From positions 1 through 40,039 of the forward strand of contig JADLED010000037.1 of the NCBI GenBank assembly GCA_020846335.1: a stretch of 40,039 nucleotides of DNA. The letters are read 5' to 3'. The first letter of the stretch is position 1. Every line of letters begins with the position of its first letter. The translations under genes were made by a program, and so were the position numbers. Below, piece after piece: positions 1 through 40,039 of this stretch. The notes below the pieces were generated by a model, which made no database searches, was not told the origin of the DNA, and saw only the letters and a list, made by a program, of their open reading frames with translations. This DNA is from Bacteroidia bacterium. GTDB lineage: Bacteria > Bacteroidota > Bacteroidia > B-17B0 > Aurantibacillaceae.

Positions 1-8
1 AAAACTTC

Positions 9-3000
9 TTATTTCTCAATCAACAATTTGTTGGTTATTCTGCCATTTACCGCTTCAAACACAATAAAATAGGTGCCTGCATCAAAGTTCGAAACATCCA
101 GCGTGCTGTTGCCGGTAAAAGTACCCATTGCAATTTTTCTGCCGGTAATGTCAACCAAGGTGTAGCTAATAGTTTGTCCCGAAGTATTTACCAACACCAG
201 TTTATCTTTTGCCGGATTTGGATACATGCTCACCATTGAAGCTGACAACACATTGGATTTTATTCCAACTCCATTGTTGCTCACATTCATGTTCATGGCA
301 CCGGAAGTGGTTAAAACACCCATGCTGCCATTGGCACTAACTTTTTTACCAGCCGAAATACCAAAGTTGAACGAAGAATTATCGGCAATGCCGGTGTTTA
401 GTTTAAACCATAGTTCACCAATTTTTCCATTGCCATTCACATCAGTGGCATCAGTTCTTACAGAGGCAGCATACAGTTTACCATTTGTAAAAGAAGGTTT
501 GCGGAACTGGATGTTTTGGTTGGAAGCATTAAGGAACGACGATGTATAAACCATTTTCACAGAATCGGACTGAACCATGCTTTTATCAAAGTCTAAATCA
601 AAGGCAGCACCATACAACTGGCTCACAGGATTTGAGGCATCACCTAACACAATGTCTATCACATTCCACATACCACCGTAAACTTCACTTTGCTGAGGCA
701 CCAGAATCAAATCCGGATTTGCAGCCGAACCCGAAGAACGGAAGGCATGAGTACTCGCGTAGTTGTTGTAAATGGCCAAAGTATCACCATTGTTTACAGT
801 GCCATCGCCATTACAGTCCGCATGGCATTTGTTCCAGCCGGTGCTTACATTGCCGCTCCAGGCGTTGGCAAACTGACCGGCCCAGCTAATGCTGGCACCA
901 CTACGTGCCGAACCCGTGGCACCTGAGGCCAAACCTAATTCAAACACGTCGCTGTTATTCACCACACCATCGCGGTTGGCATCGCCCGGCCAAACAATGG
1001 CGCAATTGGTAAATACCGTTAATGCAAGTGTAGAAGTGCTGGTGCAGGAATTAGTAGCGTGTGATGCTGTTACGGTATAGTTGGTTGAAGCTGTTGGCAA
1101 CACATTTAAAGTAGAAGTATTGGCACCGGTATTCCAGGTATAAGTGCTTCCGCCGGTGGCAGTAAATGTTACGGATGAGCCAACACAAACGGTGTTGCTA
1201 CCGCCAACGCTCAGTGCCGGCGCTGTAAGCACAGTAATACATTTCGTGGCAGAATTGGTACAACCGCTTACTGCCGTTCCAATAACGGTGTAACAACCGG
1301 AAGCGGTAGGTGTTACCACAATACTGTTGCCGGTGGAAGAAGTGCTCCAGGTATAAGTGCTGGCTCCTGAAGCTGTCAGGGTTCCGTTGGCGCCCGGACA
1401 TAAAGAACTGGTGCCACCTGTGGTAATAACAGGGTTAGCAGTAATAGTAATACATTTAACTGTTGATGCCACACAACCGTTGGAGTTGGTGCCAGTTACA
1501 GTGTAACAAGTAGAACCCGAAGGGCTCACCACAATGCTGTTGGCGTTAGAACCCGTATTCCAGGTGTAGCTGCTGGCGCCCGAAGCACTTAAGGTAAGGC
1601 TGGAGCCTGCACAAACAACACCGGTAGGAGAACTCACAGTAATGGTAGGGCTTGGTAAAATTGTTGGGCAGATGGTGTTACTACCAAAGCAACCGCTGCT
1701 GCTAAGTGCATAAACAGCAACACAACCGGTGTTGGCATTCACAACCACTGAAGGGCCACTGCCTAGAAACGTAGAGGTGCTTGCTGCATACCATGTATAG
1801 GTGCTGGCACCCGAAGCCACGTAGGTAGCAGTAGAGCCGGCACACAAGGTGGTTAATCCCGAAATGCTAACTGTTGGAGTCGGAGCAATGGTAACACACA
1901 CTACTGCGCTGCTGGTGCCCGGACACGCGGGATTAGAGCCAACTACAGTGTAACAGGTGTTGGCAGTTGGCGTTACGAAAACCATACTTGTTAAAGCACC
2001 GGTGCTCCAGGTATAGCTGCTGGCACCCGATGCAAACAGGTTGCCACCATAACCAGAACAAATATTAACCGATGAAGTAGCGCTAACATTAGGAGGACTG
2101 GCAACTGTAAACGAAACAGAGCCATTTACCGAGCAACCCGAACTACCAATAATTTGTGCAAAATAAACACCAGCGTTGGTTGGGGTAAAAACCACCGTGT
2201 TGGTTGGGCTGCTTACACTCGAAATGCTTGACTGAGTAATGGTCCATGTATAATTAGTGGCGCCCGAAGCCGTTAGAGTTACGCTGCCACCCAAACACAA
2301 ACTGTTGGTGGAAGCACCATAGCTAAGGGTTGGGGTAGGAAGCACGTTAACACAGGTAACTGCAGTGCTGGTGCCGGGACAGTACAAATTAGAACCCGTT
2401 ACGGTATAACAGGCCGAAGCAGTTGGGGTAATATTTAGGTTGGGAGATAAAGAACCATTGCTCCAGGTATAACTGGTGGCTCCGCTCGCAGGAATAGAAA
2501 TGCTGTTGCCGCTACAGGCGTTTACCGATGCGGTTACGTTTACTGAAGTAGGACTATACAAGGTAAAACACTTCACCGAAGCAGCGGTACACGAACCTGC
2601 CGAGCTTTGAACCGTAAAGCAACTGGAAGCAGTAGGCGTAACAACAAAGCTGGTATTGGTGTTGGTGCCAAATGCTCCGGTGCTGGTATAGTTGCTGGCA
2701 CCTGATAAATTAACAGTAAACGAAGCGCCAACACAACCGGCGCCACCGTTGGGGCTCACATTAATAATGGGATATGGCGCTGTATTAAAAGCGCCGGAGG
2801 TAACGGCCGTACCAATAACCGCACTGGAACTGTTAACAGCAAACACATTAATGGTGTAGGTGCCGGGGCAAACATTAATGGTTCCGTTGCTGGTACTTGA
2901 TGAGTAACCATAATAACTGTTTACCGGACCCGAACCGCAGTTGGTGGTAACGGTAAAGGTATAATAAGCTGTTCCACTCACTGTGGAGGTAAAGGCCCAG

Positions 3001-3140
3001 TAAATGGGCATGGTGCTGCTACTTGCACAAAGCGTGGAGTTGGTGGCTGTTAAGCCCAATTGCGCATAGCTTTTTGTTCCGGTGGATGCTAGTAGTACCA
3101 GCAACACGACCAGGGTTTTAAGGAGGGAGATTTTTTTCAT
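9..3140 (-). CDS. Secreted Ig/PKD-repeat protein with dockerin-like and cohesin-like modules, T9SS type A tail
   Basis: Predicted cell-surface or secreted protein of 1043 residues. I start it at 3140, where a Lys-Lys start and hydrophobic stretch ending SYAQ form a clear signal peptide; the open frame runs 15 codons further upstream without such a signal. About eight Ig/PKD-like units follow, each with an ASxYTW core and a CYTVTG strand (residues roughly 120-700). Then come two EF-hand-like loops of dockerin type I character, GDANRDGVVNNSD near 719 and DCNGDGTVNNGD near 774. A cohesin-like beta domain (about 808-912, with YGAAFDLDFDKSMV) follows. The last 75 residues contain YPNPAKDKL and the Por-type sorting tail that directs export by T9SS. 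It is a tandem paralog of the next minus-strand gene. Ligand and role are unknown; adhesion or matrix assembly is inference. The downstream end and terminator lie at or beyond the window edge. Confidence 0.88.
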   Translation of the reverse strand: MKKISLLKTLVVLLVLLASTGTKSYAQLGLTATNSTLCASSSTMPIYWAFTSTVSGTAYYTFTVTTNCGSGPVNSYYGYSSSTSNGTINVCPGTYTINVFAVNSSSAVIGTAVTSGAFNTAPYPIINVSPNGGAGCVGASFTVNLSGASNYTSTGAFGTNTNTSFVVTPTASSCFTVQSSAGSCTAASVKCFTLYSPTSVNVTASVNACSGNSISIPASGATSYTWSNGSLSPNLNITPTASACYTVTGSNLYCPGTSTAVTCVNVLPTPTLSYGASTNSLCLGGSVTLTASGATNYTWTITQSSISSVSSPTNTVVFTPTNAGVYFAQIIGSSGCSVNGSVSFTVASPPNVSATSSVNICSGYGGNLFASGASSYTWSTGALTSMVFVTPTANTCYTVVGSNPACPGTSSAVVCVTIAPTPTVSISGLTTLCAGSTATYVASGASTYTWYAASTSTFLGSGPSVVVNANTGCVAVYALSSSGCFGSNTICPTILPSPTITVSSPTGVVCAGSSLTLSASGASSYTWNTGSNANSIVVSPSGSTCYTVTGTNSNGCVASTVKCITITANPVITTGGTSSLCPGANGTLTASGASTYTWSTSSTGNSIVVTPTASGCYTVIGTAVSGCTNSATKCITVLTAPALSVGGSNTVCVGSSVTFTATGGSTYTWNTGANTSTLNVLPTASTNYTVTASHATNSCTSTSTLALTVFTNCAIVWPGDANRDGVVNNSDVFELGLASGATGSARSGASISWAGQFANAWSGNVSTGWNKCHADCNGDGTVNNGDTLAIYNNYASTHAFRSSGSAANPDLILVPQQSEVYGGMWNVIDIVLGDASNPVSQLYGAAFDLDFDKSMVQSDSVKMVYTSSFLNASNQNIQFRKPSFTNGKLYAASVRTDATDVNGNGKIGELWFKLNTGIADNSSFNFGISAGKKVSANGSMGVLTTSGAMNMNVSNNGVGIKSNVLSASMVSMYPNPAKDKLVLVNTSGQTISYTLVDITGRKIAMGTFTGNSTLDVSNFDAGTYFIVFEAVNGRITNKLLIEK
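690..1000 (-). repeat. Conserved DNA segment shared by the tandem paralogs, copy 1
   Basis: The segment encoding the dockerin-like and adjoining linker region is close to identical at DNA level to the segment around 4080-4390. Stretches such as CATTTGTTCCAGCCGGTGCT and CACCACACCATCGCGGTTGG occur in both. The two copies are direct repeats about 3.4 kb apart, so unequal recombination between the genes is possible. Boundaries are approximate, judged by eye. Confidence 0.6.
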
Positions 3141-3300
3141 GTGGGTGTTTTTTAGTTGTGAGTAATGATTAATTTTTTTAAACATATTTTCTTTCTTAAA
3201 CCACTAATACAAGTAGCGTGTGTATTAGGTTGGGTAATTTTTCTGCAAGTTAGGTATCTAATGCCAATTATTATGCTAAATGCTGTTTCTAATACGTAAA

Positions 3301-3329
3301 ACCAGTGTTTCGGTGAACGAAACACTGGT
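3301..3329 (-). terminator. Hairpin terminator of the second T9SS paralog
   Basis: Perfect 12-bp stem: ACCAGTGTTTCG at 3301-3312 and its complement at 3318-3329, with a 5-nt loop. Read on the minus strand it lies 64 bp past the stop codon at 3393 and is followed by TTTTACG. It also separates this gene from the upstream region of the paralog that starts at 3140. The T tract is short, so efficiency is uncertain, but position and stem strength support a terminator. Confidence 0.6.
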
Positions 3330-3392
3330 ATTAATGAGTGTAATTTTACATTTCAGATAATTAATGGGAAAAAGAATCAGGTCCATGGTTTT

Positions 3393-5921
3393 TTATTTTT
3401 CTAAAACTACTTTTTTAACTTGTTTATGCTGTTCGCTGTTCAGTTCCAGCAAATAGGCACCGGCTTCCAGAGCCGATACATTCAAAGTATATTTACCACT
3501 AAAGCTGCCACTCGTCATTTTTCTGCTGGTGATGTCGTATAGATAAAAATCAATTTTTTCATCTGAATTATTTTCCAACATCAGTTTATCTTTTGCAGGA
3601 TTTGGATAGACCTTCACCTGTGTTGAATATAATCCCTTGCCTTTAATTCCTGTGGCGTTGTTGCTCACATTCATGTTCATGGCACCAGAAGTGGATAGAA
3701 CGCCCATGTTGCCTGCGGCGCTGGTTTTTTTACCGTTGTTAATACCGAAGTTGAATGAAGAATTGTCCGGAACACTGCTATTGAGTTTAAACCACAGTTC
3801 ACCAATTTTACCATTACCATTCACGTTGGTGGCATCGGTTCTAACGCTGGCAGCATATAATTTGCCATTGGTGAAAGTCGTTTTGCGGAACTGGATGTTT
3901 TGGTTGGCTGCGTTGAGGAAAGAAGGGGTGTAAATCAGTTTTACCGAATCGCTTTCAACCATGGTTTTATCATAATCCAGTTCAAATGCCGCACCATACA
4001 ATTGGCTGAGGTTGTTTCCGGCATCACCGAGCACCACATCCACCACGTTCCACATGCCACCAAATACTTCGCTTTGCTGTGGCACCAGAATCAGATCCGG
4101 ATTAATGGCCGAGGCAGAAGAGCGGAAAGCATGGGTGTTGGAGTAGTTTGTATTAATGGCCAGAGTATCTGCGCTGTTAACAGTACCATCGCCATTGCAA
4201 TCGGCGTGGCATTTGTTCCAGCCGGTGCTTACATTGCCCACCCAGGCATTGGCAAATTGTCCGGCCCAGCTAATGCTGGCACCACTGCGCGCGGCACCGT
4301 TGCTGGCTGCTGCCAGACCCAATTCAAACACGTCTGAATTGTCCACCACACCATCGCGGTTGGCATCGCCCGGCCAAACTATGGCACAGGCTGTGTTTAC
4401 AGTAACCGCCAATGTGGCACTACCCAAACAAGTGCTGTTGGGAATGCTGCCACTCAGGGTATAAACACCCGAACCTGTGGGTATCATCGATAGAGTGGGT
4501 GCCGCGCTGCCACCCGGATTCCAGGTGTAGGCACTTGCGCCGGAAGCCGTAAAACTAACGCTTGAGCCCAGGCAAACCGAATTGCTGCCACTGATGCTTA
4601 AAGACGGTGTGGGAATAACAGAATAACAAAAAAAGGCAGTGGCACTGCAACCCCCACTGTTTGTGCCAGTTACTGATAGGCAGGTGTTGCTGTTAGGCGA
4701 AAGCACAATAACTGTGCCGGTAGTGTTGTTGCTCCATTGGTAGTTGGTGGCATTGCCGCTTACCGATAAACTACCGACAGCACCCTGGCAATAAAAATTG
4801 GAACCGCCGCTAATGCTTAGGCTTGGAATTGAACCCGGCGTTACTGTTAAACAGTAACTGGCCTGATTGCCGCAGGCCGGGTTTTGCCCATAAAGGGTGT
4901 AGCAGGTGTTGGCAGTGGGTGTTACCACAGCCTGAAACGATTGACTGATAACGGTATTGTTGAGTGTGGACGAATACCAAAAATAAGTGGGGTAGGTGTT
5001 AATGCCATTCAATCCATTGACGGTAAGTGTGGTTTGCTGACCCGAACAAACGGTTGCAGGCCCTGTTATAGACAAAGAAGGAGGAGGTAAAGTGCCTGTG
5101 GCGCAGGCCACTGCGGTGGAAGTGCCACAGCCATTGCTGCCTGTAACTGTGTAACAACCCAGTGAATTGAGATTAATGTTGGGGCTGTTGGAGCCGTTGT
5201 TCCACGAGGAATTGGATGCCCAGGTATAACTGAAGGCACCCGAAACGCTGAGTGTGCCAAAATTTCCGGATGAGGCGCCACACAACGAAAAGTTACCGGC
5301 TGGCGACAGGCTGAGGCTGGGCGATCCCGAGGCCACATTCATGCAATACGATACCGAAAAACTGCAATTGTTGGCATTCGTGGTAATGGCCGTGTAGCAG
5401 CCACTGGCAGTTGGCGTAAAAACAATGCTGTTTGAAACAGTGCCCGATGGTAACCAACTGTAACTGCCCACTCCAGTGGCACTCAGGGTAACGGTGGGTC
5501 CTGCACAAAAGGTGGGTGGACTTGAGGAATTAATGGTAAATGGTGCCGGTGAGGTGAGTACCTGAATGGTTTTTGTAACACTACCCAAAACGGTATTACC
5601 GTTGTAGGCAATGCAGGTAACCGTTGTAGTGCCGGGATTAAGATAGGCTATAAAAATCTGCGAAGCTGCGGGGTTGAATGCCCCATAGTAAAATGAAGCG
5701 TTGCAGTTGGTGCAATTAAAGGTCCAGGAATAACTGGTTGCACCGGGTGGGCTACTGATAACCCCGGCCTGAGCGGTGGTGGTGTATTGATTGGCACACT
5801 GAATTGTTGGATTAACTGTAAAATTAAGGGTTTGACCAATGGAGGAATGAAAGGTCATAAAACATCCGATCAAAAACAGGCAGGCTTTTTTAAGCCATGT
5901 AGGTTGTAAATGTTGTGTCAT
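3393..5921 (-). CDS. Secreted Ig/PKD-repeat protein, tandem paralog with dockerin-like and cohesin-like modules, T9SS type A tail
   Basis: Predicted secreted protein of 842 residues. The open frame extends to 5999, but I start at 5921 because the signal peptide (LKKACLFLIGCFMTFHSSIG) lies just after that Met and the 26 upstream residues are charged and unlike a signal. About six Ig/PKD-like units precede a dockerin-like pair of calcium loops (GDANRDGVVDNSD near 517 and DCNGDGTVNSADT near 572), a cohesin-like domain (about 604-712) and a type A sorting tail with YPNPAKDKL. From the dockerin region to the C-terminus it is highly similar to its neighbour in both protein and DNA, while the Ig-like units have diverged in number and sequence. 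That pattern points to duplication with a conserved functional C-terminus. Specific function unknown; a surface adhesin or matrix protein is inferred. Confidence 0.88.
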   Translation of the reverse strand: MTQHLQPTWLKKACLFLIGCFMTFHSSIGQTLNFTVNPTIQCANQYTTTAQAGVISSPPGATSYSWTFNCTNCNASFYYGAFNPAASQIFIAYLNPGTTTVTCIAYNGNTVLGSVTKTIQVLTSPAPFTINSSSPPTFCAGPTVTLSATGVGSYSWLPSGTVSNSIVFTPTASGCYTAITTNANNCSFSVSYCMNVASGSPSLSLSPAGNFSLCGASSGNFGTLSVSGAFSYTWASNSSWNNGSNSPNINLNSLGCYTVTGSNGCGTSTAVACATGTLPPPSLSITGPATVCSGQQTTLTVNGLNGINTYPTYFWYSSTLNNTVISQSFQAVVTPTANTCYTLYGQNPACGNQASYCLTVTPGSIPSLSISGGSNFYCQGAVGSLSVSGNATNYQWSNNTTGTVIVLSPNSNTCLSVTGTNSGGCSATAFFCYSVIPTPSLSISGSNSVCLGSSVSFTASGASAYTWNPGGSAAPTLSMIPTGSGVYTLSGSIPNSTCLGSATLAVTVNTACAIVWPGDANRDGVVDNSDVFELGLAAASNGAARSGASISWAGQFANAWVGNVSTGWNKCHADCNGDGTVNSADTLAINTNYSNTHAFRSSASAINPDLILVPQQSEVFGGMWNVVDVVLGDAGNNLSQLYGAAFELDYDKTMVESDSVKLIYTPSFLNAANQNIQFRKTTFTNGKLYAASVRTDATNVNGNGKIGELWFKLNSSVPDNSSFNFGINNGKKTSAAGNMGVLSTSGAMNMNVSNNATGIKGKGLYSTQVKVYPNPAKDKLMLENNSDEKIDFYLYDITSRKMTSGSFSGKYTLNVSALEAGAYLLELNSEQHKQVKKVVLEK
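4080..4390 (-). repeat. Conserved DNA segment shared by the tandem paralogs, copy 2
   Basis: Second copy of the direct repeat at about 690-1000. It encodes the dockerin-like pair of calcium loops and the conserved linker (SGASISWAGQFANAW) of the 842-residue paralog. The Ig-like parts of the two genes are much less alike, so selection or gene conversion appears to preserve this part. Confidence 0.6.
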
Positions 5922-6220
5922 AGCGGTTAAGGTTTGTTTAGGCCTACTCTTTTTAGGATTTTCGGCATGCTCCTTTATAACTATAACGAAAGCCGACAAG
6001 CCCGGGTTGGTGTTTTTAAGTCTAAAACTAGCCGTAACACCTTAAATTAACGCCTAAGCATGGTCAATGTCTGTTTTGACTTTATAAGTGGCCTGATTTT
6101 GGTGGTGGAAAATTTAATCCCAAATTAGGGTTTAGCACAAACTCTCCCGATAAACCCTGACAGGGGGTAGGCGCCACTAGAGACCCTTGCAGTTTTTAAA
6201 CATTCCGGCTTAGGCGGACT

Positions 6221-6925
6221 TCAAAAATCCGCCTCAAACAATTTTGCAAAATTCCTTTTAAGCTTTTGCTTAATATCATCCAGGTTTACCTGCCGGCCAA
6301 TTTCTTTGTGTAAACTCGTAACACCTTTGTTATTGATGCCGCAGGGTATAATGTTGTTAAAGTAATCGAGATTGGCGTTTACATTAAAGCCCCAGCCGTG
6401 CATGGTTACCCAACGGCTGCTGCGCACACCCATGGCGCATATTTTACGTGCTTTAAGTGGATGCTCAGTATCTATCCACACGCCTGTTTCGCCCGCGCTG
6501 CGCTCACCCTTAACGCCGTATTCGGCCAGGGTAAGAATAATGGTTTCTTCAAGCAAACGCAGGTACTTGTGTATATCGGTAAAAAAATTATCCAAATCCA
6601 GAATAGGGTAGGCCACCAGTTGCCCCGGACCATGGTAGGTAATATCACCACCACGGTTTATTTTGTAATATGTGGCTTCTCTTTCGTGCAATTGTTGCTC
6701 GCTTAACAACAGATTTTTTTCATCGCCGCTTTTGCCGAGGGTGTAAACATGCGGATGTTCCACAAACAACAAATAATTTTTGGTGGGTATTTGTTCCTGT
6801 TCGGGCAATGTGCGGTTGGCTACTTTTTGAGCAAGAATGTTGTTGAACAAACGTTCCTGATAATCCCAGCAGGCTTTGTAATCCATGCTGCCCAAATCTT
6901 CGAATATAATGTGTTTGTTTTGCAC
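6221..6925 (-). CDS. lipB: Octanoyl-[acyl carrier protein]:protein N-octanoyltransferase LipB
   Basis: Cytoplasmic enzyme that moves the octanoyl group from octanoyl-ACP to lipoyl domains of 2-oxoacid dehydrogenases and the glycine cleavage H protein; LipA then adds sulfur. The 234 residues match the family length. Family motifs are present: RGGDITYHGPGQLVAYP at 91-107, KICAMGVR with the expected catalytic Lys161, HGWGFNVN, and IPCGI with the catalytic Cys195. The start codon is GTG: the complement of CAC at 6923-6925. An in-frame TAA lies two codons upstream and no earlier ATG exists, and starting here gives the usual short lead before DLGxxDY. The gene is separated from its minus-strand neighbours by 299 bp (downstream) and 421 bp (upstream), so it is probably transcribed alone. 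Confidence 0.95.
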   Translation of the reverse strand: MQNKHIIFEDLGSMDYKACWDYQERLFNNILAQKVANRTLPEQEQIPTKNYLLFVEHPHVYTLGKSGDEKNLLLSEQQLHEREATYYKINRGGDITYHGPGQLVAYPILDLDNFFTDIHKYLRLLEETIILTLAEYGVKGERSAGETGVWIDTEHPLKARKICAMGVRSSRWVTMHGWGFNVNANLDYFNNIIPCGINNKGVTSLHKEIGRQVNLDDIKQKLKRNFAKLFEADF

Positions 6926-7346
6926 AGGGTGTTAATTAGTCGTTACTCAAAAGTCTTTTTATTAATTCAGAAAGCTCACTACAAGTATTTGGGCGCCCTT
7001 GCGGGCTGTCGCTACTCGCTCTTAATCCAACCGCTCCCTGAGTTTTCATCGGAGGGCGGTTGGATTAAGGAGCTCAAACAGGCCGCTCCATCCCTGGCGC
7101 AAAATCCGTACTTTAACATTTTCATCTTTCATTTTATTTTAGCAATTCTAAATTAAAGACACTCAGGAATTCCCATCACTATTGCTAATTTTCGGTAAAC
7201 TAAAACGATTGTATGTCGTGTTTAATTCGGTATTCGCAAGGCTTTCAGATATTTTAAGACTCGTTAAATTATAATTCAAACATTAAACAACAAACTAAAA
7301 ACAGTTTTGTGCGAAAGCTTAAAAATAAAAACTGGAAACAAAGCGC
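6926..7346. other. Gene-free 421-bp interval with a GC-rich inverted repeat
   Basis: No credible gene is seen. The part nearest lipB must hold its promoter on the minus strand. The section at about 6990-7095 is GC-richer than its AT-rich surroundings and carries short inverted repeats. It resembles a decayed intergenic repeat more than a gene. The remainder (7150-7346) is AT-rich with no structure I can defend. An open frame reading rightwards into this region from inside lipB has no protein-like features. Confidence 0.5.
7021..7069. repeat. 14-bp perfect inverted repeat between lipB and the SIS gene
   Basis: CTTAATCCAACCGC at 7021-7034 is complementary to 7056-7069, with a 21-nt loop. It is flanked by GC-rich sequence (GCGCCCTTGCGGGC at about 6993-7006 can also fold). 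No T tract follows on either strand, so a simple terminator is unlikely. It could be a remnant of a small mobile element or an intergenic repeat family; copy number elsewhere in the genome would decide. Confidence 0.55.
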
Positions 7347-8327
7347 TTAAAAATTCGAAAGATCGGCTTTGAGTTTGTCAATTACTTTTACTTCCACCGG
7401 ATCAATTCCCCTTAGGTCGGCAATGTAACAGCTAATCCAATCGCCAATATTTATAAGGTATAAAAACTGTTCCAGCTTGCTTTCGCCCTTGGCCACCACA
7501 TCGGTAACACCTGATGAGAGCGACTCAAATAAAGGTTTGCACAAGGCGTAACGTTTTTGTGTGCGCGCATAATCAAACGATGTTTGGAAACTAAGCACGG
7601 CCAGATTTTCGTTGCGGGTCGTCCAACCTACCAATTCGTTGTGATTCATTTCGGGCAAACAGTGATGCCAGCAAAGCATTTTACTGTTTTCGTTAATTTG
7701 TTGTCTGAAACGCACCACGGTGCCCTCGCAGGAACCTAAAGAATACAGCACCGGAATTTTATTTACCAACTTTTTGGCAATTTGTTCGGCTTCCGATTTA
7801 ATGGCGGCATTTTCTTTTTCCAAAAGCACAATGGCTTTTTCGAGGTCGCTAAAAATGGAGGCGGGCGCATAGCCTTTTACCACCAGAATTTTAATGAGCT
7901 GAATTAAGGAGTAACCAATGCAGGAGCGGGGAGGGAAGCCCCCCGGAATTTCAATAAAATCCATCTGCCCGGCTTTGGCAAGGTCAAGAATTTTTCCGCC
8001 GCTGGTAACACAGGCAATTTGCGCTTTTTTGGCAATGGCCTGTTGCATGGCACTGAGTGTTTCCTCAGTGTTGCCCGAATAGCTGGAAATAATAACCAGT
8101 GTTTTTTCGTTAACAAAGGCCGGAATAAAATAATCGTTGTTGGAAATAATGGGAACGCTGCAACTGTTGGCAACAAGTTCAGAAACAATGGTGCCGCCAA
8201 TGCCTGAACCACCCAGCCCGGTAATAACAATATTATTTACCGGTGTGCCTTCCGAAATAACGGCTTTGTTTGCAATTGCCAGCGATTCGCTCAACTGCTT
8301 TGTGAAATTCTGAACTAAATTTTTCAT
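7347..8327 (-). CDS. SIS-domain protein, bifunctional phosphoglucose/phosphomannose isomerase family
   Basis: Sugar phosphate isomerase-like cytoplasmic protein of 326 residues, the usual size for the bacterial/archaeal bifunctional PGI/PMI family, which interconverts fructose 6-phosphate with glucose 6-phosphate and mannose 6-phosphate. I start at 8327 (MKNLVQNF); eight further codons in frame upstream (to 8351) are possible but add nothing family-like. The N-terminal SIS half has the phosphosugar loop VITGLGGSGIGG and the ISSYSGNTEETL motif, and CVTSGGKI and GGFPPRSCIGYSL follow. The C-terminal half has a conserved E-x-NHNELVGW segment (PEMNHNELVGW), typical of the family's C-terminal domain. 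It lies 51 bp downstream of the NUDIX gene on the same strand, so the two are probably co-transcribed. Family assignment is firm; which isomerisation dominates in vivo is not shown by the sequence. Confidence 0.85.
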   Translation of the reverse strand: MKNLVQNFTKQLSESLAIANKAVISEGTPVNNIVITGLGGSGIGGTIVSELVANSCSVPIISNNDYFIPAFVNEKTLVIISSYSGNTEETLSAMQQAIAKKAQIACVTSGGKILDLAKAGQMDFIEIPGGFPPRSCIGYSLIQLIKILVVKGYAPASIFSDLEKAIVLLEKENAAIKSEAEQIAKKLVNKIPVLYSLGSCEGTVVRFRQQINENSKMLCWHHCLPEMNHNELVGWTTRNENLAVLSFQTSFDYARTQKRYALCKPLFESLSSGVTDVVAKGESKLEQFLYLINIGDWISCYIADLRGIDPVEVKVIDKLKADLSNF

Positions 8328-8378
8328 TTTGTGGATAGCAAAAATAATCAAAATTTACCATGTGGTTAGTAAAGAAGC

Positions 8379-8951
8379 TTAAACTTGAAAAGAAAGCTCT
8401 CCCTTATCGAGCAGCAATTTGGCTTTTAAGATAGCCACCATACTCAGCGAATCGCTTATTTGCCCGTTCATCACCATGTCATAAGCTTCCATAAAAGGCA
8501 CTTTTTTCACCACCAAATCCTCGCTCTCTTCGGGTTCCGATTCAGTAAGTTGCAGGCCGGTAGCCAGATAAATAATGCAACTTTCGTCGCACACCGAATT
8601 GCTGGTGTGCATGCGGCACAGCTCGCGGTAATGGCTGGCAATTAAACCGGTTTCTTCCTTCAGTTCGCGTTTGGCCGAATCCAAAGGGTCGATGCCAATT
8701 GGACCGCCACCTTCCGGAATTTCCCAACTGTATTGTTTTAGGGGGTACCGCCATTGACCCACCAGCCAGGTATTAAGGTCTTTATCAAGGGGTAATACGC
8801 CAATGGCCAGATTTTTAAAACTCACCATGCCGTAAATGCCCGGTTTTCCGGCCGGATTAAGCACTTTGTATTCTGTAACGCTTATCCATGGCGACTCGTA
8901 CTTTTGCTCAGCACTTAGGGTTGTCCATGAATTTTTTTCTAAATTATTCAT
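8379..8951 (-). CDS. NUDIX hydrolase, ADP-sugar pyrophosphatase-like
   Basis: Predicted cytoplasmic Mg-dependent hydrolase of nucleoside diphosphates linked to sugars or other groups; 190 residues. I start at 8951 (MNNLEKNSW); an alternative Met eight codons upstream is possible. The NUDIX helix is present as PLDSAKRELKEETGL, retaining the metal-binding REXXEE. The preceding EIPEGGGPIGID has Ile where the signature has its first Glu (eight residues before the Arg), with Asp next to it; I believe this variant is common in the GG-P-G-D subfamily of ADP-ribose/ADP-sugar pyrophosphatase-like enzymes. The gene heads a probable two-gene unit with the SIS isomerase and is divergent from the giant surface-protein gene, with 121 bp between the two starts. 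Substrate cannot be told from sequence. Confidence 0.85.
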   Translation of the reverse strand: MNNLEKNSWTTLSAEQKYESPWISVTEYKVLNPAGKPGIYGMVSFKNLAIGVLPLDKDLNTWLVGQWRYPLKQYSWEIPEGGGPIGIDPLDSAKRELKEETGLIASHYRELCRMHTSNSVCDESCIIYLATGLQLTESEPEESEDLVVKKVPFMEAYDMVMNGQISDSLSMVAILKAKLLLDKGELSFQV

Positions 8952-9072
8952 CGTCAATTTGCTATACTTTGTCAATTCAATAAGTTACCAACATCCAAAA
9001 TGTTAAATTTCCGCTTTAATTTTAGTAAATTGGCAACTATTTTACGTGTATTTTCGTAAAATTAGCTAATTT

Positions 9073-12000
9073 ATGTCGTTGAAAAACAGGCGATTCTTTT
9101 TGTTATTGTTATTGGGGATCAATTTTGCCCTGATGAATTCGCAAACCCTTTACTGGGTGGGTGGTTCAGGCAATTTCAACGACGCAGCACACTGGAGCCT
9201 TGTTTCCGGTGGCACTCCGGCCAATCAAATTCCTTCATCCAATACCACTGTGAGTTTCGACGAAAATTCAGGTTCGGAGTATTACGAAGTGACTTTTACA
9301 AAAAACTGCAGTTTTAAAAACTTCAGAGCCGGTACCTACAACAATTTGGTGCGTTTTAAAAGCGAATCGTCGGCAACCGTCAATGTTAAAGGTTCGGTGT
9401 TTATGGCCGACAATGTTGTTTTTGAAAGCACGGCCCCAATGCTGTTTGCCGGAAACCCCGGCACTGCCAACACTTTGGAGTTTGGCAAAAACACGCTCAA
9501 ATGCGATTTAATTTTTAATAGTGGAGAATACAACCTAAAAAGCTTAAACCTTTCGACCAGCAATTCGCTGATTTTTAATGGCGGGGTGATTAACATGAAC
9601 CGGGCATTTATTACAGCCGGTAATTTTCTCAATCCAAATCCATCTGTAAAATTCAATGTAAAGGATTCCCATTTTAAAATTGAGAATAAGGTTGATATTA
9701 AATCCTACGAAAACTTTATAAGCAATAATCTAGAAATAACAGCGCAAACCACTTCCAAAACACAGTACCTTGTTCCAAGCTCATTTTCCTCTTCCAAAAA
9801 ATTATCCTCCAACAACATTAACAGCGGTTGCCCCATTGTGGTGTCGTTAACCCCTGCCTGTACCGGAACCTGTACGGGTATTATGGCCATTAGCTTTCCA
9901 ACCACCTGTATTGACCCACCTTACGATATTCAGATATTTAGTAACTGTAATATTTCGAGTAGCATTACCTCCAACTTTGCCGTAATAACGCTTACTGCGG
10001 TGCCACCGGGTAATACCTTTACTCTTGGCGGCATGTGTGCCTGTTCCACCAACCTGTTTTGTCAGATTCTGGATGGCGCTTCGCCACAAAATACCATAGT
10101 GCCCACAGTGGTTAGTCCACCCTCCTCGCCAATAAACTTTAATGGTAACCTTGTAATATTAAACACCACCACCACGGCACCAACCTGTAATTCGTCCTGC
10201 AATGGCTCCTTAACAGGCCAGTTTGTTTCGGGTGGTGTGTATTCCATTGCGGTTTCGCCTAGTACTGTTACGCCTTCGAGCTTTACAGTTAATGCCGCAC
10301 CTTTTGCAACTGCTTTTTCACTTACCGGTTTGTGTGGCAGCGCCTATACCTTCTCTATTGCCGACCAGTTTGGTTGTTCAACAGTAACTACAAAAACGCT
10401 CAATGCCCCGCCGCCACTGTTGGCAAATGCCACTAAAAAAGATTTAAACTGTAATGCCATTAACAACGGTGCGTTTTCGGTGTCTCCTACAGGCGGCACA
10501 GCTAACTATACGGTTAGTTTTAGCAGTGGGGCCACCTTATCCACCACAGCGGGTGGAACTGTGTCTGTGGGTTCATTGCCACCCGGTGCAGTATCAGCCA
10601 CTGTTACCGATTCTAAAGGATGTACGGCCATTGCAACTGCCACCATTACTCAGCCGGTAGCTTATACCATTACCCCCACGCAAACCAATGTTACCTGTCC
10701 GGGTTTTTCAACCGGAATTGCTGCTGTTAGTGTTGGCGGTGGTCAGGCACCCTATACTTTCACCTGGAGTCCCACGGGTGGCAATACCTCCACAGCCACT
10801 GGATTAGGAGCAGGTTCATACACCGTCAACATTTCCGATGCTTTGAGTTGTTTGGTGTCTTCGGTAATAACCATTACCCAACCAACGTCGATTACTCTTA
10901 CACCTTCTGTAACAAACCTGAGCTGTAACGGGGTTTGTAACGGTTCGGCCACTGTTTCGGCCACAGGACCAACCACTGCCATTTCCTTTACCTGGTTGGC
11001 AACCGGTGGTTTGGTTATTTCAACCACCAACACCATCAACAGCCGGTGCGCGGGCATTTACACCATTATTGCCAAAGATGCTCCTAGCACCCCAACCTGT
11101 GTGGTTACCCGAACAATAAATATTACACAGCCACCTTCATTTACAATTGCTGCCAGTACACAAAGTATTAGTTGTGCCACCAGTACCTGTTCGGGCAGTG
11201 CCACTTTAAATGTGAGTGGAAGCAATGGCACACCTTACACTTACACCTGGACACCGGGTGCTATAAGTACATCGGTGGCAACATCCTTATGTGCGGGCAC
11301 CTATACAGCTGCTGTTCGCGATGCTTCTGGATGCGTAACTTCCACAGTGGTCACCATTGCTCAACCGCCTACTTTTTCGGCAGGCATAACCACCGGCAGT
11401 GTAGCCTGTAGCGGTGCTTCTACGGGTAGCATTAATTCAACACCAACGGGTGGAACAGGTCCTTACACCTTTACACTCGTATCATTCGGCTCTACTTTAA
11501 CTTCTTCACCGCCTTATACCAACCTGCCTGCCGGAAACTATACCTTATTAATAAAAGACAGTTCACCGGCAACCTGCGCTCAGGCCTTTACAGCAAGTTT
11601 ACAACAGGCACCAACTTTGGTTCCTGCCATTAGTTCCACTTCGCTAACCTGTTTTAATGTGTGCAATGGTTCATTGGGTGGAAGCGCAGCAGGAGGAACA
11701 CCCACTTACACCTTTACCTGGGCCACACCTACCGGTACTGTGGCAGGAGGCGCTTTATCAGGACGTTGTGCCGGTGTTTACATCCTTACAGTAAGAGATG
11801 CCAATAATTGTACAGTAACAGCTACGCGAACACTCACACAACCAAGTGATGCCACCATCACCATTGTTACCACCAATGTGGCCTGTAATTCAGGAACCAC
11901 GGGCGTTTTGTCGGCCAATGTGGTGGGAGGAACCCCCGGATATACTTTATCATGGTCTAATGGTTTTACCGGAAATCCCAACAGCGGATTAGGCGCAGGT

Positions 12001-15000
12001 AACTATACGTTAACGGTTACGGATGCCAACAGTTGTATCAAAACCTCTACTGCTGTGATAACCCAACCTTTGCCAATATCGCTTACACGCACCACTACCG
12101 CCACTTCCTGTGCAGGTGGCTGCAATGGCTCGGCCACCGTTACTGCCACGGGAGGAAACGGACCTTACAATTTTAGTTTTAATTCTGTGCCTGTTGTGAA
12201 TAATACCTCCGGGATTATTTCAGGCTTATGTGCCGGAAATTATATTGCCAGTGTAACCGATGCCAGCTCCTGTGTTACCAGCACCGTGTTTGCCATTACT
12301 TCGCCGCCCTTACTTTCGGCAGCCATTACGGGTACTCAAAACAGTTGTACTGCATGTACCGGAGCCGCAACTGTTACTGGTTCAAATGGCACACCGGGAT
12401 ACACCTTTGTTTGGACCAATTCGCTGAGCGCCACCGTTAGTACCAATGCTGCTGCTTCTTCGCTTTGTGCCGGAAACTACACCGTGAGTGTTATTGATAG
12501 TAAAAGTTGTGTGGCCACCACAACGGTAAATATTCAGCAAACCGTTATTTCTGCCGCTGTTTTGGGTAGCACCGGCATTCAGTGTTTTGGTGCCTGCACC
12601 GGTTCGGCGGTTGCCAGCCCGAGTGGTGGAACTCCACCTTATAACTATACGTGGACACCTTCAGGTCAAACCACTCAAACCGCTACCGGACTTTGTGCAC
12701 AAGTTTACACTGTTACTATTAAGGAACAAGGCAGTTCGGGCTGTAGCAGTCAGGCTACTATTAACATTGCCACACCGCCGGCATTATCGGTTACCACTAC
12801 ACAGGCCAACCTTACCTGTTTTTCTGTTTGTACCGGCTCCATGTTTGCCAATGCCACAGGTGGTACTGGGGCTAAGAGTTATTCCTGGAGTCCCGGCGGA
12901 CAAACCACATCGAGCATAACCGGCCAATGTGCGGGTACCTACACCTTACGGGTTTCTGATGCGAATGGGTGTACCACCACACCAACCACCTTTAGCATTA
13001 CCCAACCAGCTTCTATTACAGCTAACTTTACTAACACCACACCTTCGGGCTGTACACTTTCCAATGGCAGTGTTTGCGTTGGGCCTACCGGAGGTGCGGG
13101 AGCGGGCTACACCTATACCTGGTCGCCCGTAACAGGTAGTGCCAGTTGTTTGACAGGTTTAGCCGCAGGCTTTTATTCGGTAACCATTGCCGATGGCTCG
13201 GGTTGTAGTGCGAGTTTTTCCACTTCATTAAATAGTCCGGCGGGGCCTACCATAACAGTGAGCCAACAATCGGTGGCCTGTTTTGGAACCAGTACCGGTG
13301 GCGCCACAGTTACTGCTTCCGGAACTCCTGCATTTAGTTATACCTGGTCGCCGGCAGTGGCAGGCAACACACCGGCAGCTAGCGGTTTACCGGCTGGTTC
13401 CTATGTGGTTACCGTAAGAGATGGCAACAGTTGTGTAACCAATCAATCCATTACCATTACTCAGGCAACTTCGCTCACCTTAAATCAAACGGTTACCAAT
13501 TCCCGTTGCTCGGGCGGAACCCAAACGGGGTCAATCACGCTTACACCAACTGGTGCGGCCACACCTTACATTTTTTCGTGGAGCGGACCCTCGTTTACTT
13601 CTACCAGTCAAAACATAACAGGTCTTGGTCCGGGTATTTACACATTATCGGTTATTGACGCGGTGCCATGTCCCGCCAAAATATTTACGTTTAACGTTAC
13701 TGCACCACCTGCAATAACCATTACTGCAAGCTCTACCAAAAGTGTGATTTGTGCCGGTATAAACAACGGTTCCATATCGGCAACGGCTTCGGGAGGAACA
13801 CCACCGTTATCGTTTACCTGGGCACCTTTATCTCCTTTTACAGGATCTACCACTTCCACAGTTCTTAATCTTGGTCCCGGTATTTACAGCGTGAGTGCGG
13901 TGGATGCCAACTCCTGTGTTTCCACCCCTGCCACCTGGACACTTGCGGCTTCTACACTCAGCACGGCCATTGTGCAGCAAAGTGCCACCTGTTCCAATTC
14001 CTGCAATGCCTCGGCTACTTTAAACGTTACAGGAGGTTCACCTACATATACATTTAGCTGGTCCTCAGGAGGTTCAACCACCAATTCGTCTTCGGGCTTG
14101 TGTGTAGGTAATTACACCGCCAGTGTTGTGGATGGCGATGGTTGTATTTCGCAAAAAGGATTTACGATTTCACCGGCTTCGTTATTTTCTATTACGGCTG
14201 CGCCTAGTCAGCCTTTGTGCAGTGGCTCGTGCAACGGAAGTGTGGCCATTACCCCAACCGGTGGAATTGGTGCTGTAAATTATGTGTGGTCGCCTACAGG
14301 TTCAGGGCAAAATCCAACCAATTTATGTGCGGGCAATTACACGGTAGTGGCAACGGATGGCAATTCATGTTCGGCCACCAGCGTGATTACTCTGACCAAT
14401 CCTCCGGCTATTTTGTCAAACGTTACGTTTACCAATCCATTGTGTAACAATAACTGCAATGGCATTGCCGTGGTTAATCCTACCAATGCCATTGGTGTGG
14501 TTACTGTTACCTGGCTGCCAACCGGCCCCAATTCAAAAACTATCACAGCGCTTTGTGCCGGCACATTCACATCTGTTATACAAGATGCCAATGGTTGTGT
14601 GGACACTCAAACGTTTACATTAACCAATCCACCGGCGCTGAACGTTAACACTTCTTTTGCTCCATCCACCTGCGGCGCGTCAAACGGTTCCATTACCTTA
14701 ATTCCAAGCGGAGGAACTCCGGGATACACCTATACGTGGTCGCCTAATGTGAGTAGCACGGTTTCTGCCACCGGTCTTTCGGCACAGATTTATACGGTTG
14801 TGGTGAAAGATAACGCGAATTGTTCCAATACGGTGACCATTCCTTTAAGTAACTCCAATGGACCAACGGCACCTGTTAGTTTCACCAATGTGTTGTGTTT
14901 TGGGCAAAGCAACGGTGCGGTGTCGGTAGGAGCCTTTAGTGGTGGCACGCCACCTTATTTGCCTGCCGTTTGGATAACACCTCCTCCGGCAAGTACTGTT

Positions 15001-18000
15001 AATACGTTAAGTAACATACCAGCAGGCAACTATACCGTTCAACTGGAAGACAATGCAGGTTGTATCACATTTACCGGAGCCACCGTAACCGGTCCGTCCT
15101 CGGTTTCGGTATTAGCAAATATGGGTTTGCCAACCTGTAATGGTATTTGCAATGGCTCTATCACCCTTAATGTTACCGGAGGCGTTCCGGGTTATTCTTA
15201 CAGTTGGACACCAGCATTACCGGCCACTTCGGTTCAAACAGGTTTATGTGCCGGCGATTATACTGTTTTAATTGGTCACAACAGTGGTTCCTGCACACAG
15301 ACTCAAACCTTTAATGTGCCGGGACAGGTGAATCTTACCTTTACAGATAATGTAGTACCCAATAATTGTTTTGGAAATTGCAACGGGGTGGCCAGTGTGT
15401 CGGTACTGCCAACGGCGGGCATTCCTTCTCCTTTTGTGTTTAGCTGGAGCAATGGCACAACCGGTCCGGGCCCACTCACCACTTCTGTTGGAGGATTGTG
15501 TAATGGCCTATATTCGGTTACTGCAACGGGTGCAAACGGATGTTTTAATACTTACACGGTTAACATTACGTCGCCCACTCAACTTACGGTAAGCAGTTCG
15601 GTGCTTCAGCCAAGTTGTAATTTGTGTAATGGCTCAGCCACGGTTACTCCGGGTGGTGGCTCGGGCAGCACATATACCATTAACTGGGCCAGTGGTGCTA
15701 CCACCAACACGCTTGGTAATTTGTGCGCAGGTATTTATCCAATTACTGTTACCGATAACAATGGTTGTTCGCAAACCAATACAGTTATTGTAGACAATTC
15801 GACTGGCATTAGCGGCCACACGGTTACCACACTTGATATTCCTTGTGGTGCCACTTGTACGGGTGCTGCCACCATTACCGCTACGGGCACCAACACGCCA
15901 ATTAGCTACAATTGGGTAACGCCGGCCTTAAATGGTTCGGTGCAAACCAATCTTTGTCCGGGTCCTTATTTTGTTCAATTGCAGGATGCTCAGGGTTGTA
16001 TCCGTAACGCCTCGTTAACCATTAATGCCGCTACCAATATTACCATTTCACCATTTGTGTTACCACCTAATTGTGGTTTTACCAACGGTACGGTGAATGT
16101 GGTGGTTTCGGGTGGAACGCCAACCTATAATTTCTCGTGGGTGCCTTTGGGCCCAAACAGCGGCACACTGAGTAATGTTGGTGCAGGCAGTTATACTTTA
16201 ACGGTTACCGATACCAGTCCGGGTGGATGCCCAACTTCGTCAGTTGTGAATGTGAGTAATAACACTGGACCTGTGGTAGCCATCTCTGCCACTAACATCA
16301 ATTGCTTTAATGCCTGCACCGGCGCTTTGTCGGCTAATGCAACCAGCACGGCCCTGCCACTTTCGTATAACTGGAGTGGAGGAGGCAGTACCCCGACTTT
16401 ATCCAATATGTGCAAAGGCGTAATTACCTTAACAGTTACGGATGCCAATGGTTGTTCAACTGTTAAGTCGGCCACATTAACTGATAATCCAAAAATTCAA
16501 ACCATTATTCCTGCTGTTATCCAACCAAGTTGTAATCTTTGCAATGGTCAGGCTGTTGTAACTGCTTTTGGCGGTATAGGACCTTACACTTATTCCTGGA
16601 CCAGCGGTGCAAGCACTAATTCGATTACGAACCTTTGTGCAGGATTGTATCAGTTGTTGATTACGGATTTATTAAACTGTCAGCAAACAGAAACTGTTAC
16701 CATTAATAATTCCAATGGCATTACGGGTCATAATTTTAGCGTACAGGATGTTACCTGCGGTGGTAACTGCGACGGAGCTGCCACAGTAACGCCTGTTGGT
16801 GGAAATCTGCCAATAAGCTTTAGCTGGATTAATCCGACCATACCTGTTACCGGTAACTCGGTAAACAACCTTTGCCCGGGAGTTTATTTTGTACAAATGC
16901 AGGATGCTCAGGGCTGTTTAAGAACGGCCTCCACCAATATTAATTCGGCCACCAATATTTCGTTAACGCCGTTTATTGTGCCTCCTGCCTGTGGATTTAC
17001 CAACGGGATTATTTCAGTTCAGGCTTCGGGTGGAACGCCAACACTTAGTTTTAACTGGTTGCCGGCCGGACCAAACAACGGCACTTTGACCAATATTGGT
17101 CCCGGTAGTTATACCCTTACAGTCAGCGATACCAGCCCTGGTGGATGCCCTACCACAACGGTAATGAACATCAGCAATCTTAACGCGCCAAACATTGCAC
17201 TTACGTCCACCAACATCAATTGTTTTAATGCTTGCACGGGTGCGGTTTCCGCCAATGTTACGGGCACTGCTTCGCCTTTTACCTACAACTGGAGTGGTGG
17301 TGGAAATACACCTAATATTGATAATCTCTGCAATGGGGTCATAACACTTACCGTAACCGACACCAACAGTTGTGTGGCGGTTAAATCTCAAACCATTACA
17401 CAAAACCCTCAGTTACAGGCAAGCGCCCCATTGATAACACAACCAACCTGCAACCAATGCAATGGTCAGGCGGTGGTAAATGCCATTGGTGGTGTGGCGC
17501 CATATACGTTTACGTGGACGTCGGGTGCAGTGGGTGCGTCGATTTCGAATTTGTGTGCGGGTTTATATCAGGTGCTGATTACTGATAATCTGAATTGCCA
17601 AAAAACTGAAAACATTGTTATCAATAATTCCAATGGCATTACCGGCGAAACCTTTACCGTGCAAAACGTGGCCTGTAGCGGCAATTGCAATGGTGGCGCC
17701 ACGGTAACACCGGTGGGAGGCGCTTCGCCTTATGGCTTTAACTGGATTAATCCGGCATTAAGCACCACCACCAGTGCTGCAAACAACCTTTGTGTGGGCA
17801 CGTATTTTGTAAAAATGACCGATGCGAATGGTTGTATCCGCACATCTTCCACCAATATTTCGGCGGCCAGCAACATGAGCATAGTTTCTAACATTGTTCA
17901 ACCGGGTTGCGGTTTAAGTAATGGCATTATTAGTTTAAATGTGAGCGGCGGAACTACCCCTTACACCTATAGCTGGAGTCCGGTTGCGGGCAGCAGTGCT

Positions 18001-19542
18001 TCTTTAACCGGTTTGGCACCGGGCAATTACACGGTGTTAGTAATAGACCAAAATGGTGCCGGTTGCTCGCAGCTAATGAATTTTAACCTGAACAACCTTA
18101 GCGGCCCTACCATTAACTACACACAAACCAATGTGAGCTGTTTTGGATTGTGTGATGGCTCAGTGGCCGTAGTTACCACCGGAACAGCCGCCACCACCTT
18201 TACCTGGAGCACGGGCAGCTCGTCAGCAAACAGCGGCAGCAATTGCGCCGGAGTTATTTCGCTTACGGCAAGTGCCAATGGTTGCAACAGTGTTAAAACA
18301 TTTACCATTGAGCAAAAGCCTAAACTGGAACTGGACTATGGATTGAAAAAAATCAGTTGCGGCACTACCTACGACGGGCAAATTACACTGTTGCCAATTG
18401 GTGGCGAACTGGCCTACACCTTTAGTGGAACCTCTGGTTTAAACAGCAATACTTCGTCTTCGTTGTGTGTGGGTGATTACACATTAACGGTTACGGACGT
18501 GAATGGCTGTGTGGCCGATACGGTGATTAAGCTCATTAAGCCGGTGCCAATTAGTCCGACCATTACATCGCTTAACTCGTCCTGCTCTTCGGTAGCAGAT
18601 GGTTCGGCTGCTGTGGTGGCAAGTGGCGGCACACCAAAATACACCTATTTGTGGACAGGACCTTCTTCATTTACTGCAGTGGTAGCAAGTATCAATAACA
18701 TCTTTTCGGGCGATTACACCCTGAGTGTTACCGACAGTTTGGGTTGTCGGAGAGATTCGGTATTAAAAATTATTACCACAGTTACCATTGAGGCTAATGC
18801 AGGTCAGGATACTTTGGTTTGTCCGGGAAGTTCGGTGAAAGTTACCGGTATTAATTCAAACGGAGTGGTTAACTATAGTTGGTACCTGTTGCCAAATAAC
18901 ACAGCCACAGTGGCCAATACGGCGAGCTTTAGCATTCCGGGTGCAACGAATAGTTATACCTACGAGTTGGTTACCACTTCATCTAATCCTGGATGTTTAG
19001 ACAGGGATACGGTGGTAATTAAAGCCTTTTCTACGCCTTACATTGAGGCCGGAGCCTCCTTTACCATTCCTATTTTTGCAACAGTAACTATAGGTGGCAA
19101 TCCAACCACAGAGGGCATTGGATCAGTAACGTGGTCGCCGGCCGGAACCATAAATGACAGTAACCTTGAAAATCCGGTGGCATCAAACACGGTTTCAACG
19201 ACCTATACGGTTGCACTTTCGTATGGTAATGGCTGTTTGGTGAGCGATACCATGCAGGTATTCCTTTATCCGGCCATTATCATCAATAACGGTTTTAGCC
19301 CCAATAACGATGGTAAAAATGATGTGTGGTTAATTGATAATCTGGAGCAGTTTCCTGACAATACGGTAGAGATATATAACCGCTGGGGCGATTTGTTGTT
19401 TTCGTCTGTTGGCTATCAGGTGCCATTTAATGGTAAATACAAAGGCAACGATTTGCCGGTTGGCACCTATTATTATGTTATTCACTTAAATCACCCGGCT
19501 TATCCTAAACCATACACCGGACCTTTAACCATATTCAGATGA
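9073..19542 (+). CDS. Giant SprB-repeat surface protein with gliding-motility-associated (T9SS type B) C-terminus
   Basis: Predicted cell-surface adhesin of 3489 residues. A signal peptide (about residues 1-24, ending MNSQ) is followed by an N-terminal domain starting LYWVGGSGNFNDAAHWS, a motif seen in Bacteroidota surface proteins. Residues about 361-3225 hold 37 SprB-type repeats of about 77 residues, each running C-x-G, GGTPxYTYTW, then AGxYTVTVTDANGC. One Ig-like unit follows (TIEANAGQDTLVCPG). The last 92 residues (NNGFSPNNDGKNDVW to the end) form the gliding-motility-associated C-terminal (CHU_C, type B) sorting domain. The stop codon overlaps the start of porP/sprF, a known arrangement for SprB-like adhesins and their SprF-like partner. 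It may act in gliding or attachment; that is inference, because type B cargo also occurs in non-gliding species. No frame interruption is seen across 10.5 kb. Confidence 0.93.
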   Translation: MSLKNRRFFLLLLLGINFALMNSQTLYWVGGSGNFNDAAHWSLVSGGTPANQIPSSNTTVSFDENSGSEYYEVTFTKNCSFKNFRAGTYNNLVRFKSESSATVNVKGSVFMADNVVFESTAPMLFAGNPGTANTLEFGKNTLKCDLIFNSGEYNLKSLNLSTSNSLIFNGGVINMNRAFITAGNFLNPNPSVKFNVKDSHFKIENKVDIKSYENFISNNLEITAQTTSKTQYLVPSSFSSSKKLSSNNINSGCPIVVSLTPACTGTCTGIMAISFPTTCIDPPYDIQIFSNCNISSSITSNFAVITLTAVPPGNTFTLGGMCACSTNLFCQILDGASPQNTIVPTVVSPPSSPINFNGNLVILNTTTTAPTCNSSCNGSLTGQFVSGGVYSIAVSPSTVTPSSFTVNAAPFATAFSLTGLCGSAYTFSIADQFGCSTVTTKTLNAPPPLLANATKKDLNCNAINNGAFSVSPTGGTANYTVSFSSGATLSTTAGGTVSVGSLPPGAVSATVTDSKGCTAIATATITQPVAYTITPTQTNVTCPGFSTGIAAVSVGGGQAPYTFTWSPTGGNTSTATGLGAGSYTVNISDALSCLVSSVITITQPTSITLTPSVTNLSCNGVCNGSATVSATGPTTAISFTWLATGGLVISTTNTINSRCAGIYTIIAKDAPSTPTCVVTRTINITQPPSFTIAASTQSISCATSTCSGSATLNVSGSNGTPYTYTWTPGAISTSVATSLCAGTYTAAVRDASGCVTSTVVTIAQPPTFSAGITTGSVACSGASTGSINSTPTGGTGPYTFTLVSFGSTLTSSPPYTNLPAGNYTLLIKDSSPATCAQAFTASLQQAPTLVPAISSTSLTCFNVCNGSLGGSAAGGTPTYTFTWATPTGTVAGGALSGRCAGVYILTVRDANNCTVTATRTLTQPSDATITIVTTNVACNSGTTGVLSANVVGGTPGYTLSWSNGFTGNPNSGLGAGNYTLTVTDANSCIKTSTAVITQPLPISLTRTTTATSCAGGCNGSATVTATGGNGPYNFSFNSVPVVNNTSGIISGLCAGNYIASVTDASSCVTSTVFAITSPPLLSAAITGTQNSCTACTGAATVTGSNGTPGYTFVWTNSLSATVSTNAAASSLCAGNYTVSVIDSKSCVATTTVNIQQTVISAAVLGSTGIQCFGACTGSAVASPSGGTPPYNYTWTPSGQTTQTATGLCAQVYTVTIKEQGSSGCSSQATINIATPPALSVTTTQANLTCFSVCTGSMFANATGGTGAKSYSWSPGGQTTSSITGQCAGTYTLRVSDANGCTTTPTTFSITQPASITANFTNTTPSGCTLSNGSVCVGPTGGAGAGYTYTWSPVTGSASCLTGLAAGFYSVTIADGSGCSASFSTSLNSPAGPTITVSQQSVACFGTSTGGATVTASGTPAFSYTWSPAVAGNTPAASGLPAGSYVVTVRDGNSCVTNQSITITQATSLTLNQTVTNSRCSGGTQTGSITLTPTGAATPYIFSWSGPSFTSTSQNITGLGPGIYTLSVIDAVPCPAKIFTFNVTAPPAITITASSTKSVICAGINNGSISATASGGTPPLSFTWAPLSPFTGSTTSTVLNLGPGIYSVSAVDANSCVSTPATWTLAASTLSTAIVQQSATCSNSCNASATLNVTGGSPTYTFSWSSGGSTTNSSSGLCVGNYTASVVDGDGCISQKGFTISPASLFSITAAPSQPLCSGSCNGSVAITPTGGIGAVNYVWSPTGSGQNPTNLCAGNYTVVATDGNSCSATSVITLTNPPAILSNVTFTNPLCNNNCNGIAVVNPTNAIGVVTVTWLPTGPNSKTITALCAGTFTSVIQDANGCVDTQTFTLTNPPALNVNTSFAPSTCGASNGSITLIPSGGTPGYTYTWSPNVSSTVSATGLSAQIYTVVVKDNANCSNTVTIPLSNSNGPTAPVSFTNVLCFGQSNGAVSVGAFSGGTPPYLPAVWITPPPASTVNTLSNIPAGNYTVQLEDNAGCITFTGATVTGPSSVSVLANMGLPTCNGICNGSITLNVTGGVPGYSYSWTPALPATSVQTGLCAGDYTVLIGHNSGSCTQTQTFNVPGQVNLTFTDNVVPNNCFGNCNGVASVSVLPTAGIPSPFVFSWSNGTTGPGPLTTSVGGLCNGLYSVTATGANGCFNTYTVNITSPTQLTVSSSVLQPSCNLCNGSATVTPGGGSGSTYTINWASGATTNTLGNLCAGIYPITVTDNNGCSQTNTVIVDNSTGISGHTVTTLDIPCGATCTGAATITATGTNTPISYNWVTPALNGSVQTNLCPGPYFVQLQDAQGCIRNASLTINAATNITISPFVLPPNCGFTNGTVNVVVSGGTPTYNFSWVPLGPNSGTLSNVGAGSYTLTVTDTSPGGCPTSSVVNVSNNTGPVVAISATNINCFNACTGALSANATSTALPLSYNWSGGGSTPTLSNMCKGVITLTVTDANGCSTVKSATLTDNPKIQTIIPAVIQPSCNLCNGQAVVTAFGGIGPYTYSWTSGASTNSITNLCAGLYQLLITDLLNCQQTETVTINNSNGITGHNFSVQDVTCGGNCDGAATVTPVGGNLPISFSWINPTIPVTGNSVNNLCPGVYFVQMQDAQGCLRTASTNINSATNISLTPFIVPPACGFTNGIISVQASGGTPTLSFNWLPAGPNNGTLTNIGPGSYTLTVSDTSPGGCPTTTVMNISNLNAPNIALTSTNINCFNACTGAVSANVTGTASPFTYNWSGGGNTPNIDNLCNGVITLTVTDTNSCVAVKSQTITQNPQLQASAPLITQPTCNQCNGQAVVNAIGGVAPYTFTWTSGAVGASISNLCAGLYQVLITDNLNCQKTENIVINNSNGITGETFTVQNVACSGNCNGGATVTPVGGASPYGFNWINPALSTTTSAANNLCVGTYFVKMTDANGCIRTSSTNISAASNMSIVSNIVQPGCGLSNGIISLNVSGGTTPYTYSWSPVAGSSASLTGLAPGNYTVLVIDQNGAGCSQLMNFNLNNLSGPTINYTQTNVSCFGLCDGSVAVVTTGTAATTFTWSTGSSSANSGSNCAGVISLTASANGCNSVKTFTIEQKPKLELDYGLKKISCGTTYDGQITLLPIGGELAYTFSGTSGLNSNTSSSLCVGDYTLTVTDVNGCVADTVIKLIKPVPISPTITSLNSSCSSVADGSAAVVASGGTPKYTYLWTGPSSFTAVVASINNIFSGDYTLSVTDSLGCRRDSVLKIITTVTIEANAGQDTLVCPGSSVKVTGINSNGVVNYSWYLLPNNTATVANTASFSIPGATNSYTYELVTTSSNPGCLDRDTVVIKAFSTPYIEAGASFTIPIFATVTIGGNPTTEGIGSVTWSPAGTINDSNLENPVASNTVSTTYTVALSYGNGCLVSDTMQVFLYPAIIINNGFSPNNDGKNDVWLIDNLEQFPDNTVEIYNRWGDLLFSSVGYQVPFNGKYKGNDLPVGTYYYVIHLNHPAYPKPYTGPLTIFR
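10155..18750 (+). repeat. Array of 37 SprB-type repeats
   Basis: In-frame array with an average period near 232 bp, inside the 3489-residue gene. I counted 37 units by following the leading Cys and the closing D-x-x-x-C of each. All 37 keep both of these cysteines. Twenty-two have two further cysteines (C-x-x-C-N-G or C-x-x-x-C-N-G near the start, and L-C-A-G before the last strand), 14 have neither, and one (unit 36) has only the second. DNA identity between most neighbouring units is moderate, so the array is old except in its last third. Confidence 0.88.
15805..18315 (+). repeat. Higher-order tandem repeat of four SprB units (about 915 bp)
   Basis: A block of four SprB units recurs. The codon for the Gly opening GISGH, GITGH and GITGE lies at 15805, 16717 and 17635, giving periods of 912 and 918 bp (304 and 306 residues). 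Within each block the units keep their identities: a VQDVxCG unit, a PPxCGFTNG unit, a NINCFNACTGA unit, then a QPxCNxCNGQ unit. The third block is partial (about three units) and more diverged. This shows segmental amplification of a four-unit cassette. Confidence 0.8.
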
Positions 19543-20474
19543 TGAAAAGAAATTACATATTCGTTTTCTTCTTCCTTGTGATAAAAGGTTTTGCCCAACA
19601 ATTGCCACAATACTCGCAATACATGCTTAATCAAATGGCACTGAATCCGGCGGTGGCTGGTAAGGATGATTTTTCGGAAGTGCGCTCCAACAGCAGGTTG
19701 CAGTGGGTGGGCATTACCGATGCACCCCGAACGTATATGTTAACCTTACAGGGACCAATTAAGAGCAAACACATGGGCATTGGCATGAGTTTGTTTACAG
19801 ACATTGTTGGGCCAACACGCAGAACAGGTTTTAACCTATCGTATGCCTATCACCTCAAATTAAAAGACGACATGCATTTATCAATGGGTGTTTATGGCGG
19901 TGTTTTGCAATGGGGCATCGATGGCAGCAAATTAACCCTGCACGATGATGGCGATCAGCAATTGTTAAGTACTTATCAGGTTACCTATGTGCCTGATTTT
20001 GGAACCGGTTTGTATTTTTATAAGAAGAAACGTTTTTATGTGGGTTTAAGTATTCCGCAATTGTTTCAGTCGCAAATAAAATTATATCCCGGGGCTTACA
20101 AAAACAGTAAAATTGTAAACCATTACAACCTTAACGGTGCCTACACTTTTGATATAGGTTCGGATTTTAAGGTGGAACCATCGTTCTTATTAAAATACGA
20201 ATACCCCGCACCGCCAAAACTGGATTTGGGAGTACGGGGAATTTACAAAGAACAGATTTGGTTGGGTGCCACTTTTAGAACGAACGATGCGGCTTCTGCA
20301 TTAATAGGTTATATGCATGAAGATCACCTGATGATTGGTTATTCCTATGATTTTACCATGACCCGGTTAAAAAAATATTCGGGCGGCACCCACGAAATTA
20401 TGTTGGGTATTAAATTCTCTAAAAAACAAGCCGCCACCTGGGAAAAAACACCTGCGGTTACCGAAACAAAATAG
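19539..20474 (+). CDS. PorP/SprF-family type IX secretion outer-membrane protein
   Basis: Predicted outer-membrane beta-barrel of 311 residues (310 if the second Met is used). It has a signal peptide ending KGFAQ and then the family hallmark QLPQYSQYMLNQMALNPAVAG. Many short alternating strands follow (LSMGVYGGVLQWG, LGATFRTNDAASALIGYMHE). The length is typical for PorP/SprF. Members of this family assist T9SS; SprF is needed for surface delivery of SprB in Flavobacterium johnsoniae. The ATG at 19539 overlaps the TGA of the giant SprB-repeat gene, implying translational coupling and a dedicated partner role. The C-terminal tail (KKQAATWEKTPAVTETK) is polar and probably periplasmic. I give no gene symbol because porP and sprF cannot be separated by sequence alone. 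Confidence 0.93.
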   Translation: MMKRNYIFVFFFLVIKGFAQQLPQYSQYMLNQMALNPAVAGKDDFSEVRSNSRLQWVGITDAPRTYMLTLQGPIKSKHMGIGMSLFTDIVGPTRRTGFNLSYAYHLKLKDDMHLSMGVYGGVLQWGIDGSKLTLHDDGDQQLLSTYQVTYVPDFGTGLYFYKKKRFYVGLSIPQLFQSQIKLYPGAYKNSKIVNHYNLNGAYTFDIGSDFKVEPSFLLKYEYPAPPKLDLGVRGIYKEQIWLGATFRTNDAASALIGYMHEDHLMIGYSYDFTMTRLKKYSGGTHEIMLGIKFSKKQAATWEKTPAVTETK

Positions 20475-20542
20475 GCCCGAAAGCGGCGTTAATTATCGAA
20501 AAACTCTTAAGAATGTGTTAAAAGAAAAGGGTTGTTTTAAAC

Positions 20543-20588
20543 AATTTATAAACTTTGATTATTTATTTATTTAGAATCATTATAAATT
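20543..20588. other. AT-rich stem-loop between porP/sprF and actA
   Basis: AATTTATAA at 20543-20551 is complementary to 20580-20588. Inside it TGATT (20556-20560) pairs with AATCA (20575-20579), closing a 14-nt loop. It lies 68 bp past the porP/sprF stop and about 55 bp before the best -7 promoter match for the respiratory operon. It could end the first transcript weakly or be an operator. The sequence is very AT-rich, so a chance fold is possible. Confidence 0.35.
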
Positions 20589-20642
20589 ACCTGATTCGTT
20601 AAAATAATTAAAAATTTACGGCGATAATTCTTAATCTTCTGC

Positions 20643-20650
20643 TAAATTTG
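20643..20650 (+). promoter_or_regulatory. Candidate -7 promoter element of the ACIII-cox operon
   Basis: TAAATTTG matches the Bacteroidota sigma-A -7 consensus TAnnTTTG exactly and lies 68 bp upstream of the actA start. I see no clear TTTG -33 box at the usual 19-21-bp spacing (an imperfect TTTA lies 24 bp upstream), so the assignment is tentative. Confidence 0.35.
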
Positions 20651-20718
20651 CCAACGTTTTATGTCATTAATTTGTCATACTTATAGGTCGTAACAGGATT
20701 AAAATTTCTCATTTTTAT

Positions 20719-22005
20719 ATGAAAAACCAAATACCCCGAATCTCTTTAAAAGCTCTGACAGCGTTAGTTTTCACGGTTTTTATTTTTTCACAAAATTTAC
20801 TGGCCCAGGATGGGGCAAAGATTTTTAAGCAAAATTGTGCGGTGTGTCACTACTCCCACGAAGATAAAATGCTTACGGGTCCAGGCCTGAAGGGTATTTT
20901 TGACCGCGCCCCAAAAGGCGATTGGTTAAAAAACTGGATTCTCAACAACGAGAAAATGATTAAGGCTGGCGACCCTTATGCCAACAAAATTTACGCACAA
21001 TACGGCAAAGCAGCCATGACTGTGTTTGAAGGACAGTTGACTGACAAAGACGTGGACGCTGTTTTGGCCTTCTTAAAAGCCCCACTTCCTCCTCCTCCAA
21101 CAACTTCAACCGGAGGTACTACTGGAACTACCGGAAGAGACCCGGTTGCTCAAGGCGGCATAGACCCATTGTATTTGATTTTAGGAGTAATTGTTATTCT
21201 GGCCATTTTATTGGGTGCACTTCGCAGCGTAAGAACTTCATTAGCTAATGCTGCTAACCGTGCAGAAGGTGTTGCCGAAAATCCTGAAACAACTTTCTGG
21301 CAGGAAGCTAAAAACTGGATGGCCGGTCGTCGCCGTTTGGTAGGTGTGTTTGTTATTGTGCTTGTTTTTGGTGGAATGAAAAGCTGTTGGGATGCCTGTT
21401 ACAACATTGGCGTTTACTACGACTACAGAACACAAAAAGGTTACAAGCCGGAACAACCAATTAAGTTTTCACACAAATTGCACGCGGGCGATAACGAAAT
21501 TGCCTGTCAATACTGCCACAGTTCGGTGGAAAAATCGCGTCATGCCGGCATTCCTTCGGTAAACATTTGTATGAACTGTCACAAGGGCATCTCAACTGGA
21601 CCGCAATACAAAGAAGCCGAGATTGCAAAAATTTACGAAGCCGCTGGTTTCGATCCAAAAACTCAAACCTACGACGAAAGCAAACAAAATCCATTAAAAT
21701 GGATTAAAGTTCATAATCTGCCTGACCACGTTTACTTTAACCACTCTCAGCACGTAGTAGTTGGTAAGGTGGAATGTGTTACTTGTCACGGCGATGTAAA
21801 AGCCATGACAGTGGCCGAACAAAAATCGCCATTGACCATGAAATGGTGTATTGAGTGTCACCGCAAAACCGAAGTGGCCATGTCGGGCAACGCTTACTAC
21901 GACCGCCTGCACAAAGCCTTAAAAGAAAAATACGCCGGTCAGTACGACGTTAAATTTACTGTGGATAAAATTGGCGGACTTGAGTGTGCCAAATGTCACT
22001 ACTAA
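20719..22005 (+). CDS. actA: ACIII subunit ActA, multiheme cytochrome c
   Basis: Electron-transfer subunit of alternative complex III, the quinol oxidoreductase that replaces cytochrome bc1 in many Bacteroidota; it faces the periplasm. The 428 residues contain a signal sequence (to about Ala29-Gln30), a monoheme cytochrome c domain with CAVCH at 40-44, a Pro/Thr-rich linker, membrane segments at about 151-168 and 206-219, and a cytochrome c3-like multiheme domain with CQYCH (263), CMNCH (284), CVTCH (353), CIECH (377) and CAKCH (423). That is six c-type heme motifs, the last ending one residue before the C-terminus. It is first of eight co-directional genes and is followed after 33 bp by actB. 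Identity is firm from gene order and motifs. Confidence 0.94.
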   Translation: MKNQIPRISLKALTALVFTVFIFSQNLLAQDGAKIFKQNCAVCHYSHEDKMLTGPGLKGIFDRAPKGDWLKNWILNNEKMIKAGDPYANKIYAQYGKAAMTVFEGQLTDKDVDAVLAFLKAPLPPPPTTSTGGTTGTTGRDPVAQGGIDPLYLILGVIVILAILLGALRSVRTSLANAANRAEGVAENPETTFWQEAKNWMAGRRRLVGVFVIVLVFGGMKSCWDACYNIGVYYDYRTQKGYKPEQPIKFSHKLHAGDNEIACQYCHSSVEKSRHAGIPSVNICMNCHKGISTGPQYKEAEIAKIYEAAGFDPKTQTYDESKQNPLKWIKVHNLPDHVYFNHSQHVVVGKVECVTCHGDVKAMTVAEQKSPLTMKWCIECHRKTEVAMSGNAYYDRLHKALKEKYAGQYDVKFTVDKIGGLECAKCHY

Positions 22006-22038
22006 TAAAAATTAAACATTAAAGATTCATATAACGTA

Positions 22039-25000
22039 ATGTCTATGTCAAAAAAATACTGGAGAGGATTACCAGAGCTAACTAACAGCCCTGAATTCCA
22101 AGAGCAACATAAAAATGAGTTTGCTGAACCTCTTCCAATGGATGAGTTCCTGGGCAGCGAAGGCGCTTCCGGAAATGGCACCTCGCGTCGTGATTTCCTT
22201 AAAGTAATGGGCTTTTCTACTGCCGCTGTTGCTTTAGCCGCCTGCGAAACTCCTGTTAACCGCTCAATTCCTTATGTTGTAAAACCTGAAGAAGTTACAC
22301 CTGGTGTGGCTAACTTTTATGCTTCAACATTTTACGACGGACACGATTTTGCTTCCATTCTTGTTAAAACACGTGAAGGCCGTCCGATTAAAATTGAAAG
22401 TAACGATGCAAAAGGAGCCACACATACCGGCACCAATGCACGTACACAGGCCTCTGTGCTTGGTTTATACGATGGTGCCCGTTTACGCGGTCCCATTTGG
22501 GAAGGCAAAGCTGCAAACTGGAATACAGTTGACGACAAAATTGCGGCTTCATTAAAAGATGGCGGTATCCGCATTCTTACCTCTACCATTATCAGCCCTT
22601 CTACCAAAGCGGTAATTGCCGAATTTATGGCAAAATACCCAAGCACCAAACACGTTACTTACGATGCCATTTCATACAATGCACTTACCAAAGCCAATAA
22701 AAACGTATTTGGTAAAGCAGTGGTTTCTTCATACGATTTTAGCAAGGCTAAATTAGTGGTGGGCATTGCCTGCGACTTTTTAGGCAACTGGTTATCGGGT
22801 TCCGAATTTTCGAAACAATACGCTAAAAACCGTAAGGTTTCCAAAGAAAATCCTGAAATGAGCAGGCATTATCACTTCGAAAGCAACATGTCGCTTACAG
22901 GTGCCAATGCCGATTACCGCTACATGGTTAAACCAAGCGAATTGGGTAAAGTAACAACTGCCCTCTTTAACGAAGTGGCTTCAGCCACCGGTAATTCTAA
23001 AGTTTCGGGCGAAACAAAAATTGACAATGAAAAAGCGGTTGCTGCCATTAAAAAGGTGGCTGCCTCTTTAATCGAACATAAGGGCAAATCGTTGGTTGTG
23101 TCTGGACTTAATGACGAAGGTGTTCAAACCCTCATCAATGGCATCAACAAAATGCTCGACAACTATGGCAAAACTGTGGATGTTGAGAATTACATGAATT
23201 TTAAACAAAGCAACGACAAAGAATTTGCTGAACTGGTGTCTGAAATGAATGCCGGTAAAGTAAAGGGGTTGATGACTTATAACTGTAATCCTGTTTATAC
23301 AGCACCTGCTTCGTTAAACTTTGAAGGCGCATATAAAAAAGTACCTGCAAGAGTTTCTTTTGCTCAGGTAATGGACGAAACAGCACTTCAGGCTCATGTT
23401 GTTTGTCCTGACCATCACTACCTCGAATCTTGGGGAGATGCCAATCCAAAACTGGGCGTGTTCACATTGCAACAACCTACTATTAATCCAATATTTGCGC
23501 AACCACGTAACGAAGGTACCCGTCAGTTTCAGGACAGCCTTTTAAAATGGTCGGGCATTAAATCTGATTACTTATCGTATTTACAAGGCTACTGGAACAA
23601 CCGTGTTTTCCCTAATCAGGGCAAATTTGGTGATTTTGGTACTTTCTGGGCAAACGCCCTGCACGATGGTGTGGTTAAAGTGCACATTCGCAAAGAAGTT
23701 GAAATTGCACCACTTCAGGTAGATTCAACTGGAAAACCTTTAATGGCGGGTATTGCCACAATCATTAACGACATGCTTTCTGATTCTGTTGCAAAAGTGG
23801 TTGAAGATCCAAAAGGTAAAAAAGAAGAGAAGGAAACTGTAACTGAAAATTTACCAAATCCTGATTACAATAAAGCTGCTGCTATGGCCACTTCAGTTAA
23901 AGGTGGTAAATACGAGCTGTTTGTGTATGAAAAAATGAGCATTGGTAATGGCAATTACTCCAACAACCCATGGTTAATGGAAATGCCTGATCCTATTTCT
24001 AAAGTTACCTGGGACAACTACGTAACTATGAGTCCGCTTGATGTGAAGGAATTAGGTTTACGTGAAATGCTTCGTCAGGACATTGATGGCAGTATTGTTA
24101 AACTTTCAATAAACGGTGTTGAAGTGGAAGTGCCTGTTTACCCGCAACCGGGCCAGGCACCAGGTTCAATTGGTTTAGCTGTTGGTTATGGTCGCAAGGC
24201 TGAAACCTTAAAAGTGGCTAATGGTGTAGGCGTTAATGCCTATGCGTTTATGGCCATGATTAACGATACCATTCAGCCAATTGCCACGAACGCTTCCATT
24301 ACCAAAGTGGAAGGCGTAACGCATCATTTTGCAGCCACTCAGATTCAACACACCATTATGGGCAGGGAAGAATTTTTGTTGCGCGAAGTATCCTTAAACG
24401 AATTTAAACAAAAAGATAAAAAAGCCTGGAACCCTGCGGTTGAATTAGCCGTGCATGGTGGAGGCAAAGCGCCGGTAAGTGAAGTTGATTTGTGGGCCGC
24501 ACATCCACGTCCCGGTCACAAATGGGGCATGAGCATCGACATGAATCTTTGTTTTGGTTGTGGCGCCTGTGTGGTGGCTTGTACTGCCGAAAACAACGTT
24601 GGTGTGGTGGGCAAGGAGGAAATAAGCAAAACACGCGATATGCACTGGTTGCGTATTGACCGTTACTATAGCTCAGACGTTACAAAACACAATACAAAGG
24701 CAGAGGGCTTAATGGCTACTCAGAAAATGTACATCGACATGGAAAATCCTTCGGTAGATCCGCAGGTTACCTTCCAACCAATGATGTGCCAACACTGTAA
24801 CCACGCTCCTTGCGAAACTGTTTGCCCGGTATTGGCTACCAGCCACAGCACCGAAGGCTTAAATATGATGACTTACAACCGTTGCATTGGTACCCGTTAC
24901 TGCGCCAACAACTGTCCGTTCAAAGTTCGTCGCTTTAACTGGTTTAACTTAAATGGCAACGAAAAATTTGCCGATGTAAATCCTGCACAACAAGAATTAG

Positions 25001-25386
25001 GTCGCATGGTGTTGAATCCAGACGTGGTGGTAAGAAGCCGCGGTGTAATGGAAAAATGCTCAATGTGTCAGCAACGCTTGCAAGCCGGTAAACTCGAAGC
25101 TAAAAAAGCCGGTGCGCCTTTGGTGGATGGTGCCATTAAAACAGCCTGTCAGTCGGCCTGCGCCAGTGGAGCCATTGTTTTTGGTGATTTGAATGATACC
25201 GAATCGATGGTAAGCAAAGAAAGAAACGATGAAAGAAGCTACTTCTTGTTGGAAGATGTGGGAATTAAACCAACCACTTCGTACAAGGTAAAAGTTAGAA
25301 ATCAGGATGAAGAAATGCTTCACGAAGAATCTGCCGCAAAAGTAGAAGAGAAAGCAGGCGAAGCGAAAGAGGAAAAACATTCATAA
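22039..25386 (+). CDS. actB: ACIII subunit ActB, molybdopterin oxidoreductase-like/iron-sulfur fusion
   Basis: Largest ACIII subunit, 1115 residues, combining a molybdopterin-oxidoreductase-like half (ActB1, known to lack the Mo cofactor in this complex) and a ferredoxin-like half (ActB2) that carries electrons towards ActA. The N-terminus has an internal Tat-like motif SRRDFLK (49-55) and, within the same hydrophobic stretch, a lipobox-like LAAC with Cys69. ActB2 shows four cysteine clusters: CFGCGACVVAC at 838, CQHCNHAPCETVC at 917, CIGTRYCANNC at 949 and KCSMC from 1007 with later CQSACASG. This matches three 4Fe-4S clusters and one 3Fe-4S cluster described for ACIII. The C-terminal 40 residues are Glu/Lys-rich. 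Spacing is 33 bp from actA and 28 bp to actC. Confidence 0.94.
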   Translation: MSMSKKYWRGLPELTNSPEFQEQHKNEFAEPLPMDEFLGSEGASGNGTSRRDFLKVMGFSTAAVALAACETPVNRSIPYVVKPEEVTPGVANFYASTFYDGHDFASILVKTREGRPIKIESNDAKGATHTGTNARTQASVLGLYDGARLRGPIWEGKAANWNTVDDKIAASLKDGGIRILTSTIISPSTKAVIAEFMAKYPSTKHVTYDAISYNALTKANKNVFGKAVVSSYDFSKAKLVVGIACDFLGNWLSGSEFSKQYAKNRKVSKENPEMSRHYHFESNMSLTGANADYRYMVKPSELGKVTTALFNEVASATGNSKVSGETKIDNEKAVAAIKKVAASLIEHKGKSLVVSGLNDEGVQTLINGINKMLDNYGKTVDVENYMNFKQSNDKEFAELVSEMNAGKVKGLMTYNCNPVYTAPASLNFEGAYKKVPARVSFAQVMDETALQAHVVCPDHHYLESWGDANPKLGVFTLQQPTINPIFAQPRNEGTRQFQDSLLKWSGIKSDYLSYLQGYWNNRVFPNQGKFGDFGTFWANALHDGVVKVHIRKEVEIAPLQVDSTGKPLMAGIATIINDMLSDSVAKVVEDPKGKKEEKETVTENLPNPDYNKAAAMATSVKGGKYELFVYEKMSIGNGNYSNNPWLMEMPDPISKVTWDNYVTMSPLDVKELGLREMLRQDIDGSIVKLSINGVEVEVPVYPQPGQAPGSIGLAVGYGRKAETLKVANGVGVNAYAFMAMINDTIQPIATNASITKVEGVTHHFAATQIQHTIMGREEFLLREVSLNEFKQKDKKAWNPAVELAVHGGGKAPVSEVDLWAAHPRPGHKWGMSIDMNLCFGCGACVVACTAENNVGVVGKEEISKTRDMHWLRIDRYYSSDVTKHNTKAEGLMATQKMYIDMENPSVDPQVTFQPMMCQHCNHAPCETVCPVLATSHSTEGLNMMTYNRCIGTRYCANNCPFKVRRFNWFNLNGNEKFADVNPAQQELGRMVLNPDVVVRSRGVMEKCSMCQQRLQAGKLEAKKAGAPLVDGAIKTACQSACASGAIVFGDLNDTESMVSKERNDERSYFLLEDVGIKPTTSYKVKVRNQDEEMLHEESAAKVEEKAGEAKEEKHS

Positions 25387-25414
25387 TTGTAAAGAATTAA
25401 ATTAAAAAGATAAT

Positions 25415-26803
25415 ATGCACGCAGAATCAGAAATCAGGAGACCATTAATACTTGGCCAAAAGAGTTATCGCCAAATTACTGATGATATTATTGCTCCTAT
25501 TGAAGGGAAAGCAGCCAGAGGATGGTACACACTTACCACCATTTGCGCCCTTGCCTTTTTGTGGGGTATTTGTTGTTTGGCATACACCATTGGTGTAGGT
25601 ATTGGTTCATGGGGAAGTAACAATGGTGTGGATTGGGCATGGGACATTACCAACTTCGTTTGGTGGATTGGTATTGGTCACGCTGGTACCCTTATCTCTG
25701 CGGTGTTGTTGTTGTTCCGTCAAAAATGGCGCATGGCCATTAACCGTTCTGCTGAGGCCATGACAATTTTCGCTGTAATGTGTGCTGCCATCTTCGTACT
25801 CCTTCACACCGGCCGTCCTTGGTTAGATTACATGTTGTTTCCTTTGCCTAACCAGTTTGGTTCTTTGTGGCCTAACTTTAACTCACCCTTGTTATGGGAC
25901 GTGTTTGCGGTATCTACTTATTTCACCGTTTCATTGGTATTTTGGTACATTGGTTTGATTCCTGATTTCGGGATGATTCGCGACCGTGTGATTAAACCTT
26001 GGCAAAAGAAAATGTACGGTTTATTGTCTTTTGGTTGGGGTGGAAGCGCCCGTCACTGGAGCCGTTTTGAAGAAGTATCTTTGGTTTTGGCAGGTTTATC
26101 AACCCCACTCGTATTCTCGGTTCACTCCATTGTATCTTTCGACTTTGCCACCTCTGTAGTTCCGGGCTGGCACACCACCATTTTCCCGCCATACTTTGTG
26201 GCCGGTGCGGTGTTTTCAGGTTTCGCAATGGTATTAACCTTAATGTTGGTGGTTCGTAAAATTTACAAATTAGAAGCTTACTTAACAGTAAAGCACATTG
26301 AGTACATGAACATTGTAATCATTGTAACAGGTTCAATAGTGGGTGTGGCTTATTTAACAGAATTATTCGTAGCCTGGTACTCAGGTGTTGAATGGGAACA
26401 ATACGCCTTCTTAAACCGTGCCACAGGGCCTTTGGCCTGGAGCTATTGGGCCATGATGACCTGTAATGTAATTTCTCCACAATTATTCTGGTTCAAAAAA
26501 ATCCGTACGTCTATTGTGGCCACTTTCATTTTATCCATTGTAGTAAACATTGGTATGTGGTTCGAGCGATTCGTAATTATCGTTACAACACTTTGTCGTA
26601 CCTACGTTCCTTCTTCATGGAACACTTACACGCCATCGTTCATTGACATTGGTATTTTTGTTGGAACAATTGGTATGTTTGGAACTTTCTTCCTGTTGTT
26701 CTCACGCTTTTTCCCTGTAATTGCTCAGGCCGAGTTAAAAACAATTTTAAAAGCATCGGGCGAATCACAAAAGAAAGAAGCTGCAGCTCATCCGCACCAC
26801 TAA
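25415..26803 (+). CDS. actC: ACIII subunit ActC, NrfD/PsrC-like quinol-binding membrane protein
   Basis: Polytopic membrane subunit of 462 residues, of the NrfD/PsrC family, that contributes the quinol site and possibly proton translocation in ACIII. The N-terminal cytoplasmic stretch (RRPLILGQKSYRQITDDI) is typical of ActC, and about ten hydrophobic helices follow, among them FLWGICCLAYTIGVGIG and FVWWIGIGHAGTLISAVLLL. The GHAGTLISA segment is the region implicated in quinol binding in this family. The tail is short and polar, with EAAAHPHH at the end. It lies between actB and actD in the canonical order, with 28 and 42 bp gaps. A related but shorter NrfD-like protein, ActF, is encoded three genes downstream. 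Confidence 0.94.
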   Translation: MHAESEIRRPLILGQKSYRQITDDIIAPIEGKAARGWYTLTTICALAFLWGICCLAYTIGVGIGSWGSNNGVDWAWDITNFVWWIGIGHAGTLISAVLLLFRQKWRMAINRSAEAMTIFAVMCAAIFVLLHTGRPWLDYMLFPLPNQFGSLWPNFNSPLLWDVFAVSTYFTVSLVFWYIGLIPDFGMIRDRVIKPWQKKMYGLLSFGWGGSARHWSRFEEVSLVLAGLSTPLVFSVHSIVSFDFATSVVPGWHTTIFPPYFVAGAVFSGFAMVLTLMLVVRKIYKLEAYLTVKHIEYMNIVIIVTGSIVGVAYLTELFVAWYSGVEWEQYAFLNRATGPLAWSYWAMMTCNVISPQLFWFKKIRTSIVATFILSIVVNIGMWFERFVIIVTTLCRTYVPSSWNTYTPSFIDIGIFVGTIGMFGTFFLLFSRFFPVIAQAELKTILKASGESQKKEAAAHPHH

Positions 26804-26845
26804 TTAAGTAAGAACACAGTTTAAGATATAGAATTTAAAAAATAT

Positions 26846-27406
26846 ATGGCAACTCACAAACATATCATTCACGGGGTTTTTGGCGACGAAGTGCCAATGA
26901 TGGAAGCCTGTAAAAATCTGAGGTCTTCCGGCATCCGTATTAAAGATGTATTTACACCAATGCCGGTTCACGGTTTAGACAGCCTTATCGGTGTTCCACG
27001 CACACGTTTGGCTATTTGTGCTTTTATTTATGGTTTAACCGGTTTAGGATTGGCCACGTTAATGATGTGGTACATGATGATTTCGGATTGGCCAAATGAT
27101 ATTGGTGGAAAACCAAACTGGGCGTATTATTTCAATATCCCTGCCTTTATTCCGATTACGTTTGAAAGCACGGTGTTTTGCGCCGCACACGGTATGGCTT
27201 TAACTTACCTGTTGCGTTGCTGGCTGGTTCCGGGTGCTAAGGCTAAAAATCCCGATCCACGTTCTACCGATGATAAATTTGTTGTGTACCTGGAGTTAAA
27301 CGACGAACAGTCCAAAACTGCTGAATCAGTAATGAAGGCAGCAGGTGCTGAAGAAGTTAACCACAAAGGTTCTTTTGTTGTTGAGCCTAAATACACCTTA
27401 GAATAA
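26846..27406 (+). CDS. actD: ACIII subunit ActD (DUF3341)
   Basis: Small membrane subunit of alternative complex III, 186 residues, of the DUF3341 family. It has an N-terminal soluble part with HGVFGDEVPMMEACKNLR and DVFTPMPVHGLD, which is the family signature. Two membrane helices follow (about 51-75 and 92-120, around ICAFIYGLTGLGLATLMMWY and NIPAFIPITFESTVFCAAHG), then a soluble C-terminal tail. In solved ACIII structures ActD forms a two-helix hairpin bridging other subunits; no redox cofactor is expected and none is visible. Gaps of 42 bp (actC) and 18 bp (actE) place it in the operon. Confidence 0.93.
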   Translation: MATHKHIIHGVFGDEVPMMEACKNLRSSGIRIKDVFTPMPVHGLDSLIGVPRTRLAICAFIYGLTGLGLATLMMWYMMISDWPNDIGGKPNWAYYFNIPAFIPITFESTVFCAAHGMALTYLLRCWLVPGAKAKNPDPRSTDDKFVVYLELNDEQSKTAESVMKAAGAEEVNHKGSFVVEPKYTLE

Positions 27407-27424
27407 TCACATTAGTATTAGAAA

Positions 27425-28066
27425 ATGAAAAAACATTATACAACCATAAAACTAGCTTGCAGTGTGGCTTTTGCCGGACTTTTAATGGCGGGTTTTACTT
27501 CATGTGGTAAAAAAGATGCAAACAGTCCTGGTGTAGAATTTATGCCAGACATGTACCGCTCACCTTCTTTGGAATACTACAGTATTCATACCATTGGAAC
27601 CGATACCATTTACAACGCCAAAAAACCTGTAAAGGGTACCGTGGCCAGAGGTTATGTTCCTTATGCTTATGCAAACACCACCGAAGGTTACGAGCAGGCA
27701 GGTGCCAATTTGCACAATCCCCTAGCTGTGGCAAACAAAGCTCAGTGGGAAGCTGAAGGCGAAGTATTGTATGGTAAGTTTTGTGTGCATTGCCATGGCG
27801 CTACCGGTGGTGGCGATGGAAAAGTGGGTGGTAAATTACCTGGTCCTCCTCCGGCTTATAATGGTACACTTAAAAATTTGCCTGAAGGAAAAATATTCCA
27901 CTCCATTACTTATGGCAAAGGTTCCATGGGTTCTCACGCCAGCCAGTTAACTCAGGAAGAACGTTGGAAACTGGTTTATTTTGTGCAGAAATTACAAGGT
28001 CCTAAAGAAGTGGCAGCAGACAGTACTGCTAAAGGAAACGCAAAACCAGCGGAGGCTAAAAAATAA
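27425..28066 (+). CDS. actE: ACIII subunit ActE, monoheme cytochrome c lipoprotein
   Basis: Membrane-anchored cytochrome c of 213 residues that receives electrons from ActA in ACIII. A lipoprotein signal (GFTSC, lipidated Cys27) is followed by a conserved lead with MPDMYRSPSLEYY. The heme motif CVHCH is at 120-124 and a later Met-containing segment (SMGSHASQL) could supply the axial ligand. The C-terminal tail is Lys/Ala-rich. It sits 18 bp after actD and 22 bp before actF. Only one CXXCH is present, as expected for ActE. Confidence 0.93.
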   Translation: MKKHYTTIKLACSVAFAGLLMAGFTSCGKKDANSPGVEFMPDMYRSPSLEYYSIHTIGTDTIYNAKKPVKGTVARGYVPYAYANTTEGYEQAGANLHNPLAVANKAQWEAEGEVLYGKFCVHCHGATGGGDGKVGGKLPGPPPAYNGTLKNLPEGKIFHSITYGKGSMGSHASQLTQEERWKLVYFVQKLQGPKEVAADSTAKGNAKPAEAKK

Positions 28067-28088
28067 TTTATAAAAGATTAAAGAGACT

Positions 28089-29324
28089 ATGAATACCGAA
28101 AAATTAAATTTTACAGTTCCGTCAAAAGCCAAAATGTTTTCGTTTGCGCTTATGATAGTGGGTTTAATATCCATTGTGCTGATGTTTATGATGGACAAGG
28201 GCAACGAGGAAGAGCATTACCACGCCGGTACCCGCGCATGGAGTAACGTTTTTGCCGGTTCCTTTTTCTTTATGGCGCTATCTCTGGCAGCGGCTTTCTT
28301 TTTAGGTTTGCAGTATGCTGCCGAAGCAGGTTGGTCAACCACCATCAAACGTTTAATTGAAGCCGTTACCATGTATTTGCCTTATGGTTTAAGTTTGATG
28401 TTGTTGTTGTTTATTTTAGGTCAATTGCACATTCACCACATTTATCACTGGATGGCCGATGGCATTGCCACTCCTGGTCACGAAAACTACGACCCCATTA
28501 TTGCCGGTAAAATTGGTTACTTCGGTATTTTCTGGTGGGTGCGCACTATTCTTTATATGGCTGGTTGGTATTGGTTTACCATGAAGCTTCGCAACAACTC
28601 TTTGGAAGCCGATAAACTGGATGTGGACGTAAACAACAGCTACCACTGGAAAAACATTAAAATCGGAGCCTGGTTCATGGTGTTATTTGCCGTTACCTCT
28701 TCAACAGCTTCATGGGATTGGCTCATGAGCATTGACACTCACTGGTTCTCTACATTATTTGGCTGGTACATTTTCTCAGGCATGTGGATTAGTGCTTTAA
28801 TTGCCATTACCGTTTTATTAATCTGGTTGCGCAAATTGGGTTACATGGAATTTGTAACCGAAAGCACCGTGCACGATATGGGTAAATGGATGTTCGCTAT
28901 TTCGTTTTTGTGGACTTACCTATACTTCTCACAATTTATGTTGATTTGGTACGCTGACATTCCTGAAGAAGTGGTTTATTTTAAAACCCGTTGGGAAAGC
29001 TACAAGGCCTTAATGTGGGTGGTATTCTTTATGAACTTTGCTTTGCCAATGGTAATGTTAATGAGCCGCGACAGCAAACGTAACTTCTTCTTTCTGATGT
29101 TTGTGGGCACCATTATTTTTGTGGGTCACTACCTGGATGTGATAATGATTGTGATGCCCGGAACCGTTGGCCACAGTTGGACCGGCTTAAGCTGGATGGA
29201 ATTTGGTAACTTCCTGTTCTTTTTAGGACTGTTTATTAACAGGGTATTAAATGCGCTTGCAAAGGCACCGTTGAAAGTGAAAAACCATCCTTTCTTACAG
29301 GAAAGTTTACACCACACTACCTAA
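28089..29324 (+). CDS. actF: ACIII subunit ActF, NrfD-like membrane protein
   Basis: Polytopic membrane subunit of 411 residues, distantly related to ActC/NrfD and often annotated as quinol:cytochrome c oxidoreductase quinone-binding subunit. About ten hydrophobic segments are visible, with a periplasmic loop rich in His (LHIHHIYHWM) after the third. The family features WSTTIKRLIEAV, SWDWLMSIDTHWFSTLFGWY and FSQFMLIWYADIPEE are present; the latter two are strong ActF signatures. It ends ESLHHTT. The gene follows actE by 22 bp and precedes coxB by 54 bp, the largest gap inside the operon, which is AT-rich and shows no clear terminator. Confidence 0.94.
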   Translation: MNTEKLNFTVPSKAKMFSFALMIVGLISIVLMFMMDKGNEEEHYHAGTRAWSNVFAGSFFFMALSLAAAFFLGLQYAAEAGWSTTIKRLIEAVTMYLPYGLSLMLLLFILGQLHIHHIYHWMADGIATPGHENYDPIIAGKIGYFGIFWWVRTILYMAGWYWFTMKLRNNSLEADKLDVDVNNSYHWKNIKIGAWFMVLFAVTSSTASWDWLMSIDTHWFSTLFGWYIFSGMWISALIAITVLLIWLRKLGYMEFVTESTVHDMGKWMFAISFLWTYLYFSQFMLIWYADIPEEVVYFKTRWESYKALMWVVFFMNFALPMVMLMSRDSKRNFFFLMFVGTIIFVGHYLDVIMIVMPGTVGHSWTGLSWMEFGNFLFFLGLFINRVLNALAKAPLKVKNHPFLQESLHHTT

Positions 29325-29378
29325 TAATTGGAATAGAGAAAAGAAGTTAGATTAATTAAAAATTTTAAATAAAATAAG

Positions 29379-30413
29379 ATGAGTCTGTTAGTTCTGTTAG
29401 CCATAGTATTATTGATAATTGCCGGGCATCAATTATTGAGGATTATAGAGTTAAGCCGCGGTTTAAAGAAAACAAAAGAGTGGCAGGTAAGCGACACCGA
29501 CAATAACATGATGGGTAAGGCCATGATGTTGTTTGGAGTTTTGTTTTTTGCCTTTTTCTTTTGGCAGGTAAACCGCTGGATGGATCGCTCTTTACCACCT
29601 GCAGCGTCTGAACACGGTGCTAAAATTGATACCCTTTGGGATGCCAACATGTGGTTAATTACCATTGTGTTTTTACTTACAAACACCTTTTTGTTTTGGT
29701 TTGCCTACAAATACCGCGGTAACAGCCAAAACAAAGCTGTTTATTATCCTCACAACAATAAACTCGAAATGCTTTGGACCGTAGTGCCAGCAGTGGCACT
29801 GGCTTTTATTATCATTTTTGGTTTAAAGTACTGGGGCGAAATTATGGGTAACTCTACTGAAAAGGACAAGGTAGTTATTGAGCTTTATGCCAAACAGTTT
29901 GACTGGACAGCTCGCTACACTGGTAAGGACGGACAATTGGGCGAAACCGATTTCAGACAAATTAGCGGCGGCAACTCAGTAGGCTTAGACACAACTGATA
30001 CTTTTGGTTACGACGATATTTTAGTAAAAAATGAATTTCACATTCCGGTGGGTAAAGAAATTGAATTTAAAATGCGCAGCCGCGATGTGATTCACAGTGC
30101 CTACATGCCACACTTCCGCGCTCAAATGAATTGTGTGCCCGGCATGATTACCACTTTTAAGTTTAAACCAACCAAAACAACTGCCGCCATGCGTCAGGAT
30201 CCTTATGTGATTAAAATGATGGCTGGTATTAACAAGCAACGCGAACTGGAAGGAAAAGAGCCGGTACAGTTTGATTACCTGTTGTTGTGTAATAAAATTT
30301 GCGGTTCATCGCACTACAATATGCAAATGAATATTATTGTGGACGAGGAAACAGACTACAACGCCTGGATTGCCAAACAAAAAGCAGTTAAAACCGTTGC
30401 AGACAAAAAGTAA
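29379..30413 (+). CDS. coxB: Cytochrome c oxidase subunit II
   Basis: Subunit II of the heme-copper oxidase, 344 residues; its CuA centre takes electrons from cytochrome c or directly from ACIII. Hydrophobic segments lie near 2-18, 48-66, 92-110 and 128-148, so the protein carries extra N-terminal helices beyond the usual two. CuA ligands are visible: His239 (DVIHSAYMPHF), Cys304, Cys308, His312 and Met315 in CNKICGSSHYNM. The usual Glu between the cysteines is Lys306; only its backbone carbonyl binds copper, so function should persist. The Asp common before the VPG turn is replaced by Asn (AQMNCVPG). I believe these variants recur in ACIII-linked oxidases of Bacteroidota. The gap to coxA is 32 bp. 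Confidence 0.95.
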   Translation: MSLLVLLAIVLLIIAGHQLLRIIELSRGLKKTKEWQVSDTDNNMMGKAMMLFGVLFFAFFFWQVNRWMDRSLPPAASEHGAKIDTLWDANMWLITIVFLLTNTFLFWFAYKYRGNSQNKAVYYPHNNKLEMLWTVVPAVALAFIIIFGLKYWGEIMGNSTEKDKVVIELYAKQFDWTARYTGKDGQLGETDFRQISGGNSVGLDTTDTFGYDDILVKNEFHIPVGKEIEFKMRSRDVIHSAYMPHFRAQMNCVPGMITTFKFKPTKTTAAMRQDPYVIKMMAGINKQRELEGKEPVQFDYLLLCNKICGSSHYNMQMNIIVDEETDYNAWIAKQKAVKTVADKK

Positions 30414-30445
30414 TAATTAAAAAACGAATTAATATAATATAAGAT

Positions 30446-32269
30446 ATGGCTACTCCTACCAATACATCTTTACACGAGGAACATTTAGTGCACCACGACC
30501 ATGTGCATGACCATGATGATCATGAAGAAAGCTTTGTGAGCAAGTACATTTTTAGCATGGACCACAAAATGATTTCGCGCCAGTTTTTAATTACTGCCGT
30601 AATCATGGCCGTGTTGGCAATGACTATGTCTGTTATTTTCAGGTTGCAATTGGCCTGGCCGGGAGAAAAATTTGCCTTTGTTAACGCCATGTTAGGCGAC
30701 AAATGGGGCAAAGACGGAATTCTGGATCCGAACATGTATCTGGCTTTGGTTACCATACACGGAACCATCATGGTGTTTTTTGTACTAACAGGCGGTTTGA
30801 GCGGAACATTCAGTAACCTTTTAATTCCTTACCAAATTGGTGCACGCGATATGGCTTCAGGCTTCCTGAACATGTTATCGTACTGGTTCTTCTTCGCTTC
30901 TACCGTAATTATGGTTTCATCTTTATTTCTTAACGATGGTCCTGCATCTGCCGGTTGGACAATTTATCCTCCACTATCTGCCTTGCCTGAAGCCATCCCC
31001 GGTTCTAAAATGGGTATGACCCTCTGGTTGGTATCTATGGCCATATTTATTGTATCCTCTTTGTTAGGAAGCTTAAACTACATCATCACCATTATTAACC
31101 TTCGCGCCAAAGGCATGAAAATGACCCGCCTGCCTTTAACCATCTGGGCTTTCTTAATCACCGCTATTTTAGGTGTGTTGTCTTTCCCGGTATTATTGTC
31201 TTGCGCCTTGTTGTTAATCTTCGACCGTAGTTTCCACACCTCGTTCTACCTTTCTGATATTTACATTGGTGGTCGTCCGCTGGACAATGTAGGTGGTAGC
31301 CCAATTTTGTTTGAACACTTGTTCTGGTTCTTGGGTCACCCTGAGGTGTACATTGTGTTGTTACCTGCATTGGGTATTACTTCCGAAATTATTGCCACCA
31401 ACTCCCGCAAGCCAATTTTTGGTTACCGCGCCATGATTGGTTCTATGTTGGCCATTGGGTTCCTTTCGTTTATTGTGTGGGGTCACCACATGTTTATGAC
31501 AGGTATGAATCCATTTTTAGGTTCGGTGTTTGTATTCACTACCTTATTAATTGCCATTCCTTCGGCTGTAAAAGCCTTTAACTACATTACCACCATGTGG
31601 AAGGGTAACATTCAATACACCCCGGCCATGTTGTTCTCTGTTGGTTTGGTTTCTTCTTTTATTACTGGCGGGGTTACCGGTATTATTTTGGCCGACTCTA
31701 CTCTAGATATTAACGTGCACGATACTTACTTTGTGGTGGCTCACTTCCACATTGTAATGGGTTTAAGTGCCATCTTTGGTATGTTTGCCGGTGTTTACCA
31801 CTGGTTCCCAAAAATGTTCTTGCGCATGATGAACAAAAAACTGGGATACATCCATTTCTGGTTAACCATTATTACCGCTTATGGTGTGTTTTTCCCAATG
31901 CACTTTTTAGGTCTGGCCGGTGTGCCGCGCCGTTATTACACCAATAGCAATTTCCCGATGTTTGATAATTTGGTGGACATTAACGAAATTGTAACTATTT
32001 GCGCCATTATTGGTGCCCTGGCTCAGGGTGTGTTTTTATTCAATTTCTTCTACAGTATTTTCCGTGGCGAAAAAGCACCACGCAATCCATGGAATGCCAA
32101 CTCTTTGGAGTGGACAACCCCAATGGCCAATATCCATGGCAACTGGCCCGGCGAGTTACCAACTGTACACCGTTGGGCTTACGATTACAGCAAACCGGGC
32201 AAAGATGTTGACTTTATACCACAAACCACACCTTTAGAAGAAGGTGAGGAAGACGGTGGCGCCCACTAA
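30446..32269 (+). CDS. coxA: Cytochrome c oxidase subunit I (A1-type heme-copper oxidase)
   Basis: Catalytic subunit that reduces oxygen to water and pumps protons; 607 residues, about 12 helices. Metal ligands are in place: His105 (IHGTIM, low-spin heme), His298 with the cross-linking Tyr302 in HPEVY, His347-His348 (WGHHMF), and His433 and His435 (VAHFHIVMG). The Glu of HPEVY, the Asp in GARDMASG and the Lys in IPSAVKAFNY mark D- and K-type proton channels, so A1 type. The first 30 residues are unusually rich in His, Asp and Glu (LVHHDHVHDHDDHEE). It is last in the eight-gene operon; no subunit III, subunit IV or assembly factor follows, and a strong terminator begins 22 bp downstream. Confidence 0.96.
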   Translation: MATPTNTSLHEEHLVHHDHVHDHDDHEESFVSKYIFSMDHKMISRQFLITAVIMAVLAMTMSVIFRLQLAWPGEKFAFVNAMLGDKWGKDGILDPNMYLALVTIHGTIMVFFVLTGGLSGTFSNLLIPYQIGARDMASGFLNMLSYWFFFASTVIMVSSLFLNDGPASAGWTIYPPLSALPEAIPGSKMGMTLWLVSMAIFIVSSLLGSLNYIITIINLRAKGMKMTRLPLTIWAFLITAILGVLSFPVLLSCALLLIFDRSFHTSFYLSDIYIGGRPLDNVGGSPILFEHLFWFLGHPEVYIVLLPALGITSEIIATNSRKPIFGYRAMIGSMLAIGFLSFIVWGHHMFMTGMNPFLGSVFVFTTLLIAIPSAVKAFNYITTMWKGNIQYTPAMLFSVGLVSSFITGGVTGIILADSTLDINVHDTYFVVAHFHIVMGLSAIFGMFAGVYHWFPKMFLRMMNKKLGYIHFWLTIITAYGVFFPMHFLGLAGVPRRYYTNSNFPMFDNLVDINEIVTICAIIGALAQGVFLFNFFYSIFRGEKAPRNPWNANSLEWTTPMANIHGNWPGELPTVHRWAYDYSKPGKDVDFIPQTTPLEEGEEDGGAH

Positions 32270-32290
32270 ACAATTTTTTTAGAAATTAAG

Positions 32291-32318
32291 AGCCCCTCAC
32301 CTTAGAGGGGCTTTTTTA
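32291..32318 (+). terminator. Rho-independent terminator of the ACIII-cox operon
   Basis: AGCCCCTC (32291-32298) pairs perfectly with GAGGGGCT (32305-32312) around a 6-nt loop, and six T residues follow the stem (the last of the stem included). It lies 22 bp beyond the coxA stop and ends the operon. Confidence 0.92.
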
Positions 32319-32381
32319 TTTGTGTCATCCTGCATTAATTTTTGTGGATTATTTGTAAATTTAATTAACTCGAAATGTGGC

Positions 32382-33293
32382 ATGAAAAAGTGTATTTACC
32401 TTTTGCTCTTGTATGTATGCATTGGTCGCGCACAGGTGGTGTTCTGTCCGCCGGGTGCCGAATGGCATAGTTTATTCGAAACCCGTGGACTTTTTGGCCA
32501 GGGAGGCTTTAGTGTTAACGAAAAAATAAAATACGTTCGGGATTCAGTTATTAATGGCACGCCTGTTAAAGTATTGCAACACCAGTTCTTTTATTATACG
32601 GATTGTTTTAATTCTGTAAATGTTACGGTAATTAAACAAAGTGGCGACACCGTTTTTTTCAGAAATAGCGAAACACTTCATAACTGGCAAATACTTTATA
32701 ATTATACGGCATCAGCCGGACAAGGCTGGACAAATAATTTGAAATACAGTTTCAGCAGTGGTCGCACATACACCATTACTGTTGACTCTGTTTCAACGTT
32801 TACTTTAAATTCAATGACTCTTCGACGTCTTTATGTGAAATACGATTACGTGTATTCACACACCATCGATGAACGATTGGGTGTTAATGGCTTCCTTTTT
32901 AATTTTCGGTCGCCGAGTTGCGACGGGCATGTTTACAAATCAAATTTATGCTATGGCGACAATGGTTTTGCCATAGTTCAATTGAGTGCTTTGTCCTGCA
33001 ATTACCAAAATGCACTTGGTAATGTCTCCAATCAAATGCATCAAATGGTATTTAAGTTTTCACCTAATCCCGCGCAGAGTTTTTGTTTGGTGCAACTCCC
33101 CGAAACCGAATCGGGTAAACACCACCAATTGCAATTAAAAAACAGTTTAGGTCAGGTGTTACTAAAACAGGATTTGGGCAGCGAACTCTTCTACCAATTG
33201 CCAACCCACCAATTCGCCCCCGGCATTTACTTTTTAAGTGTTTACACAAATGGTGAGATGGTGGGCGAAAATAAACTGATGATAACTAAATGA
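32382..33293 (+). CDS. Secreted protein of unknown function with T9SS type A tail
   Basis: Predicted secreted protein of 303 residues. I start at 32382, where MKKCIYLLLLYVCIGRAQ gives a signal peptide; the open frame could begin 20 codons earlier without one. The central region (about 25-220) has no family I recognise; it has several cysteines and a pattern of short beta strands (VRDSVINGTPVKVLQHQF). The last 75 residues are a type A sorting domain with FSPNPAQSF, LKNSLGQVLL and GIYFLSVYTNGEMVGENKL. The stop codon overlaps the next start (ATGA at 33290-33293), so the two secreted proteins are translationally coupled and possibly functional partners. Confidence 0.82.
   Translation: MKKCIYLLLLYVCIGRAQVVFCPPGAEWHSLFETRGLFGQGGFSVNEKIKYVRDSVINGTPVKVLQHQFFYYTDCFNSVNVTVIKQSGDTVFFRNSETLHNWQILYNYTASAGQGWTNNLKYSFSSGRTYTITVDSVSTFTLNSMTLRRLYVKYDYVYSHTIDERLGVNGFLFNFRSPSCDGHVYKSNLCYGDNGFAIVQLSALSCNYQNALGNVSNQMHQMVFKFSPNPAQSFCLVQLPETESGKHHQLQLKNSLGQVLLKQDLGSELFYQLPTHQFAPGIYFLSVYTNGEMVGENKLMITK
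33203..33280 (+). repeat. 78-bp near-identical direct repeat, copy 1
   Basis: This stretch, encoding the end of the type A sorting tail (THQFAPGIYFLSVYT), differs at only 5 of 78 positions from 34768-34845 in the next gene, although the upstream parts of the two genes are not recognisably alike. Gene conversion or a recent tail duplication is the likely cause. Confidence 0.85.
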
Positions 33294-34858
33294 AATACGC
33301 ACTAACCATATTAATTTTTGCGGCATCACTTTCTTGCTATTCGCAAAACTGGAATGTGTTTAACCGCGAGTACCGATACAACTACCGGCACGACACCGCC
33401 GACATAATAACCAACGTGTTGTTTCAGGACACAATTAAACAAAGAGGCACCGATACCATTTATGCTTTAAACCGTGTGGCATCGGTGTGTTCGGCGGCCT
33501 GTCCCGGCTTTTCAGTGGCCTTTACGCCCACTAACCCTGCACTCATAACCAACATGCCGCAGTTTTTACAGCGTTACGTTGTGAAGTACAGTAACGGTTT
33601 GGTCATGTTAAGTGATCCGTTTAAGCTTGTGATAAAACCCAATTGCGTTTTAAATCAAATCTGGTTGTTCGACAGTTTAGCCAACTATCAGGCCACCTGC
33701 ACCGCCATTGGCCTGCAAACTATTTTTGGTGTTAACGATAGTGTTAAAACCATGGTGATAAACAGTACCGACACGGTGCAGTTGAGTAAAACATTCGGGC
33801 TCATAAAATTTTCGGATTTGTATGGCAAAAACAAAAGTTACCGGTTGGTGGGCATTGAAAAGCGGCACTCCTACGATTCGGTGGCATTATATGGCACCAA
33901 AGTTCCGAACGCCTGGGATTTTTATAATTATCAGGTGGGCGATGAGTTTTGCGAATCATATACCGGTATTTTTACTTCATCATTTAAAGCAGAATGTCGT
34001 AACGTGCAATATAGAATTGTGTCCAAAGGCATAGGTCCTAATAATTATGCTTATGAAGCCCACATCATTAGCGCTACTTCCTATAAAAACCCATGGTCAC
34101 AGTCATATATTAATTGTAATTACGAACCATTTATTTATACTACAAAATTGTTTGGTTATGAAAACCTCAACTCCGAAACATTATTGGAAAACATCATGTA
34201 TCCGGGCATGGTAGTGGTTAACCGTCCGATACCGGGCACTGAATCCCAGTTTTCGGGCATTTATGCATCAAGAGGGTATCCCAACGTTGCCTTTTTAAAA
34301 AAGAACAGTAATGGTCGTTTATTCAAAGCAATGGGTCTGGGTGGTAATGGTTTAATTCCATCCGGTAATTATTCTTCACTTGGCTGTGCCAGTTCTCCTT
34401 TAATTGTTTGTGCTGTTTATTCCTTGCCATTATCGAATCTTTCTTCACGAGCAATTAGATTTATTATTGGCGAGGGATGGGGCGTTATTGGTGCTTATGT
34501 GAAACTTCCCGAATTTACAGCTTCTTACGCACGCACCTGTTTTATACACAATGGTAGTGTTGAATTGGGTGGGCCTTATGTTGGCACAAACGAAATTGAA
34601 TCAGAAAGCGCTGCCTACTCGGTTTTTCCTAACCCTGCATCAGGCACTTGCTTTATTAGGTTGCCGGAGAATGCTTATGGAAACACACAAACCCTTGTGC
34701 TTAAGAACCTCTTGGGCGAAACCGTGTTTAGAACAGATTTATTAAACCAATCTGAATACAATTTAACAACCCACCAATTCGCCCCCGGCATTTACTTCTT
34801 AAGTGTTTACACAGATGGTAAAATGGTGGGCGAAAGTAAACTGATAATTTCGAATTAG
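33290..34858 (+). CDS. Secreted protein of unknown function with T9SS type A tail
   Basis: Predicted secreted protein of 522 residues. The signal peptide is short (MKYALTILIFAASLSCYSQ). The body of about 420 residues is not a family I recognise; it is rich in Tyr, Asn and Ser, with beta-type segments and scattered cysteines (ASVCSAACPGF, PNCVLNQIW). The last 80 residues are a type A sorting domain: VFPNPASGTCFIRLPE, LKNLLGETVF and GIYFLSVYTDGKMVGESKL. It starts within the stop codon of the preceding secreted-protein gene, so both are made from one transcript. A candidate weak terminator follows. Function unknown. Confidence 0.82.
   Translation: MKYALTILIFAASLSCYSQNWNVFNREYRYNYRHDTADIITNVLFQDTIKQRGTDTIYALNRVASVCSAACPGFSVAFTPTNPALITNMPQFLQRYVVKYSNGLVMLSDPFKLVIKPNCVLNQIWLFDSLANYQATCTAIGLQTIFGVNDSVKTMVINSTDTVQLSKTFGLIKFSDLYGKNKSYRLVGIEKRHSYDSVALYGTKVPNAWDFYNYQVGDEFCESYTGIFTSSFKAECRNVQYRIVSKGIGPNNYAYEAHIISATSYKNPWSQSYINCNYEPFIYTTKLFGYENLNSETLLENIMYPGMVVVNRPIPGTESQFSGIYASRGYPNVAFLKKNSNGRLFKAMGLGGNGLIPSGNYSSLGCASSPLIVCAVYSLPLSNLSSRAIRFIIGEGWGVIGAYVKLPEFTASYARTCFIHNGSVELGGPYVGTNEIESESAAYSVFPNPASGTCFIRLPENAYGNTQTLVLKNLLGETVFRTDLLNQSEYNLTTHQFAPGIYFLSVYTDGKMVGESKLIISN
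34768..34845 (+). repeat. 78-bp near-identical direct repeat, copy 2
   Basis: Second copy of the sorting-tail segment found at 33203-33280, with 73 of 78 positions the same by my count. The two copies are 1565 bp apart in direct orientation, so recombination between them would fuse the two coupled genes in frame. Confidence 0.85.
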
Positions 34859-34875
34859 AAACTTTTGTTGATGTA

Positions 34876-34913
34876 ATTGGTTTCGGCATTAAAAACTGTT
34901 TTTGGAAACCAAT
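34876..34913 (+). terminator. Weak candidate terminator after the coupled T9SS genes
   Basis: ATTGGTTTC (34876-34884) is complementary to 34905-34913 around a 20-nt loop, and is followed by CCCTTATTTATTTTA. It lies 17 bp beyond the stop. The long loop and interrupted T tract make it a weak candidate. Confidence 0.4.
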
Positions 34914-35056
34914 CCCTTATTTATTTTACTAAAAAAATGGGTAATTTGATTTTTTTCATTCGTTTTTTTTATCCATGCATAATCCGGGTTTAACCGTAAA
35001 TAGACAGTTGGGTTTAGCAACGAAAACTAAAAGCCCCAAGGGATTTGCTTAGCGCA

Positions 35057-35074
35057 TCCCGCGAATTGGCGGGA
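35057..35074. other. GC-rich hairpin inside the MITE-like element
   Basis: TCCCGC (35057-35062) pairs with GCGGGA (35069-35074) around GAATTG. It is one of at least four local hairpins in the element. A weaker one is TGTGC (35179-35183) with GCACA (35192-35196). Confidence 0.65.
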
Positions 35075-35090
35075 GAGGACTGTAAGAGGG

Positions 35091-35111
35091 CATATGTGCA
35101 ATGCACATATG
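35091..35111. repeat. 21-bp near-perfect palindrome A inside the element
   Basis: CATATGTGCA, one central A, then its exact complement TGCACATATG. It is preceded by AGGG, as is palindrome B 59 bp to the right. Both share the core ATGCA/TGCAT-like geometry with 10-bp arms and a 1-nt centre but differ in outer arm bases. Confidence 0.85.
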
Positions 35112-35149
35112 GGTCAGCTTGAGCGAGGACACTATTTTGAAGCCCAGGG

Positions 35150-35170
35150 TAAATATGCAGTGCATATTTA
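35150..35170. repeat. 21-bp near-perfect palindrome B inside the element
   Basis: TAAATATGCA, one central G, then its exact complement TGCATATTTA. Same arm length and centre size as palindrome A at 35091-35111, with different arm sequence, so the pairing and not the sequence appears conserved. Confidence 0.85.
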
Positions 35171-35307
35171 AGCCAGACTGTGCCTGGGGGAGCACAAGCA
35201 AAGACCGCTGGGGATTTTACGTTTGCAGTCGAAAGTCAACTGTCTATTTACGGTTTAAGTGTTCCAAATTTCTTTAACTTTATTTTTTATTACTTTTAAG
35301 TTAATCC

Positions 35308-36330
35308 ATGAATCGGGTTTTTGTAAGCTTTCTTTTTTTCTACCTCGCACAATGTGCTTTTTCGCAAAATTATAGTTTTGGTGATACGGCACTTTGGAAT
35401 GGCCCTTTGTCGCCGGATCAGGTGGTTAAAAATCGTATCAAAACAATGACTGTGAACCTCAGCGGAACAAGGCGACCAGCTTGTAGCGGCCCCCAGCCTT
35501 ATTCATACACCACAATTTACGAATACGATAAGCAAGGCTATGCAACAAAAATTTCAGGTTCACCTGCAAACGAATACAATACCCATATTCGCGAAAACGA
35601 ATACAAAAATAATTTACTGGTTAAATCGGTGATTCGTAACAAAGTTTTAGGATATGAGGGATACTATGAATTTACTTTAACCAAACACTACAATAACCAT
35701 CTGCTTTGCGATACCTTTACCTCGCAACTTGGTAGCATAAAACATTTCCGGCAAACGTATCTCTTCGATTCGTTGTTGAGGCTCGTACAAACCGATACTT
35801 ATGAGGCTATTGACAGTAGTTTTATGTTGACTAAACGCCAAAAGTTGACTTACGACAATAAAAGCCGACTTCAAAAAACCTATATCATTCACCCACCAAC
35901 AAAACCGGACACTACCAGCATTATAATCAGGCGGGAAATTTTCTACTCAAAATTCAACAGGAGTTTCAAAACAGTTGAATATTATAATAACTATAAACGT
36001 GTCAGCGCTACAAAAACCACTTATCGGGGAAATAAATTAAAATCAATAAGATTAAAAGGTCCGGTGAAGTTTAAACGACCAAAGTACAGGAATCGGAAAT
36101 TTAGGGAGCTGGAGAAATTTTCAGAAAAAAAAGGCATTATTACCCGTAACAATTATAGAACATACAGGCGCCGCCGCTCGTTGCCAACAAAATTTTTGCG
36201 TAGTAAGCACCTATTCGACGCAGCAACCGGATTACCGCTTAAGGAGATTGTGTATCCGGCCAAATCGGCTTCTTTTCCGGAAGGAATGCAAAGAGAAACA
36301 ATTACTGTTTATACGTATGAACGTTATTGA
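35308..36330 (+). CDS. Secreted or periplasmic hypothetical protein with YD-repeat-like strands
   Basis: Protein of 340 residues with a signal peptide (MNRVFVSFLFFYLAQCAFSQ). The body resembles short YD/RHS-like or MORN-like beta hairpins: TIYEYDKQGYATKISG, TLTKHYNNHLL, QTYLFDSLLRLVQTD, KLTYDNKSRLQKTYI and HLFDAATGLPLKEIVYP, each with an aromatic-acidic turn followed by a strand. There is no T9SS sorting tail, so it probably stays in the periplasm or is exported to the outer membrane. The C-terminal third (about 230-300) is strongly basic (RGNKLKSIRLKGPVKFKRPKYRNRKFRE). It is not close to a toxin core that I recognise. It lies 50 bp past the MITE-like element and stands alone. Function unknown. 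Confidence 0.7.
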   Translation: MNRVFVSFLFFYLAQCAFSQNYSFGDTALWNGPLSPDQVVKNRIKTMTVNLSGTRRPACSGPQPYSYTTIYEYDKQGYATKISGSPANEYNTHIRENEYKNNLLVKSVIRNKVLGYEGYYEFTLTKHYNNHLLCDTFTSQLGSIKHFRQTYLFDSLLRLVQTDTYEAIDSSFMLTKRQKLTYDNKSRLQKTYIIHPPTKPDTTSIIIRREIFYSKFNRSFKTVEYYNNYKRVSATKTTYRGNKLKSIRLKGPVKFKRPKYRNRKFRELEKFSEKKGIITRNNYRTYRRRRSLPTKFLRSKHLFDAATGLPLKEIVYPAKSASFPEGMQRETITVYTYERY

Positions 36331-36669
36331 AAAGCACTTACGAAAATTTGACAGACTTACTCCAGAGCCTTGCCTTATGTTTTTACAGCGATAAATTAAC
36401 GTGAAATCAATTCCAAAAAAAAACACTGAATCTAAAAGCGTTTCAACTTTCGTCATCAGTGGTTAAATACACAAGAACTTATTTTCTAAAACGTACTCTT
36501 TCTAAATTCTATTTTCTTTTATCTTGTAATTATTTTTTCCAGAATAAATTATTGGCCGTATTTCGCACAAAACAGCGCATCAAACCTTGGCCTGATTAAA
36601 AGAGTGGCAAATTTTTAGTTTATCTCCGCTTTTTCTTTAAATTTGGATATCAGATAAAATTTCCCTGTA
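36331..36669. other. Gene-free AT-rich interval upstream of the SBBP gene
   Basis: This 339-bp interval holds no credible gene. I see no strong terminator for the gene on its left; CACTGA and TCAGTG near 36424-36461 can pair across a long loop but are not convincing. The right end carries the candidate promoter of the SBBP gene. Confidence 0.6.
36615..36645 (+). promoter_or_regulatory. Candidate Bacteroidota promoter of the SBBP gene
   Basis: TAAATTTG at 36638-36645 matches the -7 consensus TAnnTTTG exactly, and TTAG (36615-36618, within a T-rich run) lies 19 bp upstream where the TTTG -33 box is expected. The start codon is 25 bp beyond the -7 element, giving a short leader. Confidence 0.45.
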
Positions 36670-39276
36670 ATGAAGCCAATTGCCTCACCTTTACTTTATG
36701 TTTGTTGTGTATTGCTGTTGGTTGTTTCATTTAAGGCAAGGGCAGGAAACGGATTTAAGCAAAACAAAGGACAAATCACCAATCAGGAGAATAGTACCAA
36801 TACCAACGTGTTGTATCTGTATTCGGGCAATGGACTCAACATTCAATTACGCAACAACGGATTTTCTTACGACCTGTTTAGCAGCACAAACACCCCAACA
36901 GGTTTTAGAACCACTAAACAAGCACCATCCATCACCGAACTCGAAAAAATAAAAGTTTACAATCACCGCATCGACATTGATTTTGCAAACATGCAAAACA
37001 CCGCCTACGTGCAGGCCGATAACGAACAGCCGGATTACGACAATTATTACCTGCATGGCAAACAAATAACAGGTGTAAAATCCTATCAAAAAATAACCTA
37101 CAAAAACCTATATCCTTTTACCGACATTGAGTTTGTAATTGTGGAATCGCCTAAACCGGCATTTAAGTACAACATAATACTGCATCCCGGCGCCGATATT
37201 AAAAAGGTGAAGTTTTTAATACAGGGTGCACAGCAAATCATCAAAAACAAAAATGGCAGCATTAGTTTTGATACCGAACTTGGCAGCATTACCGAAAAAA
37301 TTCCCATGAGCTATTACGCCAGCCAGCCACAAAACAACCTGCCGGTGGAATTTGATGTAAAAGGTAATACCCTCCAATTTAAAGCCGATTATGATACCAC
37401 ACAAACCTTGGTAATTGACCCCACCTCTAATTTAATATGGGCCACCTATTATGGCAGCAGCGATGTGGATTTTTGCAATACCAACGGCATGGACGGCCAA
37501 AACAATTTGTACATAGGCGGATACACAAACAGCACGGCCAACATTGCCACCAATGGTGTTCACCAGAGCACACTGGCCGCGGGTTTTGATGCTTATGTGG
37601 TTAAATTTAACGCCAACGGTGTGCGCCTTTGGGGTACCTATTTGGGTGCCGGCGGTGTGGATGTTTTTTACGCCATGTATGTGGAACCAAACGGCACCGT
37701 GTACTTGTGCGGCGATACCAGCAGCCAGAGTAACCTTACCAGTTTGGGAGCCTTTCAAACGGTGTTTGGTGGCGGCATAGACGATGTGTTGCTGGCCAAG
37801 TTTAACAGTGCGGGACAAAATTTATGGTGTACGTATTTGGGTGGTCCAAAGCACGACATTGCGCAGGCTATAACCGAAGACAGCAATGGCAATGTAATTA
37901 TTACCGGTCACACCGAAAGTATTTCGGGCATTGCCACACCGGGCGCTTATGCCACCGCCTATAATTTGAATTACGATGTGTTTATTGCCAAATTTTCGCC
38001 ACTGGGAGCCAGACTCTGGGGTACCTATTATGGCGAAAGTGCCGTGGACGAAGCCTATGGCATTGCCTGCGACGCACAAAACAACATCATCATTACCGGT
38101 GCTTCGGCAAGTATTTCGGGCATTTCTACACCGGCCGCGCACCAGGCTGTTTTTGGTGGTTATCAGGATGCATTTATTTCCAAATTCAATTCATCCGGCA
38201 CCACACTTATCTGGGGTACCTACTACGGTGAGCAGGGCAGCGATTTTGGCAACGATGTGGAAGTGGATAACCAGGGAAATATTTTTGTGGTGGGCATTAC
38301 CACGAGTACCACCAACATTGCCACAGCGGGCGCATACCAAACCAGTCAGGGTAGCAACGACGACTCTTTTCTGGCGGCATTTACCTCTGCGGGTGTGAGG
38401 CTGTGGGGAACTTATTTTGGTGGCGACGACACGGATTATATAACTGATTTGGCAATTGATGCCAATAAAAATTTATTATTTTGTGGTTCCACACAAAGTT
38501 CGTATTCCATTAGCACCGCCGGGGCCTATCAACCAAGTCTGGCATTGATTTATTATTACGACGCCTATTTTGCAAAATTTACAGCATCGGGTAAAATAAA
38601 AATGGCCACCTATTTTGGCGGCGATGGCAACGACAAAGCCTCCGCGCTGGTACTTGATAGTTTTGGCAAGGTGTACATTTCGGGCGAAACCACCAGCACT
38701 GTGGGCATTGCCACCACAGGTGTGCATCAATACACCTATTCGGGCAGTACGGATGCCTTTGTGGCCAAGTTCTGCATTCCCTTAGAACCTAAACTTTTTC
38801 CGACAGGTACGGCCACCATTTGCCAGGGTCAAATAACAGTTTCGGCAACTCCGGGTTATTCCAATTATTTATGGAATACGGGTTCAACGGCCAATCCACT
38901 CGTTACCACATTTACCAATGCTCCCGCCACGCTCACCTTTGTGTTGCAGGCCAGCGACGGTTATGGTTGCTCCGGTGTTTCGGACACCACAAAACTGAAA
39001 GTTGATAAATGCACCTCATTGCAGGAGATGGAGGCGGATAAATTATTTGTGCTTTATCCCAATCCCGGCCAAAACCATTTGACAATTGAATTGCAGAATC
39101 AAAACGCGGAGAACGTTTTGCTGCAAATATTTTCGTTAACCGGGCAACTGGTTTACGAAGAAAAATTTACCGGGAATACTTTTTTGGCAGATGTGTCAAA
39201 GCTCAACAAGGGCTTTTATTTTGTAAGCCTTAAAACCAGCAGGGCTCATAGCGAACGCAGGTTTGTTAAAGAGTAA
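36670..39276 (+). CDS. Secreted SBBP seven-bladed beta-propeller protein with T9SS type A tail
   Basis: Predicted secreted protein of 868 residues. After a signal peptide (to about FKARA, residue 25) comes an N-terminal domain (about 26-250) with FKQNKGQITNQEN and the conserved NYYLHGKQITGVKSYQKI, which in Bacteroidota usually precedes SBBP (beta-propeller) repeats. Seven repeats follow (about 255-700), each starting with a WGTYYGG-like strand and ending DAFVAKFNSSG, so a complete seven-bladed propeller is encoded. An Ig-like unit (GYSNYLWNTGSTANP) and a type A sorting tail (YPNPGQNHLTIEL onwards) complete it. The stop is four bases from the stop of the convergent RNA methyltransferase gene. 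Ligand unknown; surface adhesion or polymer binding is inferred. Confidence 0.87.
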   Translation: MKPIASPLLYVCCVLLLVVSFKARAGNGFKQNKGQITNQENSTNTNVLYLYSGNGLNIQLRNNGFSYDLFSSTNTPTGFRTTKQAPSITELEKIKVYNHRIDIDFANMQNTAYVQADNEQPDYDNYYLHGKQITGVKSYQKITYKNLYPFTDIEFVIVESPKPAFKYNIILHPGADIKKVKFLIQGAQQIIKNKNGSISFDTELGSITEKIPMSYYASQPQNNLPVEFDVKGNTLQFKADYDTTQTLVIDPTSNLIWATYYGSSDVDFCNTNGMDGQNNLYIGGYTNSTANIATNGVHQSTLAAGFDAYVVKFNANGVRLWGTYLGAGGVDVFYAMYVEPNGTVYLCGDTSSQSNLTSLGAFQTVFGGGIDDVLLAKFNSAGQNLWCTYLGGPKHDIAQAITEDSNGNVIITGHTESISGIATPGAYATAYNLNYDVFIAKFSPLGARLWGTYYGESAVDEAYGIACDAQNNIIITGASASISGISTPAAHQAVFGGYQDAFISKFNSSGTTLIWGTYYGEQGSDFGNDVEVDNQGNIFVVGITTSTTNIATAGAYQTSQGSNDDSFLAAFTSAGVRLWGTYFGGDDTDYITDLAIDANKNLLFCGSTQSSYSISTAGAYQPSLALIYYYDAYFAKFTASGKIKMATYFGGDGNDKASALVLDSFGKVYISGETTSTVGIATTGVHQYTYSGSTDAFVAKFCIPLEPKLFPTGTATICQGQITVSATPGYSNYLWNTGSTANPLVTTFTNAPATLTFVLQASDGYGCSGVSDTTKLKVDKCTSLQEMEADKLFVLYPNPGQNHLTIELQNQNAENVLLQIFSLTGQLVYEEKFTGNTFLADVSKLNKGFYFVSLKTSRAHSERRFVKE

Positions 39277-39280
39277 AAAC

Positions 39281-39826
39281 TTATTCTTCTTTGCGGTGTT
39301 CCAACGTATTTTTTAAGACTTCCCACAAAACAATACCGGCACTTACGGCAATGTTAAGCGAGTGCTTAGTGCCTGCCTGAGGAATTTCGATAACGCCGTG
39401 GCAGGCATCAATTACTTCCTGTTCCACCCCATACACCTCGTTGCCAAATACGAGCGCTAATTTTTGGCCATCATAGTTAAAGGCATTTAATGCCAGACTG
39501 TGTTTGGCCTGTTCAACCGCGTACACTTTAACACCATCGGCCTTTAATGCTAGAACGGCTGCAAGTGTATTTTCGGAATGTTCCCAACTTACTGTGGACG
39601 TGGCGCCCAGGGCAGTTTTTTCAATCTCTTTGTTGGGGGGTGTGCCGGTTACACCACATAAAATTAGTTTTTCAATTAAAAACGCATCGGCAGTTCTAAA
39701 TACCGAACCCACGTTGTTTAAACTGCGCACATTATCCAAAAGCACAGTTACCTGACGTTTGGCTGCGTTTTTAAACTCGCTGGCACTTAATCTGTTAAGC
39801 GCCTCATTCGTTATTTTCTCCGACAT
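39281..39826 (-). CDS. SpoU/TrmH-family RNA 2'-O-methyltransferase
   Basis: S-adenosylmethionine-dependent ribose methyltransferase of 181 residues with a trefoil-knot SPOUT fold. The three family motifs are present: NVRSLNNVGSVFRTAD (motif 1, Asn and Arg of the catalytic site), LALVFGNEVYGV (motif 2) and IEIPQAGTKHSLNIAVSAGI (motif 3, cofactor knot). The length fits the small stand-alone group, without the RNA-binding extension of TrmH or RlmB, so the exact target (tRNA or 23S rRNA) cannot be assigned. It runs opposite to its neighbours: convergent with the SBBP gene (4-bp gap) and divergent from the MCE gene (62 bp between starts). Confidence 0.9.
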   Translation of the reverse strand: MSEKITNEALNRLSASEFKNAAKRQVTVLLDNVRSLNNVGSVFRTADAFLIEKLILCGVTGTPPNKEIEKTALGATSTVSWEHSENTLAAVLALKADGVKVYAVEQAKHSLALNAFNYDGQKLALVFGNEVYGVEQEVIDACHGVIEIPQAGTKHSLNIAVSAGIVLWEVLKNTLEHRKEE

Positions 39827-39855
39827 AGAAACCTGTTTTACTCAATAAAAATAAC

Positions 39856-39863
39856 TATATTTA
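39856..39863 (+). promoter_or_regulatory. Candidate -7 element for the MCE/MlaD gene
   Basis: TATATTTA matches the TAnnTTTG consensus at all but the last base and lies 25 bp before the GTG start, similar to the spacing upstream of the SBBP gene. The -33 region (TGTTTTA at 39834-39840) is only approximate. Confidence 0.3.
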
Positions 39864-39888
39864 GCGTTCAATTACAGCTACTTTTTTT

Positions 39889-40039
39889 GTGAAGATAAGT
39901 AAAGAATTTAAAATCGGTCTGGTAGTGGTTTGTGCCATTGCGGCCTTCATCTGGGGAGTTAGCTTCCTTAAAGGCTCAAATCTTTTTACCGAAAAATATT
40001 ACCTCTACGCTGTTTATCCAAAAATAGATAACATGGTAC
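39889..40039 (+). CDS. MCE/MlaD-family lipid transport protein (N-terminal part)
   Basis: The first 50 codons of a gene cut by the window edge. The start is GTG at 39889 and the product begins MKISKEFKIGLVVVCAIAAF. It has a short charged lead, one membrane helix (about 8-25), then WGVSFLKGSNLFTEKYYLY and VYPKIDNMV. The pattern E-x-K-I-G followed by a helix, FLKGxxLF and a strand is characteristic of MCE/MlaD proteins of Bacteroidota, the substrate-binding component of an ABC-type retrograde phospholipid transport system between outer and inner membranes. Downstream genes that would confirm this are outside the window. Confidence 0.82.
   Translation, partial: MKISKEFKIGLVVVCAIAAFIWGVSFLKGSNLFTEKYYLYAVYPKIDNMV

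Follow-up and report, generated by a model that had tools for sequence, protein, structure and literature searches.

On the evidence of its sequence, the 260-bp element at positions 34994-35253 of the window (the whole 40,039-nucleotide stretch of DNA analysed here) is a MITE, that is, a short, non-coding element with terminal inverted repeats (TIRs) and a target-site duplication. The explanation favoured here, to which a probability of about 0.8 is given, is that this MITE is mobilised by an IS1380-family transposase and that its folded body is under selection. The mechanism would be an ordinary one, whereas the conservation of the body and the change of the ends on related bodies appear unusual. 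MITEs are usually regarded as decayed transposons with an unconstrained interior. Here, numerous compensatory changes preserve the fold even as the TIRs vary, which points to the cargo, and not the ends, as what defines this family, and whether MITEs carry selected RNAs becomes testable.

The TIRs are perfect over 17 bp, with CCGTAAATAGACAGTTG (type I) at 34994-35010 on the + strand and its reverse complement at 35237-35253 on the - strand. They are flanked by two copies of TTTAA, at 34989-34993 and 35254-35258, which are assigned as the target-site duplication from the sequence and from statistics over 27 elements. If the arms are extended to 34989-35038 and 35209-35258 they are 76% complementary. 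The predicted DNA folding energy is -62.9 kcal/mol, compared with -31.7 +/- 3.7 for dinucleotide shuffles (z -8.5), and the corresponding values for RNA are -106.3 and -76.5 +/- 5.0 (z -6.0); in both cases 0 of 200 shuffles were as good. A preliminary description of this DNA had given the coordinates, the 17-bp TIRs, the TTTAA flanks and the end-to-end fold correctly almost to the base. The second pair of arms that it placed at 35029-35050 and 35196-35218 proved to be part of a body helix that is kept in relatives, and the smaller hairpins that it saw in the loop are indeed present, being refined here to two homologous modules that the other two host copies lack. The structured body (35012-35236, + strand, compound form) scores 70.2 bits against a covariance model, R1, over the full model length. 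Its left arm holds a palindrome, TCCCGCGAATTGGCGGGA, at 35057-35074 (+ strand), which alignments place in 3/3 host copies and which most relatives lack. In genome G028, three elements (L144, L081 and L143) have a palindrome like TTCCGAAGGAATCCCTTCGGGA inserted in the right arm beside TAAT, unlike the left-arm position of the host palindrome. None of the Rfam 15 covariance models matched the window element at E<=1, and none matched inside the elements of relatives. No paper found describes the window element either.

In the host genome the TIR is present solely as three complete pairs, and a reversed control pattern gave 0 matches. The two further full copies have the same TIRs, are 97% identical to each other and are ~70 bp shorter than the window copy. 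Exact TIR matches outside the host fall mostly in G010, a genome of the same genus, in which model R1 has 28 matches; it has 10 in G033, 6 in G028, 4 in G087 and a single location in each of G006, G012, G013 and G019 (one of the two G012 rows is the same location on the opposite strand). Exact 18-mer TIR matches in other phyla were set aside, as there was no second TIR nearby and their number was close to chance. Searches of plasmid and phage collections gave no match to the element and an IMG/VR scan with the TIR pattern gave zero matches. Four IMG/VR contigs matched a core pattern, but were rejected because they hold a near-identical sequence without the fold, in which model R1 finds nothing.

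The flanks and one empty site point to transposition. In 18 of the 27 elements that have both TIRs the two 5-bp flanks are identical (in almost every case TTTAA or TTAAA), and 9 are without exact 5-bp flanks; when flanks were re-paired, a mean of 8.5 identical pairs was expected and the maximum in 2000 trials was 16. The host copy on contig C38 lies between a secreted-protein gene on its left and, on its right, a neighbour gene that almost all of the 40 genomes of the genus retain. In G038 the orthologous pair of genes (left protein 60% identical over 499 aa) has a single TTAAA and no element, and so represents the empty site of this copy, which is another copy than the window one. The preliminary suggestion of a transposon derivative moved in trans, for which multiple copies and empty sites in relatives had been named as support, is strengthened by the three host copies, the 28 model matches in G010, the 5-bp duplications, the empty site and the existence of IS1380 elements with the same TIRs. 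Three MITEs in G087 (L066, L074 and L146) share a common flank, ACGAGCGCTTCGTGGGATTTT, and so seem to sit in a larger repeat.

An IS1380-family transposon of another genus has matching TIRs, which makes mobilisation in trans by an IS1380 transposase likely. This transposon, L017 (genome G083, same family), is an element of ~1.44 kb bounded by type I TIRs that differ from each other by one base. The 438-aa protein that it encodes scores 256 bits against the NCBIfam IS1380 model (cut-off 180) and 162 bits against Pfam DDE_Tnp_1_4; the contig stops at the right TIR, where a duplication is unreadable. IS elements with type I TIRs are represented by L017 and L192, and those with type II TIRs (ACCCARATTATGCATTAG) by L087 and L193. 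IS1380 transposons bearing type II TIRs occur in G023 and G010, and the IS1380 genes of these two genomes were dropped as candidate partners for this reason. L194 in G087 is a chimera, in which a shortened IS1380 transposase gene lies between a type I TIR and a type II TIR. A search of the host genome (G000; assembly 94% complete, in 352 contigs) for an IS1380 transposase found none. Such MITEs usually, though not necessarily, share their genome with the partner. Multi-copy ISs are often missing from assemblies, and the partner transposase may have been lost from the host genome.

In the proposed mechanism, an IS1380-family DDE transposase encoded elsewhere would recognise the ~19-bp TIRs and insert the element into targets of the TTTAA/TTAAA type, duplicating 5 bp; that the enzyme acts in trans is a step we infer. 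The body of the element is a ~140-nt imperfect hairpin and not a deleted transposase gene. No similarity to the IS1380 ISs is visible beyond the TIR: the ~19-bp TIRs of L017 are identical or nearly so to those of the element, whereas the ISs carry a transposase and the element has none. The IS1380 family, which has a DDE enzyme, serves as the prokaryotic outgroup of piggyBac, and the TTTAA/TTAAA target is reminiscent of the TTAA target of the latter (PMC10813416). A literature search, mostly outside subscription papers, found no IS1380-linked MITE of Bacteroidota; with this element the piggyBac-related IS1380 family would gain a MITE partner in this bacterial class.

Next, the bodies were compared. 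An alignment of 14 bodies without their TIRs, from the host, G010, G006, G012, G013, G028, G033 and G087, has one common long hairpin of 49 pairs, of which 27 are changed on both sides. The number of double-changed cells is 107, compared with 31.6 +/- 4.6 when shuffled and <=23 for slid structures, and 94.4% of cells are paired, compared with <=47.5% when the partners are slid. These compensatory changes support one fold, in line with the covariation foreseen for a structured element. In the outer arms conservation is higher in unpaired columns (0.85) than in paired ones (0.74), as would be expected if conserved internal loops, GTAGTGA/GTAATAG and GACTGTAAG/TTTTGAAG, were set within freely changing stems. 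Model R1 of the body finds the family in 9/87 genomes of the order and in 0/394 other genomes drawn from the phylum, while a draw from the class added three further families, represented by G775 (E 4e-19), G502 (5e-10) and G766 (2e-7) with one or two copies each. Together, these comparisons trace one long hairpin in the ~140-nt body through at least two genera and, with weaker evidence, through three other families.

The strand on which the body folds bears on the nature of the folded molecule. As RNA, the + strand gives the better fold in 50/55 copies, and RNAalifold gives -43.3 on the + strand and -22.7 on the complement. Moreover, among 8 subfamily representatives the facing pairs include 17 G-U but 4 A-C, an excess that favours selection on one folded strand, probably RNA. 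The + strand has more G than C, however, and shuffled sequence also shows a strand difference. The z-scores of the two strands differ less, and the window and G019 copies point in the opposite direction, so that the argument falls away for the window copy. Part of the strand advantage therefore comes from the G excess, and the strand argument is a moderate one. Taken together, the strand asymmetry and the G-U excess give moderate support to RNA as the folded molecule.

The same data bear on two other accounts of the fold. If the element were an ordinary IS1380-driven MITE, template switching between the arms of the quasi-palindrome during replication could transfer changes from one arm into the other and mimic covariation; all long hairpins are liable to this kind of correction, and here the terminal and the inner arms are both near-palindromic. 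Template switching would erase mismatched internal loops, however, whereas the two loop pairs are conserved, and it would leave no G-U pairs, whereas G-U outnumbers A-C, so that this account is considered unlikely. The fold might instead act as DNA, as a single strand or an extruded cruciform that the transposase or some host factor recognises in transposition or replication. The body does fold strongly as DNA too, and it travels together with the TIRs, but IS1380 elements bear these TIRs without the body and the strand asymmetry speaks against a cruciform; a role of this kind is judged to have a rather low probability. A long imperfect hairpin with strand asymmetry is also a property of integron attC sites. 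This identification was rejected and has a negligible probability, since the paired RYYYAAC ... GTTRRRY core sites are absent from the ends, and target duplications and IS1380 TIRs are present instead. The reading preferred to all of these is that the folded body is probably under selection, and the balance tips slightly towards its acting as a transcribed RNA, read from the + strand.

How such a body might act was considered from its surroundings. The orientations of the genes around the copies (12 ++, 10 +-, 9 --, 6 -+) are near-random and do not support a fixed cis-regulatory role; a terminator at gene 3' ends is likewise unsupported by these counts. A simple Bacteroidota promoter pattern is absent from the element, except in two compound copies of G033. 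Thus, of the earlier proposal of a structured RNA or regulatory cassette, the RNA part gains partial support from covariation and from the predominance of G-U over A-C, and the cis-regulatory part finds no support in the unbiased orientation. If the element served the host in cis, as a terminator, mRNA stabiliser or processing site that is spread by transposition and kept where useful, this would explain why several copies lie just downstream of a stop codon, and such roles are known for the MITE transcripts of Correia/NEMIS and for ERIC (PMC2229807, PMC10969869). Orientation bias is absent, however, and insertions that are tolerated in AT-rich TTTAA sites would be expected close to gene ends in any case, which makes this explanation improbable. 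Under the preferred reading of an IS1380-mobilised MITE with a selected body, the folded body would help the element or soften its effect on host transcripts.

Several known repeats resemble the element in part. Correia/NEMIS of Neisseria is likewise a short hairpin MITE whose long and short forms differ by an internal segment, and RNase III processes its transcript (PMC2229807, PMC10969869); it differs in TIRs and hosts. The BOX and RUP repeats of Streptococcus pneumoniae also fold end to end, the interior of BOX is modular, and RUP is believed to move in trans by means of an IS whose TIRs match its own, as presumed here (PMC3049150, PMC2229807), although RUP is linked to IS630 and not to IS1380. 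The paper on BOX, RUP and SPRITE is silent on covariation or compensatory changes. CIR elements of alphaproteobacteria form a family of repeats whose proposed RNA structure has properties that are conserved across the phylogeny (PMC2229807), but they fold into two arms and a linker in which GANTC is exposed, whereas the element is a single long hairpin. ERIC, a 127-bp hairpin repeat co-transcribed with its neighbours, is similarly common to several genera, with other hosts and ends (PMC2229807). No MITE with a covariation-supported fold was found in the literature search, which lay mostly outside subscription papers.

TIRs of types I, II and III occur within one family on related bodies. Type III, AACCCGAAGTAGTTTGTAGG, is found with a related body in G087. 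With type II TIRs, in G033, G087 and G019, the body centre differs and the subterminal loop TCGTAGTGAGAG ... CTCGTAATAGAA is retained. G775, of another family, has a related body with the TIR ACCCGAATTATTCATGG, and further TIRs are found on bodies in other families. One way in which ends can be exchanged is indicated by L146 of G087, a chimera in which a type III left end is joined to a body and right end of type II.

The window copy is a compound form, in which two hairpin modules of 42-44 nt on the + strand replace short segments of the simple form. HP1 (35088-35129; 9-bp stem, 3-nt loop) takes the place of ~7 nt on the 5' strand of the apical helix, and its homologue HP2 (35146-35189) that of ~8 nt. 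The same replacement at the same two sites is seen in two G033 copies whose bodies are otherwise like the simple copies of G033; in other copies of this genome only the first site is occupied by a module, and in G775 a module stands at the HP2 site. Modules thus occupy the same two sites in MITE bodies of three lineages. Their stems of 9 bp, with 3-nt loops, have a different sequence every time, and their borders are GGG and AGCC, the latter being degenerate rather than intact in window HP1. The form GGG-[9-bp stem of free sequence, 3-nt loop]-AGCC(G/A)G was recorded in the window and in L082, L100, L217, L099 and L156. HP1 and HP2 were not found as a dispersed repeat in the host genome. G005, in which there is no body match, has separate hairpins of a similar kind, and in these 8-9 of the 9 stem positions are paired. 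The module pattern also matches 15 viral contigs, none with a palindromic stem, and these were discarded as chance matches. It is conceivable, though somewhat doubtful, that the element belongs to a transposon-borne functional RNA family that is present in several families of one class, wears whichever IS1380 TIRs are at hand and takes up interchangeable hairpin modules at fixed sites.

Two minor observations were made. In G033 a sub-threshold match to the Rfam Flavo-1 RNA (L100, 1196-1337, - strand; 31.2 bits, gathering threshold 42) lies ~80 bp from a compound MITE. Elsewhere in the window, positions 9073-19542 of the + strand hold an open reading frame of 3489 codons.
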